Assembly: GCF_001042675.1 (NCBI RefSeq)
Contig: NZ_AP012333.1
Coordinates: 1,612,001 to 1,676,000, forward strand
From: Parascardovia denticolens DSM 10105 = JCM 12538
GTDB lineage: Bacteria > Actinomycetota > Actinomycetes > Actinomycetales > Bifidobacteriaceae
Reading direction: 5' to 3'
Length of the DNA stretch: 64,000 nucleotides
The notes beneath the pieces were generated by a model that worked only from the letters and a program-made list of their open reading frames with translations, was not told the DNA's origin and did no database searches. Position numbers and translations under genes: made by a program. Positions 1 to 64,000 of this stretch are shown here, piece by piece; within the stretch, counting starts at the first letter, position 1; each line of letters begins with the position of its first letter.

Positions 1-1161
1 ACCGTCGTCGTCTTACCCGCCCCGTTCCGTCCGACAAAAGCCACGATCTGCCCTTTGCGCGCGTGTAGGGACACCCCTGAGACGCCCACGCGCCTTTCTT
101 GGTCATAGAAAGCTGAAAGACCGTCCACATCCAGTCCGACGACCTTCGCCGGGGCGGCCGGATCAACCATCGAACCAGCGTGCGAGGAAGCCGCCGAGTC
201 AGCATCAAGCATATGCAGGAAGCCGCTGATCGACACAGATGCGCGTATCATGTTCCCCAGTTCATAGCCTACGTCGCTGGTGGCGGAGATCCCTGAAAGC
301 ACGCCGACCACGGTGCCGGCGACCATAGCCACCGACGCATGCGCATCGACCAAGGCGACCAAAGCGAAAATTATCAGCACCGCCGTCATGGCCGTGGCCG
401 CCAAAGCCAAGAATAAATCAACCAGTTCCAGGCGGCGGGACATCCGCGACCGCCGACGGTAACCTTGGGAAGCCAGACCGGCGACATATCCTCCAGCATC
501 ATCATGGGCCAACTCCACCGCTGGCTTTTCATAAGCAATATGTCTTCGAAATAGCGGGCCCGACGGGACACTTTCATGATCTTCGGCCACTGCGTCTGCT
601 CCACATCGGCAAATATCATATATTCAATTACGCTGGGGAACAAGGAAAGCAAAACCAGAACCGCCGACACCCAGCTCGACCGCCAGATGGTCACCGTCAA
701 GGAGATGCAGACGATCGCGGAGGAAACCAAAGATAAAAGGGAGAAGGCTTGCAGAGTCAAGCTTCCCGAACCAATGGCATCACGCGCTTGCCGCGCCTGG
801 TCGCCGGTATCGGAATTCTCCAATTCTTTCGGTTCCTGATGATACAGATAAGAGTTGACGGCTTCGTTGCACCAGGTAGCCATGGGAATCTGAGCAAGCC
901 TTTGCATGGAGAAACCGACGCTGTTCAACCCATATGAAGAGGCGACCATGATTCCGGTGACGATGGCCCAAGCCAAGGACGTGGCGAAGTCATGCCTCAT
1001 CAAAGCCTGGTCAGCTGGTTCACCAAGAGGACTTGCGCGCTGGGAATGAAAGCGACAAGGATACGAATGATGACGGTGACCGTCATGGAGACAGGGGCCG
1101 TACGAAAAGCAAGCCCTGTGCACCATACGATCGATCGGGCGACCTTGGCCAATCTTTTCAT
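1..1161 (-). pseudogene. ABC exporter (fused membrane and ATPase domains), frameshifted and cut by the window edge
   Basis: Reading from an ATG at 1161 (GGAG seven bases upstream), the protein starts MKRLAKVARSIV and has a first hydrophobic helix. It meets a stop near 1003 unless one base is restored at the GG at 1009-1010, after which it continues QALMRHDFATSLAWAIVTG. A second shift lies at the T4 run 525-528 (A4 on the coding strand); one more A would join ILLMK to KPAVELAHDD. After that it is open to the edge, where GRNGAGKTT, a Walker A P-loop, is visible. The order membrane helices, RARYFEDILL segment, then nucleotide-binding domain fits a homodimeric or heterodimeric multidrug/peptide exporter. 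The rest of the ATPase is outside the window. The substrate is unknown. Two shifts suggest decay, but both are single bases at short runs, so base-calling error is possible. Confidence 0.75.
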
Positions 1162-1322
1162 TGCCGCTCCCCTGTCTGCCGTTCTAAAATCGGCTTGACG
1201 TTTTCATCTTCCCTACCAACTTATCATAGAATTCAGATTGATATTCATCCCCTAGGAAGGTCTTCGCATACGGCCAAAGGCGCTGCCACCTCATACCGAA
1301 GAATATCTAAGCCCGAACCTCC

Positions 1323-1404
1323 ATGTCTGTCATATCCCCATGTCTGCCGTATCACCAGCCGATCGTATTCCCAGCCTGCCGCATTCCAAGCCTGCCGCAT
1401 CACA
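1323..1404. repeat. Degenerate tandem array, about five units of 16-17 bp
   Basis: Units start at 1323, 1340, 1357, 1373 and 1389, with an approximate consensus AGCCTGCCGTATTCCC. The last two share AGCCTGCCGCAT. The array sits in the 388-bp gene-free stretch between the broken ABC exporter (start 1161) and the reductase. Nothing else is seen in that stretch except a G9 run and a terminator. Confidence 0.6.
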
Positions 1405-1425
1405 TGGTCCAACTTGGCCAGAAGA

Positions 1426-1434
1426 GGGGGGGGG
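1426..1434. repeat. G9 homopolymer in the spacer upstream of the ABC exporter
   Basis: Nine consecutive G on the plus strand, 265 bp upstream of the exporter start. It is not inside a gene that I recognise. Length variation is likely in such a run. Confidence 0.7.
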
Positions 1435-1471
1435 ATGAAAAAAGCCATGAAAGAAACCTAAAGAAATGAAG

Positions 1472-1504
1472 CAAAAAAGCGCCCCCGGAAAATCCAAGGG
1501 CGCT
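1472..1504 (-). terminator. Rho-independent terminator of the reductase gene
   Basis: On the minus strand AGCGCCCTTGG pairs with CCGGGGGCGCT (11 bp with two G-U pairs, loop of five) and is followed by TTTTTT. It lies 45 bp after the reductase stop. Confidence 0.85.
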
Positions 1505-1549
1505 CACGGGAAAGAAGGTCAACCGGACGGGGCCGGCCAGCCGGCTGAA

Positions 1550-2306
1550 TTAGACGTACTGCATGCCGCCGTCGACGATCATGGCTTGGCCGGTGATGTA
1601 ATCGGCCTTATCGGAGGCCAGGAAGGAGACCAGGTTGGCCACGTCGGCCGGGGTTTCCCCGCGGCCCAGGGCGATGCCTTTCATGGTTTCCTTCAACGAC
1701 TCCCCTACCGGCACATGGTTGATTTCGCCCAGCCGGCGATCGATCTCATCCCACATGGGGGTGAGGACGATTCCCGGGCAATAGGCGTTGACGGTGATCT
1801 GGTACTTGGCCAGCTCCTTGGCCGCGGTCTGGGTCAGGCCGCGTACGGCGAACTTGGAAGCGGAGTAGGCGGCCAGAGGGACGAAGCCTTCGTGCCCGGC
1901 GATGGACGAGGCGTTGATGATCTTGCCCTTGGTGCCCTGCTTGACCATCTGCTGGGCGGCCTCATACGTCCCGTAGAAGGCGCCTTTGATGTTGATGTCC
2001 ACGATGTCGTCCAAGGCCCTTATCGGTCATCTCCAGGAAAGGCTCGATGCGGCGAATGCCGGCATTGTTGACCATGACGTCCAGGCGCCCGTGATCGGCC
2101 ACCACGTCGGCCACGAGTTTCTTCACGTCTTCGTGGGAAGCCACGTTGACGTAATACCCTTTGCCTCCGATTTCAGCGGCGACCTTATCCGCCTGTTCCT
2201 TGTTGATGTCGGCGACGGCGACGGCGAACCCATCTTCCGCCAATTGACGGGAGATGCCTTCACCGATGCCTTGCGCGCCACCAGTGACGATAGCTACTTT
2301 TGTCAT
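1550..2306 (-). pseudogene. Acetoin/diacetyl reductase, SDR family, single-base frameshift
   Basis: A classical short-chain dehydrogenase of about 257 residues if repaired. The N-terminal part (2306 to about 2019) carries the Rossmann NAD-binding motif TGGAQGIG near residue 9 and the NNAG motif. The C-terminal part carries the catalytic Ser in NASSIAG and the YSASK tetrad, and ends MIVDGGMQYV. The two halves join at the CCC run 2017-2019, where removing one G from the coding strand gives MTDKALDDIVDINIKG. Overall the sequence resembles (S)-acetoin-forming diacetyl reductases (BudC-like), which reduce diacetyl to acetoin and acetoin to 2,3-butanediol with NADH. As sequenced, only a truncated product of about 114 residues without the active site would be made. 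Strong RBS AAAGGAG before ATG. It has its own terminator, so it is monocistronic. Confidence 0.8.
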
Positions 2307-2352
2307 GCGTTCTCCTTTGAACTTCTTTATGCGAATGAACTTCGCCCTACGA

Positions 2353-2391
2353 ATTGTATTTATGCGGTATTTATGGATTGATGAATCAATC
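2353..2391 (-). promoter_or_regulatory. Operator-like palindrome and direct repeats upstream of the reductase
   Basis: A 16-bp inverted repeat GATTGATGAATCAATC (7-bp arms, 2-bp centre) lies at 2376-2391. Next to it GTATTTATG occurs twice, 11 bp apart, near 2357-2376. This lies 50-85 bp upstream of the reductase start, where its promoter should be, so a repressor or activator site is plausible. No clean -35/-10 pair could be assigned. The remainder of the 353-bp spacer up to the NYN gene holds no gene. Confidence 0.5.
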
Positions 2392-2610
2392 GGCTGCGCG
2401 GCCCCTTCGCTGGAGCCGCACCTTCGTTATATTACACGATGCTCCGCCCGTCACCGGACCCGCCTTCTCCCGGGGACGAACGCGGCCGCTTCCGCGCACG
2501 TGACCGCAGCCTTTCCGCAAGCTTCGGGCGAAAAACAGGCTCATTCCTTAGAGAGGAACATGCTGACACGCCCGTTGGTATCTCGACTGTGATACGATAA
2601 ACGCGTAGCT

Positions 2611-2645
2611 CCCCATCGTCCTACGGGACTGATGGGGTTTATTAT
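2611..2645 (+). terminator. UACG-tetraloop hairpin just upstream of the NYN gene
   Basis: CCCCATC-GTCC-TACG-GGAC-T-GATGGGG forms an 11-bp stem with one bulged T, closed by a C(UACG)G loop, the hyperstable UNCG type, and followed by TTTATTATAT. Geometry is that of an intrinsic terminator on plus, but no plus-strand gene lies upstream. It ends only about 22 bp before the NYN start codon, so it could be an attenuator or a 5-prime stabilising hairpin. Confidence 0.55.
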
Positions 2646-2659
2646 ATCTGGGGGCCAAC

Positions 2660-3355
2660 ATGACTGACCTGCAAAAAGTCGCGATAGTGATTGACTATCA
2701 AAACGTTCATATGACCGCTCGCGATGTTTTCATGCCCAATGACCCTATACATTTCGCCCTGATTGACCCTGTGAAGTATGCAAAGCGCCTTATCCAAGTC
2801 AAGAATGACGACATCAAGTTCTCACGTGCAGAGAAAGGACTCACCCTTCCCGATTGTCAGCTGGCATGCATTGAAGTATTCAGAGGAATTCCAGTCGCCG
2901 AAGCTGACCCGGACGGTTATCGCAGAAATCTGAAACAAAAATCGACTTGGGAAAGGGAAGCCTGCCTCAACCACCTTGATTTACATATTACCTATCGACC
3001 TCTGAAATACCGATCTCGAATGCTCAACGGGGAATCAAGAATCGATACTTCATATCCTCCCCAAGAAAAAGGAGTGGATGTATTGTGCGCGTTAGCCGTC
3101 ACGCGCCTAGCCAGATCAGGAGACTATGATTGCGTCATTCTTGCCTCCCGAGATACCGATCTCATCCCTGCGCTTGACGAGGCCCATCAGACTCAGACGA
3201 AGACACGCATTGAAGCCGCGAAGTGGTTTTCGCCGACTGTGGCATTTACTCGTGGCGCCCTCCATGTAGATAAATCGTGGAAGCTATGGACGACATCCAT
3301 GGATGAGGCCGACTTTGAGGCAAGTCGAGATCGGACCAATTACGATTACTCTTGA
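2660..3355 (+). CDS. NYN-domain (LabA/DUF88-like) putative nuclease
   Basis: 231 residues, from an ATG preceded by GGGGG 5 bp upstream. The N-terminus VAIVIDYQNV carries the first acidic residue of the PIN-like NYN fold. EKGVDVLCALAVTRL supplies the middle Asp and CVILASRDTDLIPALDEA the Asp/Asp cluster that binds metal in this family. NYN proteins are predicted metal-dependent RNases, some linked to RNA processing and some to defence. The gene is visibly richer in A/T than the flanking genes, stands alone on the plus strand, and is preceded by a stable hairpin. These points suggest an acquired gene, which is inference. The target RNA is unknown. The segment after it to 3540 is AT-rich and empty. 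Confidence 0.8.
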   Translation: MTDLQKVAIVIDYQNVHMTARDVFMPNDPIHFALIDPVKYAKRLIQVKNDDIKFSRAEKGLTLPDCQLACIEVFRGIPVAEADPDGYRRNLKQKSTWEREACLNHLDLHITYRPLKYRSRMLNGESRIDTSYPPQEKGVDVLCALAVTRLARSGDYDCVILASRDTDLIPALDEAHQTQTKTRIEAAKWFSPTVAFTRGALHVDKSWKLWTTSMDEADFEASRDRTNYDYS

Positions 3356-3543
3356 TACTCGGCGTCCGCTCATCGCCAAAACAGCAAAGAGCGCCATCCA
3401 CGTTTTGATAGTATCCTCACATATATATAATCCCGAAACCGTGTTTATGCTTAAACCAGCATATAGGTTTGAACCCAGCCGATTTATCGATGAATTGTAA
3501 TAAGAGAAGACCTGATTAAATCACTACCGATAAGATAAAGCAT

Positions 3544-3576
3544 GGGGAGTGGTGGAAAAGAGTTTCACCACTCCCG
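3544..3576 (-). terminator. Hairpin after tRNA-Ser
   Basis: A perfect 10-bp stem: GGGAGTGGTG (3545-3554) pairs with CACCACTCCC (3566-3575). It begins 6 bp beyond the tRNA 3-prime end on the minus strand. The trailing sequence CATGCTTTATC is only weakly U-rich, so termination efficiency is uncertain. Confidence 0.6.
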
Positions 3577-3581
3577 GCAAG

Positions 3582-3667
3582 CGGATGATAAGGGATTTGA
3601 ACCCTTGGAGGTATTTGGCCTCACACGATTTCGAGTCGTGCTCCTTCGACCGCTCGGACAATCATCC
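3582..3667 (-). tRNA. tRNA-Ser (anticodon CGA)
   Basis: Acceptor 5-prime GGATGAT pairs with 3-prime ATCATCC, discriminator G. The anticodon stem CACGA/TCGTG encloses CTCGAAA, giving anticodon CGA (codon UCG). A long variable arm and the T-arm GGGTTCAAATCCC are present. At 86 nt with a type II variable arm it fits serine. CCA is not encoded. Confidence 0.95.
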
Positions 3668-3863
3668 ATAGCCACCGCCTTCGCGGCCCCTGACGGTTCC
3701 CCGTCAGAGCACGGAAGATGGGCAGCAAGAATCCATTATGCCATAGAAGGCCAACCTGGGCAAGTCCCGCAAGGCGGAACGCTTCCGGTCCCCATCCTAG
3801 TCCCCTCTCCGTCCCTTTCGACCTCCTCAATCCGCTCCAACCGCCTCCGGCCTCTTCCCTTTT

Positions 3864-4880
3864 TCAGTCCAAGGTGCGTTTGGCCCTGATCGCCTGCGCC
3901 CGGGCTGCCAGCAGATCATCGGCCGGATAATTCACCTTCTCCAAAGTCAGCCCGCAGGCCGGAGCCGGGCCGCTAGCCCCTTCCCGGACGGGATGAGCCA
4001 GCTTGCCGGCGAACCAGTCCAGGCCCTTCTTCCCCATGCCCACTTGCAGGCAGGCGTTGACCAGGGATCGGACCATGTTCTTGGCGAAGGCATCGGCGAT
4101 GATGGTGAAAATCAGCAAGCCGGATTCGACCGAGTCCACCCGGTAGGGGGAATCAGGGTTGGATCCCGAGCAAGATTCAAAGCCGGAGATCGAGCCGGCG
4201 GCAGAAGGGTCGGCCCCGATGGCCTGAGTCGGAGAAAGGCTCGCTCCCCCGGCGTAGGAGGACGATCCCAAAGGATGGGTGGGAACCCGCTCCCAACGGG
4301 CGAATTTCACTTCGCGGATGGTGGTGCCACCGGGATTAGGGCTGGAGAAGGAGCCGAAATCATGAAGACCGACCAGGCTTTGGGCGGCCTGATTCATCAG
4401 GTCCAGGTCGAGCCGACGGGGAAGGTTGAGGACGAAGCCGCGCAGGCGAGGGTCATAGGCGGATGATTCATCGGCCACACGGTAGACGTAGACCCGGTCC
4501 GAGGCCGAGAACCGGGCGTCGAAGCCGGCCGGGGAGGGGAAAATCGATCTGACGGATATATCAGCGGGAAGGATTCGGCGCAAACGATAAGCGAGCGCCT
4601 CCCAAGGGCGATAGGTGGCCGGATCCAAATGCCCCATGGCCACGGACAAGACCTCATCCTCCAGGTCCAGGTGGCAGACCTGGCCGCTGGCATGGACCCC
4701 GGCGTCGGTGCGCCCAGCCACCACCAATGTGATGGGATGTCCGTCATCATCAGGCTTCCACAGATGAAGGACCTTGGCTATGGTGGCTTCCAACTCGCCT
4801 TGGACGGTCCTCTGCCCCGGCTGCCGGGCCCAACCATGAAAGGCTGTCCCGTCGTAGGAGCAATCAATCCTTAAACGCAT
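3864..4880 (-). CDS. truA: tRNA pseudouridine(38-40) synthase TruA
   Basis: 338 residues. RIDCSYDGTAFHGWARQPG starts the fold, and VVAGRTDAGVHASGQV carries the catalytic Asp of the RTDAGVHA motif. The enzyme isomerises uridines 38-40 in the anticodon arm of many tRNAs. Compared with the usual 260-290 residues, there is an insertion of about 50 Ser/Gly-rich residues near 215-265 (starting ERVPTHPLGSSS), probably a surface loop. The usual order rplQ-truA is interrupted here by a two-gene ABC transporter. Confidence 0.92.
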   Translation of the reverse strand: MRLRIDCSYDGTAFHGWARQPGQRTVQGELEATIAKVLHLWKPDDDGHPITLVVAGRTDAGVHASGQVCHLDLEDEVLSVAMGHLDPATYRPWEALAYRLRRILPADISVRSIFPSPAGFDARFSASDRVYVYRVADESSAYDPRLRGFVLNLPRRLDLDLMNQAAQSLVGLHDFGSFSSPNPGGTTIREVKFARWERVPTHPLGSSSYAGGASLSPTQAIGADPSAAGSISGFESCSGSNPDSPYRVDSVESGLLIFTIIADAFAKNMVRSLVNACLQVGMGKKGLDWFAGKLAHPVREGASGPAPACGLTLEKVNYPADDLLAARAQAIRAKRTLD

Positions 4881-4979
4881 ACCCCCATAGTGGCAGACGG
4901 CCTTGAAAATAGCCGATCATATGGATTACAGCTGGAGACCTGAGGCCTGAGACCTAGCTAATCCTGAACCGCCACCGAG

Positions 4980-5735
4980 CTAATACCGCATGTTTATCCC
5001 GTTTTTGCGGCCATGCCGGAGGATGATGGCGAAGAGCAGATAGCCAATAGCCAGATAAGCCAGACTCTGCCCGGCAACCGTCAACCATTGAGCCGCCGAG
5101 ACTCCATGCGTCCAGGCCCTCTCAATGAGTTCGAACCCGTATTGCAGGGGGAGAATCCGCCCAAACCAAACGACGGGCGTGGGCAAGACCTTCAGGGGGA
5201 CGACAACCCCGGAGACGAGCATGAGGATATAGGTGAAAAGGCTGGAGTAGGACTGGGTGCGGGTATAGACCACAGTCAAAGCCACAAAAATCAAGGTGAA
5301 ACCGAAAAGCCCAGCGAAGATAATCGGGCAGAGGCCAACGATAGCCCAGTTGAGGGCCATGGGGATGCGCAAGATCGCGAACAAGGCGACTATGAAAACC
5401 GCATCCAATATGATGGAAATCAAACTCCAAGTCAGAGTCTTCACAATGACCTGCTGGAAAAGGGAGGTCGGCTTGAGCATGAGTTGGGTGAAAGTCCCGT
5501 CCTGCTTATCCGTGGAGATGGAGATACTGGATTCGGTGATCATAGTCGATGAGGCGGTCCACAAGAAGTACCCCAGCCAAGCCGTCGGGTTCGACCGCGC
5601 GTCCGTGGACAAGGCGAACATGGCGATGAGGATCCCGGTCAGAAGCAGGTCGGAGACATAATTGCTCCAATACATCCTCAACTCGAAAAGATAGCGGCGG
5701 ATCTCCGCAAGCAAAAGAATACCGAATTTGCGCAT
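4980..5735 (-). CDS. ABC-2 type transporter permease
   Basis: 251 residues with about six hydrophobic segments (near residues 25-45, 52-70, 105-130, 138-165, 172-195 and 220-243). Between helices 2 and 3 it has STDKQDGTFTQLMLKP, typical of ABC-2 exporter permeases. The start overlaps the stop of the ATPase gene by one base, so the two are translationally coupled. The substrate cannot be read from sequence; drug, lipid or peptide export are the usual roles. Confidence 0.82.
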   Translation of the reverse strand: MRKFGILLLAEIRRYLFELRMYWSNYVSDLLLTGILIAMFALSTDARSNPTAWLGYFLWTASSTMITESSISISTDKQDGTFTQLMLKPTSLFQQVIVKTLTWSLISIILDAVFIVALFAILRIPMALNWAIVGLCPIIFAGLFGFTLIFVALTVVYTRTQSYSSLFTYILMLVSGVVVPLKVLPTPVVWFGRILPLQYGFELIERAWTHGVSAAQWLTVAGQSLAYLAIGYLLFAIILRHGRKNGINMRY

Positions 5736-6523
5736 CAGTCGTCCTCACCTTCTTCTCCTGCGCCAACCTGTTCATCGAAAAGGGCCAAGAGGATTTTCTC
5801 CAAATCGTAGGAGACCCCTTCCGCAGCTCCCATCTGCTGACTATGAGCATCAATGAAATCCTGATAGACCCCCTGCCACTGGATATGACCGTGGGAGATG
5901 AGGGTGATGTCGTCGGCCACCTCCTCAATCACTTCGGACTGGTGGGAAGAGATGATGATTCCCATCCCTCGCCGAGCAAGTTCCTTGATGGCGTTCAGGA
6001 AATCCCGCTTGGCGACCACGTCCAGGCCCAACGTCGGCTCATCCAAAATCAGGACCTGGGGACGCGGCAACATGGCCGTGACCAGAGCCAGTTTCTGCTG
6101 AGTCCCCCGGGACCAGTCCCCGACCGGCTTATCCATGTGCTCGGCCAAGGCTAAAGCGTCCATGAGAGACTGCGACCGCGCGAAAGCCTCTTTGCGGGAG
6201 AAGCCGTAGAGGGCGCCCTGGTAAGCGAGGTTGTTCCACCCAGTCAGGAACATATAAGTCAGAGAGGAATCCTCCAAGACGCACGACAAGTGGGTATAGA
6301 GGGAGCTTTTCCACTTCTCCAAAGGCTCGCCTTTGAAGTCGACGCTGCCGGATGTCGGTTGGATGAGGCCGCACATCATGCGCAAAGTCGTGCTTTTACC
6401 CGCCCCGTTCGGGCCAAGCAGGCCCATGATCCTTCCGGACCTGACCCCGATCGTGACATGGGAGACCGCGGATTTTCCTTTGAACTCTTTGCTGACATCC
6501 TGGGCCACAAGGATTTCGTCCAT
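5735..6523 (-). CDS. ABC transporter ATP-binding protein
   Basis: 262 residues. Walker A GPNGAGKST near residue 38, ABC signature variant WSRGTQQKLAL, Walker B LILDEPTLGLD and the switch His in ISSHQSEV are all present. The signature lacks the canonical LSGGQ but is in the tolerated SRG form. It partners the permease immediately downstream. The pair sits between rplQ and truA but is separated from rplQ by a terminator and a 500-bp unusual spacer, so it has its own transcription unit. Confidence 0.88.
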   Translation of the reverse strand: MDEILVAQDVSKEFKGKSAVSHVTIGVRSGRIMGLLGPNGAGKSTTLRMMCGLIQPTSGSVDFKGEPLEKWKSSLYTHLSCVLEDSSLTYMFLTGWNNLAYQGALYGFSRKEAFARSQSLMDALALAEHMDKPVGDWSRGTQQKLALVTAMLPRPQVLILDEPTLGLDVVAKRDFLNAIKELARRGMGIIISSHQSEVIEEVADDITLISHGHIQWQGVYQDFIDAHSQQMGAAEGVSYDLEKILLALFDEQVGAGEEGEDD

Positions 6524-6712
6524 TAGCTATGCCCCAATCCATATTGACCCATACCAATCTCATACTGACTCATCAATCGCGCCGATACTAGTTAATATAC
6601 CCCCGCAGATGGACAATGTTTCCCATTAATTGCATATTTTCTCTGAAGCCACCAGAAAGTCTGCATAAAATGCAAGTTGCCACCCTCAGTCACCTCATAT
6701 CCATATCTTGAC

Positions 6713-6789
6713 GTGTATACGAAACGAGGATAGAAAAAAGAAGCCCCTATTTCCAAGGCTCAAAATTTCTATCCTCGTTTCGTATACGC
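6713..6789. repeat. Long palindromic element, copy 1 (GTGTATACGAAACGAGG family)
   Basis: The left arm (6713-6736) begins GTGTATACGAAACGAGG. The right arm (6766-6789) is its reverse complement over 24 bp, with one G-U-compatible difference. The loop is 29 nt, A-rich at both ends. The same arm sequence with a loosely alignable loop recurs at 62014-62092. It lies 190 bp upstream of the ABC ATPase start and downstream of the rplQ terminator. There is no U-run after either arm, so it is not an ordinary terminator. Confidence 0.85.
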
Positions 6790-6927
6790 CAATCAAAAAT
6801 CACCCTCAAAAATCCCCTCCAAACCACCCAAACTCCACCAAAACACCCCAAAAACCACCTCCAACACCCAAAAATCCCACCACCCAAAAAATAATCCCTC
6901 TCCAACACATCCAAAAACACCTTCAAA
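6789..6927. other. 139-base stretch with no G on the plus strand
   Basis: Between the palindromic element and the rplQ terminator the plus strand is almost only C and A with a few T, and the first G is at 6928. The minus strand is correspondingly G/T-rich with repeated GGG tracts. I see no credible gene in it. Confidence 0.85.
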
Positions 6928-6954
6928 GCCAAACCAGCCCCAAAATGGATAAAG

Positions 6955-6990
6955 AAAAACCCGGAGTACAGTTCAAAACCGCACTCCGGG
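6955..6990 (-). terminator. Terminator of the alpha operon (after rplQ)
   Basis: The minus strand has CCCGGAGT at 6990-6983 pairing with ACTCCGGG at 6967-6960, followed by TTTTT. It lies 37 bp after the rplQ stop. Confidence 0.85.
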
Positions 6991-7026
6991 CTTGTCATCA
7001 GCGATTAATTGCCGGATTTGCCGAGT

Positions 7027-7575
7027 TTACTCAGCCTTCTCAGCCTTATCCTTAGTGGCCTTAGACTCCTTGGCTTCAGCCTTGTCTGCCTTGGCTGGCT
7101 TCTCAGCTTTCTCAGCTTCAGCCTTGTCAGCCTTGGCTGCCTCAGCAGGAGCCTCGGTAGCCTCAGCCTGCTTGACAGCGGCTTCAGCTTCCTTGACGGT
7201 CGCCTTCTTGGCGGACACAGGCTCGGTCACCAGCTGGATGATGGCCATGGGGGAAGCATCGCCCTTGCGAGCGGAGATCTTGATGATGCGGGTGTAACCG
7301 CCTTCACGCTGCTCCATCTGCTCGGCGATTTCCGTGAACAGCTTGTGCACCACGGACTTGTTCCGCACCACGCGCAGGACGCGACGGCGGGAAGCGAGGT
7401 CACCCTTCTTGGCGAAGGTGATCAGGCGCTCGGCCAAAGGACGCAGACGCTTGGCCTTAGGCAAGGTGGTCTTGATCTGACCGTGTTCGAACAGGCTCGT
7501 GGCCATATTTGCCAACATCAGGCGCTCATGTGCTGGGCTGGAAGCCAGACGCGGCCCCTTCTTTGGTTGTGGCAT
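7027..7575 (-). CDS. rplQ: 50S ribosomal protein L17
   Basis: 182 residues. The L17 core ([20 protein letters not shown] onward) runs to about residue 120. It is followed by a tail of some 60 residues made almost only of Ala, Lys and Glu, as in other high-GC Gram-positive L17 proteins. It is the last gene of the cluster before a strong terminator. A 136-bp AT-rich gap with a small palindrome (GGTATTCAATACC) separates it from rpoA. Confidence 0.95.
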
Positions 7576-7711
7576 AATTCTCCTTTCCGAGACAGGTGGG
7601 CATCAGCCCGAACATCCGCTCGGTTTGTTCTATGATCTGGATTGAGATAGCCTCTCAAAGTCCCGAAGATTCGATATCTGGTATTCAATACCTGATATCC
7701 AATATCAGTCA

Positions 7712-8707
7712 TCAGATGTCTTCAGGGCTGAAGAAGTTATCACCTTCAAGATCGATCTGGCCAAGGCCCAAGGGGGACTGCTTCAAGGAAAGGCCCATGG
7801 AGTCGAGCTTCTCCTTCACTTCGTCGATGGACTTCTGGCCAAAATTACGAATATCAAGCAGGTCCTGCTCAGACCTCTTGACCAATTCACCAATGGTGTG
7901 GATTCCCTCGCGCTTCAGGCAATTGTAGGAGCGCTGGGTCAGGTTCAGGTCCTCGATGGGGATCTCCATCTGGGGATCGACCTCTTCGACCACGGGGGCC
8001 GGGCCCACCTCCACGCCTTCGGCCTGGTTGTTCAGCTCATGGAAGAGCCCGAAGAGCTCGACCAGAGTGGAACCGGCGGAGGCCACCGCGTCGCGGGGGG
8101 AGATGGAAGGCTTGGTTTCCACATCCACAGTGAGCTTATCGAAGTCGGTACGCTGTTCCACACGGGTGGGGTCGACCTTGTAGCTCACCTTGAGCACTGG
8201 GGAGTAGATGGAGTCCACAGGGATGCGGCCGATTTCATCGCCTTCCTGCTTGTTCATCTGTGCGGGGACATAACCACGTCCACGTTCCACGGTGAATTCG
8301 ATTTCGAGTTCGCCATCTTCGGCAAGAGTCGCGATGTGCAGGTCGGGGTTGGCGACCACCACACCGGCCGGAGGGGTGATGTCAGCCGCGGTCGCCTCAC
8401 CCTCGCCGCTCTTGCGCAGATACATCACGACGGGCTCATCATACTCGGAAGTAAGAACGAGCTCCTTGATGTTCAAAAGAATCTCAGCGACGTCTTCCTT
8501 CACGCCTGGCAGAGCGGTGAACTCATGCAGGGCTCCGGAGATACGCACTGATGTCACTGCTGCCCCAGGGATCGAACTCAGCAGGGTGCGGCGCAGGGAG
8601 TTGCCCAAAGTGTAACCGAATCCTGGCTCCAGAGGCTCGATGGTGAAGCGGGAACGCTGGGGATTGATTTGTTCCTCAGTAAGTGACGGACGCTGTGCAA
8701 TAAGCAC
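7712..8707 (-). CDS. rpoA: DNA-directed RNA polymerase subunit alpha
   Basis: 331 residues, starting at a GTG preceded by GAAAGGA. The N-terminal assembly domain ([20 protein letters not shown]) and the C-terminal DNA/activator-binding domain (around [19 protein letters not shown]) are both intact, joined by an acidic linker near residue 240. It follows rpsK directly; rpsD, often between rpsK and rpoA in actinobacteria, is absent here. Confidence 0.97.
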
Positions 8708-8785
8708 TTTGTTATCCTTTCAGCTAGATCGGCTGTGCACATGCCGATCTGTGCGGGTTGGATCTGTTTTTTATGTCTTAGTGCT

Positions 8786-9184
8786 TCAGACGCGACGACG
8801 CTTAGGGGGGCGTACGCCGTTGAAAGCCTGGGGGGTCTTGTCGGTGATGGAACCGACTTCGAGACCGGCAGACTGCAAGGAACGGATGGCGGTCTCGCGA
8901 CCTGAACCGGGTCCCTTGACGAAGACGTCAACCTTCTTGACGCCATGCTCCTGAGCCTTGCGGGCTGCTGCTTCTGCGGCCATGCCCGCGGCGTAAGGAG
9001 TGGACTTACGTGAGCCCTTGAAACCTACATCACCACCGGATGCCCATGCCACGACGGCACCGGACGGATCAGTGATGGAGACGATCGTATTGTTGAATGT
9101 TGATTTGATATGCGCTTGGCCGACGGGGACCGACTTGCGGTCCTTGCGGCGAGGCTTGCGCGCGGCTTGCTTTGTAGCTGCCAT
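8786..9184 (-). CDS. rpsK: 30S ribosomal protein S11
   Basis: 132 residues. It contains [15 protein letters not shown] and [14 protein letters not shown], the characteristic S11 blocks of the platform protein near the E site, and a basic RPPKRRRV end. It lies 74 bp downstream of rpsM. Confidence 0.97.
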
Positions 9185-9258
9185 TGACCCTCGTTTCCTT
9201 TAGCGATGATCGGCCGGACTCTTCTGAATCCCGCCGGAACGCTCAAGCTCTTCTGAGC

Positions 9259-9630
9259 CTAAGCCTTCTTCTTACCTGCGACTGTGCGCTTCGGTCCCTT
9301 GCGGGTGCGAGCGTTGGTCTTCGTACGCTGACCACGGACAGGCAGATGCCTGCGATGGCGAATACCTTGATAGCAGTTGATCTGAACCTTACGACGGATG
9401 TCCGCATCGATTTCACGACGCAGGTCACCTTCGATCTTGTAATTACCCTCGAGGTAATCACGCAGTTGGATGAGCTGCTCGTCAGTCAGATCCTTGACGC
9501 GGATATCTGGAGAGATTCCAGTCGCTGCGAGTGTCTCTTTGGCGCGAGTGCGGCCTACACCGAAGATGTAGGTCAAAGCCACTTCAATGCGCTTATCGTT
9601 GGGGATGTCGACTCCGGCAAGACGTGCCAT
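9259..9630 (-). CDS. rpsM: 30S ribosomal protein S13
   Basis: 123 residues from [14 protein letters not shown]. An in-frame upstream ATG at 9675 would add 15 residues foreign to the family and is rejected. The basic C-terminus ([20 protein letters not shown]) reaches tRNA in the ribosomal head. Confidence 0.96.
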
Positions 9631-9750
9631 TGCGATTTCCTTTGTTCCACGGAGATCGTGCACCCCATCGCCCACTTATGTGGCCTAAGTCTCCGTACTT
9701 AGGGTTCAGCTCACGCTGTGATGAAGTGCCTTACTGTGCCGCTGTGTCTG

Positions 9751-9864
9751 CTAGCCCTGACGCTGCTTATGACGCGGGTTTTCACAGATCACCATGACGC
9801 GGCCGTGGCGACGAATCACGCGGCATTTCTCGCAGATCCGCTTCACACTTGGACTAACCTTCAT
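9751..9864 (-). CDS. rpmJ: 50S ribosomal protein L36
   Basis: 37 residues, [20 protein letters not shown] at the N-terminus and HKQRQG at the end. Cys-X2-Cys with a later Cys and His gives the zinc-binding (C+) form. It lies between infA and rpsM, the standard position. Confidence 0.95.
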
Positions 9865-9912
9865 GGCTTTCCTTTTCTACTTGGCTGTATTACTGGTACT
9901 TGTTACTCGTGT

Positions 9913-10131
9913 TCACTTGTAGCGGTAGGTAATACGTCCACGAGTCAAATCGTAAGGGCTCATTTCAAGCACTACCCGATCCTGGGGAAGAATGCGGATG
10001 TAGTTCTTCCGCATCTTTCCGGAGATGGTAGCCAGGACGATGTGCTTGTTCTCGAGTTCCACACGGAACATAGCGTTAGGAAGGGCCTCGACGACCCGCC
10101 CCTCGACTTCGATCACATCATTCTTTGCCAT
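9913..10131 (-). CDS. infA: Translation initiation factor IF-1
   Basis: 72 residues, a single S1/OB-fold ([20 protein letters not shown] to GRITYRYK), full family length. It blocks the A site during initiation. Good RBS (GAGGAAAAA) upstream. It is the first translation gene after the inserted LemA/DUF2207 pair. Confidence 0.97.
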
Positions 10132-10222
10132 AACTCTTTTTCCTCGTTGTGAATAACTGCATGCCCTCCGGCCGAGGGCACACCGAGTTCAAATGATAAC
10201 ACACCAAACGGACTGGGCGACA

Positions 10223-10867
10223 TCAGGCGCCGAAATCGACCTTCGGGGCCTGACGGTCCGCTTGATCCGTCACTTCGAAGGACTGGGCCTGCTGGAAGTG
10301 GAAGAGACCGGCGATGATGTTGCTGGGGAAGACCTCCTGCTGGGTGTTGTATTTCATGACCACGTCATTGTAGAACTGCCGGGCGTAGCCGATCTTGTCT
10401 TCCAGCTGCTTGAGCTGGGCCTGCAGGTCCAGGAAGTTCTGGTTGGCCTGCAGCTGAGGATAGTTCTCAGCCGTGGCCAGGACGTTGACGATAGCCCTGC
10501 CGAAGGCGGCTTCCGCCGCAGCCCGGGCCTGTAATTGCTCGGCGCTGGGCGCGTCGGCGGCCGAAGAAGAGGCGAAGGGGCTTTCCCCGCCCGCGGCCTG
10601 GGAAGCGTTATAGGAGTTGAGGACGCTTGCCCTGGCCTTGGTCACCTCCTCGAAGACGCTGGATTCATGCTGGGCGTAACCTTTGACGGTCGCCACCAGG
10701 TTGGGGACCAGGTCCGCCCGCTTCTTCAGCTGCACGTCGGTCTGGGCCCAGCCGTTCTTGACGCGGTTGCGCAAGACGACCAAGGCGTTGTACTGTCCCA
10801 CTCCCCAGACAAGCAGGGCGATGATGAGGACGATGATGACGATAAGAACAATCCAGCCTGCGCTCAT
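10223..10867 (-). CDS. LemA family membrane protein
   Basis: 214 residues. One N-terminal membrane helix (WIVLIVIIVLIIALLVWGVG, residues 5-24) is followed by the helical LemA domain with NRVKNGWAQTDVQLKKRADL and the terminal VTDQADRQAPKVDFGA. The topology predicts a short outside N-terminus and a cytoplasmic helical bundle. LemA proteins are widespread, but their molecular role is not settled. The neighbour upstream is a DUF2207 protein, a common partner of LemA. The pair sits inside the ribosomal supercluster between adk and infA. Confidence 0.9.
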   Translation of the reverse strand: MSAGWIVLIVIIVLIIALLVWGVGQYNALVVLRNRVKNGWAQTDVQLKKRADLVPNLVATVKGYAQHESSVFEEVTKARASVLNSYNASQAAGGESPFASSSAADAPSAEQLQARAAAEAAFGRAIVNVLATAENYPQLQANQNFLDLQAQLKQLEDKIGYARQFYNDVVMKYNTQQEVFPSNIIAGLFHFQQAQSFEVTDQADRQAPKVDFGA

Positions 10868-11053
10868 TGCTCATCCTTTCTTTTTGAAGCGATATCCGCG
10901 ATATCCGTCCTTCTGATTTTACCGGAACAGCGGCATCTCGCGCCACGGTCCTGAGCCGACTAGAAGCCGGCACCGGAGCCCCCGGCCGGAATCGGCCAGA
11001 GACCAGCCGGCGCGAAAGCAGCCGACACTGAATCAACCAGTCGCCAACCCTGG

Positions 11054-13402
11054 CTAACGGCCCCCGAAGGAACCGCCGCCGCCGCCGCCTCCGCCGCCGG
11101 AGAAGCCACCACCGGAGAACCCTCCCCCTCCTCCGCCGCCGGAGCCTGACGCTCCGGAGGTGGCGTTGATGGTGTTGATCGCGTCTGCCACTGTCCCTCC
11201 GAAAGAGGAAAGGCTGTCGGAGAAAGCGGACCCGAAATCGGAGAAATCGGTCAGTGAGGAAAGGCCGGCCCCAGCCAAATCGTTGGAGAAGCCTCCGAAG
11301 GACCACTCCCCTCCTGGCATCAACCCGCTCTGGTCCCCTCCGGTCACATCGGACGGCCCGAACGAGGGTGTGGACAGGCCGAACATATAGTTGGGAGCCC
11401 AAATCCAGCCAGTGGAAACCGCCCCCATATCCGCGGCGGTGACCTTCCCCAGCGAAGGCAGGACTTGACGGAATTGCTTCATGACCTCTTTCGACATGCC
11501 GAAAGCGGCAGCGTAAACCAGGTAGTCATCCCACAAGACCAACTCCTCCACTCCTCGGTCGGTGAAATCGCTGAAATCCCTCAGATAGTTGCTGAGCCTT
11601 TCCACCTGGTGCAGGATTTTCTCGCCCCCAGGCAGGACGGCATCAACCCGGCCATAAGCCCAAGCGAACCGGGCGACGAAAATGCCGGCCAAGCCCAGGA
11701 CGAGGAAGTAGGCGAAGGGGCTGAACCAGAGCGTCAAGGCGAAGGCGCTGACCACGGAGGAGAGAGCCAGGAGAGAGACGGGCCAGGTCAGGTTCCGGGG
11801 GGCCCTATCGCTCAGGTAGCGACGCCGTTTGGAGCTGTCCGACTCCAGCAGGGCGTTCAACTGTCTGATCGACTTGGCCGCCAAGGTACCGCCGCGAAGA
11901 AGGAACTTCAGGTCATCCCCGGAGAAGGCGGGACCAATCTCCTGACTCACTTCCAGGAAGATGGATCGCAGCAGCTCCTCCTCGTCGCTCAAAGAATCCG
12001 CCTTGCCCGGCATGCCCTTCCACTCCTCGTCCGGCACCACCACATAGGTTATCTGGAAGGAACCGGATTTCTGGTCGAGGGAGGATGAAGATCCTTCCTG
12101 ACCAGCGGCGGCAGCGGTCAGCATCGCCTTGCCAATCCGCTCTTTGCTCGGGTTCAAGGGATCCAGACCTTGGTAATAATCGGGGGACCCGGGATAGACG
12201 GCGACGGCCCCTTTGGAGATCAAAGACAGCAACAAGGCGGCCATCTGCCTCTTTTCCACGTTGGCATCGGTGGGAATCCCCTGGCTGACCTGCAGGCTCT
12301 GATAGACGGCGGCGGCTTCGGTCGCGGGGATGTCCAAGGGGACATCGCGCACGTATTCGCCCGTGGGCTTGTACCGGTTCGCCCGATAAGCGCGGATGGC
12401 GTTGACTATGGAAGCCACACTCAAGAGGATGATAAGAACGGCGGGGACGATGATCAGGGCCAGGTTCCGGATGGCTTCGCCCCGTCTCCTGCTTTGATCA
12501 TGCTCGAAGGCCCTGCGCTCAGATTCGACTGTGGTCGAGACCGTCTTGTCGGTCGTTTTCCGGCTCACTTCCATGCCCGGGGTCTGGAACATGGCAAGGA
12601 TGTCCAAGTATTGATAAGGACGAATGTTCTCGGCGGTGAAGATCAGGGAACCGTCTTTCCCCCTCCTGCTGGTCGACTGTCCGGAGAAATGATACCAGCC
12701 CCAGGATTTATCCGTCCCCGAGGGAAAGAAAATCCTGCCTTGCAGGTGTTTGACGGGGACGGTGTTGCTGGAGTCGATGATCTCCCACAGGAGCTTGTTC
12801 GCGTCGGTGTAAGCGGTGACGGCGTTCTTGAAGGTGAGGGAAATCTGGAAAGTCCGGGTGCCGGAATCGGTCACGGGGATGTTCCAGCCCAATTCCACTT
12901 GTTTGGACTCGCCTATTTTCAAGGAGGGAGGGATCGGGTCCAGGCCATGGGAGGAGAGCGGGTCGGGGTCATCCCCGGTCAGGGGAACCAGATACCAAGT
13001 GTTGGAAGCCTTTTCGTTCCACTGGTCCTCGTCGATGATGTCGGCCTCCGTGTCCCGGTAATCCACCTGCCGGTAAGGGACCTCTTCGCCGTCGACGATT
13101 TCGGACACCGATACATCGCTGATGGCCGTGGCCTTATCGGCTGACAAAGTGTAATGGCTGAAAAGCTGTCTCCAGACGCGGCCCCGATCCGACAGGTCGA
13201 TGGTCACCTTCTCCTTCACCTGGATATCGCCGTTCTTCAACAGCCAGGCCTGATAGTCCATGTTCTGGTAGACCATGCCCCCGGATTGCTCGGAAGAGGA
13301 CTGGACGGCGGCGAAAATCAGATAAAAGACGGCGATGAGGGCGACCACGACGGTGGTCAGGATGGCCTTGGATAAGGCGTAACGGGAACGGGAAGACTTC
13401 AT
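11054..13402 (-). CDS. DUF2207 membrane protein with glycine-rich tail
   Basis: 782 residues from MKSSRSRYALSK; an ATG six codons earlier is less well spaced from GGGTGG. A signal-like helix at 10-32 is followed by an extracytoplasmic domain to about 310 (typical DUF2207 content, MDYQAWLLKNGDIQVKEKV). A membrane helix lies near 325-345, then a cytoplasmic domain, a pair of helices near 555-600 and a second soluble part. The last 30 residues are almost only Gly with interspersed Phe and Ser. The gene ends 186 bp before lemA with no terminator seen between, so they are probably co-transcribed. A role in the envelope with LemA is inferred from association only. Confidence 0.85.
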   Translation of the reverse strand: MKSSRSRYALSKAILTTVVVALIAVFYLIFAAVQSSSEQSGGMVYQNMDYQAWLLKNGDIQVKEKVTIDLSDRGRVWRQLFSHYTLSADKATAISDVSVSEIVDGEEVPYRQVDYRDTEADIIDEDQWNEKASNTWYLVPLTGDDPDPLSSHGLDPIPPSLKIGESKQVELGWNIPVTDSGTRTFQISLTFKNAVTAYTDANKLLWEIIDSSNTVPVKHLQGRIFFPSGTDKSWGWYHFSGQSTSRRGKDGSLIFTAENIRPYQYLDILAMFQTPGMEVSRKTTDKTVSTTVESERRAFEHDQSRRRGEAIRNLALIIVPAVLIILLSVASIVNAIRAYRANRYKPTGEYVRDVPLDIPATEAAAVYQSLQVSQGIPTDANVEKRQMAALLLSLISKGAVAVYPGSPDYYQGLDPLNPSKERIGKAMLTAAAAGQEGSSSSLDQKSGSFQITYVVVPDEEWKGMPGKADSLSDEEELLRSIFLEVSQEIGPAFSGDDLKFLLRGGTLAAKSIRQLNALLESDSSKRRRYLSDRAPRNLTWPVSLLALSSVVSAFALTLWFSPFAYFLVLGLAGIFVARFAWAYGRVDAVLPGGEKILHQVERLSNYLRDFSDFTDRGVEELVLWDDYLVYAAAFGMSKEVMKQFRQVLPSLGKVTAADMGAVSTGWIWAPNYMFGLSTPSFGPSDVTGGDQSGLMPGGEWSFGGFSNDLAGAGLSSLTDFSDFGSAFSDSLSSFGGTVADAINTINATSGASGSGGGGGGGFSGGGFSGGGGGGGGGSFGGR

Positions 13403-13582
13403 GCTCTTCCACCCTTTCATCGTTGATACGACCGGGTCACCGGACGGTCTCCCGGGCGGTCACTCGCACAGTTGTAAAAGACAGCATACCAAAAGGGAGC
13501 CGACCGGGGAAAGGGAGGGGGGGAAGGGGAAGCGGAGGAGAGCTGAGGCGGGATGAGCCGAAAGGAGGCGGGGGAAGAAAAT

Positions 13583-13622
13583 CAAAAAGGGAAACCCCGC
13601 ATGATGCGCTCATGCGGGGTTC
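13583..13622 (-). terminator. Terminator after adk
   Basis: A perfect 12-bp stem, AACCCCGCATGA pairing with TCATGCGGGGTT around a 5-nt loop, followed on minus by TCCCTTTTTG. It closes the secY-adk unit before the DUF2207/lemA insertion. Confidence 0.88.
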
Positions 13623-13677
13623 CTCTCCCATAGCTCGGATGGCCGACCAGGGTTTAGGTGACCTGGCCCAGCTGAGC

Positions 13678-14247
13678 TTAGGCGACCTGGTCCAGCTGGG
13701 AGATGATCGTCCGGCTGATCTCGTCAATCCGGCCGACCCCATCCACGCTGAGCAGGAGACCGCGTTCCTTGTAGATGGCCAGAAGGGGCTCGGTCTCCTT
13801 GGCGTAAACGTCCAAACGCTTGGCGATGACTTCCGGAGTGTCGTCGGCCCGGCCTTCGATCTCGGCTCTCTTCGTCATGCGCTCCATCAGCACGTCGTGG
13901 TCGGCATGCAAGGCCACCACCCGATCCAAGGGGGTGCACAGGTCGGTCAGGATGGAATCCAAGGCCTCCACCTGGGCGGCGTTGCGGGGGTATCCGTCGA
14001 GGATCCACCCCTGCTTGGCGTCATCCATGGCCAGGCGGTCTTTGACGATGGCGTTGGTCAACTGATCGGGGACCAGCTCGCCCTTGTCCATGAAGGCCTG
14101 GGCCTGCTTGCCCAGCTCCGTCTGGTTCTTCAGGTTATAGCGGAAGATGTCGCCGGTGGAGATGGCCGGGATGCCATAATGCTGGGCCAGAAGGGCGGCT
14201 TGGGTGCCTTTGCCCACTCCTTGGGGACCCATGATCAACAGACGCAT
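13678..14247 (-). CDS. adk: Adenylate kinase
   Basis: 189 residues. P-loop GPQGVGKGTQA, AMP-binding STGDIFRYNL, and DGYPRN present. The LID is the short form without the four-Cys zinc finger. It interconverts ATP + AMP and 2 ADP. It lies 68 bp after secY in the usual order, but map, which often follows, is missing. Confidence 0.96.
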   Translation of the reverse strand: MRLLIMGPQGVGKGTQAALLAQHYGIPAISTGDIFRYNLKNQTELGKQAQAFMDKGELVPDQLTNAIVKDRLAMDDAKQGWILDGYPRNAAQVEALDSILTDLCTPLDRVVALHADHDVLMERMTKRAEIEGRADDTPEVIAKRLDVYAKETEPLLAIYKERGLLLSVDGVGRIDEISRTIISQLDQVA

Positions 14248-14315
14248 GTTGCTCCTTTATTTGATATTCTTTGCTTGCCTTGCTTGCCTTGCTTATTTTG
14301 TTTGCCTGGCTCGCC

Positions 14316-15650
14316 TTACTTGTTCAATTCCGCCGCGGCGCTGGCCTCATCGGCCTTGAGCAGGAAGCCTTCGTACTGGAACTGCTCGGTCTGGGCCGCC
14401 GCCTGCCGCAAGGTATCCAGACCCACGCCGGCGATGATCAGGATGGTGGTTCCGCCGAAAGGCAGGTTGGAACTCAGCTGCAGGACCATGATGAGCACGG
14501 TGGGCAGCAGGCAGACGAAAAGCAGGTAGAGGGACCCGACCGTGTTGAGACGGTCCACCACGTACTTGAGATACTCGGAGGTGGCGCGGCCTGCACGGAT
14601 GCCGGGGATGAAGCCGCCATACTCCTTCATGTTGTCGGCCGTCTCATCCGTGTTGAAGATGATCGACGTGTAGAAGAAGGTGAAGAAGACGATCATGACC
14701 AAATAAAGGACGATATACCAGGTGCTGGTCGTATTGGCCAGGTTGGTGTTGACCCAGCCGACCCAGGACTGCTTCGGATTGCCGAACTGGGCGATCAGGG
14801 TGGGGATGGCCAGGATGGAGGAGGCGAAGATGGGCGGGATGACGCCGGACATATTCACCTTGATAGGCAAGTAGGTGGAGGTGCCGCCGTACATCTTGCG
14901 GCCAATCATACGGCGGGTGTACTGGACGGGGATTCGACGCTGCATGAGCTCGATGTAGTCCACGAAGATGAGGATGAAGATGACCACGGCCGTCACGATG
15001 CCGAACTTGAGCCACTGACCGTCTTTGTAACCGATGTCCCAGAGCTTGGGAAGGAAGGACGAGCAAATGGAGGTGAAGATGAGGATGGACATGCCGTTGC
15101 CGATGCCTTTATCGGTGATCAACTCGGCCATCCACATGATGAAGCCGGTGGCTCCGGTCATGATGAGGACCATGACGGACAGGTTCCAGATGGAGCTGTC
15201 CGGCACGACCTGCTTGTTGCAGGAGCCGGCGAAGAGCTGGCCGGAGCGGGCGGTGACCAGGATCGTGGTGGATTGGAGCACAGCCAGGCCGATGGTCAGA
15301 TAACGGGTGTACTCGGTCAGCTTGGCCTCGCCCGATTGGCCTTCCTTATGCAGCTCCTCGAAGCGGGGGATGACCACGCGCAGGAGCTGGATGACGATGG
15401 AAGCCGTGATGTAGGGCATGATGCCCAAGGCGAAGATGGACAGCTGCAGGAGGGCGCCGCCGGAGAAGAGGTTGACCAACCCGACGAAGTTCTCCTGGGT
15501 GGCGGCGGCCACGCAGGAATGCACGGCCTTGTAATCCACCCCAGGGGTGGGGATGAAGGATCCCACGCGGAAGATGATGATCAAGAAAATGACGAAGAAA
15601 ATCTTCTTACGAAGTTCCTTCGTCTTCAACGCCTGAATGAGAGTTCTCAC
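14316..15650 (-). CDS. secY: Protein translocase subunit SecY
   Basis: 444 residues with ten hydrophobic segments. The first helix is KIFFVIFLIIIFRVGSFIP and a plug/second-helix region follows. The C-terminal cytoplasmic segment contains YLKYVVDRLNTVG. It is the channel of the Sec translocon. A terminator and a 260-bp spacer separate it from rplO, so secY-adk probably has its own promoter, which I could not assign. Confidence 0.96.
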   Translation of the reverse strand: MRTLIQALKTKELRKKIFFVIFLIIIFRVGSFIPTPGVDYKAVHSCVAAATQENFVGLVNLFSGGALLQLSIFALGIMPYITASIVIQLLRVVIPRFEELHKEGQSGEAKLTEYTRYLTIGLAVLQSTTILVTARSGQLFAGSCNKQVVPDSSIWNLSVMVLIMTGATGFIMWMAELITDKGIGNGMSILIFTSICSSFLPKLWDIGYKDGQWLKFGIVTAVVIFILIFVDYIELMQRRIPVQYTRRMIGRKMYGGTSTYLPIKVNMSGVIPPIFASSILAIPTLIAQFGNPKQSWVGWVNTNLANTTSTWYIVLYLVMIVFFTFFYTSIIFNTDETADNMKEYGGFIPGIRAGRATSEYLKYVVDRLNTVGSLYLLFVCLLPTVLIMVLQLSSNLPFGGTTILIIAGVGLDTLRQAAAQTEQFQYEGFLLKADEASAAAELNK

Positions 15651-15804
15651 CGGACCTCCTCAGTATAGGATCCTTGCCATGAGGATATGTGCAATCCCTA
15701 TATGATATGGTGTTTCTATCTTACCGATGCCGTCTTCGAAGCCATTGTCAGGGCCGGCCCCAGGTCTGCTTCCGATGACGACACACACTAGACTCACAGT
15801 ATAC

Positions 15805-15848
15805 AAAAAACGATAGACCCCACGCGCTTGAGACGCATGGGGCCTATC
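15805..15848 (-). terminator. Terminator of the S10-spc cluster after rplO
   Basis: Minus strand GATAG..CCCCATGCG pairs with the complementary CGCGTGGGG..CTATC arm around a short loop, with two small mismatches, followed by GTTTTTTG. Confidence 0.85.
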
Positions 15849-15912
15849 ACAAATCTCAGCTCTGGAGGAGGAGACCATGGGGATTCCCTGGAATCCCCTC
15901 CCCATCTGATCG

Positions 15913-16374
15913 CTATTCAGCGGACACAGAGCCGCCGGCCGCCTCGATCTTCTTGAGAGCGGAGGCGGAAGCCTTGACCCCCTTGAAGTTGAGAGCCACG
16001 GACAGGTCCCCTTGACCCAGGATCTTCACGGGCTGGTTCTTGCGGACGGCGCCCTTGGCGACCAGGTCCTCCACAGTGACGTCACCGCCTTGGGGAAAGA
16101 GCTCAGCTACCTTGTCAAGGTTGACGACCTGGAACTCCACCTTGAAGGGGTTCCGGAAGCCACGCAGCTTCGGCAGACGCATGTACAGGGGCAGCTGGCC
16201 GCCTTCGAAACCAGGACGGACCTGGTAACGGGCGTGCGTGCCCTTGGTGCCGCGGCCGGAGGTCTTGCCTTTGGAACCTTCACCACGACCGATGCGGGTG
16301 CGGTCCTTCTTGGCGCCTGGGGCCGGACGGAGGTCATGCATCTGAAGAATGTTCACTTCTTTTTCATTAGCCAT
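15913..16374 (-). CDS. rplO: 50S ribosomal protein L15
   Basis: 153 residues. The basic N-terminal arm contains [19 protein letters not shown], followed by [19 protein letters not shown], then the globular C-terminal domain. It starts 2 bp after the rpmD stop. The last ribosomal gene before the mid-cluster terminator. Confidence 0.96.
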
Positions 16375-16376
16375 GA

Positions 16377-16565
16377 CTAGGCCTCCTCTACAGTCACGAG
16401 ATGGGCTACCTTACGGACCAGGCCACGGACGGCGGAAGAATCGGGACGTACGGTGGACTGCCCGATCTTATGCAGACCGAGGGTGCGCACGTTGTCCTTC
16501 TGACGTCGGGTGGCGCCGGCGACGCCCTTGACCAGGGTGATCTTCAGCTGGTTTTCCTTAGCCAT
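16377..16565 (-). CDS. rpmD: 50S ribosomal protein L30
   Basis: 62 residues from [14 protein letters not shown], taking the second of two adjacent ATGs, which abuts the rpsE stop. It contains the L30 signature [19 protein letters not shown]. Confidence 0.95.
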
Positions 16566-17302
16566 CACTCACCATCCTTTGCTGTCTTGGCGGCCTGAGC
16601 CTCTTCACGGGCTTTGCGCTCCTCGTCGATGCCGGCGGCCTGCTCGCGGAGCAGACGGTCGGGGGCGACTTCCTGGAGGGAAAGGTCACGACGAGCGGCG
16701 ACTTCCTGCGGCTCTTCCAAGCTCTTGAGGGCCTGGACGGTGGCGCGCACGGTGTTGATGGCGTTGCCGGAGCCCATGGTCTTGGTCAGGATGTCGCTGA
16801 TGCCGGCGCACTCAAGCACGGCGCGGACGGCGCCACCGGCGATGACGCCGGTACCGGGGGCCGCGGGGCGCAGGAAGACGGTTCCAGCGGACTCATGGCC
16901 GATGACGGGATGAGGGATGGTTCCACGCAGACGAGGCACGGTGAACATGTGTTTCTTGGCGTCCAAGTTGCCCTTGGCGATGGCCGCGGGGACCTCGTGG
17001 GACTTGCCGTAACCGACGCCCACGTTGCCCTTGCCGTCACCGACGACCACCAGAGCCGCGAAGCTCATGGTGCGGCCACCCTTGGTGGTCTTGGAGACGC
17101 GACGGATGGTGACCACGCGTTCCAGCATCTCATCGCGCTTATCGTCGCGGTCGCGACGGGAACGACGCTCGCCACGGCCACGGCCGCCACGACGTCCGCG
17201 GCGCTCGTTGGACTCTTCGGCTGCGTCCGCCGCAGGGGTCTCGCCGTTCTGAGTGGCGGCCACGACCTCTTCGGTCTCTTTTACAGTCTGATCATCGCTC
17301 AC
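16565..17302 (-). CDS. rpsE: 30S ribosomal protein S5, with long extensions
   Basis: 245 residues against about 165 in E. coli. About 60 N-terminal residues are acidic then Arg/Gly-rich ([19 protein letters not shown]). The conserved S5 double-stranded-RNA-binding core starts at [16 protein letters not shown] and includes [13 protein letters not shown]. The C-terminus adds a charged tail. It overlaps rplR by 4 bp (ATGA), so translational coupling is likely. Confidence 0.96.
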
Positions 17303-17670
17303 AGCTGCAAACCTCCTTCACGGGCGCCGTCCGCAACAGCTGCGACGCGGCCATGATACTTATTACCGCCACGATCGAAGACGACCACGGAAATGCCGGC
17401 CTCCTTCGCCTTTTGGGCGACCTGTCCGCCGACCTTCTTGGCGGCTTCCGTCTTGGTGCCTTCGAAAGGACCGAAGTCATTGGCCAAGGTGGAGGCGCTC
17501 ACCAGGGTGACTCCCTTGGTGTCGTCGACGATCTGGGCGATCATGTTGCGGTTCGTGCGGGTGACGACAAGACGCGGGCGCTCTGCGGTGCCGACGATCT
17601 TCTTGCGAAGACGAGCATGGCGACGCAGGCGGGAGATTTTCTTGCCCTTACCGAGAATATTGACTGTCAT
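17299..17670 (-). CDS. rplR: 50S ribosomal protein L18
   Basis: 123 residues. [21 protein letters not shown] marks the 5S-rRNA-binding N-terminus, and [10 protein letters not shown] and [17 protein letters not shown] are conserved. One base of overlap with the rplF stop. Confidence 0.96.
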
Positions 17671-18209
17671 TACTTACCAGCCTTTCCTGCCTTGCGGGCG
17701 ATGTGCTCATCGCTGTACTTGATGCCCTTGCCCTTGTAAGGTTCAGGAGCACGAAGCTTGCGGATGTTGGCGGCGACCTGGCCGACGGCCTGCTTGTCGA
17801 TTCCCTTGACGATCACTTCGTTCGCGTTGGGGATCTCGAATTCGATGCCTTCAGGCGGGTTGACGGTGATCGTGTGCGAATAGCCCAGGGAGAACTCGAT
17901 GCCCTTGCCTTTGGCGGTCGCGCGATAACCGGTGCCGACGATCATCAGGTGCTTGCTGAAACCTTCATGCACGCCCTTGACGATGGAAGCGATGATGGAG
18001 CGGCTCAGACCGTGGTTGGCACGGGTCTGACGCTGGTCATCGACGGCTTCGACCTGGATCTCGTTGCCCTCGATCTTCAGGGAGATGCCTTCGGGCATGG
18101 TATAGGAATCCGTGCCCTTGGGGCCTTTGGCGGTGACGGTCTGACCGTCGACCTTGACTTCTACCCCAGCCGGGATGGTGATGGGGAGCTTACCAATATG
18201 TGATGCCAT
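17670..18209 (-). CDS. rplF: 50S ribosomal protein L6
   Basis: 179 residues with the two tandem L6 domains. The second ends in the conserved [16 protein letters not shown]. It lies 12 bp after rpsH. Confidence 0.97.
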
Positions 18210-18221
18210 TATCGCTCCTCC

Positions 18222-18620
18222 TTACCACACGTAGGCAACGATTTCGCCGCCGATGCCCCTGTCGAGGCATTCCTTCTGGGTCATCAAACCAGCGCTGGTG
18301 GAAATGATGGCGATACCAAGACCACCCAGGGGCATAGGCAGAGCGTCGGACTTGGCGTAACGACGCAGGCCTGGCTTGGAGACGCGCTTGATGCCATTGA
18401 TTGTCTGTTCGCCGCGGGGACCGTACTTGAGAGTAATCTCAAGGGTCTGGCCGACGCGGGCATCCTTGGCGGCGAAGTCCTTGATGTAGCCTTCGCGCTT
18501 GAGAATCTCGGCGATATGCGCCTTGAACTTCGAGTAAGGCATATCCACGGTCTCGTGTTTCGCCGCACTCGCATTACGCAGACGCGTCAACATGTCTGCG
18601 ATTGGATCTGTCATTGTCAT
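18222..18620 (-). CDS. rpsH: 30S ribosomal protein S8
   Basis: 132 residues from [18 protein letters not shown] further upstream ATG at 18683 would add 21 non-family residues. The C-terminus has [20 protein letters not shown] followed by EIVAYVW, the conserved rRNA-binding end. Confidence 0.96.
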
Positions 18621-18702
18621 TGGGCTTATGCCCTTCCTCGCCGTGGTTTCCGTCGCTTGGCACCTCACAGGTGTATGGGCCACGGACCTTCAGCGTCAAT
18701 TT

Positions 18703-18888
18703 TTACCAACTGGACTTCGTTACGCCTGGGAGCTCACCGGCGTGGGCCTTGTTACGAAGGCATACGCGGCAGAGGCCGAACTTACGATAAACGGAATGAG
18801 GACGTCCGCACACCTGGCAGCGCGTATAAGAACGCACAGCGAACTTAGGCTTACGGGCCGCCTTGTTCTTCAGAGCGGTTTTTGCCAT
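18703..18888 (-). CDS. rpsZ: 30S ribosomal protein S14 type Z (zinc form)
   Basis: 61 residues from [30 protein letters not shown] and CRVCLRNKA give two Cys-X2-Cys pairs for one zinc, so this is the short C+ paralogue. A zinc-independent rpsN is not in this window. Confidence 0.96.
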
Positions 18889-18889
18889 A

Positions 18890-19459
18890 TTAGTTCTCCT
18901 TGAAAGGGAATCCAAGATGCTTCAGGAGGGCCTGAGCCTGCTTGTCATCCTTGGTGCTCGTGACGACTGTGATATCCATACCACGACGGTGGTCGATGGA
19001 ATCGGGATCGATCTCGTGGAACATGGACTGTTCGGTCAAACCGAAGTTGTAGTTTCCATTGCCGTCGAACTGGTTGCCGCTGATGCCGCGGAAATCGCGG
19101 ATGCGGGGCAGGGCCAGGGTCAAAAGACGATCCAGGAACTCCCACATGCGGTTGCCGCGTAGGGTGACGAAAGCGCCGATTTCCTGGCCTTCGCGCAGAT
19201 GGAATTGGGCGACGGACTTCTTGGCCTTGGTCACCTTGGGCTTCTGCCCGGTGATGAGGGTGAGGTCGCGGATCGCGCCTTCGATGAGCTTGGAGTCGCG
19301 GGCCGCGGCGCCAACGCCCATGGAGACGACGACCTTCTCCACACGAGCGACCTGCATGGGGTTGGAATACTTGAATTCCTTCTCCATTTCGGGCACGATT
19401 TCCTTGAGATAACGTTCCTTGAGGCGTGGAACAGCTGGTGCTTCCACAGTGGTGCTCAT
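18890..19459 (-). CDS. rplE: 50S ribosomal protein L5
   Basis: 189 residues. It includes [18 protein letters not shown] and [15 protein letters not shown], the 5S rRNA/P-site-tRNA contact regions. The stop is 1 bp from the rpsZ start and the beginning overlaps the rplX end by 4 bp. Confidence 0.97.
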
Positions 19460-19791
19460 GCTAGCTCCTTACCTGACTTCTTGGCGAAACGAGTGCGGAC
19501 CCGCTTCACCTTGCCATCACGCGCTTCTTCGGTGACCTTGACTCCCACGCGGGTGGGTTTCTTGGTCTCGGGGTCGATCACCATCACGTTGGAGCGATGG
19601 ATGGGGGCTTCCACGGAAACGATTCCGGCCTCCTGACCCTGCTGATTGGCGCGGACATGCTTCTTGACGATCTGAACGCCTTCGACGATCAGACGATCGT
19701 CCTTGAGGACGCGAAGGACCTTGCCTTCCGCTCCACGGTCTTTGCCGCGGATGACCTTGACCTGGTCGCCGCTCTTGATCTTAGCTACCAT
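19456..19791 (-). CDS. rplX: 50S ribosomal protein L24
   Basis: 111 residues with the KOW motif near the N-terminus ([20 protein letters not shown]), an early assembly protein of the large subunit. One base of overlap with rplN and 4 bp with rplE. Confidence 0.96.
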
Positions 19792-20159
19792 CAGATCACC
19801 TCCGGAGCGAGGGACACGATCTTCATGAAGCGCTTATCGCGCAGTTCACGACCGACCGGTCCGAAAATACGGGTCCCCTTAGGCTCACGCCCGCTGCCGA
19901 GGATGACCGCAGCGTTCTCATCGAACTTGATGTAAGAGCCGTCCTTACGACGGTGCTCTTTGACTGTACGGACGACGACAGCCTTGACGACGTCGCCCTT
20001 CTTGACCGATCCACCAGGAATTGCATCCTTGATGGAGGCGACGATGATGTCGCCGATACCGGCATAGCGTCGCTTCGAACCACCGAGCACTCGGATAGCC
20101 AAGATCTCCTTGGCACCCGTGTTGTCGGCGACATGAAGCCGTGATTCTGGTTGAATCAT
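19791..20159 (-). CDS. rplN: 50S ribosomal protein L14
   Basis: 122 residues, [20 protein letters not shown] at the N-terminus and [20 protein letters not shown] near the C-terminus, exact family length. A 70-bp gap with a G/C-rich inverted repeat (GGCACACC/GGTGTGCC, about 20188-20211) separates it from rpsQ. Confidence 0.97.
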
Positions 20160-20229
20160 TGATTCTCCTTAGCCGAGCTGGTCCTCCCGGCACACCACAA
20201 GGGTGTGCCGGGAGCCTTGCCGAACTTAT

Positions 20230-20496
20230 TTACTTAGCACGCTCGACGATAGCGTTGAGACGCCAACGCTTCGTCTTGCTCAAAGGCCGTGTCTCCATAA
20301 TTGTAACAAAGTCACCGACATGTGCCTCGTTATTCTCATCATGGACCTTGACGTTGCGATTGCTACGCACGACCTTACCATACAGGGGGTGGGTGGAGCG
20401 CTGTTCCAGCGAAACGGTGATTGTCTTGTCCATGGAATCGGACACGACATAACCGCGGCGGACCTTGCGCTCGTTACGCTCAAGCTTTTCAGCCAT
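20230..20496 (-). CDS. rpsQ: 30S ribosomal protein S17
   Basis: 88 residues, an OB-fold with [17 protein letters not shown] and the family end [19 protein letters not shown]. It starts 2 bp after the rpmC stop. Confidence 0.96.
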
Positions 20497-20498
20497 GT

Positions 20499-20753
20499 TT
20501 ACTTCTCAGCCTTTCCGCTTGTCTCTTCGGGAGCTGTGGTGATACCAAGCTCACGCTCGCGCAGAACGGTGTACATACGGGAAACGTCCGCCTTCACCGC
20601 CTTGATGCGAGAATTGTTCTCGAGCTGGCTGGTTGCCTTCTGGAAGCGCAGGTTGAAGAGCTCTTCCTTGGACTTCTTGATGAGGTCCTCAATCTCGGCA
20701 TCAGTCTTCTCGTTGAGATTCTTGATACTGTAATCTGGAGTACCGATAGTCAT
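20499..20753 (-). CDS. rpmC: 50S ribosomal protein L29
   Basis: 84 residues. The helical-hairpin L29 core ([20 protein letters not shown]) lies between a short N-terminal extension and an acidic tail. L29 borders the exit tunnel. One base of overlap with rplP. Confidence 0.95.
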
Positions 20754-21172
20754 TAGTTGTTACCGCCTTCACGCGCGATGATCCTGCACTTCATGGGGAG
20801 CTTGTCGATCGCTCGACGAAGGGCCTCACGTGCGACATCTTCCGAGACACCGGAGATTTCAAACATAACACGTCCAGGATGCACATTGGCGATCCAGAAC
20901 TCGGGAGCGCCCTTACCGGAACCCATACGGGAACCCAGGGGGTGCTTGGTCAGGGGACGGTCGGGGAAGATGGTGATCCACACGCGACCGCCGCGCTTGA
21001 TGTAACGGGTCATGGCGATACGGGCGGCCTCGATCTGACGGTTGGTCACGTAGGCAGGCGCTAGGGCCTGGATGCCGAAATCACCGAAATTGATCTCATT
21101 GCCGCCTTTGGACATGCCGCGGCGGGCAGGACGCTGCTGCTTGCGGTACTTGACACGCTTTGGAATAAGCAT
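20753..21172 (-). CDS. rplP: 50S ribosomal protein L16
   Basis: 139 residues, [20 protein letters not shown] at the N-terminus and [20 protein letters not shown] next, with [15 protein letters not shown]. It binds near the A-site tRNA elbow. It lies 4 bp after rpsC. Confidence 0.97.
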
Positions 21173-21176
21173 CCGT

Positions 21177-21989
21177 TTACTCCTTTACTTCTGCTTGTTC
21201 AGCCGCTGGAGCTGGTTCGGCGGTCTCAGCCTGAGCCGGGGCCGGAGCGGCCTGCTGCTGGGGCTGGGCGCCGCCGCGGTTGCCACGACGGGGACGGTTG
21301 CCACGACGGGGACGGTTGTTCTGGGAAGCCTGCTGCTCCTCGAACTCGCGCTCGGTCATGTCGCCCTTATAGATCCAGACCTTGACGCCGATGCGGCCGT
21401 AAGTGGTCTTGGCCTCGAAGAAGCCGTAATCGATGAGGGCGCGCAGGGTCTGCAGAGGCACGCGGCCTTCACGGTAGAACTCGGACCGGCTCATCTCGGC
21501 GCCGCCGAGGCGACCGGAGAGCTTGATTCGAATGCCGTGGGCGCCGGCGCGCATGGCATCCTGCTGGGCCTTGCGCATGGCGCGACGGAAGGTGACGCGG
21601 TTGGTCAGCTGCTCGGCGATACTCTGAGCGACCAGCTGGGCGTCCAAAGCGGCGTTCTTCACTTCGAAGATGTTGAGCTGGACCTGCTTGCCGGTGATCT
21701 TCTCGAGCTTGGCGCGAACGCGGTCAGCCTCGGCCCCGCGGCGACCGATGACGATGCCGGGGCGGGCGGTGTGGATATCCACGCGGACGCGGTCACGGGT
21801 ACGCTCGATGACGATGCGGGAGACGCCCGCGCGTTCGAGGTCCTTTTCCATCTCCTTGCGGATCTTGTCATCCTCGAGGACGAAGTCGCGGTAACGCTCC
21901 CCCACCTTGGTGGAGTCGGAGAACCACTTGCTGCGATGATATTCGGTTACGCCGAGGCGGTAGCCGAAGGGGTTAACTTTTTGTCCCAT
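21177..21989 (-). CDS. rpsC: 30S ribosomal protein S3, with low-complexity tail
   Basis: 270 residues. KH domain with [20 protein letters not shown] and C-terminal S3 domain ([14 protein letters not shown]). The last 50 residues are a low-complexity extension beginning with RPRRGN twice in tandem (an 18-bp duplication in the DNA), then Gln/Ala/Pro/Glu. The tail is absent in E. coli S3 and is probably unstructured and solvent-exposed. Confidence 0.97.
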
Positions 21990-22349
21990 TTAACGGGCTC
22001 CTTCCTTGTCGGCGACGACCACGGTGATGTGGCTGGTCCGCTTGTTGATACGGCCGGCGCGTCCCTGGGCGCGAGCACGGAAACGCTTCAAAGTCACGCC
22101 TTCATCAACGTAGGTTTCCTTGACAACAAGCTCATTCTCACGGAATGGGGCGTTCTCCTTGTCGGCCAGCACGCGGGCGTTGGCCACGGCGCTTTCCAAG
22201 GTCTTGCGGACCGGGACGGCCGCAGCCTGAGGAGCGAACTTCAGGATGGTGATGGCTTCGGTCGCCTTCTTGCCTCGGATGAGGTCAACCATGCGGCGAG
22301 CCTTGCGTGGCGTCACGCGTACGTGACGGGCGATTGCTTTAGCTTCCAT
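21990..22349 (-). CDS. rplV: 50S ribosomal protein L22
   Basis: 119 residues. [20 protein letters not shown] and [20 protein letters not shown] are the hallmarks, including the beta-hairpin that lines the exit tunnel. It abuts rpsC without a gap. Confidence 0.97.
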
Positions 22350-22369
22350 ATGACTTAACTCTTCCTGCC

Positions 22370-22648
22370 TTAACGGCGTGCCTTCTTGTCGTCCTTCACA
22401 TGGCCGCGGAAAGTACGCGTGGGAGCGAACTCGCCGAGCTTGTGACCGACCATTGCTTCTGTTACAAATACTGGGACATGAGTGCGCCCATTGTGCACGG
22501 CGAACGTGTGACCAATGAAATCGGGCGTGATCATGGAACGACGGGACCAGGTCTTGATGACGTCATGGGTTCCCCTTTCGTTCTGGACGTCGACCTTTTT
22601 CTGCAAGTGGGCGTCGACGAAGGGGCCCTTCTTGATGCTACGAGTCAT
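22370..22648 (-). CDS. rpsS: 30S ribosomal protein S19
   Basis: 92 residues, [19 protein letters not shown] at the start with [19 protein letters not shown] in the body, full length. Binds 16S rRNA in the head with S13. Confidence 0.97.
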
Positions 22649-22664
22649 ATCTTACGACACTTCC

Positions 22665-23495
22665 TTACTTGCGATGCTTACCGGATGGACGGCGACGGAC
22701 AATCATCTTGTTCGAAGCCTTCTTAGGATGACGGGTACGGACCTCGCCTTTGCCCCACGGGGACACAGGCGGCTTACCACCGCGGGTACGACCACCATGA
22801 GGATGGTCCACAGGGTTCATGGACTCACCACGGGTGATGGGTCGCTTGCCGATCCAACGGGCGCGGCCGGCCTTACCCAGCTCGATGTTGGCGTGTTCGG
22901 AGTTGCCGACCTCGCCAACGGTCGCGCGGCAGCGGGCGTCCACGTTGCGGATCTCGCCGGAAGGCATGCGGAGCTGCGCGTACGCGCCGTCCTTGGCGAC
23001 CAGCTGCACGGCAGCGCCTGCGGAACGGGCGATCTTGGCACCGCCCAGAGGACGCAGTTCGATGGCGTGCACGATGGTACCAGTGGGGATGTTACGCAGA
23101 GGCAGGTTGTTGCCTGGCTTGATGTCCGCGTTCTCACCGGTCTCGATGGGGTCGCCCTGCTTGATTCCCTCCGGGGCGATGATGTAGCGCTTCTCGCCGT
23201 CTGCGTAAGTGAGCAGGGCGATACGGGCGGAACGGTTGGGATCGTACTCGATCTCAGAAACCTTGGCTGGCACGCCATCCTTGTCCCAACGCTTGAAATC
23301 GATGAGACGGTACTGACGCTTGTGCCCGCCGCCGCGATGACGGCTGGTCACGCGACCGTAAGAGTTACGGCCGCCAGTCTTGCTGAGTTTACGAAGCAAG
23401 GACTTCTCAGGAGTGGAACGGGTGATCTCCGAGAAATCGGAGACGGAGGCGTTGCGGCGTCCTGGAGTCGTCGGCTTATATTGACGGATAGCCAT
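22665..23495 (-). CDS. rplB: 50S ribosomal protein L2
   Basis: 276 residues. It contains [19 protein letters not shown] and the peptidyl-transferase-proximal [15 protein letters not shown] with its key His. Complete length. It lies 30 bp after rplW. Confidence 0.98.
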
Positions 23496-23525
23496 AATTT
23501 AGTACCTAACTTTCTCGGCTAACCT

Positions 23526-23822
23526 TTAGTTACCGAAGATATCGATCGTCTGGCCCTGGGCCACGGTCACGATCGCCCGCTTCTGGGCGGCGCGGTGGCC
23601 AAGACCGGTGCGGGTGCGCTGGGTCTTGCCCTGACGATGAAGAGTGTTGACGTTTGTTACCTTGACCTTGAAGATCTCCTCGATGGCGCGCTTGATCTCG
23701 ATCTTGTGGGCGTCAGGAGCAACCACGAAGGTGTACTGGCCGCGATCGGAGTTGGCGTAGCTCTTTTCGGAGACGACAGGGCGAAGGATGATGTCATGTG
23801 CAGTTTTACGGGTTACGGCCAT
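23526..23822 (-). CDS. rplW: 50S ribosomal protein L23
   Basis: 98 residues. [20 protein letters not shown] and [20 protein letters not shown] are conserved. L23 lies at the tunnel exit and docks SRP and trigger factor. It starts 2 bp after rplD. Confidence 0.96.
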
Positions 23823-23824
23823 TG

Positions 23825-24484
23825 TTAAGCCTCCTTGACTGACTCGTCGCCAGCGACGAAGGCTTCGAGGCCTTCCTTGGTGAAGACCACGTCTTCAGCG
23901 GTGACGACATCGTAGGTGTTGAGCTGATCGGCGAAAAGCACATGCACGGTCGGCAGGTTACGCACGGACAGCCACTCGTTGATGTTGTCGCGGGACACCA
24001 CGATGGTGGCGAAGCGGGATTCAACCACGGGCTGCAAGGCGGCGACGGCTGCCTTGGTGGAAGGTTTGTCGGAGATGGCGAAGTCGACCACATGCACGCG
24101 ACCGGCGTTGAAGCGGTCGGAAAGCACATAATTCAGGGCCGCCAGCTTCATCTTCCTAGGAGTGCGCTGGGAGTAATCACGAGGCACGGGACCGTGGACC
24201 ACGGCACCGCCAGCGAACTGGGGAGCGCGAATGGAGCCTTGACGGGCACGACCGGTGCCCTTCTGCTTCCATGGCTTCTTGCCGCCGCCGGAAATCCGGG
24301 CGCGGTTCTTGACGGCGTGGGTACCTTGGCGGGCAGCGGCCAGCTGAGCGATGACCACCTGGTGGACCAAGGGGACATGCTTGACCACGTCTTCCTGAGC
24401 GATGCCGAAGACCTCGGAAGGAGCCTCGACCTGGCCGGAAGCCTTGCCGTTAGCGGAAGTGACCTTCAAAGAAATGTTTGCCAT
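23825..24484 (-). CDS. rplD: 50S ribosomal protein L4
   Basis: 219 residues. The tunnel loop region [20 protein letters not shown] is intact. In some bacteria L4 autoregulates the S10 operon; no leader structure supporting this was identified here. It lies 4 bp after rplC. Confidence 0.97.
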
Positions 24485-24488
24485 GGTA

Positions 24489-25142
24489 CTACTTTGCTCC
24501 CTTCACAGCGGAACGGACGAGAACGATGGCTCCCTTAGGCCCGGGGATGGCGCCCTTGATGGCGATCAGGCCATTCTCGACATCCGCGGAGACGACGGTC
24601 AAACCCTGGGTGGTGTGGGTCACATGACCCATGCGGCCGGCCATGCGCTTGCCCTTGAGCACGCGGCTGGGGGTGGCGCAAGCGCCGATGGAACCAGGGC
24701 GGCGTTCGTTTTTGTGAGAACCGTGGGTGCGGCGGTAGGACTTGAAGCCCCAACGCTTGATGGTGCCGGCGAAGCCCTTGCCCTTGGTGGTGCCGGTGAC
24801 GTCCACCTGATCCCCATCGGAGAAGGTGTCGGCTGCCAGTTCCTGACCGGGCTGATAGCTACCGGCGTCCTCGGTGCGCACCTCGACCAGGTGACGGCGA
24901 GGAGTCACGCCGGCCTTGGCGAAGTGACCAGCCAGAGGCTTGGTGACCTTGGTGGGGTCGATGGCCCCATAACCAAGCTGAACGGCCTTGTAACCGTCGC
25001 GGTCTTCGCTCTTGACGGCGGTGACCACGTTGGTGGAGACGTCCACCAGGGTGACGGGGACGAAGAACCCGTTCTCATCCCAGATCTGTGACATGCCGAG
25101 CTTCTTGCCGACAAGCGCAGTGCGATTGATATTCGATGTCAT
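24489..25142 (-). CDS. rplC: 50S ribosomal protein L3
   Basis: 217 residues from [20 protein letters not shown], chosen because GGAGGAAGA precedes it directly. An upstream ATG at 25196 would overlap rps[20 protein letters not shown] is the conserved extension that reaches toward the peptidyl transferase centre. Confidence 0.97.
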
Positions 25143-25155
25143 TCTTCCTCCTCCC

Positions 25156-25464
25156 CTACAGCTTGATCTCGATGTTGACGTCCGCAGGCAGATCAAGACG
25201 CATCAGGGAATCGACCGCCTTGGGGGTCGGGTCCACGATGTCGATGAGGCGCTTATGGGTGCGCATCTCGAAATGCTCGCGAGAATCCTTGTACTTATGA
25301 GGAGAACGGATAACAACGAAGACGTTCTTCTCAGTAGGAAGAGGAACGGGGCCAACCACGGTTGCGCCTGCGTTCGTGACCGTTTCGACAATCTTCTTTG
25401 CCGACTGGTCAATGACCTCATGGTCATAGGACTTTAGCCTGATGCGGATTTTCTGTCCCGCCAT
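25156..25464 (-). CDS. rpsJ: 30S ribosomal protein S10, first gene of the cluster
   Basis: 102 residues, [19 protein letters not shown] start and [20 protein letters not shown] core, full length. Also a NusG/NusB partner in transcription antitermination. It leads the 20-gene minus-strand run to rplO. Confidence 0.97.
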
Positions 25465-25807
25465 TGCTGTCTGCCCTTTCTGCGATTCGTTACATTACCG
25501 ACCTGTTATTGGGCACTTCAGCACACTCTCCCCCGAAACACCGGGAGGCGAGACCACATCAGTGCGCAGCTCGCAAGTCTTCCTTGCGTCTACGCTCGCT
25601 ATTCATAATTCAAATATACGAGCCTTGAACAGGCAACTCGTCCATTTAAACACAGCCCCTGGCCAAAGTCAGAAGGCGTGTTTCCCCTTCATCCTTCCGT
25701 CCCTCCACGCGCCCGCCGACCTCCACGGCAACGGCACATGGCGTTCATATCCTTCCTGGCAATCGAGGCGCTCGCATATCTCCCGGAGTTCGCGGCAATC
25801 CTGGCGC
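25465..25807 (-). promoter_or_regulatory. Leader/promoter region of the S10 operon
   Basis: There is no gene in this 343-bp spacer. An AT-rich island at 25600-25650 on minus holds TTGCCT, 17 bp, TTGAAT, with an alternative TTCAAG, 16 bp, TATGAA nearby. If either is used, the leader is 110-150 nt, long enough for regulation. The region 25660-25800 is featureless. Confidence 0.35.
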
Positions 25808-26542
25808 TCAACCAGCGGGGTCAAAGATCGTCTTGGTCCCATGCGGGACGGTCGATACCAGGACGCCGCTTCGGGAATAGTAGGTGAGGGTGCAGGCGGC
25901 CGGCCCGAACTCCAGAGTGTACCACCGCTTACGATCCACGGAGTCCACCGTCACCTTGATCTCTTTCTTCGTCTTGAGGTCCTTATAGATGAGGATCAGA
26001 TCGCCTGGCTCCTTCTCATGCGTATCCGTCTTGGCCTCGATGAGGACCGCCTCCGTGGTCACCGGCCCCAGAACGAGGTCATTGATGGCATGGGATAAGG
26101 TGACGAATCCGAAAGCGCCAAGCGCGACCATAGCCACTCATAGCCACTATGGCGACGATATCCGCCAGCGCCTTCCAGACGCCGCTGCCGCTTTTCCATC
26201 CGCCGGACCGCCCCCCGTTTTTTCCCCTGCGGAGGCGATCGGGGACGTTCAGCCTGAGGATGACGATGAGGACCGTTACCCCCAAACCGAAGAAGAAGAG
26301 GCCGCCCAGACCTTTGCGGATCAAACCGACCAGGCCGATGGACGACATGAAGAAATAGGCCAGGACGAAGCCGAAGATGGCCAGGACGTAGAGGCCAAGA
26401 TCCAGTAGGGCCAGGAGCCCGGAATCTTTCGGGTCCCCTTCGCCGGCGGAGAGGAAGGGGACGACGATTGCGGGGTCCGGCCGGAAAGATCAGGGGACAA
26501 AGCCTGAGGGGTGTCGAAAGGTTTCTGGTCATCTGCGGCCAT
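25808..26542 (-). pseudogene. Hypothetical three-helix membrane protein, broken by a 10-bp tandem duplication and a further shift
   Basis: From an ATG at 26542 (GGAG upstream) the reading frame begins MAADDQKPFDTPQALSPDLS. One base is missing in the CCGGCCGG at 26477-26484; restoring it gives GPDPAIVVPFLSAGEGDPKD and then a helix LLALLDLGLYVLAIFGFVLA. A second helix lies near GLFFFGLGVTVLIVILRL. The second break is an exact 10-bp direct duplication, CATAGCCACT twice at 26129-26148. Removing one copy joins DIVAIVAM to VALGAFGFVTL and the remaining soluble domain (VTTEAVLIEAKTDTHEKEPG onward), which has the feel of a DUF3592-type module. The family is not securely recognised. As sequenced it cannot give the full protein. 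Confidence 0.65.
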
Positions 26543-26690
26543 GGCGTTCTCCAGTCTTCCGTGACGCGATCTGTCTTTCCTTCCATGATACCCGCCTGAC
26601 CGGTACAGGAAAAGACGACAGTCAGGAGGCGAAGAGAGGAAGATGGACGAGGAAGACGAAGAAGAAGACGGAAGGCGATCCAAGAGGGCA

Positions 26691-26750
26691 AAGAAAGACC
26701 CCGCCCCCGCAGGATCCCTTCAAGAAGAAGGTCACATGCGAGGCGGGGCC
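26691..26750 (-). terminator. Terminator-like hairpin after adhE
   Basis: GGCCCCGCC at 26750-26742 can pair with GGCGGGGTC at 26705-26697 across a 36-nt loop, followed by TTTCTTTG. Large loop and weak U-tract, so only moderate support. Confidence 0.5.
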
Positions 26751-26786
26751 AGTCAGCCAAACCTATCCGATCCAGGCCCGCGGTGC

Positions 26787-29480
26787 CTAAGCGACAGACG
26801 CAGGCTGGGTCTTGGCCTCACGTTCCTGACGAAGCTTGTGGCCTTCCGCCTGGGAGACACCGTAGTAAGCGGCGATGGCGATATCCTTCATATCCTCGAT
26901 CATGGGGATGCGGGGGTTGGCCGGGGTGCACTGGTCCTCATAGGCGCGCATGCCGATGCGGTCCAGCTGCTCCCAGAAGTAGTCCTCATCCACGCCGGCG
27001 GCTTGGAAGCTCTTGTCCATGCCCAAACGGTTGTCTCGGTAATCCTCGATCCCGCGGGCCAGGGACTCCACTCCCTCTTCAGGGGTGTCGGCCTTGAGGC
27101 CCAGGTACTGGGCGACCTGCTGATAACGCTGGGGAGCCACGTACTTGTTGTACTTCGGCCACGAAGTCGGTTCATCCGGAATCTGCCCGTTGTAACGGAT
27201 CACATAAGGCAGGAGGATGGAATTGGTACGGCCGTGAGCCACGTGGCAGACGGCCCCGATGGTGTGAGCCATGGAGTGGCACATGCCCAGGAAGGCAGAG
27301 CCGAAGGCCATGCCGGCCATGGTCGCCGCGTTGTGCACATGCTCTTCGGCCATGGTGGCGTTCGGCCCCTTGTTGACCGACTCATCCAGGTTGTCCCAGA
27401 GGAGCTTCATGCCGTGCAAGGCCATGGCATCGGTGAAATCGTTGGCGTAGCAGGAAACGAAAGCCTCCAGGCAGTGGGTCATGGCGTCTATGCCGGAGTC
27501 GCAGGCCACCTTGCGGGGCTGGGTACGGGCCAGCTCGGGGTCAATCACTGCCACGGAAGGGGTCAAGGCGTAATCGGTGATGGGGTACTTGAAGCCGGTA
27601 TCCTTGTCGGTGATGACCGCGTAAGGGGTGACTTCAGACCCGGTGCCGGAAGTGGTGGGGATGCAGACCAGCTTGGCCTTGTGCCCCAGCTCGGGCAGGC
27701 GGAAGGCGCGTTTGCGGATATCGAAGAACTTCTCCTTGATGTCGCGGAATTCGATTTCCGGATGCTCGTAAAGGAGCCACATGATTTTGGCCGCGTCCAT
27801 GGGGGAACCGCCGCCGACGGCGATGATGGTATCGGGCTGGAAGTCCTCCCTCATCATGGTGGCGCCGCGTTCCACGGTCTGCACCGAAGGCTCGGGCTCC
27901 ACATAGTCGATGATGCGCCACTCCACCTTGTTCTGACGGAGCTGGAGCTGACGGATGGTCTTGTCGATGACCCCCAGCTGCAGCATGGTCTTATCGCAGA
28001 CGAAGCAGACCCGGTTGACCCCGACCATATCGCGCAGATACCGGATGGCGTTCGGCTCGAAATAGGTCTTGGGCGGGATCTTAAACCACTGCATATTGTT
28101 GTTCCTTCGTGCGATGCGCTTGATATTGATCAGATTGACGGCCTGGACGTTCCCGGAGATGGAGTTGCCGCCATAAGAGCCGCAGCCCAGGGTCAGGGAA
28201 GGAGCGATGGCGTTGTAGATGTCGCCGATGCCGCCCAGGGACGAAGGGGAGTTCCAGATGATGCGGCAGGCGTGCATGCGCAGGCCGTATTCGCGCACCA
28301 GGTCCTCGTTGTTGGTGTGGATGGCGGCCGTGTGCCCTTCGCCGAACCGCAGCATCTGCTCGCACAGGTCGAAGGCCTGGTCCTTGTCCTTGGCCTTGAG
28401 GATCGCATGCACTGGGCTCAGCTTCTCCAGGGTCAGGGGCTCCTTGGGGCCGACTTCCTTGCATTCGGCGATGATGATGGTGGCGTCATCCGGAATCTCG
28501 AAACCGGCCTCGTGAGCGATCCACTGGGGGGATTTGCCCGGGACGATGGAATTCAGACGGGGGGCGGGAGCTCCTTCGGCCGGGTAGGCGGCGACGCCGA
28601 ACATGTATTGTTCCAGCTTGGCCTTCTCCTCCCCCTCGACGAAGTAGGCCTTGCGGCGCTTGAGTTCTTTGATCAACGAAGAGTAGATGCTCTTGTGGGC
28701 GATGATCCCCTGCTCGGTGGCGCAGATCATGCCGTAATCGAAATGCTTGGACAGGACCAGGTCGTTCGCCGCCCGTTCGATGTCGACATCCTCATCCACA
28801 TAGGCGGGGGCGTTTCCGGGGCCGACGCCCAAGGCTGGCTTGCCGGACGTATAGGCCGCCTGGACCATGCCAGGGCCGCCGGTGGCCAGGATGGTCGCCA
28901 CACGGGGGTGCTTCATGAGGGCGCCGGTCGCCTCGATGGAAGGATGCTCGATCCACTGGATGCAGTTCTTGGGCGCCCCGGCTTCAATGGCCGCATCCCG
29001 CACGATGCGGGCCGCTTCGGCCGAGCACTTCTGGGCGAAGGGGTGGAAGCCGAAGACGATGGGGCACCGGGTCTTCAAGGCAATCAGGCACTTGAAGATC
29101 GTGGTGGAAGTGGGGTTGGTCACGGGGGTGACGCCGGCGACGACGCCGACCGGCTCGGCCACTTCGGTGATGCCGTCGACTTCGTTCTCGCTGATCACAC
29201 CCACCGTGCGCTGGTTCATCATGTGATGGGTCACATGCTCGCAGGCGAAGATGTTCTTGGTCGCCTTGTCCTCCACCAGGCCTCGGCTGGTTTCCTCCAC
29301 GGCCATCTTGGCCAAGGTCAGATGCTCATGCAGGGCGGCCAGGGAGGCCTTCCCCACGATGTAATCGATTTTCTCCTGGTCGTAGGATCCGTACTGGTCC
29401 AAAGCCGCCAAGGCCTTGGAGACCAGGTCGTCCACTTCCTTTTCCGCTTCCAGGACTTTTGCGTTGTCTTTTGTAGCCAC
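26787..29480 (-). CDS. adhE: Bifunctional acetaldehyde-CoA/alcohol dehydrogenase AdhE
   Basis: 897 residues from a GTG at 29480, chosen because AAAGGAG sits 5 bp upstream. Residues 1-440 form the acylating aldehyde dehydrogenase with the catalytic Cys in DYGMICATEQ. Residues from about 465 form the iron-dependent alcohol dehydrogenase with GGGSPMDAAK, SGTGSEVTPYAVI and the metal-site His in LGMCHSMAHTIGAVCHVAHG. It converts acetyl-CoA to acetaldehyde to ethanol, regenerating two NAD+, and AdhE proteins usually assemble into spirosome filaments. In bifidobacteria this balances the acetate branch of the fructose-6-phosphate phosphoketolase pathway. Own transcription unit between rpsI and the S10 cluster. 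Confidence 0.96.
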   Translation of the reverse strand: MATKDNAKVLEAEKEVDDLVSKALAALDQYGSYDQEKIDYIVGKASLAALHEHLTLAKMAVEETSRGLVEDKATKNIFACEHVTHHMMNQRTVGVISENEVDGITEVAEPVGVVAGVTPVTNPTSTTIFKCLIALKTRCPIVFGFHPFAQKCSAEAARIVRDAAIEAGAPKNCIQWIEHPSIEATGALMKHPRVATILATGGPGMVQAAYTSGKPALGVGPGNAPAYVDEDVDIERAANDLVLSKHFDYGMICATEQGIIAHKSIYSSLIKELKRRKAYFVEGEEKAKLEQYMFGVAAYPAEGAPAPRLNSIVPGKSPQWIAHEAGFEIPDDATIIIAECKEVGPKEPLTLEKLSPVHAILKAKDKDQAFDLCEQMLRFGEGHTAAIHTNNEDLVREYGLRMHACRIIWNSPSSLGGIGDIYNAIAPSLTLGCGSYGGNSISGNVQAVNLINIKRIARRNNNMQWFKIPPKTYFEPNAIRYLRDMVGVNRVCFVCDKTMLQLGVIDKTIRQLQLRQNKVEWRIIDYVEPEPSVQTVERGATMMREDFQPDTIIAVGGGSPMDAAKIMWLLYEHPEIEFRDIKEKFFDIRKRAFRLPELGHKAKLVCIPTTSGTGSEVTPYAVITDKDTGFKYPITDYALTPSVAVIDPELARTQPRKVACDSGIDAMTHCLEAFVSCYANDFTDAMALHGMKLLWDNLDESVNKGPNATMAEEHVHNAATMAGMAFGSAFLGMCHSMAHTIGAVCHVAHGRTNSILLPYVIRYNGQIPDEPTSWPKYNKYVAPQRYQQVAQYLGLKADTPEEGVESLARGIEDYRDNRLGMDKSFQAAGVDEDYFWEQLDRIGMRAYEDQCTPANPRIPMIEDMKDIAIAAYYGVSQAEGHKLRQEREAKTQPASVA

Positions 29481-29708
29481 AAGGGCTCCTTTCTTATACG
29501 TCCTCAACACGTCTGTTGCGAAGGAATGCCAAGAACGTTGAAACTACGGTATTTCTGTTCTTGATGGGCATCGCTGCCCATAACCCCTAATATGAATTAC
29601 ATCACATTCCACAGATATCATTCGGCCTTTGTGTCTTTGATCGTTTTGCGGCGTCTTGGAACTCATCATGAGATTCGCCGTACACTCAAACGGATATACA
29701 AGACATAC

Positions 29709-29740
29709 AAAAAGACCCCGTGGCTAAAACCATGGGGCCC
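29709..29740 (-). terminator. Terminator after rpsI
   Basis: Minus strand GGCCCCATGG pairs with CCACGGGGTC (one mismatch) around TTTTAG, then TTTTT. The rest of the 295-bp stretch up to adhE presumably holds the adhE promoter; no clear -35/-10 pair was assigned. Confidence 0.82.
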
Positions 29741-29775
29741 TCCCGTCGTAAAGGCGGAAACGCGAGGCGAAAGCC

Positions 29776-30261
29776 TTAACGCTTGGAGTACTGAGAAGCC
29801 TTGCGAGCCTTGTGCAGACCGGCCTTCTTGCGCTCGACGACGCGGGCGTCGCGGGTCAGGAAGCCAGCTTTCTTCAAAGCGTGGCGGTTGGCGTCGCGGT
29901 CGATCGCGTTCAAAGCGCGGGCCACGCCCAAACGGACGGCCCCGGCCTGACCGGTCACGCCGCCGCCATCAACGCGCACCTTGACGTCGAACTTGCCTTC
30001 GAGCTTCAGAAGCACGATGGGCGAGTTGACCTCGCGCTGCTGCAGGCGGCTGGGGAAGTACTCTTCCAGAGTGCGGCCGTTGATGGTCCACTTGCCGGTG
30101 CCGGGAACCAGACGCACGCGGGCGACGGCTTCCTTACGACGGCCAGTGCCATAACCAGGGGCGATGGCGGAAGCGCCGGTACCGGCACCCTGATTGGTCT
30201 CAGAAGTATAAACGGTGGTTTCCTCGGCTTCGGCAACCGTGGAGTTTTCTTGATCAGCCAT
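29776..30261 (-). CDS. rpsI: 30S ribosomal protein S9
   Basis: 161 residues. About 35 N-terminal residues (Glu/Thr/Gly/Ala) precede the S9 core that starts [20 protein letters not shown]. The end [10 protein letters not shown] is the conserved Arg tail that touches P-site tRNA. It lies 23 bp after rplM, forming the usual rplM-rpsI pair. Confidence 0.96.
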
Positions 30262-30284
30262 GAGTTGATTCTCCTTTCGGTTTC

Positions 30285-30734
30285 CTACTTAGCCTGCTGG
30301 GAGACCTGATCGATCTCGTAGGCTACTGGCTTGTTGGGTGTATGAGGATGCTCTTCGCCACGATAGACGTGCAGACGGGTCAGCTGCTTACGGCTGAGCT
30401 TGTTCTTAGGCATCATGCCCTTGACGGCGGCGGTGACGATCCGCTCCGGGTTGCTCTTGAGCAGCTCGGCGTAGGAATCGGCGCGCAGGCCTGAAGGGAA
30501 GCCGGAATGATGATAGAGATTCTTGTCGAGCTTGTTGCGGCTCAAAGAGATCTTATCGGCATTGAGGACGATGACATGATTGCCCGCATCCGCATGAGGA
30601 GCGAAAGAAGGCTTGTTCTTGCCACGCAGCAGGTTCGCCACTGCCACGGAAAGACGGCCCAGGACCACATCGGTGGCGTCGACGACGTACCACTCATGGC
30701 TCAGATCGTTTGGCTTTGGTGAAAATGTTTTCAC
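30285..30734 (-). CDS. rplM: 50S ribosomal protein L13
   Basis: 149 residues from a GTG at 30734 ([20 protein letters not shown] when translated), with AAAAGGTC upstream. An ATG at 30839 would add 35 unrelated residues. The L13 blocks [18 protein letters not shown] and [20 protein letters not shown] are present. Confidence 0.95.
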
Positions 30735-30937
30735 TGTATTGACCTTTTCTTGTATTGTGTTCCAGACGCGCGCCGAGAATCCGGGCGGTCCGGCCGTGGT
30801 TAAAAGCCGGCGAACGCCCTGTTTCCAGGCATACGTCACTTACTGTGGGCTCCCTGAAAGTCCTTATGCGAGTGGGAAGCGCTTTGAAAGACCCCTGAGG
30901 GAACACAACAATGGAATATCATAGAGCAGAATATCGA

Positions 30938-33163
30938 CTACTTCACCCGGTTCATCACCTGAGCCAGACTCCGGGCGCGGGGAGAGTCGAAAATGCCCTC
31001 CACGTAAGCCACATGACCGTCGTGGTCGGCCAAAGGGACGCGCCAGTTGGGGTACTCGTTGTTGGTGCCGGGCTGGTTCTGAGCCCGACGCTCCCCCACC
31101 GCGTCCACCAGGCAGGCGCACTTGAGCTTGGAAGGCGAATCCATCAAGGCCCTGTGCAAGGCCTCGATGATCTCCTGCTCATGGGCCGGCTCATCGGCCA
31201 GCAGCCCCTGGTCCAGATATCCTTCCTGGACCAGCATGTCCATCATCTGCTTGTGCTCATACCGGGCGGAGGCCATGAAGTCCTCCACGGGGACGGTCAG
31301 CAGGCCCAGCTTCTCGCGGATCTTCACATGCTCGTAGTTGAGGTATCCTGCGGTCGGAGGCAGGTCGTGGGTGGTGACCGAGGCCAGGGCCATGGTCCTC
31401 CACTTGGACGGAGGGACGAATTCCCCGTCATACTGCTGGTACCATTCGATCACGCACCCCATGAGCCCATGGGACTTGAGGGAGTCGGCCACATAGTCGG
31501 GAACCACGCCTAGGTCTTCGCCCACGACGGTCCCATTGACCCGGGAGGCTTCCAAGGCCAGGATCCCCAGCATGATGGAGGAATCATAGTGGACGTAGGT
31601 GCCTTCGGAGGCGGGACGGCCTTCGGGGATCCACCAGAGACGGAAAAGCCCCAGGATGTGGTCGATCCGGACGGCCCCGGCCTTGGCGAACATGCCCGCC
31701 ACCATGTTGCGGTAGGTGGCGTAGCCGTTCTCCTCCAAGTTGACCGGGTTCAAAGGCGGCTGGGACCAGTTCTGCCCCTGCTGGTTGAACATGTCCGGCG
31801 GGGCGCCCACGGTGGCCCCGCGGGCGAAACGCCCGGGATTCCACCAGACCTCGGCCCCTTGCGGATGCACACCCACGGCCATGTCGGACATGATGCCGAT
31901 CTTCATGCCGGCCTGGCGCGCGGCCTGCTGGGCCTGGGCCAGCTGGTCCGTGGCGATCCATTCCATCCACATGTAGAATTCCAAAAGCCGGGGATACTTT
32001 TCGCACAGCTCGGCCACTTCAGGCGAGTCCTTGGAATAGGTCTTCTCCCAGCATTCGGGGTCGTCGCTGGGGGCTCCCCATTTGTCGTAGGCCAGGCACC
32101 AGACGGCGTAAGCGCGCAGGTCCTCGCCTTCCTTCTTGCAGTAAGCCTCGAAGGCTTCCCTGCGGGAGGAGGACAGGCCGGCCTGGAAGATGGTCCACAA
32201 GGCGGGCTTCTTCAGGTCCCACATGGCGTCGCGGTCCAGACGGTTGGGGTTTTCGTTGAGTTTGCGGGCTTCCTGATGGAGTTGGTCGACCTTGGCCTTG
32301 TCTTGGGCGGAAAGCGACCCATACTCGGCGATTGCTTCGGGCCGGATATAAGTGAAGTTGATGTAGCGGCGGGAGATTGGCAAGTAAGGGGAAGGAGTCA
32401 GCGGGGGAACCGGCTCGGCCGCATGGACCGGGTTGACCAGGAGGAAATCGGCCCCGCTCTTCTTCTTGGCGTCCACCAGCAGGGTGCGCAGGTCGGCGAA
32501 ATCACCCACCCCCCAGGAATTCTCGGAACGGACCGAATAGAATTGGGCCATCCACCCCCACAGGTCCCCTTCTTTCAAGGGGTCGATGAGGTCGATCTTC
32601 TCGGGGACGCAGATCAGGAAGGCCTGGGTGGTCCGTTTGCCGACGGTCACCCGCAGCTTATGATAGCCCAGGGGGACATCCTCAGGCAGGACGGCGTAAG
32701 AGGTGTCCATGCTCTTGCCGTCGACCTCGACGGGCTCGTCTCCGGGGGCGTAACCGGCTTCCAGGGCCAAAGGCTCGCCGTTTTGGTAGAGGTCGCCGTC
32801 TTCCAGGGCCACCGTGACTTCAGGAGTCTGGTCAGCCGGATGATGCAGCTTCACCTTATCCACCGTGCCGAAAACATGAAGGACGGTCGGCTTGATGAGC
32901 CGGGTGGCTTCCTCTTTCTCGTGCTCTTTCAGGGCCTTGAGCATCTGTTTTTCGGATTCGGCCTGCACCCCCAAGGCTTTGAGGACGGCCACCAGGACGG
33001 GATCGCTGATTTCGTTGAAAGCCCCATCCTGTCCGGTGTAGGCGGTTGCCACCCCGTAAGCATGGGCGAGTTTGATCAAAGGACGATTGCTGCGCTCTTC
33101 GCTCTCCTGCAAAACTGCCTTAGTCTTGGGTCGAGCCTGAGCTTTCTCTTTATTTTTCACCAT
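30938..33163 (-). CDS. malQ: 4-alpha-glucanotransferase (GH77)
   Basis: 741 residues. An N-terminal beta-rich region of about 190 residues precedes the GH77 barrel, the long form typical of bacterial MalQ. The catalytic triad is visible: Asp in AVRIDHILGLFRLWWIP, Glu in VVGEDLGVVPDYV and Asp in THDLPPTAGYL. It transfers maltooligosaccharide segments between glucans (amylomaltase), fitting starch or maltodextrin use. Stands alone, between a repeat-protein gene and rplM. Confidence 0.95.
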   Translation of the reverse strand: MVKNKEKAQARPKTKAVLQESEERSNRPLIKLAHAYGVATAYTGQDGAFNEISDPVLVAVLKALGVQAESEKQMLKALKEHEKEEATRLIKPTVLHVFGTVDKVKLHHPADQTPEVTVALEDGDLYQNGEPLALEAGYAPGDEPVEVDGKSMDTSYAVLPEDVPLGYHKLRVTVGKRTTQAFLICVPEKIDLIDPLKEGDLWGWMAQFYSVRSENSWGVGDFADLRTLLVDAKKKSGADFLLVNPVHAAEPVPPLTPSPYLPISRRYINFTYIRPEAIAEYGSLSAQDKAKVDQLHQEARKLNENPNRLDRDAMWDLKKPALWTIFQAGLSSSRREAFEAYCKKEGEDLRAYAVWCLAYDKWGAPSDDPECWEKTYSKDSPEVAELCEKYPRLLEFYMWMEWIATDQLAQAQQAARQAGMKIGIMSDMAVGVHPQGAEVWWNPGRFARGATVGAPPDMFNQQGQNWSQPPLNPVNLEENGYATYRNMVAGMFAKAGAVRIDHILGLFRLWWIPEGRPASEGTYVHYDSSIMLGILALEASRVNGTVVGEDLGVVPDYVADSLKSHGLMGCVIEWYQQYDGEFVPPSKWRTMALASVTTHDLPPTAGYLNYEHVKIREKLGLLTVPVEDFMASARYEHKQMMDMLVQEGYLDQGLLADEPAHEQEIIEALHRALMDSPSKLKCACLVDAVGERRAQNQPGTNNEYPNWRVPLADHDGHVAYVEGIFDSPRARSLAQVMNRVK

Positions 33164-33240
33164 AAGTCCTAGATTAACTTATTCAGAAGGCGACATGCGC
33201 ACGTTCAAATAAATCGGACGAAATCATCAGGACCTTCGAT

Positions 33241-33876
33241 TCAGCCCCGGTCCAAAGCGGCTTGGGCCGCATGCTGCACGTCAGGGACGGGGTCGCCGGC
33301 CAAGGCTTTGAGGGTTTGCTCGCTGGCCTGGGGATTCTCCGCCACGGCCCGCCGGACCATGGCCGACAAAACCAGGTCCTGCCCCTCCTGGTCGCCCCTG
33401 CCGAGCGAACCCAGATAATCCAAAGTCTTCGCACTGGTCCGAGGGTCTTCCGCTCCTTCCATCCGCATCTTCCACGAAGTCTTGGGGTTGACCAGGGCGG
33501 CCTCCCTCACGACAGCGTCCTTGTCTTTGGTCAGACGCCCGGCCAGCCAGTCCTTGACGTCATGGTTGCCGGCCACGGCCGCCCTCACTTGGGCTTCGGG
33601 GTCGGTGGACAGCTTGACCAGGATGTTGGGAAAGGGCATGGTCGTGGCCAGGAAAACGCGGTCTTCCACCGGGGTGTTCAGGTTGCCGGCCACGGCCTCC
33701 AGCAAAGCGGTCGCCCGGGAGAAAGCGGCCCCGTCCTCCCTGTCCGGCAAAGGACGCCGGGCCTCTTCGCTCAATTCCTGGGAGTCCTCGGAATGGCGCA
33801 GATGTTCATAGGTGGTGGTCAGGGTCTCCCCCATCGGCTGCTGGGCCCCCTCCGGCTGGCTGTTTTCCTCGGTCAT
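33241..33876 (-). CDS. Helical-repeat protein (leucine-rich-repeat-variant/HEAT-like)
   Basis: 211 residues from MTEENSQPEGAQQPMGETL; longer starts run into non-conserved sequence over the neighbouring gene. Residues 75-211 hold short helical repeats marked by DPEAQVRAAVAGNHDV, DKDAVVREAALVNPKTS and DPVPDVQHAAQAALDRG. Such modules act as protein- or DNA-binding scaffolds, and no enzymatic residue is evident. It begins 10 bp after the YigZ gene stop and probably shares its transcript. Confidence 0.7.
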   Translation of the reverse strand: MTEENSQPEGAQQPMGETLTTTYEHLRHSEDSQELSEEARRPLPDREDGAAFSRATALLEAVAGNLNTPVEDRVFLATTMPFPNILVKLSTDPEAQVRAAVAGNHDVKDWLAGRLTKDKDAVVREAALVNPKTSWKMRMEGAEDPRTSAKTLDYLGSLGRGDQEGQDLVLSAMVRRAVAENPQASEQTLKALAGDPVPDVQHAAQAALDRG

Positions 33877-33886
33877 AGACTCCAGC

Positions 33887-34528
33887 CTAAATCCCCGAGC
33901 CGACTTGCACCGTCCGCTCCAGCTCCTGGCCGGCCACGGCCCCTTGGAAGGCGGAATCGACCGCCGCCTCAAAGGCTTCCTTCCCCGCTAGGGGGACCTG
34001 GGCCCACAGGTTGACCCGGTCGGTGAACTCCTCGCTCCGGACCTTCCCCCCGGCCTGCTCCAGCAGGCGACGCAGACGGTCATGCTGAGGATAAGTCAGG
34101 CGGAAAAGATAGGTCTGGCTGAGGATGAGCGGGGCTTTCCCCGCGGCTGACAAAGCGGCTGACGCGGCGGCCGAGTAGGCCCGGACCAGGCCCCCGGCCC
34201 CCAGGAGGATCCCTCCGAAATACCGGGTGACGGTGATCAGGCAGAAACTGGTCCCCGACTGCTGCAGGAGGTTGAGGATCGGCCGACCCGCCGTCCCCGC
34301 CGGCTCGCCGTCATCGCTCATCCTTTCGGCCGCCCTCCCTTGCTCGGCCCCCACCAAGGCGGCCCAAGCCACATGCCGGGCTTTGGGGTTGTCCCCTTTG
34401 ACCCGGTCGACCAGGTCCTGGCACTGATCCAGGCTATCGACATGGCAAGCCAGGCCGATGAAATCGGATTTCTTCTCCTGATAGAGGCCCCGGGCGGGAT
34501 GGTCGGGGGGATTGGTCACGGTGAGCAT
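33887..34528 (-). CDS. YigZ/IMPACT family protein (UPF0029)
   Basis: 213 residues. The conserved block DDGEPAGTAGRPILNLLQQS near residue 70 and the GGAGLVRAYSAAASAAL segment define the IMPACT N-terminal fold, and a second alpha/beta domain follows. Eukaryotic IMPACT modulates GCN2; the bacterial role is not firmly known. It lies 3 bp after the hydrolase gene. Confidence 0.88.
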   Translation of the reverse strand: MLTVTNPPDHPARGLYQEKKSDFIGLACHVDSLDQCQDLVDRVKGDNPKARHVAWAALVGAEQGRAAERMSDDGEPAGTAGRPILNLLQQSGTSFCLITVTRYFGGILLGAGGLVRAYSAAASAALSAAGKAPLILSQTYLFRLTYPQHDRLRRLLEQAGGKVRSEEFTDRVNLWAQVPLAGKEAFEAAVDSAFQGAVAGQELERTVQVGSGI

Positions 34529-34531
34529 GGG

Positions 34532-35908
34532 TCAGACCTTCTGTTTGGGGGAAGGTTGCGGGTTCTGCGGGGTCCGTTGATTCGGCCGAAGGCCGGGGAG
34601 GGTCGGGGGGAGGATGGGAGAGAAGAAATTGCCTATCATGGATGGGATCAGCATGGCGATGATGTCCTTGACGGCGGCCAGGACGATGGATTTGTCCCCC
34701 GGCTCCAGCTGTCCTATGACCGCGGAAATCTTGGGCCAGGCAGAGGAGAAGTTGTCCTTCAGCTCCTGGATGTTGTCGTAGCCGCCCGCCTTCAAGGCCT
34801 GGTAGACGGTGGTGACGATGGTTTTGCGCTGGTCGTAGGGGCGGGCCTGCAACCAGTTGCGCAGGGAATTGTCGAAACGTTCGGCGTTGGGGTCGATCTG
34901 TCCGGCGGGCACGAAATCCCTCTTCTCCACCAGCCAATTCAGGCAGTAATGCTGGGAGACGCCGGTCGTGTTGCTCTTGACCAGGTCGAAGCGGCTCTCC
35001 GGACGCATGAGCTGGCCGATGACCGTGTATTGGGGGCAGGTCTTGTCCTCTTTCGGCCCGATCCTCTTCCAACCAGGCAGGTCATAGAACTCCTGGTGGA
35101 AACCGGGCCCGTCGTGGGAATAGACGGCCTGAATCCTGTCTTGGACAGCCTCCTCGGCCATGACGGCCGCATAAACGGCCATGTTCCCGCCCTTGGAGTG
35201 CCCTCCCACCAGAAGGGGGCGGGCGGATTGGGCCGCCACCGCCTGGGTGTAAGCCACGGCTTCGGTCTGGGAGGGAATGACCGGGCTATAGGTCATGGCG
35301 AAGTCTTCCTTCCAACCGACCAGGCTGGGTTCCGTCCCCCGGAATGCTAGATACTCCCGACCGTCGGGAAGCAGGTAGGTGACCGCGGCGAACTGCTGTT
35401 CCTCCCCGTCCAGGGTGTTTTCGTTCTGGGTGTAGTTCCCCACCCTCAGCTGGCGGAAACGGGGCGAGGCGCACACGGCTTCCAGAAGAGGTCGATGTTC
35501 GCTGGTCAGTGGATCCCCCTTGAACATGGAGGCGAATTCCTCAGCCCGATAAAGCTCGGCCAAGGGGAGGAAATTATCCAGGTCGCGGGGTTCCGACTCG
35601 GGTTCCGATTCTTCGGGCTTTTTCGACCCTTTCGGTCCTTCTTCCTTCCTTTCTGATTCAAGACCCGATTGGAAGAAGGAGAGGAGCGAGCCCTTCCACC
35701 GATCCCACCAGGTAGGGGAGGGGGCGGGCGAGGGGGAAGGGACCGGGGCGGGTAGGGGACTGGTGTAGCCAGGCAGGTCCAGATGCGGGACGTAGGAGGG
35801 CAGGGCCAAGTAGGTCAACTGGGATAGGACCAGGGAATCGACCCGGGAAAAGGGACGCTGATCGAATGTCTCCATCATCGTCTGAGCGTAATCGACTATA
35901 TTGCCCAT
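34532..35908 (-). CDS. DUF2974 (Mbeg1-like) alpha/beta-hydrolase
   Basis: 458 residues from the second of two adjacent ATGs, giving 4-nt spacing to GGGAGG; 35911 or 35950 are alternatives. LSQLTYLALPSYVPHL near the N-terminus and PDGREYLAFRGTEPSLVGWK followed by the nucleophile elbow VGGHSKGGNMAVYAA (GxSxG) indicate a lipase-like fold. A Pro/Ser-rich low-complexity insert near residues 55-110 is unusual. The C-terminal 130 residues are helical, ending with a Pro-rich tail. The substrate is not predictable. First gene of a tight minus-strand trio with yigZ and the repeat protein. Confidence 0.75.
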   Translation of the reverse strand: MGNIVDYAQTMMETFDQRPFSRVDSLVLSQLTYLALPSYVPHLDLPGYTSPLPAPVPSPSPAPSPTWWDRWKGSLLSFFQSGLESERKEEGPKGSKKPEESEPESEPRDLDNFLPLAELYRAEEFASMFKGDPLTSEHRPLLEAVCASPRFRQLRVGNYTQNENTLDGEEQQFAAVTYLLPDGREYLAFRGTEPSLVGWKEDFAMTYSPVIPSQTEAVAYTQAVAAQSARPLLVGGHSKGGNMAVYAAVMAEEAVQDRIQAVYSHDGPGFHQEFYDLPGWKRIGPKEDKTCPQYTVIGQLMRPESRFDLVKSNTTGVSQHYCLNWLVEKRDFVPAGQIDPNAERFDNSLRNWLQARPYDQRKTIVTTVYQALKAGGYDNIQELKDNFSSAWPKISAVIGQLEPGDKSIVLAAVKDIIAMLIPSMIGNFFSPILPPTLPGLRPNQRTPQNPQPSPKQKV

Positions 35909-35911
35909 CAT

Positions 35912-36228
35912 GCCTCCCGGCTTCATGAGGTCAGACGGGCCCACGCCCATCTTGTTATACAGAATTATAGTCGTCTTGCTGGATGCTTCCTGAATCCGAC
36001 CTGAACAGGTCAGGGGAACTCAGACGGTCTCCCCCCCACCACCGCTTTTCGCGCGATTGTCGTCATGATTTCCGTCGGAATCCTTGCGCGGATCGTTCGG
36101 TTCCGCTCATGTTTCATTCAATCCGGTCTCACTGGTCGAACAAGGCCTTAGGACTCGATTTCCTTTGAACCAGGTGGTCTGATAGACTGGAATGGTCGTT
36201 GACTGAGATCATGAAAGGGAGGAAGTCT
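35912..36228. promoter_or_regulatory. Divergent promoter region between hydrolase and zinc-ribbon genes
   Basis: 317 bp with no gene. A C7 run lies at 36031-36037. On plus, TTGAAC (36165-36170) and TGGAAT (36188-36193) with a 17-bp spacer form a possible promoter for the zinc-ribbon gene. Nothing else recognised. Confidence 0.3.
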
Positions 36229-37581
36229 ATGCACTGCCCTCAATGTGGAACGCCTGTAGATCCACAAGCGAATAATTGTCCTAACTGTGGAGCGCCTTTG
36301 CCCCACGCCAACCAGAACCAGCCGGAGCAGGCCGGATTCCAGAATCAGCAACCTGCGCAGCCGGCCTATCAAGCGGTGGGCCAACCTGCCCAGCCGGCCT
36401 ACACCCAGTCATATCCTCAACAGGGTCAGAGCCAGCCTTCCTACTCCCAGCAGCAGTACTCCCCCTACGGGCAGACGGCCGTCCAAGCCACCCCAAAGAA
36501 AAAGATGAGCCGCGGGCTCAAACTCGGCCTCATCATCGGCGGCGGCGTCCTGGTCCTCCTCCTCGTCCTCGGCGGCATCTATCACTACCTCAGCACTTCG
36601 GTCTATAGCCCCAAGAACGCCGCGAACGAATACATCACCGCCCTGTCCAAAGGCGAATTCTCCAAAGCCACGTCCTTGGTCAAGCCCAGCGGCGGCGATA
36701 CCAGCCTGTTGACCGACTCCGTCGGCAAGGGAATGAAGTACCGGATCTCCGACCCTCAGGTGATTTCCACCACCAAGATGGGCGATCACTGGAACGTCGT
36801 GGTCTCCTTCCGACTCAATAGCCGCACCGTGCGTGCCACCTTGCAGGAGAAGGAGAACGGACGGCAGGCCGGCCTGTTCGCCAAGTATGAGGTGACCACC
36901 AGCCTGGCCAAGAACCTGACCATCACCGCCCCCGGCATGCTGAGCAAGTCCGCTCTGAAAATCAACGGGGTGGAAGTGAAGCCTTCCGGCTCCTCCACGG
37001 ACGCCACGGCCGCCGGCGACGCCACCGACCAGCGCTCTTATCTGGCTTACCCCGGCTCCTACTCAGTGGATGCCTCCAGCTCCAAGTTCTATACGACCAA
37101 CTCCCCCTCCACCAGCGTCTATGGGAGTGATTACCAGAGCAATTACGCCATGGAACTGCGCATCAACCCCACCTCCGCCTTCGCCTCCGCCCTGCAGGAC
37201 GCCATGAAGACCAAGCTGAACGAGTTCGCCAAGAACGCCGGCCCCCAGGTCGCCGATCGCGTCAAGAGGGAACTGGGCAGCCGGGCCAACGGTTTCGGGA
37301 TTTCCGTGGAAGTCAAGATCGTCAGCATCCCTGACGTCCCCTCCACTTCCAACACCTACACCTGCCGCTACAACACCTACTCCTCCTGCCTGTGCATGGG
37401 GGACGGCACCGTGACCCTCAAGGGCATCAACATGCAGGACGTGATCACCATCACCTCCCCTAAGGGAGAGAAGAAGACCCAGACGCAGGACATCCCCAAC
37501 GCCTACGTCCGCGGCAACTTCACCATCGATGGCGACACGATCAACCTGACCTTGAACCCAAGCGACACCTCGGTGAACTAA
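36229..37581 (+). CDS. Zinc-ribbon membrane protein
   Basis: 450 residues from MHCPQCGTPVDPQANNCPNC, with GGGAGG 7 bp upstream. Two Cys-X2-Cys pairs form the N-terminal zinc ribbon. A Gln/Pro/Tyr/Ala-rich cytoplasmic linker (to about residue 95) follows, then KKKMSRGLKLG and one membrane helix (LIIGGGVLVLLLVLGGIYHY, about 104-123). The rest is an extracytoplasmic domain with NTF2-like feel (YITALSKGEFSKATSLVKPS). Proteins of this layout (YvbJ/TcaA-like) are envelope-stress related in some Firmicutes. No function is claimed here. Single gene on plus, opposite to its neighbours. Confidence 0.75.
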   Translation: MHCPQCGTPVDPQANNCPNCGAPLPHANQNQPEQAGFQNQQPAQPAYQAVGQPAQPAYTQSYPQQGQSQPSYSQQQYSPYGQTAVQATPKKKMSRGLKLGLIIGGGVLVLLLVLGGIYHYLSTSVYSPKNAANEYITALSKGEFSKATSLVKPSGGDTSLLTDSVGKGMKYRISDPQVISTTKMGDHWNVVVSFRLNSRTVRATLQEKENGRQAGLFAKYEVTTSLAKNLTITAPGMLSKSALKINGVEVKPSGSSTDATAAGDATDQRSYLAYPGSYSVDASSSKFYTTNSPSTSVYGSDYQSNYAMELRINPTSAFASALQDAMKTKLNEFAKNAGPQVADRVKRELGSRANGFGISVEVKIVSIPDVPSTSNTYTCRYNTYSSCLCMGDGTVTLKGINMQDVITITSPKGEKKTQTQDIPNAYVRGNFTIDGDTINLTLNPSDTSVN

Positions 37582-37590
37582 AACAGGCCT

Positions 37591-37624
37591 CGAGACCTGG
37601 GATTCAAGCGATTCCCAGGTCTCG
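37591..37624 (+). terminator. Strong hairpin after the zinc-ribbon gene
   Basis: A perfect 12-bp stem CGAGACCTGGGA / TCCCAGGTCTCG with a 10-nt loop, 10 bp after the stop. No U-run follows, so it may act with the bidirectional terminator downstream or protect the mRNA end. Confidence 0.6.
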
Positions 37625-37741
37625 GGACTAAAGCTGAAGAACTGAAAATCCAAACTGCGGTTCGTCGAATCAAAGTTTGAAACTCAAAACCGAAAACTGA
37701 CTGAAGATCAAGAAAAGTTTGATTGAAGATCGGTCGAAAAT

Positions 37742-37790
37742 AAAGGAAAGCCCAAGGAATCCCGCTCACAAGGCGGACCTGGGGCTTTTC
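37742..37790. terminator. Bidirectional terminator between zinc-ribbon gene and truB
   Basis: AAAGCCCAAGG pairs with CCTGGGGCTTT, with an inner CCGC/GCGG stem. A-rich on the left and TTTTC on the right give U-tracts on both strands, which suits convergent genes. Confidence 0.75.
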
Positions 37791-37818
37791 TGTTTATTCC
37801 GGTTGGTCCCGGCCATCC

Positions 37819-38799
37819 CTACTGGGCGGGGAGGAAGACGGTGGCGGGCTTGGCTTGATGATGTTTCCATGGTTCCAGAAGAGCCACCAGCTCATGATCC
37901 GTGGCCGTGATCGCGGCGGTCAGCCCGGTCACGGGGATGGGGAGGGCGATTCCGTGGGAAAGGGCCACCTTCTCCTCTTCGCTGATGGGAACGACCGGCA
38001 TGGTCAGGCTGGCGGCCTGGGCCGGGCTCAGACAAAAGGCGGCGGGGTCTTTGACGACAGGCGGGTCGAAGACCACCTCCGGCCGACAGATTTCCTCCCC
38101 CCTCCTGTTCACGAACCGATGCTCCCCCACGGTCGCGATGGCGGCGGAAGTCAGGCCGAATTTCCCCACCCGCAGCCGGCGGAGCATGATCAGATGGGCG
38201 CCGACGCCCAGAAGTGAGCCCAGATCCCGCCCTAAAGAACGGATGTAAGTGCCGGATGAGCAGGTCACCCGGGCATGGACGTCAAGCACGGGAGTGGCAC
38301 CGGCCTGGGCCTCGTCCACGGACAGGATGGTGAATTCCTCGATGGTCACCGGCCGCGCGGGCAGATGGACTTCCTCCCCCTGCCGAGCCAGGTCATAGGA
38401 CCGCCGCCCATTGACTTTGATGGCCGAATAGGCGCTGGGGACCTGCTGGATCCGGCCGGTCAGTTTTTTCGCCGCCTCCCAGATCATCTGCCTGCTGATG
38501 GCGGACAGGTCAAAGAATCCAGTCAATTCGCCTTCGGCGTCGTCGGTCGTGGTCGCTTGCCCCAGGCGGATGACGGTCTCGTAAGTCTTATCCGCATCCG
38601 TGATGGCGTTGAGCAGACGCGTGGCCTTGCCAAAGCCCAGGACGAGGACGCCGGTGGCCATCGGGTCCAAAGTGCCGGCGTGGCCGACTTTCCTGGTATG
38701 CAGCAGCCTGCGGGCGGCGGCGACCACGTCATGGGAGGTGACGCCTTGGGGCTTATCCACCACCATGACGCCGGAATCAGGAAGAAGGGGGCTGGGCAT
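37819..38799 (-). CDS. truB: tRNA pseudouridine(55) synthase TruB
   Basis: 326 residues. VVDKPQGVTSHDVV and KVGHAGTLDPMATGVLVLGF contain the catalytic Asp of the GTLDP motif, and RVTCSSGTYIRSLGRDLGSL is also present. It makes pseudouridine 55 in the T-loop of tRNAs. Its start overlaps the rbfA stop by one base, completing an infB-rbfA-truB unit. Confidence 0.95.
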   Translation of the reverse strand: MPSPLLPDSGVMVVDKPQGVTSHDVVAAARRLLHTRKVGHAGTLDPMATGVLVLGFGKATRLLNAITDADKTYETVIRLGQATTTDDAEGELTGFFDLSAISRQMIWEAAKKLTGRIQQVPSAYSAIKVNGRRSYDLARQGEEVHLPARPVTIEEFTILSVDEAQAGATPVLDVHARVTCSSGTYIRSLGRDLGSLLGVGAHLIMLRRLRVGKFGLTSAAIATVGEHRFVNRRGEEICRPEVVFDPPVVKDPAAFCLSPAQAASLTMPVVPISEEEKVALSHGIALPIPVTGLTAAITATDHELVALLEPWKHHQAKPATVFLPAQ

Positions 38800-39308
38800 C
38801 AGAAGGATTCTACCTGGTCGGCCTCATTTTCGGCCGCGCTTTCGCCTTCGGCATCATCCTTGTCCTCATCCTTGTCCTCATCATGACGATAAGGATCGGC
38901 ATCGCCGGCGTAATGGGCCTGCTCCCGCAGCTTGGCCAGCTCCTGGTCCCGCTTGTGGGCGGCGGCCATGATGTCCTCTACCGTGGTCGCCCTGGACGGT
39001 ACCTGGTCGAAGATGAATTCCAGCTGAGGGGTAAGGCGAAGACCAGTGGAACGGCCGACCAGGCTCCGCAGATGTCCGCGGGCCTGGTTCAGGGCCTGGG
39101 CCGCGCGCTTGCGTTCGCCCTCCTCGCGGCCTTCTTCGCCCAGCTGGGTCCAGTAGATTCGGGCCAGCTGCATGTCGTTGGTGACCCTGACCTCGGTGAC
39201 GGTCACCCGTTCCAGGCGGGGGTCGTGCAGATCCGTAGCCAAGGCCGAAGCGACCACGCGCTGGATGACTCCGGATATACGGGCGGAGCGGGGGTTGACT
39301 TTAGCCAT
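38799..39308 (-). CDS. rbfA: Ribosome-binding factor A
   Basis: 169 residues. ARISGVIQRVVASALATDLH and LTPQLEFIFDQVPSRATTVE mark the KH-like fold, followed by an acidic Asp/Glu-rich tail of some 45 residues including repeated DKDED. It assists late 30S maturation. One-base overlaps with both infB and truB imply coupled translation. Confidence 0.93.
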   Translation of the reverse strand: MAKVNPRSARISGVIQRVVASALATDLHDPRLERVTVTEVRVTNDMQLARIYWTQLGEEGREEGERKRAAQALNQARGHLRSLVGRSTGLRLTPQLEFIFDQVPSRATTVEDIMAAAHKRDQELAKLREQAHYAGDADPYRHDEDKDEDKDDAEGESAAENEADQVESF

Positions 39309-42172
39309 TATTGACGCTCGACTTCCTGCATCTCGAAGGTCTCAATGATGTCTCCCACTTCGATGTCATTGAAGGTGCCCAGGTTGATACCAGCCTCGTA
39401 GCCTTCGCTGACCTCTTGGACGTCGTCCTTGAAGCGACGCAGGGAGGAGATCTCCAGGTCGTTGACGGTGACCACCCCATTGCGCATGATCCGGGCCTTG
39501 ATGCCTCGCTTGACGGTGCCGTCCTGGACCATGACGCCGGCGATGTTGCCGAACTTGGAGGAACGGAAGATCTCGCGGATCTCGGAGTGGGAGGTGACCA
39601 CCTCTTCGAACTCCGGCTTGAGCATCCCCTTGAGGGAGGCCTCGATTTCTTCGATGGCCTGGTAGATGACGGAGTAGTAACGGATGTCCACGCCTTCGCG
39701 CTCGGCCAGGTCAGCCACCTGACGGGAGGGGCGCACGTTGAAGCCGATGATGACGGCCTTATCCACGGTGGCGAGATTGACGTCGTTCTGGGTGATGGCG
39801 CCGACGCCGCGGTGGATGACCTGGATGCCGACCTCGTCGGAGACCTCGATCTTCATGAGGGAGTCTTCCAAGGCTTCCACGGAACCGGACGAGTCGCCCT
39901 TGATAATGACATTGAGCATGTCGATCTCGGACTTGGCGAACTGCTCCTTGAGGTTCTCCAAGGAGACACGCTTATGGCGGCGGGCCAGCTGGGCGGCGCG
40001 CTCGGCGGCCTCGCGCTTTTCGGCGATCTGACGGGCGGAACGGTCATCAGGGGCGACCAGGAAGAGGTCGCCGGCCGAGGGAACGGAAGTCAGACCCAGG
40101 ACGGCCACGGGGGTCGAGGGGGTGGCGGCTTCCACGTTCTCGCCGTTCTCGTCGAGCATGGCGCGGACGCGTCCATAGGAGGTGCCGGCCACGATGGCGT
40201 CGCCCACGTGCAAGGTCCCTTGCTGGACCAGGACGGTGGCCACGGCGCCGCGGCCCTTATCCAAGCGGGCCTCCACGGTGGCGCCCCGGGCGTCGGTGTT
40301 GGGGTTGGCCCGCAGGTCCAAGGTGGCGTCGGCCGTCAGGAGAACCGCTTCCAGAAGCTTGTCGATGTTGGTCCCCTGCTTGGCGGAGATATCCACGAAC
40401 ATGGTGTCGCCGCCGTATTCCTCAGGAACCAGGCCGTATTCGGTCAACTGGCCACGGACTTTCTCCGGGTTGGCCCCTTCCACGTCGATCTTGTTGACGG
40501 CCACCACGATGGGCACATGGGCCGCCTGGGCGTGGTTGATGGCTTCCACGGTCTGAGGCATGACTCCATCGTCCGCGGCGACCACCAGGATGGCCACATC
40601 GGTCAGCTCCGCGCCTCGGGCGCGCATGGCGGTGAAGGCCTCATGACCAGGGGTATCGAGGAAGGTGATCTTGCGGTCGATGTCGTTGAGCTTGACATGG
40701 ATCTGGTAGGCGCCGATGCGCTGGGTGATGCCGCCAGCCTCATGCAAGGAGACGTTGGATTTGCGGATGGTATCCAGCAAGCGGGTCTTACCATGATCGA
40801 CATGGCCCATGACGGTGACAACCGGAGGACGGGGAACCAGGTTCTCTTCATCCTCTTCCTGATCCAGATCGATATCGAACTGCTGCAGGAGGGCCTTGTC
40901 TTCCTCCTCGGCGGAAACCAGCTGGATCTTCCAGCCAATCTCATCGCCCAGAATCTGGAAGGTGGATTCGTCCAAAGACTGGGTGGCGGTGGCCATCTCC
41001 CCCAAATGGAAGAGGACGGTGACCAAAGAGGCGGTAGGCACGTTGATCTTGTCGGCCAAATCGGACAGGGTCGCGCCTTGCTGCAGACGGACGACCTGGC
41101 CATTGCCGGCGGGGATGCGGACGCCGCCAATGACCGGCGCCTTCATCTCCTCATACTCCTGCCTCTGCCTCTGGCGGGCCGCCTTACGGGCCTTGGAAGA
41201 TTTTCCTCCCTGACGGCCGAAAGCGCCTGCCGCGCCGCCGCGGCCACGGCCGCGACCGGCAGGGCCACGCCCTGGAGCGCCGCCGCCGGGACCGCCAGGA
41301 GCTCCCGCTCCCCCGCCGAAACGATTATGATTGTCTCCGCCAGCGGCACCTTGATGCCCCCAACGGGCGGCGGGCCCTTGACCAGCACCCTGACCGGGCC
41401 GGGCGCTACGAGCCGCCGCCTGGCCGGGGGTCGGCCTGCCGGGACGGCCTCCGTTGCCCCTGCCTGGGCGGCCGTTCCCGTGACCTGCCCCGAAGCCCTG
41501 GCCCGGACGGCCTCCACGGCGTCCGCCGCGACCTTCGCCTTCGCCAGCCCCGTTGCCACGCCGGTTCATAGGGTGGGGCCGGGGGATGTCACCTGGGGTG
41601 GGCACGCCCATACGCTGCTTGCTCATGAAAGGATTATTCCCCGGACGAGGGGTCCCCGGCTTGTGAGGACGGGGGGCCGGAGCGTGATCGCCTTGGTTTC
41701 CTTGCCCTGGACGGCCGCCTTGTTGCCCGGAAGCAGGCTGGCCTTCGGCCTGACGACGGGGACGGGATTCAGGGGTCTCCTTGCCGCGACGGACGTCATC
41801 ATCGGCCCGGTTGACCGTGGCCTGGGCGGCGGGATTCACGGACGACATGGCCGCCCGCAGGGTCGCGCTGCGCGGATTGGGGGCGTTGTTGTGACCTTTG
41901 TCGTTCTTGTTGCCCTGAGGGTTGCGGGGGCCATGGGAACCCTTGCCCGCATTCCCCGCATGGGCGTTGCCAGCCTGGGCGGACCCTGCGCCCGAGCCCC
42001 CTGCCCCGGCGCCGGACTGGGCGAAAGCGGCGCGCACTTTGCGCACCACAGGTGGTTCCACAGTGGAGGAAGCAGACTTGACGAATTCGCCCATGTCCTT
42101 GAGCTTATTCAATACGTCTTTGCTGCTGACGCCAAGTTCCTTGGCTAAATCGTACACGCGTGCTTTAGGCAC
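39308..42172 (-). CDS. infB: Translation initiation factor IF-2
   Basis: 954 residues from a GTG at 42172 with AGGAG upstream. The IF2-N module ([20 protein letters not shown]) is followed by about 280 residues of Gly/Arg/Pro/Gln low-complexity sequence. The GTPase domain starts near residue 450 with GHVDHGKT, then DTPGHEAF and NKID. Domains II-IV bind fMet-tRNA and end FEMQEVERQ. The long disordered N-terminus is typical of actinobacterial IF2. Confidence 0.97.
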
Positions 42173-42581
42173 TCAAATCTCCTGTTCTATGGCCGCGCGC
42201 ACGTCGGCACGGCTTATATGATACGGCTGAATTCCCGTCTCATCGTGCGACCATATTTCTTTACCTTAACTTTCCCAGCTTTTTAAGCCTATCAGCCCTT
42301 TACTTTACTGCATCCCATAGAAGATAGGGAGGGCGGAAGGCGGATGGAAAGCCGGACTGCTGCCTTGCATCAACCCGGCTCCCCTCTCCTGATCGTTTCA
42401 GGCTCATTTCAAGTTCATTTCAGACTCAATCCAAACTCATTCCAGCCCGCCTTCAGGAAGCATGAAGCCGGTCTCCACCAAGCCCGAAATCCGCGTGGGG
42501 ATCATGCTAGGCCATCGAGTCGAGCCCCGGCGTCTCAGACCCGCCTTCTCCCTCCCCCCCCCCCGGCTCTGTCCTAGGCGT
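42173..42581. other. nusA-infB spacer with a C11 homopolymer
   Basis: About 410 bp without a gene between the nusA terminator and infB. A run of eleven C (G on minus) sits at 42554-42564. TTTCAGGCTCATTTCAAGTTCATTTCAGACTC near 42398-42429 forms a loose repeat of TTCATTTCA. The infB promoter should be here but no confident hexamers were assigned. Confidence 0.6.
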
Positions 42582-42610
42582 AAAAAATGGGGAGTCACGA
42601 GACTCCCCAT
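42582..42610 (-). terminator. Terminator after nusA
   Basis: A perfect 10-bp stem ATGGGGAGTC / GACTCCCCAT with a 4-nt loop, followed on minus by TTTTT. It separates nusA from infB, which are co-transcribed in many bacteria. Confidence 0.88.
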
Positions 42611-42639
42611 GCCCGATTTCGAGCGGTCAGCGTCCGATC

Positions 42640-43758
42640 TCAGTCGGCCTGTCCAGCAGGACCTTCCCCTTTGCCGGAGGCGGAAGAGGCCTGTCCATCC
42701 GAAGCGGCAAGACCGTTATTCCCGGCTTCTTCCTGGGCTTTCTTGGCCTGTTCCGCCTTGGACTTCTCGTAAGAGTCGATGGCGATCTTCCACCCGGTCA
42801 ACTTGGCGGCCAGGCGGGCGTTCTGCCCTTCTTTGCCGATGGCCAAAGACATCTGGTCATCATGGATGAGTGCCAGGGTGGTTTTGTTCTTTTCGCTCAC
42901 CACGGTCACTTTGACGGCGTGGGCCGGGGAGAGGGCGGCTCCGACGAACTTGGCCGGATCCTCCGACCAATCGACGATGTCGATTTTTTCATCGCCCAGG
43001 TTCTCCATGACGGCCCGGACCCGCTGCCCGGCCGGTCCGATGAGGGCCCCCTTGGGGTTGACCCCTTGGGCGTTGGCCCGCACGGCGATCTTGGTGCGCT
43101 CCCCCGCTTCACGGGCGATGGACATGATCTGCACCGCGCCGGAAGCCAGCTCCGGCACTTCGCGTTCGAACAGGCGACGGATGAGCTCGGGGTGGGAGCG
43201 GGAGACGATGATCTCCGGCCCTTTCAACCCCCGGTTGACGGAGACCACATAGACCCGGATGCGCTGTCCATGGCGGAAACGCTCGCCTGGCACCTGCTCT
43301 CGCCGCGGAAGGATGGCTTCCACGTCGCCCACGGCGATATGGAGGTTGCCCCGGTCCCCGCTGTCCTGCTGGACGACGCCGGTGATGAGCTTGCCCTTCT
43401 GCCCGGCGAAAGCACCAAAAATCTTGTCATCGGCGGCTTTGCGGAAGAGGGCGGTGATCACTTGACGGGCGATGTAGGCCGCCTGACGACCGAAGTCTTC
43501 AGGGGTGTCATCGTATTCCTCGCCCAAGGCAGGCCGGGGATGGGGGTCCTCGGCGGTCGGCTCCTGAGGAATCTCGTCCTGGGCCCACACGGTGAAGGAC
43601 CCGGCCCGCTCATCCAACTCCACCCGGGCGTGCTTGGCGGCGTGAGGGTTCTTCAGGTAGGCCAATCGCAAGGCTTCAGAGAGGGCTGCATCCAAACGTT
43701 CCGCATCGATCCCCTGTTCTGCGGCCAGCTTATGCATTGCCGCGATATCAAGCTTCAT
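42640..43758 (-). CDS. nusA: Transcription termination/antitermination factor NusA
   Basis: 372 residues from MKLDIAAMHKLAAEQGIDAE with AGAGGGG upstream; an ATG at 43797 is less well placed. The N-terminal RNAP-binding domain, S1 domain (LITGVVQQDSGDRGNLHIAV) and two KH domains (AVRANAQGVNPKGALIGPAG, LALIHDDQMSLAIGKEGQNA) are in order. The acidic repeats of proteobacterial NusA are absent. rimP, usually upstream, is not here; tuf is. Confidence 0.94.
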   Translation of the reverse strand: MKLDIAAMHKLAAEQGIDAERLDAALSEALRLAYLKNPHAAKHARVELDERAGSFTVWAQDEIPQEPTAEDPHPRPALGEEYDDTPEDFGRQAAYIARQVITALFRKAADDKIFGAFAGQKGKLITGVVQQDSGDRGNLHIAVGDVEAILPRREQVPGERFRHGQRIRVYVVSVNRGLKGPEIIVSRSHPELIRRLFEREVPELASGAVQIMSIAREAGERTKIAVRANAQGVNPKGALIGPAGQRVRAVMENLGDEKIDIVDWSEDPAKFVGAALSPAHAVKVTVVSEKNKTTLALIHDDQMSLAIGKEGQNARLAAKLTGWKIAIDSYEKSKAEQAKKAQEEAGNNGLAASDGQASSASGKGEGPAGQAD

Positions 43759-43980
43759 TTCGACCCCTCTTTCACTGTCATCATTTTCACTTTGCATGCA
43801 TTCACTTATATCAACTTACCTATGAAAATCATGGGCTCAGGGCGTTCGACGCCCATTAACGGCAAAAGTCTAACAATCGAGTCTGACAGTCTGCTGATAA
43901 CCGTTTGGGTCCTTCTTCTCGTTGTTTCCCAAGGGTTTTCGCCCTTGCCTGACCGGGCATGGACCGGTTCGGGCGAGGAG
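43759..43980 (-). promoter_or_regulatory. nusA upstream region
   Basis: 220 bp between the tuf terminator and nusA without a gene. Short inverted repeats (GGGCGTTCGACGCCC near 43836-43850, AAGGGTTTTCGCCCTT near 43931-43946) are seen on the way to the nusA RBS. No clear promoter could be assigned. Confidence 0.3.
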
Positions 43981-44019
43981 GAAAACAGAAAGGAACCCAC
44001 GCCTAGGGTGTGGGTTCCT
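43981..44019 (-). terminator. Terminator of the str operon after tuf
   Basis: A perfect 10-bp stem AGGAACCCAC / GTGGGTTCCT, followed on minus by TTCTGTTTTCC. Confidence 0.82.
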
Positions 44020-44116
44020 GAAGGCTTCATCCCACCATCTCAACCGATTCCCGGGCCCTCTCCTTGAAAGGGGAAGGCTGGAATCCGTTTCGACGGTTGA
44101 TAAGAGCGGACGTATC

Positions 44117-45316
44117 CTATTCGAGGATCTTGGTCACACGACCAGAACCAACGGTGCGACCGCCTTCGCGCACGGCGAAGGTGAGGCCCTCTTCCATGGC
44201 GATAGGCTGGAGGAGCTGCACGGTGAAGGTGGCGTGATCGCCAGGCTGAACCATCTCGACGCCTTCAGGCAGGGAGATGATACCGGTCACGTCAGTGGTA
44301 CGGAAGTAGAACTGAGGACGGTAGTTGGAGAAGAACGGGGTGTGACGACCGCCTTCGTCCTTGGTCAGAACGTAGACTTCGCCCTCGAACTTGGTGTGAG
44401 GAGTCACGGAACCAGGCTTTGCGACGACCTGGCCACGCTCGACGTCTTCACGACCAAGACCGCGCAGGAGCAGACCGGTGTTGTCGCCGGCTTCGGCTTC
44501 GTCCATCTGCTTGTGGAAGGTCTCGATGGAGGTGACGGTGGTGGACTGGGTGTCGCGCAGACCAACGATCTCCACAGGAGTGTTGACCTGGAGACGACCA
44601 CGCTCCACACGACCGGTGACCACGGTGCCGCGGCCGGAGATGGTGAACACATCTTCGATAGGCATCAGGAAGGGCTTGTCCAGGTCGTGAACGGGGGTGG
44701 GGATGTACTCATCCACGGTGTCCATGAGCTGCTTGACGGTCTCGACCCACTTCTCGTGGTCAGGAGCGTCATCGTGCAGGGCGCCGTAAGCGGAAGTGCG
44801 GATGACAGGGGCGTCGCGGTCGAAACCGTTCTCCTCAAGCAAGTCGCGGACTTCCTCTTCGACCAGCTCGAGCATTTCTTCATCGTCGACCATGTCGCAC
44901 TTGTTCAGGGCGACCAGGATCTTCGGGACGCCGACCTGCTTGGCCAGCAGGACGTGCTCGCGGGTCTGGGCCATAGGACCATCAGTGGCGGCGACCACGA
45001 GGATGGCGCCATCCATCTGAGCGGCGCCGGTGATCATGTTCTTCACATAATCAGCGTGGCCGGGGGCATCCACGTGAGCATAGTGACGCTTGGCGGTCTG
45101 ATACTCGATGTGGGCGATGTTGATAGTGATGCCGCGTTCCTTCTCTTCAGGAGCGGAATCGATCTGATCGAAATCGTACTCTGGGTTCAAATCAGGGTAC
45201 TCTTCGTGCAGTACCTTGGAAATAGCAGCGGTCAGAGTGGTCTTGCCGTGATCCACGTGACCAATGGTACCGATGTTAACGTGCGGCTTAGTGCGCTCGT
45301 ACTTGGCCTTTGCCAT
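44117..45316 (-). CDS. tuf: Elongation factor Tu
   Basis: 399 residues. GTPase motifs [19 protein letters not shown] and NKCD are present, followed by the two beta-barrel domains ending [10 protein letters not shown]. It delivers aminoacyl-tRNA to the ribosome. Last gene of rpsL-rpsG-fusA-tuf, separated from fusA by 264 bp with a nested inverted repeat. Confidence 0.98.
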
Positions 45317-45445
45317 ATTTTTGTCCTCCTGGACGTCTCGTAGTTTTTCACTTGCCGGACTTGTTCAAAGAGACGAATCCCCTTGACGGCCATCCGAAAG
45401 CCTATTGCTACATATTACTTGTTTTTGGGTTAGTAGTCACTTCGT

Positions 45446-45498
45446 GTCCCTGACCCCAGCAAACACCATCATTTTAATGTTTGCGTAAGACCAGGGAC
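45446..45498 (-). promoter_or_regulatory. Nested inverted repeat between fusA and tuf
   Basis: An outer GTCCCTG/CAGGGAC pair (45446-45452 and 45492-45498) encloses an inner GCAAACA/TGTTTGC pair (45459-45465 and 45478-45484). There is no U-tract, so it is not a standard terminator. Position suggests an mRNA-processing or attenuation element controlling tuf relative to fusA. Confidence 0.5.
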
Positions 45499-45580
45499 GG
45501 AGGAGGTGTCTTTCGTTTTCCTTGAATCAGGCGACCGCGCGATTCAGGCGACCGCAAGGTCTCCAAGGAACGGTGCGGGA

Positions 45581-47713
45581 CTACTCGCCTCGCTGCGCCT
45601 TGATGATCTCATCGGACACGTTCTTGGGGACCTCCGCGTAGGAGTCCATCTGCATGCTGTAGACGGCGCGGCCCTGAGTGCGGGAACGCAGGTCGCCGAT
45701 GTAGCCGAACATCTCGGACAGGGGCACCTTGGCGTCGATGACTTTGACGCCAGTGGCGTCGGTCATGGACTGGATGGTGCCACGACGGGAGTTCAGGTCG
45801 CCGATGACGTCGCCCATGTACTCTTCAGGGGTGCGGACTTCCACGGCCATGATGGGTTCGAGGATGACGGGGCCCGCCTTGGGGGCGCCCTCCTTGAAGG
45901 CCATGGAGCCGGCGATCTTGAAGGCCATTTCAGACGAATCGACTTCGTGCATCTGACCATCGGTCAGCTCGATCTTCACGCCTACGACCGGGTATCCGGC
46001 CAGAATACCGGATTCCATGGCTTCCTGTACGCCGGCATCCACGGAAGGAATGAATTCCTTGGAGATGTGGCCGCCGGTGACCAGGTTGTCGAACTCGTAG
46101 GTCTTGCCTTCGGAGGTGTCCAAAGGCAGGATGTTCATGAGGACCTTCGCGAACTGGCCGGAACCACCGGTCTGCTTCTTGTGGGTGTATTCCACATTCA
46201 TGACAGGCTTGCGGATGGTCTCGCGGTAGGAAACCTGAGGGTTGCCCACGTTGCATTCCACATGGAATTCGCGACGCATGCGATCGATCAGGATGTCGAG
46301 CTGGAGCTCGCCCATGCCGGCGATCAGAGTCTGGCCGGATTCCTCGTCGGTGGTGACCTGGAAGGTGGGATCTTCGTCGGACAGGCGGGCAAGAGCGATG
46401 CCCATCTTCTCCTGATCGGCCTTGGTCTTGGGCTCCACGGCCACCTGGATCACGGGATCGGGGAAGGTCATGGATTCCAGGACGATGGGGTTCTTCTCAT
46501 CGCAGAGGGTATCACCGGTGGTGATGTTCTTCAGGCCGATGAAGGCGTAGATGTTGCCAGCGGTCGCCACATCCACCGGCTCTTCCTTGTTGGAGTGCAT
46601 CTGGAAGAGCTTGCCCACGCGTTCGCGCTTGTCCTTGGTGGCGTTGAGGATACTGTCTCCAGGGTGCACGGTACCGGAGTAGACGCGCACATAGACCAGC
46701 TTGCCGTAGAAGGGGTGGGCGGCGATCTTGAAGGCCAAGGCGGAGAAGGGCTCGTCAGCCGAAGGCTTGCGATCAATCTCGATGGCCGGATCATGGATGT
46801 CGTACCCCTTGATGGCGGGAACGTCTTCGGGGCTGGGCAGATAATCCACCACGCCGTCGAGCATGGGCTGCACGCCCTTGTCCTTGAAGGCGGAACCGCA
46901 GAAGACGGGGTAGGCTTCGGAACGGATGGTCAGCTCGCGGATGCCCGCGCGCATTTCCTCTTCGGTCAGCTCGCCGGCTTCCAGATACTTCTCCATGAGG
47001 GTATCGTTGGCCTCGGCGGCGTTCTCCATCAGTTCGGTGCGGTACTCCTCCGCGCGGTCGCGCAGGTCGGCGGGGATGTCGACGGTATCGTAGTGGGCAC
47101 CCAGGTCGGACGTGTCCTTCCAGACGTAAGCGACCATGCGGACCAGGTCGACGACGCCGGTGAAGGTGCTTTCAGCGCCGATGGGGAGCTGCATGACCAA
47201 AGGCTTGGCCTGGAGCTTCTCCTTGATGGTATCCACGGAATAGTAGAAGTCAGCGCCCAGCTTATCCATCTTGTTGATGAAGCAGATACGGGGGACGTTG
47301 TACTTATCAGCCTGGCGCCAGACGGTCTCGGACTGGGGCTCCACGCCTTCCTTGCCATCGAAGACGGCGACGGCACCATCGAGGACGCGCAGGGAGCGCT
47401 CCACCTCGGCGGTGAAGTCTACGTGGCCGGGGGTGTCGATGATGTTGACCTGGTAACGGTCCTTGGTGTCATGGGACTGACGGTTCCAGAAGCAGGTGAT
47501 GGCGGCGGAAGTGATGGTGATGCCACGTTCCTTCTCCTGATCCATCCAGTCCATGGTGGAAGCGCCATCATGGGTTTCGCCGATCTTGTAGTTCACGCCG
47601 GTGTAGTAGAGAATACGCTCAGTGGTCGTGGTCTTACCGGCATCGATGTGAGCCATGATGCCGATATTACGGACATGAGTGAGGTCCTTAAGCACTTCTT
47701 GTGCTTCAGCCAT
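45581..47713 (-). CDS. fusA: Elongation factor G
   Basis: 710 residues. [40 protein letters not shown] and NKMD form the G domain, followed by domains II-V (domain IV from about residue 485, ending [20 protein letters not shown] and the tail). It drives translocation. 58 bp after rpsG. Confidence 0.98.
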
Positions 47714-47771
47714 TTTTACCTAACTTTCGTAAATAGTAGATAGTAGATACTCGAAAAATACTTAAGGAAAA

Positions 47772-48242
47772 TTACCAACGATAATGGGCGAAGGCCTTGT
47801 TGGCCTCTGCCATCTTGTGGGTATCTTCGCGACGCTTGACGGAGGCGCCGAGACCGTTGGAAGCATCCATGATCTCGTTCGCCAGGCGCTCGGCCATGGT
47901 CTTCTCGCGACGGGCGCGGGAGAAGTCGGTCAACCAGCGAAGGGCCAGGGTGTTGGCGCGGGCGGGCTTGACCTCGACAGGCACCTGATAGGTGGCGCCG
48001 CCGACGCGACGGGAACGAACCTCAAGGCTGGGACGGATGTTGTCGAGAGCACGCTTAAGAACGGCCACGGGCTCCTGGTCGGTCTTGGCCTTCACCTGCT
48101 CAAGGGCGGTGTAGACGATGTTCTCGGCGATGGACTTCTTACCATCGAGAAGAATCTTGTTGATGAGCTGAGCTACGACTGTCGAACCGTAAATGGGATC
48201 GGGCAGGAGCTGACGCTTTTTTGCGGGTCCTTTACGTGACAT
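47772..48242 (-). CDS. rpsG: 30S ribosomal protein S7
   Basis: 156 residues, [20 protein letters not shown] start and the conserved [14 protein letters not shown] and [20 protein letters not shown]. Nucleates 30S head assembly. 2 bp after rpsL. Confidence 0.97.
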
Positions 48243-48244
48243 GA

Positions 48245-48616
48245 TTACTTAGCCTTCTTTGCTCCGTAGAGGGAACGACCCTGCTTACGGTCCTTAACAC
48301 CCTGGGTATCGAGAGCGCCACGCACGATGTGGTAACGGACGCCAGGAAGATCCTTCACACGACCACCGCGCACGAGCACGATGGAGTGCTCCTGCAGGTT
48401 GTGGCCTTCACCTGGGATGTAGGCGGTGACTTCCACGCCAGAGCTCAAGCGAACACGAGCGACCTTACGCAAAGCCGAGTTCGGCTTCTTCGGGGTCGTC
48501 GTGTAAACACGGGTGCACACACCGCGGCGCAGTGGGCTGCCCTTCAGTGCCAAAACCTTGGATTTCTTTGGCTTCGGCTTGCGTCCTTTACGGACCAGCT
48601 GTTCAATAGTAGGCAA
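48245..48616 (-). CDS. rpsL: 30S ribosomal protein S12, TTG start
   Basis: 123 residues from a TTG at 48616 ([11 protein letters not shown] when translated) with CGGAG 6 bp upstream. The decoding loops [19 protein letters not shown] and [20 protein letters not shown] are intact, with Lys at the two classical streptomycin-resistance positions (PKKPNS and GRVKDLPG), i.e. wild-type sequence. First gene of the str operon. Confidence 0.97.
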
Positions 48617-48685
48617 CTGTTTCTCCGATTCTTATATCAGATTGTCATCAGTTCTTTTCGCGTGGCCGCCACACTGCGCCACACC

Positions 48686-48734
48686 CCAAAAAAGAAACCG
48701 CAGATCCTCGCTTTACGCGGGACTCATGCGGCTT
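48686..48734 (-). terminator. Terminator-like hairpin upstream of rpsL
   Basis: CCGCA / TGCGG closes a structure with an inner imperfect TCC.CGC / GCG.GGA stem, followed on minus by TTTCTTTTTTGG. It ends about 70 bp before rpsL and may stop read-through from the ABC operon or act as a leader attenuator. Confidence 0.65.
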
Positions 48735-48886
48735 GCCATAAAATGAGTTAAGCCACAGTCCACCGGCCCGATGGCCCCTCTCCTGACTCCTCCATCGCTG
48801 AAGGAACGTCATAGGATTCAGGGATGTCCCGCTGCCGTACACCTTCACATAGGCATACCAGCGGCACACACAAGAAGCGATTGTAA

Positions 48887-48935
48887 TCGGCTCCCCCGAC
48901 AAGGCGAAAGGCCTCGGACGCATCAAGGGAGCCGA
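48887..48935 (-). terminator. Hairpin after the ABC-2 exporter operon
   Basis: A 9-bp perfect stem TCGGCTCCC / GGGAGCCGA with a 31-nt loop, itself partly paired, then TTACAATCG on minus. It starts 18 bp after the last permease stop. Confidence 0.55.
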
Positions 48936-48952
48936 CGGTTTCAAAGGGAGTC

Positions 48953-49729
48953 TCAGAGGATCTGCTTCATCTCCCCCGACCGCAGCCGGCTGACGGCCAC
49001 CCGCATCCCCAGGAAGCCGAAGCTGGTCCAAACGATGGCCTGGACCAGCTCGATCAGCAAGGCCTGCCCCAGAGGGGTCCGCCCAGTCAAAGCCTGGACC
49101 AGGGAAGACAAGGGGAGAAAGCGCAAAACCGAGCCCAGATGCCAGGGGTAATATCCCAGCGGGACCACGGTTCCTGCGGTGATGGGCAGCAGGAAGCCGC
49201 AAGCGTTCGACAAGGCGTAAGGGTCGCTCATGAGCAAACCGAAAGCCGAAGTGAAAGCGCCCAGGGCGATGCCGACTAACAAGGCCAAAGGCACGGCGGC
49301 CAGGGCGGTCAGGAGCAGAGAACCGCTATGCGAGGCATCAAAGGCGAAAGTCCCCAGGAAAGGAACCAGCCCCATCCCCAGGGCGGCCGCAGCGGCCCAG
49401 AAGGAGATCCCCAGCCAATACACGGGGTACGGACCCCGCCGCTGGATGACATCCTGGATGATCCCCACCCAGCGGGCGTAGACCACGCTCTGGTTGATGA
49501 AAGACATGGCGGTAATCCCTATCCCCACCAAGGTGCTGGCGTAACCGATCCGAACCAGACTGTCGGCCTGAAGGCTGGCCCCCATGAGCAAGGAGAAGAA
49601 GAGGTCGAAAAGAGGAATGAGGACAATGGAGACCAGGGCGGTCATCCGCGTGGCCATGGCCTGAGAGGCGTGGCGGCTGACTTTGATCGCCGTTCCCAAA
49701 CGGGCGAAGAAGGCGGTGAAAGAGTTCAT
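48953..49729 (-). CDS. ABC-2 transporter permease (second of pair)
   Basis: 258 residues from MNSFTAFFARLGTAIKVSRH; a longer start overlaps the previous gene by 100 bp. About six membrane segments, the first near TALVSIVLIPLFDLFFSLLM. It ends RLRSGEMKQIL. The one-base overlap with the preceding permease gene indicates coupling. Probably forms a heterodimeric channel with it. Confidence 0.78.
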   Translation of the reverse strand: MNSFTAFFARLGTAIKVSRHASQAMATRMTALVSIVLIPLFDLFFSLLMGASLQADSLVRIGYASTLVGIGITAMSFINQSVVYARWVGIIQDVIQRRGPYPVYWLGISFWAAAAALGMGLVPFLGTFAFDASHSGSLLLTALAAVPLALLVGIALGAFTSAFGLLMSDPYALSNACGFLLPITAGTVVPLGYYPWHLGSVLRFLPLSSLVQALTGRTPLGQALLIELVQAIVWTSFGFLGMRVAVSRLRSGEMKQIL

Positions 49730-50502
49730 CAGATCACCTCCACGGTGCCGAAGGTGCGCATGGCCCGGAAAGCCCGCCCGGCGGATAGTCGGGAGCCGAC
49801 CATCCATAAGGCGGTCACTGGCAGGCAAAGCGAAGCCGATAAGACCATGGCTCGAGGATTCCGATAGGAATAAAGGAAAGTCGTGGCCGAGGTCGTGGGC
49901 AGGAGGAAGGAGAAAACGGTCTCGAAGCCCCGGTAGACCGGCGAAGCGATGGGGAAGATCCCGGAGAAGAAAAGGGCCGGAGTGAGGATGAGCCCTTCAT
50001 AAGCCAAGGCCCGCGGGGTGATGACCGAGATGAGGGCCATGACGAAGGTGATGGACAGGGTGGCCAACCAGAAAAGGAGCATCCCGACGATCAGAAGCGG
50101 GAGATGCACCCCCAGGAAGGCCGGACTGACCGCTCCCCTGCCCGGTATCAGCCAGAAGAGGCAGGCCAGGGGGAAAGAGTTGAGGCTGAAAGTGGCTACG
50201 GAGGACACCAAGGCGACCAAGGTCATGACGATATTGGTTCGGCCGGAAACCAAGTAGACCAAAGTTCCCTTGGAGCGCTCGAAGCCGATGATCCCCGTCG
50301 CGCTGATGGCCGAGGTCCACATACCGATGGCCGCGGACCGCAGGAAGCACAGGTAGGGGTCGCTATGCCAGGCCAGGACGCCCAGGCGCTGGACTATGCA
50401 GGCGGAGAGGGTGGCGAAAATGACGGTTTGAACGAAGTAGCCCACGCTGGCGAACTGACCGAGCTCGAAGCGGGCTATGCGAAGAAAGCGGGACGGGGTC
50501 AT
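49729..50502 (-). CDS. ABC-2 transporter permease (first of pair)
   Basis: 257 residues with about six membrane segments (near 20-40, 55-75, 95-125, 135-165, 170-190 and 215-235). It has FERSKGTLVYLVSGRTN between helices 2 and 3, a typical ABC-2 loop. A 4-bp overlap with the ATPase gene. Two permeases with one ATPase resemble small peptide/antibiotic exporters, but the substrate is not determinable. Confidence 0.78.
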   Translation of the reverse strand: MTPSRFLRIARFELGQFASVGYFVQTVIFATLSACIVQRLGVLAWHSDPYLCFLRSAAIGMWTSAISATGIIGFERSKGTLVYLVSGRTNIVMTLVALVSSVATFSLNSFPLACLFWLIPGRGAVSPAFLGVHLPLLIVGMLLFWLATLSITFVMALISVITPRALAYEGLILTPALFFSGIFPIASPVYRGFETVFSFLLPTTSATTFLYSYRNPRAMVLSASLCLPVTALWMVGSRLSAGRAFRAMRTFGTVEVI

Positions 50503-51512
50503 GCCTGGCCCTCCTCATCATCCGACATCTGGGCGATGGCCAGGAAGGCGTCTTCCAAGTTGGCCGTCCGGGTGAAGACGGATTCGGTCCGGAATTTTTC
50601 TTCCAAACCGGAAACCAACCGCCTGATCCGGTCCTCGGTCATGCCGGCCGAATCCTTCCACATGACCGTCACCCTCCACAGTCCGCCGAAGGCCCGGGAC
50701 ATGACCCTGCCGAAATCCCCTACATAAGACTCAACGGCGGGCAGGTCATACGAATCGGTCGGGCTGAAATCAAAGGTGGTCGTCCAGGACAGATGGGCGT
50801 AAGCCGCCACATCAGCCAACTGACCAGCCACTTTCATCCGTCCGTGGTTGATGACGATGAAAGAGTCGGCCAGTTCCTCCACTTCCTCCATGGAGTGGGA
50901 GGTCAACAGGACGGCCGTCCCTTTGAGGGCGATGGACCGGATGAGGCTGCGGATGCGCAAGGCCACGTCCGGGTCCAGGCCGGAAGTCGGCTCATCCAGG
51001 AGAAGAATGTCGGGCGACCCCAGCAGACTGCGGGCGATGTGAAGACGCTGATACTGCCCCCGGGAAAGCTCATAGGCCTTCTTGCCGGCCAAGTCGGTCA
51101 GCTCCACCTCGGCCAGGACCCGGTCCACCTCGCTTTTGCGCTCTCGAGCCGGGACATTGGCTATGTCCGCAAAGAAAAGCAGATTGTCCCTTACCGACGT
51201 GCGCGGATAGAAGCCGGAACTTCCTCCGAGCATGAGGCCGATGCATTCGCGGGCGGCCGCCGGATTAGTCACGGTGTCAACTCCGTGGACTAAGACCTGT
51301 CCCGAGCTGGGGTTGAGCAGGGTCGCGCACATTTTGATCGTCGTCGTTTTTCCTGCCCCGTTGACGCCGATCAGGCCTGTAATATGGCCTTTTCGAAGGC
51401 GAAAAGACAGATCGCTGACAGCGGTGAACCGTCCCTTCTCGAAAGTCCTGGTGACATGCCGCGCCTCCAGAACCACTTCCTTATTTTTATTCCGATTTTG
51501 TTGATTCATCAT
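50499..51512 (-). CDS. ABC transporter ATP-binding protein
   Basis: 337 residues from MMNQQNRNKNKEVVLEARHV, with CAGGAAA upstream. Walker A GVNGAGKTTTIK, signature LSRGQYQRLHIA, Walker B LLLDEPTSGLDPD and switch LLTSHSMEEVEE. The C-terminal 100 residues after the ATPase core form a regulatory domain as in drug-export ATPases of the DrrA/CcmA type. First gene of the three-gene minus-strand operon. Confidence 0.88.
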   Translation of the reverse strand: MMNQQNRNKNKEVVLEARHVTRTFEKGRFTAVSDLSFRLRKGHITGLIGVNGAGKTTTIKMCATLLNPSSGQVLVHGVDTVTNPAAARECIGLMLGGSSGFYPRTSVRDNLLFFADIANVPARERKSEVDRVLAEVELTDLAGKKAYELSRGQYQRLHIARSLLGSPDILLLDEPTSGLDPDVALRIRSLIRSIALKGTAVLLTSHSMEEVEELADSFIVINHGRMKVAGQLADVAAYAHLSWTTTFDFSPTDSYDLPAVESYVGDFGRVMSRAFGGLWRVTVMWKDSAGMTEDRIRRLVSGLEEKFRTESVFTRTANLEDAFLAIAQMSDDEEGQA

Positions 51513-52070
51513 CGATTTTCCTGAAATCGTCTTTATGCGGCGGCGATTCCCAGTGATTCGGTTCATCGCCCGAGCCGCGTATCATCATCTTTTTTTCATC
51601 GGCTGCGCCGATGGTCTATCCACTCGACGGAGGCCCTGGCTCTTCTGCCTGTCAAAGTCAACAAGTCCTTGGAAAGAAAACCACGGGGCCCCTGAAAAAG
51701 TTCCAATGGTCCCTAAAGGCCACAAGAAAGTCTGCAAGAAGCGTCGACTTGTCCGGTGACAAGCCCTGATCGCCGAGGGGAGCCGTCTTCGAGTTCGTCT
51801 ACCCGGCGATCGCCTCTAGAAAAGCGTCAGCGAAGTCGTCAATTCACCGCGCACAGCCGTTGGAGGCGAATCGCGAGGCGGACCCTTCCGCCTTCATCAT
51901 TCCCATGCTCATATTTCATTCCTCCGTACGCTGCCTTGACGGTTTCCCGCGGGATATCCACTATTTCATCCCATGCGGTTGTTTCCATACTATCCCCACC
52001 CCCCTGATTTCATCCCGCTGACCGTATACCCCAGTCACAGGTCCTTCCTGACTTCGTCCCCATCGTGGCC
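51513..52070. other. Gene-free spacer upstream of the ABC-2 operon
   Basis: About 560 bp with no convincing gene on either strand. Short open frames present lack an RBS and family character. A pyrimidine-rich AT block near 51580-51600 (CATCATCTTTTTTTCATCGG) may belong to the operon promoter. I see nothing else in it. Confidence 0.4.
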
Positions 52071-52075
52071 AAAAG

Positions 52076-52137
52076 ATAAAAATAGGGGGCGGACCGCAAC
52101 CCGCTTTCACCAAGCGAATCGCGGTCCACCCCCATAG
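52076..52137 (-). terminator. Terminator of the atp operon
   Basis: On minus TATGGGGGTGGACCGC pairs with GCGGTCCGCCCCCTA through a long arm with one mismatch and an inner GCTTGGTGAAAGC hairpin, followed by TTTTTATC. Confidence 0.85.
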
Positions 52138-52179
52138 GGGAAACATCACACGTCCAGCGCCACTGCCGGACGGAAACGC

Positions 52180-52503
52180 TTAAGCCTTCCCCTTCGGGGA
52201 GCCATCCGCCTCCTCTGGGAAGCCATACTCCTCTTGGGAACTGTGCTCCACGGCCACCGTCACCGTATTGGAGTCGAAGGAGACGAAACCATCGCGCACC
52301 AGGAAACTGTGCTTGTTTCCAGACGGCTCGGTCACCACCAGCTTGCCTTCGGTCAAGAGGGAGAGAATGGGCTCGTGGTCGGGCAGGATGCCCATGGCGC
52401 CGTTCGTCGCCGGGACGACCACGTAGGTGGCCTCCCCCGACCAGATGGGCCGGTCGGAAGCGGCGATGTCCACTTTCATGACGGACTTATCGGAGTCAGC
52501 CAT
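52180..52503 (-). CDS. atpC: ATP synthase F1 subunit epsilon
   Basis: 107 residues. The N-terminal beta-sandwich (SGEATYVVVPATNGAMGILP) is intact. The protein ends soon after an acidic EEYGFPEEADGSPKGKA, so the C-terminal helical inhibitory hairpin of E. coli epsilon is missing or greatly shortened. It starts 2 bp after atpD. Confidence 0.93.
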   Translation of the reverse strand: MADSDKSVMKVDIAASDRPIWSGEATYVVVPATNGAMGILPDHEPILSLLTEGKLVVTEPSGNKHSFLVRDGFVSFDSNTVTVAVEHSSQEEYGFPEEADGSPKGKA

Positions 52504-52505
52504 CG

Positions 52506-55011
<2,506 letters not shown>

Positions 55012-55013
55012 TG

Positions 55014-56684
55014 TTACTCAGCTTTCTCGCCCGGCTCGTTCGATCCGGAACGGTCGCCTGAAGGACGGGCGGAGATGACTTCCTGTTCCACCTTGGTGAG
55101 CTTGGCGGCTTCGGCCTTCACGTTCACCAGAGGAGTGCCGTCCTTCTTCACGTACACGCGACGGTAGGCGTCCACGGCCTGGGCCAGCTTCCGCTCGGTC
55201 TCGGCGGTGAAGTCCCCGGTCGTATGGATGACGTCGAGGATGTCGGTGTTGTGGTCCACGTAATCCAGAAGACCATGCTCGAAGGGGAGCACATCGGCCA
55301 AATCCAGGTCATCCAGCTTGCCATGGGTGCCGGTCCAGATGGAAACCACTTCCTGCTCGGAACTGTAAGGAGAGAACTGAGGCTGCTTGAGCAGTTCCAT
55401 CAGGCGGGCGCCACGGGTCAGCTGGGCCTTGGAGGCCGCGTCCAAATCGGAGGCAAACATGGCGAAGGATTCCAGCGAACGGTACTGGGCCAAGGAGATC
55501 TTCAAGGTTCCAGAGACCTTCTTCAGGGCCTTGGTCTGGGCGGCGCCACCCACGCGGGAGACGGAGATGCCCACGTCCACGGCCGGGCGCTGGTTGGCGT
55601 TGAAGAGGTCGGACTGGAGGAAGATCTGCCCATCGGTGATGGAGATCACGTTGGTAGGAATATAGGCGGACACGTCATTCGCCTTGGTCTCGATGATGGG
55701 AAGGCCGGTCATGGAACCGCCGCCCATGTCATCGGACAGCCTTGCGCAGCGCTCAAGCAAGCGGGAGTGCAAGTAGAAGACATCGCCAGGGTAAGCCTCA
55801 CGCCCCGGCGGACGACGCAGAAGCAGGGAGATCGAACGATAGGCCTCGGCCTGCTTGCTCAGGTCATCGAAGACGATGAGCACATGCTTGCCGTTGTACA
55901 TCCAGTGCTGGCCGATGGCGGAACCGGTGTAAGGGGCGATGTATTTGAAACCGGCGGAGTCGGAAGCGGGGGAAGCCACGATGGTGGTATATTCCATGGC
56001 TCCGGCGTCTTCCAAGGAAGCGCGCACGGAGGCGATGGTGGACCCCTTCTGGCCCACGGCCACATAGATGCAACGGACCTGCTTGGAAGGATCCCCGGTC
56101 TCCCAGTTCTTCTTCTGATTGATGATGGTATCGATGGCGATGGCGGTCTTACCGGTCTGGCGATCGCCGATGATGAGCTGACGCTGGCCGCGGCCGATAG
56201 GGGTCATGGCGTCGATGGCCTTGATGCCGGTCTCCATGGGCTGGTCCACCGGATGCCGGTGCATCACATCGGGAGCCTGGGCTTCCAGGATCCGGCGGCC
56301 TTCGCTTTGGATCTCACCCAGGCCGTCGATCGGATGCCCCAAGGGATCCACGACGCGGCCCAGGTAGCCATCCCCCACGGGGACGGACAGGACTTCGCCG
56401 GTACGGCGGACTTCCTGCCCCTCCTCGATGCCGATGAAATCACCGAGGATAACCACGCCGATTTCGCGGGCGTCAAGGTTGAAAGCCAAGCCCAAGGTGC
56501 CATCTTCGAAGGTGAGCAGCTCGTTGGCCATGCAGCCGGGCAAGCCCTCCACCTGCGCGATGCCATCGCCGGCGGTCTTCACATATCCCACTTCCTGGGT
56601 CGGTGCGCTAGACGGCTTGTAGGATTCAACGAAATCGTTGAGCGCCTGGCGAATCGCGGCGGGATCGATGGTCAGTTCTGGCAT
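55014..56684 (-). CDS. atpA: ATP synthase F1 subunit alpha
   Basis: 556 residues. P-loop [15 protein letters not shown] and the family block [17 protein letters not shown] with its Arg finger. The C-terminal extension of about 45 charged residues ([20 protein letters not shown] onward) resembles that of other actinobacteria. 2 bp before atpG. Confidence 0.98.
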
Positions 56685-56698
56685 TGATCACTCCTTTT

Positions 56699-57517
56699 CT
56701 ACAGCACCCGCTGCAAATCATGCAGCTGTGCCACAACTGTTGTATCAGTCACCTGAGCCCCCACCTGGATGCGCAGGCCGCCGAGGACGGTCTCGTCGAC
56801 GACCGAGTTGATGTGGACGGGATGATTGAGTTTCTGTGTATAAAGATCGGTAATACGCTGGGTCTGCTGGTCGGTCAGGGGAACGGCCGAAGTCACCGTG
56901 ACGACCTCTTCCCCGGAATGGTCGGAGATCTTCTCGATCAACCAGGAAAGGGTGGAGAGATAACGCCGGTTGCGCAGGTCCCGGGTCGCGTGTTCGGCCA
57001 AGGTCATGGTGATGGGGTCCAAATCGTTTTTGCCCCCCAACAGGGTCCGCAGGCAGGCGACCCGCTTGTCCGGATCCACGGTGGGGTCGGACAGGTAGGA
57101 GCGCACGGCGGTCAGGTTGAGGATGGTGGAATGAATCTTGGCCAGTTCCACGGCCACGCGGCCGATCTTGCCTTCGGCGTCGGCCTGGTAAAGGACGGCG
57201 TCGATGGCCAGGTCCTCCACCCCGTTGGAGATGTCGGTGACCCGGCTCCACTGGCAGGCGACCAAGGCCCGCAGAATCTCCAAGGTCCTCGGTTGCACTT
57301 TGCCTTCGAGGATGGTGGAGACGAGCGCTTGCTTGTCTTGCGCCGAACGGGAGGGGTCGGTCAGGGCCCTTTCCAGCTTCCGGTTGGAGTCCAAGACCGC
57401 GGAGAAGCCGAAAAGCTCCTGGGAGATCCGGCCTGCGGACAGGCCGTCCTCCTTCAGACGGGAACCGAAGTACCGCCTTACCGACTGCTCAGACGCGAGT
57501 GATGTCTCTCCGTGCAT
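56699..57517 (-). CDS. atpH: ATP synthase subunit delta
   Basis: 272 residues, longer than the 175-180 of E. coli. About 85 N-terminal residues precede the OSCP-like helical bundle, and the C-terminal beta domain ends VDETVLGGLRIQVGAQVTDT. It connects F1 to the b stalk. 3 bp after atpF. Confidence 0.93.
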   Translation of the reverse strand: MHGETSLASEQSVRRYFGSRLKEDGLSAGRISQELFGFSAVLDSNRKLERALTDPSRSAQDKQALVSTILEGKVQPRTLEILRALVACQWSRVTDISNGVEDLAIDAVLYQADAEGKIGRVAVELAKIHSTILNLTAVRSYLSDPTVDPDKRVACLRTLLGGKNDLDPITMTLAEHATRDLRNRRYLSTLSWLIEKISDHSGEEVVTVTSAVPLTDQQTQRITDLYTQKLNHPVHINSVVDETVLGGLRIQVGAQVTDTTVVAQLHDLQRVL

Positions 57518-57520
57518 GCC

Positions 57521-58078
57521 TCACCGACTCTCCTGGCTCTTCAGGCCTTCCGCGGATCCGGTGCCTTCCATGTTCGAAATCATGGAATCGATCATGGAAT
57601 CCTGCACGGCGCTGCTCTGCAGCTGGGTATCCAGGATTTTGCCGGCCAAGGCGGTGGCCAAAGAACCGACTTCGCCCTTGAGGGCGACCAGAGCCTGCCT
57701 TTGTTGGGACTCGATGGACTTCTGGGCTTTATCAGAGATCTGCTTGGCCTCCGATTCCGCGCGGGACCGGGCGTCGGCGATGATGTTGGTCGCCTCGGCG
57801 CGGGCGTTGTCGCGGATCTTGGAGGCCTCCACACGAGCGTTCTTCAGCTGATCCTCATACTTCTGCTTGGCCGCTTCCGCCTCTTGGCTGGCCTTCTCTG
57901 CCTTTTCCATGTTCCCTTCGATGCGGCGCGCGCGCTCATCGAAGATCTTCTGGAACCTGGGCATGAAGAAGACGAAGAAGAAAACAGCAAGGACCACGAG
58001 GACCACGAGCGACCAGAACATGTCGTAGGTTTCCGGGACGAAAAGCGAGATACTGGATGAGCCTTCGGCTGAGATCAC
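57521..58078 (-). CDS. atpF: ATP synthase F0 subunit b
   Basis: 185 residues. One membrane helix (MFWSLVVLVVLAVFFFVFFM, residues 20-39) is followed by a long charged helix rich in Ala/Glu/Lys (peripheral stalk), from KIFDERARRIEGNMEKAEKA on. 85 bp after atpE, with an AT-rich gap. Confidence 0.94.
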   Translation of the reverse strand: MISAEGSSSISLFVPETYDMFWSLVVLVVLAVFFFVFFMPRFQKIFDERARRIEGNMEKAEKASQEAEAAKQKYEDQLKNARVEASKIRDNARAEATNIIADARSRAESEAKQISDKAQKSIESQQRQALVALKGEVGSLATALAGKILDTQLQSSAVQDSMIDSMISNMEGTGSAEGLKSQESR

Positions 58079-58162
58079 TGCGCACCTCCTTTACTGTGTT
58101 TGTTCAGCTTGTTCACTATCAATTGCACGACCGTTGCCTGTTGCTTTCGCGAATCCAGGTTG

Positions 58163-58393
58163 CTATCTGGCCATAAGGAAAGTGACGAAGCCCAGCAGGC
58201 CCAAAACCTCGACCACGGCGAAGCCAATGTACATGATGGTGTTGAGCTTGTTGCTCACTTCGGGCTGGCGGGCGGTGGATTCCAGAGCCTTGCCGAAGAT
58301 CATGCCCAGACCGATACTGGGGCCTAGAGTAGCCAGACCGTAGCCGAGCACGCTCAAGTTACCGCCGACAGCTGCGAGTGTCACGAGATCCAT
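58163..58393 (-). CDS. atpE: ATP synthase F0 subunit c
   Basis: 76 residues in two membrane helices joined by the polar loop ESTARQPEVSNKL. Helix 1 has YGLATLGPSIGLGMIFGKAL. Helix 2 has IGFAVVEVLGLLGFVTFLMA with the proton-carrying Glu. The rotor-ring protein. Confidence 0.96.
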   Translation of the reverse strand: MDLVTLAAVGGNLSVLGYGLATLGPSIGLGMIFGKALESTARQPEVSNKLNTIMYIGFAVVEVLGLLGFVTFLMAR

Positions 58394-58514
58394 GTTTCCT
58401 CCTTATGCGAATTTCGCTAAAGTGTTGAGACTCCCGGCGGATGCCCGGAACCTCGGTCTTAAGTTGCCTTAAGTCTTTAATTTTAAAACCGGACCATGTC
58501 CGGCAGCCCCGGGT

Positions 58515-59321
58515 TTATTCGGCCTCGGGGAAGCTTGAATTGATGTAGACCGTGGTCAGCACGGCGAAGATGTAGGCCTGAAGCAGGGCGACGAACATCT
58601 CGAAGCCCGTCAGAGCGAAACCGCCCAGGAACCAAACCACGCCCGCCAGCTTGATGGCGCCGAGCTGGGAGACCAGATAGAAATTGGTCAGGCAGAAGCA
58701 GATGGCAACCAGCAAATGCCCGGAGATCATGTTGGCGAAAAGCCGGATGGTCAGGGACATAGGGCGGAAGAGGAAGAGCTCCAGGAGCTGGATGGGGGCC
58801 AGGATGATGTAAACCGGCCATGGGATTCCAGCCGGGAACATCTCCCTTTTGAGGAATTTGAAGAAGCCCCCCTGCTTATGGGCCGTCCATACGTAGGAGC
58901 CGACCGCGATCAGGGCGAAGAAGAGAGGCATGACCACGGTGGCCGTGGCGGCGATGTTGGCGCCGGGGATGACCCCGCAGAGATTGAAACAGGCGATGGT
59001 CAGGAAGATGGCGGTGATCAGGGGGGTGTATTCCTTGCCCCTCAGCTCCCCCATGACCTGGTAGGTGATGTTGTTCTGCACGAACTCGATCACCCATTCC
59101 ACGGCCCCCTGCCAGCGGCCGGGAACCAGCTTGGCCCGGGCGGCGGTGATGCCGAGGACGAGGATGATGAGCGCGGTCATGATCAGGCGGATCATGATGA
59201 TGCGATTCATGCCAAAGACGGGGTTGTTGATGAAAGGCTTGGGAAGGAATTCATCCAGCCCAGGAAGCTTGCTGGGAAGTTGCAAAGCCGATAGGGTCAC
59301 GGTCGATGCCAAACCGTTCAT
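58515..59321 (-). CDS. atpB: ATP synthase F0 subunit a
   Basis: 268 residues, RBS AAGGAGG 5 bp upstream. Five to six membrane helices; the SLTIRLFANMISGHLLVAI segment contains the essential Arg and the following polar residues of the half-channels. First gene of atpBEFHAGDC. An atpI gene is not seen upstream; a glycosyltransferase pair lies there instead. Confidence 0.96.
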   Translation of the reverse strand: MNGLASTVTLSALQLPSKLPGLDEFLPKPFINNPVFGMNRIIMIRLIMTALIILVLGITAARAKLVPGRWQGAVEWVIEFVQNNITYQVMGELRGKEYTPLITAIFLTIACFNLCGVIPGANIAATATVVMPLFFALIAVGSYVWTAHKQGGFFKFLKREMFPAGIPWPVYIILAPIQLLELFLFRPMSLTIRLFANMISGHLLVAICFCLTNFYLVSQLGAIKLAGVVWFLGGFALTGFEMFVALLQAYIFAVLTTVYINSSFPEAE

Positions 59322-59362
59322 ATCCGCCTCCTTACGTCTGCCTTTTTGTGCAAACTCGACTC

Positions 59363-59392
59363 ACTATAGTCCCCTTGACCGAAAAGCCGCAA
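59363..59392 (-). promoter_or_regulatory. Promoter of the atp operon
   Basis: Minus strand TTGCGG (59392-59387), 18-bp spacer, TATAGT (59368-59363), about 40 bp upstream of the atpB ATG. The best sigma-A-like promoter pair upstream of the operon. Confidence 0.65.
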
Positions 59393-59584
59393 TCGACACT
59401 TAAGTTCGAGCGTTTCTTCGAGGACTCGTCTGGCCAACTTCTAAAAACCTATGATATATCATATCGCATGAAAGGACTTTTCGCTGATTCGCGACATGCG
59501 GGGGACGGAAAGGTCACCTTCCGGCGCGCTTTGGGAAAGGCGGCTTTCCTCCCTCCGGCACCTCTTGGGAAGGGCCGCTCCCCG

Positions 59585-59626
59585 ACCTGGTACCAACCGG
59601 GTTTCACCTGGTACCAACCGGGTTTC
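59585..59626. repeat. Exact tandem duplication of a 21-bp unit
   Basis: Two perfect copies (59585-59605, 59606-59626) of a unit containing CTGGTACCAACCGGGTTT, then a partial third (ACCTG). Each unit contains the palindrome TGGTACCA. A period of 21 bp equals two helical turns, so both copies face the same side of DNA. It lies 138 bp upstream of the first GT8 gene in a 442-bp spacer that holds no gene. Confidence 0.85.
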
Positions 59627-59763
59627 ACCTGTCGCAAGGCTGAAACCCATTTTCGTGTGAAGGTTCTGTGAACCTCACTTATCCCCTGTTCATAGAAAGG
59701 CCTATCATGGGACGAAGTGCCTGGGCCGGACCCAGATGAAAAACCAAACCAAAGAGGTATCCC

Positions 59764-60726
59764 ATGCCCACAACAGTCCCCATCTTCTATGCGACCGATG
59801 AGAAATACGCCCCCTTCCTGTCCGTTTCCCTCACATCTCTGATCGCCAATACGGACCCGACGGCGGACACCACCTACCGCATTCTCATCGTCCACAGAGG
59901 CCTGAGCGAGGAATCCCAGCAGCTCTTCCGCCAAATGGCCACGGACCGCATCGCCATCGAGCTCTACCCCATGGAGTCCTACCTGATCGAGGCCATCAAT
60001 TCGGACCGGAACAAACTCAACGCCGACTACGTGACCATGACCATCTACTTCCGTCTCTTCCTGTCCGAGATGTTCCCTGGCCTTGATAAGGCCATCTACT
60101 TGGACGCGGACACCGTCATCAACGCCGACATCGCCCAGCTTTACCGGACCGATTTAGGGCATGACCTCATCGCCGCCGTGGCGGACAATTTCGTGGCCGC
60201 CAATCCCGAGACCGTCTATTACGCCGAAGAAGGCCTGGGCATCCCCTCCGACCAATACGTCAATTCGGGCATGCTGCTCATGAACCTCAAGGCCATGCGG
60301 GAGGGCCATTTCACCGAGCGGTTCGTGCAGCTGCTGAACAAGTACCACTTCGAATCCATCGCCCCCGACCAGGACTACTTGAACGTCATGTGCAACGGGC
60401 GGATCCATTACCTGGACCGGCGGTGGAACAACATGACCGGGGATGGAACTGAAGGGCCGGATCACCCTAAGATCATCCACTACAACCTCTTCGGCAAGCC
60501 TTGGCACTACCGCGACGCCCCTTTGGCGGACTACTTCTGGCGCTACGCCGAAGGGTCGGCCTACTATCCCAAGCTGATCGCCATCCTCAAGGAATTCTCC
60601 CAGCGCGACCCCTCTTTTGATGACAAGCGCAAGGCGACCATGATGACCGGGGCCGTTTCCATACCCAAAAACGAGGTGACTTTCAGGAAAGTGGCCGAAA
60701 GCGGGGTGGATCTGCGAATCCAGTGA
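59764..60726 (+). CDS. GT8 family glycosyltransferase (paralogue 1)
   Basis: 320 residues, AGAGGT 5 bp upstream of ATG. N-terminal VPIFYATDEKYAPFLSVSLT is the nucleotide-sugar-binding start of the GT-A fold. KAIYLDADTVINADIAQLY holds the metal-binding DXD. VNSGMLLMNLKAMRE and IIHYNLFGKPWHYRD are conserved GT8 blocks. GT8 retaining enzymes add Glc, Gal or similar sugars to polysaccharide, lipid or protein acceptors. No signal or membrane segment. Acceptor unknown. A close paralogue is convergent with it, ending only 49 bp away. Confidence 0.88.
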   Translation: MPTTVPIFYATDEKYAPFLSVSLTSLIANTDPTADTTYRILIVHRGLSEESQQLFRQMATDRIAIELYPMESYLIEAINSDRNKLNADYVTMTIYFRLFLSEMFPGLDKAIYLDADTVINADIAQLYRTDLGHDLIAAVADNFVAANPETVYYAEEGLGIPSDQYVNSGMLLMNLKAMREGHFTERFVQLLNKYHFESIAPDQDYLNVMCNGRIHYLDRRWNNMTGDGTEGPDHPKIIHYNLFGKPWHYRDAPLADYFWRYAEGSAYYPKLIAILKEFSQRDPSFDDKRKATMMTGAVSIPKNEVTFRKVAESGVDLRIQ

Positions 60727-60775
60727 AGCCTAGGGAGACCTAGGGAAGCCTGGCCTCAAACGATATGCTGGCCAA

Positions 60776-61750
60776 TCAGCCAGCCAGACGAACCCTCACC
60801 CCTTCTTCCTCCAACTTGCGGAAGGTGACCTCATTCTTCGGCACCCGTAAAGCGCCGGCGATGAGCTTGGCCTTCTTACGCGCATCGGAATTGGCGTCGG
60901 TCTCAGTGAAATTCTCCACCCCCTCGACCAGCTGGGAGTAATAAGCGGACCCCTCGGCATACCGCCAGAAATAGTCGGCGTTGGTGGCATCCCTGTAATT
61001 CCAAGGCTTGCCGAAGAGGTTATAGTGGATGATCTTGGGATGCTCGGGCCCGGACGTCCCATCGGCCATCATGGTGTTCCACTCGTATCCCAGCATCAGG
61101 ATCCGCCCCCGGCAGATGACGTTCAGATAATCCTGGTCCGCGGCGATGGATTCCACATGGTAGGCGTTGAGCAGCTTGACGAAGTGGTCCACGAAGCCCG
61201 CCTCCCGCATGGCCTTGAGGTTCATGAGCAGGACTCCGGAATTGACGTATTCGGATGAAGGGATGCCCAAGGCGTTCAGGGTGTAATAGGAGGTCTCCTC
61301 CCCCGCGGCCACGAAGTTGTCGTTGACGGCGGCGAAGAAGTTGTCCCCCAGATCGATCCGATAGAGCTGCGCGATGTCCACATTGGTGACCGTGTCCGCG
61401 TCTAGGTAGATGGCCTTGTCGATGTCCGGGAACATCTCGGACAGGAAGAGACGGAAGTAGATGGTGAGGGTCTCGTAATCGGCCCTCAGCTTGTTGTGGT
61501 CCGAATTGATGGATTGAATCATGTAGTCCCGCATGGGGTACAGTTCCACGGCGACCTTGTCCGTGGACATGGCCTGGAAGATCTCCTGCGCCTGCTGACT
61601 GAGGTCTTTGTGGACGACGATGACCCGGTAGGAGGTATCGGACGTGGGGTCGGTGTTGGCAATGAGCGACGTCAGGGCCACGGATAGGTAAGGAGCGTAT
61701 TTCTCGTCAGTGGTGAAGAAGACTGGGACGATTTCACGGTTTTCACGCAT
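60776..61750 (-). CDS. GT8 family glycosyltransferase (paralogue 2)
   Basis: 324 residues. Same architecture as the neighbour: VPVFFTTDEKYAPYLSVALT, KAIYLDADTVTNVDIAQLYR with DXD, VNSGVLLMNLKAMREAG, IIHYNLFGKPWNYRD and the shared ending KNEVTFRK. The two align over the full length, with differences mostly outside the core, so they arose by duplication and inversion or by parallel acquisition. Its promoter gives an almost leaderless message. Confidence 0.88.
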   Translation of the reverse strand: MRENREIVPVFFTTDEKYAPYLSVALTSLIANTDPTSDTSYRVIVVHKDLSQQAQEIFQAMSTDKVAVELYPMRDYMIQSINSDHNKLRADYETLTIYFRLFLSEMFPDIDKAIYLDADTVTNVDIAQLYRIDLGDNFFAAVNDNFVAAGEETSYYTLNALGIPSSEYVNSGVLLMNLKAMREAGFVDHFVKLLNAYHVESIAADQDYLNVICRGRILMLGYEWNTMMADGTSGPEHPKIIHYNLFGKPWNYRDATNADYFWRYAEGSAYYSQLVEGVENFTETDANSDARKKAKLIAGALRVPKNEVTFRKLEEEGVRVRLAG

Positions 61751-61761
61751 AAGACACCTCG

Positions 61762-61790
61762 ATTATGCACACGTTGCGAGAGCGGGTCAA
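61762..61790 (-). promoter_or_regulatory. Promoter of GT8 paralogue 2
   Basis: Minus strand TTGACC (61790-61785), 17-bp spacer, CATAAT (61767-61762). The -10 ends only 11 bp before the ATG at 61750, so transcription would start at about 61755, inside or after the GAGGTG that looks like the RBS. Confidence 0.65.
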
Positions 61791-61810
61791 CTCGTTCAAC
61801 CGTAGTCAGA

Positions 61811-61941
61811 CAGGTCTACATACAGGCTCATATGACAGACCCACATAACAGGCCAACATTGCAGGCTCACATGACAAGCCCCCACCTGACAGGCTCATAT
61901 TGCAAGTCCACATGATGGGCTCACATTGCATAGGCACACAG
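61811..61941. repeat. Degenerate 13-bp tandem array, about ten units
   Basis: Units begin at 61811, 61823, 61836, 61849, 61862, 61875, 61890, 61903, 61916 and 61929, nearly all 13 bp with a consensus CAGGCTCACATGA. CAGGCTCA is exact in three. No gene overlaps it. It lies 60 bp upstream of GT8 paralogue 2. Confidence 0.75.
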
Positions 61942-62013
61942 AGGCATGGCTGATTAGGCCGACCTTGAAGCAGGGGGAAAAGACAAGGGAAAGATAGTCA
62001 AAAGACAAACAGC

Positions 62014-62092
62014 CGTGTATACGAAACGAGGTTACAGAAAACAGGCCGCCATTCCCAACCCCGATTTTTTGTAACCTCGTTTCGTATACACG
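62014..62092. repeat. Long palindromic element, copy 2 (GTGTATACGAAACGAGG family)
   Basis: A perfect 22-bp inverted repeat, with arms at 62014-62035 (CGTGTATACGAAACGAGG plus TTAC) and 62071-62092. Loop of 35 nt, A-rich then T-rich at the edges so pairing can extend with one or two mismatches. It shares GTGTATACGAAACGAGG and the following TA with copy 1. Confidence 0.88.
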
Positions 62093-62100
62093 TCATCAGC

Positions 62101-62152
62101 CTTGGCCAACCTTTTGTCTACCTTGATCAACCCTGATCAACCTTGGTCTACA
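62101..62152. repeat. Degenerate 10-11-bp tandem array (TTGATCAACC type)
   Basis: CTTGGCCAAC, CTTTTGTCTAC, CTTGATCAAC, CCTGATCAAC, CTTGGTCTAC follow each other. The centre TGATCA is palindromic. It lies just beyond palindrome copy 2 in a C-rich, G-poor stretch that runs to about 62190. Confidence 0.55.
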
Positions 62153-62211
62153 CAACCCCATCCCCCCTACCTTATGCAAATCCACTTCCCGGCCCTGCCC
62201 AAGTCAAAAAT

Positions 62212-62290
62212 TGATATGATGAGACCGGATGATTCCACTGTGAGGTGGAAATTCCACAGGAAATTTCTTATGAAGCCTTTTATGAAGGAG
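62212..62290 (+). promoter_or_regulatory. Extended -10 promoter and switchable leader of the DUF4230-like gene
   Basis: TGATATGAT (62212-62220) matches an extended -10 (TG-N-TATGAT). No good -35 is seen at 17 bp. The leader holds TTCCAC (62233), GTGGAA (62245) and TTCCAC (62252); the middle element can pair with either flank, giving two exclusive hairpins. RBS GAAGGAG at 62284-62290. Confidence 0.5.
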
Positions 62291-62295
62291 CGATC

Positions 62296-62974
62296 ATGGC
62301 AAAGAGTGAAAGCCAAGCGGAAAACCAGCCAGAGAACAGGCCAAAGCCGAAAGGAAGAATCAAACAATCAATAGGGGGGGTTGACTGGCTTTCTTGTTGG
62401 TATCGTGGTGACTTGCATCCTGGTTAGTGTCGCCCCTCGCATGTTCAGCGCGATGCCGATTTTCTCGCAAGACAATTCAACCATCCAGACTTATGCCGTT
62501 TTCAAACAAATTAAATCGGAGAATGAGCTGACAACCGCCTCCCAAGCATATGATATCGCCGACTGGTATGGCGGTTCAACGAAGATCAAGAATTTCAGCA
62601 TCCCCTTCACCTCCAGCGGCTTTGTTTACCGCTATTCCGGGACCATCAAGGCCGGGGTCAACCTTAAGACAGCCAAGTTCAAATTCCGGAAGAAGGACAA
62701 GACCATCGTAGTCACTCTGAACCAGCCGATGATACTGTCGAATACGATGGACCCCAAACGTACGGGCGTTCGGTATGAGGAAAACAACATCTTCCATCAG
62801 CTTTCCCCTTCTGATTTGGACATCCTGCAAAAGAAAATCATCAAACAGAGCGAGTTCGAATCAGTCAAGCTGGGGATTCTCAAACAGGCGAAGGCCAACG
62901 CCGAGAAGAACTTGAGTCTTGTTTTCACCAGTGCATTAGGCAAGGATTATCAGGTGCAAGTGATTTGGAGATAA
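62296..62974 (+). pseudogene. DUF4230-like single-pass membrane protein, out of frame at a G7 tract
   Basis: From ATG 62296 (RBS 5 bp upstream) the sequence reads MAKSESQAENQPENRPKPKG, RIKQSIGG, then goes out of frame at seven G (62374-62380) and stops after 32 further codons at most. With six (or nine) G it would continue LTGFLVGIVVTCILVSVAPR, a membrane helix, and then an extracytoplasmic domain of about 175 residues (ending DYQVQVIWR) that resembles DUF4230 proteins in its KQIKSENELTTASQAYDIAD start. Full product about 225 residues. Alternatives are phase-variable OFF state, pseudogene, or miscounted homopolymer. A TTG at 62381 could also initiate internally but lacks an RBS. Confidence 0.75.
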
Positions 62975-63058
62975 CAACCCAGAGATAGTCCAAAGGCAAC
63001 CCAGAGAGAGCGCGGAAATTGCCTGAAGATGACAAATAACAATCGCCGATAAAACAAG

Positions 63059-63088
63059 GGGCGGTACGGAGAAATCCGGGCCGCCCCA
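63059..63088. terminator. Terminator between the convergent DUF4230-like and MFS genes
   Basis: A perfect 7-bp GGGGCGG / CCGCCCC stem plus inner CGG/CCG pairs, loop of about 10. On minus it is followed by CTTGTTTTATC, on plus by AAACTATGATT, so it mainly serves the MFS gene. Confidence 0.7.
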
Positions 63089-63125
63089 AACTATGATTAT
63101 TAGATCATTGAATAATCAAAATAGC

Positions 63126-64000
63126 CTAAAAATAGCCACGACCGACGAATCGCCCCTGGACTCTCTTGCCTTCCAAATTCTTGCGGAAGACGAAAACCAG
63201 AATCAGAGTGATGATAGACGCAGCCAGCATGATCCAGAACATGTTGGCGGTTTTGTTGATGGCCGCGTTCCCCGCCATGATCCAGCCATGAGAGGCGAAG
63301 CCCCTGTTGACCATCAGGCTGCTGTAAATGGCCAGACCGATGGAAGCTGCCGTGTTCATGGTCAGATCGCAAATGCCAATGCCTCGGCCATTCTCCTCGA
63401 CCGGCAAAGCGTCGGACGCGGCGTCGTAAATCGGCGTGTAAACGATGGTGATGCCGGCGATGAAAAGGCAGGCGAAGAAGGTCAACAAGACGAAGCTGGT
63501 CTTGATGCACAAGGCGCTGCCGCCGAAGCCAACAATCATGAGGACGCTGGAGAGAACCATGGTGTTGAATCTGCCCAGCTTATTGACAATCGGCCCGGAA
63601 ACCACGCCAAGGACAGTGGCCACCAGATAGACGAAAGTCAGGTAGAAGGAGACCTGGGTCAGCGAAATGGAGTAAATCCCCTCGCCAATGACCTGATAAA
63701 TGGGCACGCAGGCGAAGTTGAAGAAGTAGTAAACAAAGAGGATGAGGATGCTGCTCATATAGGCTTTGTTGGTCACGAACTTCTTACTGAGGAAGGGATT
63801 CTTGCCTTTGGCCACGTAGAAACCGAAGACCAGGGAGAGGACGACCGCGGCCACGATGTACCAAACGCTGGGATAAGAGAAATAGATGGCGATGAAGGCG
63901 GCGATCAGGGCGAAAATCAGGATGCCCAGGACGTCGATTCTGGATCCCTTCATGCTGATGTCGGGCGTGTTCTTGAGCAGCAGGGGCACAAAAAGCACGG
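63126..64000 (-). CDS. MFS transporter, C-terminal part (truncated by window edge)
   Basis: About 290 residues are visible and the frame is open at the right edge. Eight or so hydrophobic segments, including ILGILIFALIAAFIAIYF-like stretches, VLSLVFGFYVAKGKNPFLSK, a 14-helix-type loop, and GVVSGPIVNKLGRFNTMVLS, the MFS motif between helices. PLLLKNTPDISMKGSRIDVLG at the visible start is typical of DHA2 (EmrB/QacA) drug/H+ antiporters. Substrate unknown. It is convergent with the DUF4230-like gene. Confidence 0.8.
   Translation of the reverse strand, partial: VLFVPLLLKNTPDISMKGSRIDVLGILIFALIAAFIAIYFSYPSVWYIVAAVVLSLVFGFYVAKGKNPFLSKKFVTNKAYMSSILILFVYYFFNFACVPIYQVIGEGIYSISLTQVSFYLTFVYLVATVLGVVSGPIVNKLGRFNTMVLSSVLMIVGFGGSALCIKTSFVLLTFFACLFIAGITIVYTPIYDAASDALPVEENGRGIGICDLTMNTAASIGLAIYSSLMVNRGFASHGWIMAGNAAINKTANMFWIMLAASIITLILVFVFRKNLEGKRVQGRFVGRGYF

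Follow-up and report, generated by a model that had tools for sequence, protein, structure and literature searches.

The 79-nt palindromes analysed here are fairly likely to be the non-coding part of a REPIN-like system in which a DUF559 nuclease is the partner, and this enzyme probably recognises these repeats and spreads or maintains them. The window (the whole 64,000-nt stretch of Parascardovia denticolens DSM 10105 = JCM 12538 that was analysed) contains two of the palindromes. As the partner gene is located beyond the window, it was invisible to a reading of the window alone, such as the preliminary description from which this analysis departs. The pairing of gene and palindromes is evident in the genome sequences compared, and we infer that the enzyme acts on the palindromes.

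Copy 1 occupies positions 6712–6790 of the window (+ strand), between rplQ and an ABC-transporter ATPase gene. Pairing analysis placed its 5' arm at 6715–6736 (+) and its 3' arm, a perfect complement of the former, at 6766–6787 (−); the variable centre between them (6737–6765), as read from the sequence and from identity counts, contains CCCCTATTTCCAAGG. Both neighbours lie outside the system: the ATPase gene (5735–6523, −) is an open reading frame assigned by eye, and rplQ, encoding ribosomal protein L17 (7027–7575, −), is an open reading frame recognised by eye and by the adjoining rpoA and rpsK. Copy 2 occupies positions 62014–62092 (+) in a gap separating divergently read genes, with arms at 62014–62041 (+) and 62065–62092 (−) according to the pairing analysis. 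Against a covariance model built from the nine copies of this genome (R1), copy 1 (C1:1618712–1618790) scored 83.8 bits (E 1.1e-16) and copy 2 (C1:1674014–1674092) 99.7 bits, each copy being itself part of the model.

Both palindromes of the preliminary description are thus present, far beyond chance: folding of copies 1 and 2 compared with shuffles gave z values of −10.0 to −12.8 on both strands, and the arm motif said to be shared by the two copies, the 15-mer GTATACGAAACGAGG, occurred exactly four times in the window as two inverted pairs. With up to three mismatches it had 7 matches, vs. 0.73 ± 0.83 expected. The compensated difference between the copies (GGATA/TATCC versus GGTTA/TAACC) and the likeness of their loops (ATTTCCAA and ATTCCCAA) were as described. 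The arm lengths had to be revised: the 24 bp given for copy 1 consist of a perfect 22 bp plus an outer U-G wobble, and the arms of copy 2, given as 22 bp, are longer, reaching 28 nt with 96% complementarity. Several other features were seen around the two copies. Copy 1 is followed, at window positions 6790–6950, by a C/A-rich tract of low complexity (aaaaatcccctccaaaccaccc...) that is missing in the shorter orthologous gap of genome G001. Degenerate repeated motifs (caggctcayattgcaggctcacatgaca...) lie just 5' of copy 2 at 61812–61930, as judged by eye, and two similar glycosyltransferase-like genes beside copy 2, at 59764–60726 (+) and 60776–61750 (−), meet at their 3' ends, also by eye.

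The preliminary description had proposed a two-copy family, but the P. denticolens genome (G000; 1.89 Mb, one contig) holds nine palindromes with arms of the window type, each exactly 79 nt long, starting on C1 at 352053, 610887, 612299, 786474, 1434047, 1458251, 1602723, 1618712 (copy 1) and 1674014 (copy 2). A search of this genome for GTATACGAAACGAGG with at most two mismatches returned 19 matches, 18 of which made up nine inverted pairs with a constant span of 73 nt, or 79 nt including the outer three bases; the nineteenth was a lone two-mismatch site, and the reversed-pattern control gave five matches. At no more than one mismatch, GTATACGAAACGAGG was absent from two other genomes of the genus. 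The nine copies aligned without gaps; 95.2% of cells were paired, and both partners had changed in 6 of 28 pairs, values reached by none of 500 shuffles; cells changed on both sides numbered 8, which 10 of 500 shuffles reached.

Model R1 had matches in 12 of 189 Bifidobacteriaceae genomes. The relatives that were read measured 79–82 nt, with arms differing by lineage and a related centre around CCGCCATTTTCCAA, short hairpins excepted. These short hairpins, L029, L030 and L031 (in G057, G097 and G046), are 44–54 nt long, two of them with ACGAAACGGGGTTCCTTCTC in their arms, and look like another repeat family; being of another kind, they were excluded from the element family together with the minus-strand duplicate L033. 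A second covariance model (R2), built from 20 training sequences and on one length class of element, at E ≤ 0.05 gave matches in 44 of 189 Bifidobacteriaceae genomes and 6 of 16 genera; 9 of these 44 genomes had supplied training sequences, and at this threshold some single weak hits may be due to chance. Several weak hits fell off the 79–84 nt size, ranging over 50–87 nt. Scoring covered at most 24 candidates per genome, and several genomes reached this number. Across the R2 training set, 25 of 28 pairs had changed on both sides, vs. 10–18 with slid partners. Together with the 6 of 28 pairs in P. denticolens, this upholds the selection for pairing that had been proposed from the window copies, and the P. 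denticolens copies with their Bifidobacteriaceae relatives bear out a REP/MITE-like dispersed element homologous over its whole unit. The two outcomes named beforehand as telling against such an element, only two copies or copies with no conserved pairing, were not observed: there are nine copies plus relatives, and pairing is conserved.

In Scardovia wiggsiae (G002), a pattern search found 21 complete pairs and one lone arm; pairs of this arm type numbered one in G001 and none in P. denticolens. Eighteen S. wiggsiae copies measured 81–83 nt. Two copies 3 kb apart (G002:C1:920549 and 923696) flank a large gene of cell-surface type, which by eye was not indicative of a partner gene.

The arms are far better kept than the rest of the element. 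In five genomes (9, 18, 8, 10 and 8 copies), mean pairwise identity from copy to copy was 79–97% in the arms, 51–72% in the centre and 26–31% in the flanks. Since the arms are kept at different chromosomal places while the centre changes, they appear to be selected or repeatedly renewed, rather than merely to be drifted old copies. The nature of the pairing bears on the reading of the palindromes as a structured RNA or a bidirectional terminator acting on transcripts, for which the hairpin, very stable on either strand, and the conserved pairing speak, and which we nevertheless regard as extremely improbable. Among 1378 arm pairs, GT and AC departures from Watson-Crick pairing were about equally rare (26 and 33; other 52). 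An RNA helix should favour G-U, and the missing preference suggests that the pairing is a property of DNA, either double-stranded or in hairpin form; the conserved pairing in these sequences thus points to DNA, not RNA. The elements had no Rfam match, the sole match in the window being a tRNA, and the arms are kept in primary sequence within a species. On the GT/AC balance and the Rfam result, a structured RNA was disfavoured. No U-tract directly follows either window copy, in agreement with the preliminary description. Among 70 elements, 35 lay between tandem, 15 between divergent and 8 between convergent neighbours, as judged by simple gene calling on loci with 1.3–1.7 kb flanks, the other 12 having no two called neighbours; 3 of the 70 overlapped a called gene. 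A terminator was rejected on this spread of orientations, copies between divergent genes included. Of the readings offered at the outset, REP/MITE-like dispersal stood, and a structured RNA, like a plain MITE, was disfavoured.

The link to DUF559 came from copy pairs lying 1.0–1.4 kb apart in three lineages (G000 610887/612299, G103 2032917/2033962 and G107 371202/372257), each interval containing one plausible gene and no second. The encoded proteins are homologous (36–60% identical over aligned columns, ~300–356 residues) and carry a C-terminal DUF559 domain (PF04480), which scored 26.4 bits in G000 and 23.0 bits in G107 against a cut-off of 20.6, and 20.5 bits, just under it, in G103. In S. 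wiggsiae, G109 and G026 (L130, L128 and L168), a DUF559 gene is adjoined on one side by a palindrome with the genome's dispersed arms. A search with the three proteins found DUF559 relatives in 106 of 189 Bifidobacteriaceae genomes, vs. element matches by R2 in 44.

A blind palindrome finder, whose upper limit of 150 nt cut or missed longer units, was run on 50 Bifidobacteriaceae DUF559 loci, 30 returned by the search and 20 chosen by hand, and thus not a random sample. At its strict setting, a palindrome of 50–150 nt lay no more than 700 nt from 36 of the 50 genes; 13 of these had one on either side, and just three palindromes were found elsewhere in the loci; on the 64-kb window this setting returned just copies 1 and 2, and the lax setting three palindromes. 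The lax finder placed a palindrome within 600 nt of 44 of the 50 genes, with 9 palindromes away from genes in 135 kb, and found none near any of 16 control Y1-transposase loci. Even so, 6 of the 50 Bifidobacteriaceae loci and 3 of 29 DUF559 loci outside the family had no near palindrome. Left and right arms (agreement of at least 0.75 over 16 nt between the two palindromes of one locus) agreed at 14 of 21 two-sided Bifidobacteriaceae loci, compared to 2.4% of cross-locus pairs; they were unlike at the other 7, and at 2 of 15 two-sided loci outside the family. Palindrome lengths at DUF559 loci spanned the finder's whole range of 50–150 nt, most being 72–93 or 104–150 nt. At two loci (L163, G155 C12 ~76000; L166, G163 C21 ~78000), the units flanking the DUF559 genes are compound, ~146–148 nt long, and contain a pair of small hairpins, GGTTCACGATTT...AAATCGTGAACC, in inverted arrangement like a REP doublet.

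The compared sequences make plain that the arms differ from one DUF559 gene to another and tend to be more alike the closer the proteins are in sequence. P. denticolens has three DUF559 genes (four matches, two overlapping within one gene) and three arm families. The first gene (611144–612121) is flanked by window-type arms. The second (1267192–1268241) has GTGGCACTCAACGCAAGTAG arms on both sides, and these recur at two further places, 102298 and 1760453. The third (289067–289963) has one GTGTACTAAGTCAAAG palindrome ~200 nt past its 3' end and a second one on the 5' side at a distance of ~1.7 kb, both found at the lax setting and neither at the strict one; this type also occurs at 1770311 and 446809. 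Over 44 loci, protein identity correlated with arm identity (r 0.44) and with similarity in palindrome length (r 0.26), and in neither case did any of 2000 permutations give as high a value. The correlation with the arms is confounded by relatedness, and arm identity clearly rises only above 50% protein identity. An exception was G155, where the arms at the best-scoring DUF559 gene are unlike those of the one dispersed G155 element that was read.

The arrangement extends beyond the family. A query with 24 Bifidobacteriaceae proteins found DUF559 relatives in 85 of 118 sampled genomes of the class, P. denticolens included. The best-scoring match was taken from each of 29 genomes outside Bifidobacteriaceae, and at the strict setting 23 of these 29 loci had at least one palindrome near the gene, mostly 46–74 nt long; the lax finder placed a palindrome within 600 nt of 26 of the 29 genes and found 15 away from genes in 70 kb. 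Left and right arms agreed at 13 of 15 two-sided loci, vs. 10% of cross-locus pairs. In five genomes of another actinomycete family, exact 54–56-nt palindromes of the form GATCATGGAGAA...TTCTCCATGATC numbered 44, 14, 9, 8 and 0, the reversed pattern had no match in the same five genomes, and pairs of this kind flank DUF559 genes at G229 C33 and C76 and at G301 C82. The outside loci and their dispersed copies indicate that the arrangement is no peculiarity of bifidobacteria.

A phage or plasmid origin was rejected: tblastn with the P. denticolens protein found no match among 50,697 phage records and, among 72,556 plasmid records, two that each covered 55% of the query. Given this near-absence, the protein looks like a chromosomal resident. 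RAYTs, the enzymes associated with REPINs, are likewise chromosomal residents.

To our knowledge, DUF559 proteins are widespread in actinobacteria, little studied and without a known function. An AlphaFold2 model of the protein from Bifidobacterium sp. ESL0784 (mean pLDDT 75.7) suggests two domains, an N-terminal half resembling AbiEi and a C-terminal DUF559 domain resembling the nuclease fold of Vsr and I-Bth0305I. Model residues ~172–276 matched the catalytic domain of I-Bth0305I (3r3p) with a Z of 10.2 (94 residues, 2.5 Å) and Vsr (1cw0) with a Z of 7.9. Residues 29–169 matched residues 57–195 of the AbiEi antitoxin (6y8q) with a Z of 7.8, not clearly over its DNA-binding domain; this Z and that for Vsr fall in the tool's middling range. 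Foldseek with the whole model gave no match at E ≤ 0.001, and a profile search returned 3hrl, an 'endonuclease-like protein' (E 0.00063), followed weakly by 3r3p (E 0.086). The acidic residues of the nuclease motif (E, D, E) were invariant in 24 of 24 proteins and, judging from the fold and from general knowledge, would be catalytic. DUF559 itself was matched at E ≤ 0.01 by 12 of the 24 aligned proteins, and alignment identified the remaining 12 as relatives.

The Vsr-like fold could also suit a role in defence or chromosome maintenance, with the palindromes serving as the nuclease's self-marks, decoys or repair sites. PADLOC, run on four proteins, detected a weak similarity to methyl-directed restriction enzymes (E 0.0094–0.038) that would fit such a role, but nothing better than E 0.002. 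Moreover, the intervals between flanking palindromes in G000, G103 and G107 hold no second plausible gene, and there would be no obvious reason for gene-flanking pairs to share their arms. We therefore hold this explanation to be very unlikely.

The chief rival to a REPIN-like system is an operator, or regulon, in which an AbiEi-like protein regulates its own gene through the flanking palindromes as operators, with the dispersed copies making up a regulon or serving as decoys. According to PMC7319586, the promoters of AbiEi antitoxins contain inverted repeats to which the antitoxin binds. The N-terminal half of the model matches AbiEi (PADLOC gave AbiEi a weak E of 0.002 for one of the four proteins), gene-flanking copies could be operators, and 15 of the 58 loci with two called neighbours lie between divergent genes. 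However, 8 of the 58 lie between convergent genes, copies stand on both sides of the gene, copy 1 and most copies of the S. wiggsiae type are not kept across the genus, the palindrome would seem longer than an operator needs, and the nuclease residues are conserved. On balance an operator appears rather unlikely, and a REPIN-like system with a DUF559 partner remains the preferred reading.

Related genomes differ in the copies that they have. Copy 1 is missing in G001, where rplQ and the ABC gene are adjacent with just a terminator-like hairpin between them; in S. wiggsiae, a truA-like gene (by eye) follows rplQ. At one bifidobacterial site (G103 group), six genomes carry full-length elements with a common left junction, no more than a semblance of the element's left end can be made out in five others, and G108 has lost the element plus 8 and 13 flanking bases, that is, by deletion. 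At this one multi-species site examined, there was no clean pre-insertion site. In the six orthologous elements 80% of cells were paired and both partners had changed in 7 of 25 pairs, a number that 3 of 500 shuffles attained, indicating that arms co-evolve in place between species. In P. denticolens, the two copies flanking the gene have centres that are 91% identical, compared to 52–78% identity between these and the centres of dispersed copies; other pairs of centres averaged 67%, with the best also at 91%. Flanking centres in the same orientation were 88% identical at L125 and 79% at L139, and just 54% (71% reversed) at L133.

Such variation in copy number, in elements that are small, non-coding, terminally inverted and intergenic, would also be expected of MITEs, here deleted derivatives of ordinary DDE-type insertion sequences with the DUF559 gene as merely a frequent neighbour. 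Target-site duplication was absent in 67 elements: no offset tried gave more than a single shared 4- or 5-mer, and none gave one of 6–9 nt. Pattern searches of G000, G002 and G001 did not find an insertion sequence with element arms at its ends; in S. wiggsiae and P. denticolens, all arm matches but one per search lie in complete short pairs, so that no insertion-sequence ends are among them. DUF559 loci are also strongly enriched for palindromes. We consider a MITE origin very improbable.

For the preferred REPIN-like system, the following steps can be proposed. The DUF559 protein would recognise the arms in the form of a duplex, a cruciform or a single-stranded DNA hairpin and, judging from its fold and residues, may cut or nick there. 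Repair or strand transfer, as dispersal and turnover suggest, would occasionally copy the element to another intergenic site. The arms would be kept because they must fit the resident protein while the centre drifts, and eroded copies suggest that copies decay once their protein is lost. Copies 1 and 2 of the window would then be two of the dispersed copies. In a broader form, Vsr-like DUF559 nucleases may mobilise miniature palindromes throughout the class in a homing-like manner, independently of HUH (RAYT) or DDE transposases, with gene and arms evolving as a matched pair; we see the chances of this generalisation as evenly balanced.

If the proposal is correct, a large family of actinobacterial proteins would gain a role, the REPIN mode of existence, in which non-coding palindromes are maintained by a resident chromosomal enzyme, would also occur with an unrelated nuclease, and intergenic palindromes in bifidobacteria and other actinomycetes would be explained. 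As many DUF559 genes carry a likely DNA target alongside, specificity is directly testable, and genomes provide dozens of protein-target pairs. No report of a link between DUF559 and repeats was found in the open-access literature, outside which most subscription papers lie.

Among known systems, CGTC-tagged REPs are said in PMC3733652 to be dispersed palindromes with no dedicated transposase, mainly alpha-proteobacterial, and REPs in general to measure 20–40 bp; the paper does not mention actinobacteria, Bifidobacterium or DUF559. The elements described here are likewise dispersed palindromes, but actinobacterial and longer than 20–40 bp. They resemble MITEs in being short, non-coding and intergenic with inverted ends, and differ in that target duplication was not found and no insertion sequence with the same ends was seen in P. 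denticolens or S. wiggsiae. The N-terminal half of the DUF559 protein resembles AbiEi of type IV toxin-antitoxin systems in fold; unlike AbiEi, it is fused to a nuclease domain, its repeats are dispersed and, in G000, G103 and G107, the palindromes enclose no second plausible gene. The Vsr-like homing endonuclease I-Bth0305I is the best structural match to the C-terminal domain, but it is intron-borne (PDB 'Mobile intron protein'), whereas the DUF559 gene stands by itself between its palindromes, and it is non-coding units that are dispersed.

The closest likeness is to REPINs, hairpin-forming REP doublets that go with RAYT (TnpA-REP) transposases and that two papers (PMC3116915, PMC3733652) describe as dispersed extragenic elements with conserved inverted ends, constant spacing and a less conserved spacer, with a resident gene flanked by repeats and several types per genome. 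A RAYT partner was looked for here without success: RAYT genes (Y1_Tnp, PF01797) were not found in the element-rich genomes G000, G001, G002, G026, G098, G103, G109, G155 and G163, and PF01797 was present in 11 of 189 genomes, including G003, G031 and G076, which have few and weaker element matches. Unlike in REPIN/RAYT systems, the partner is a PD-(D/E)XK DUF559 protein unrelated to RAYT, the arms pair over ~26–28 bp, and by eye and from flank base counts there is no common GTAG tag at the element ends. Like REPINs, the palindromes are dispersed and extragenic, with 9 copies in P. denticolens and 21 in S. wiggsiae, have a characteristic length (79 and 81–83 nt, respectively) with conserved inverted ends and a freer spacer, and accompany a resident gene that is flanked by repeats, several types occurring within one genome.
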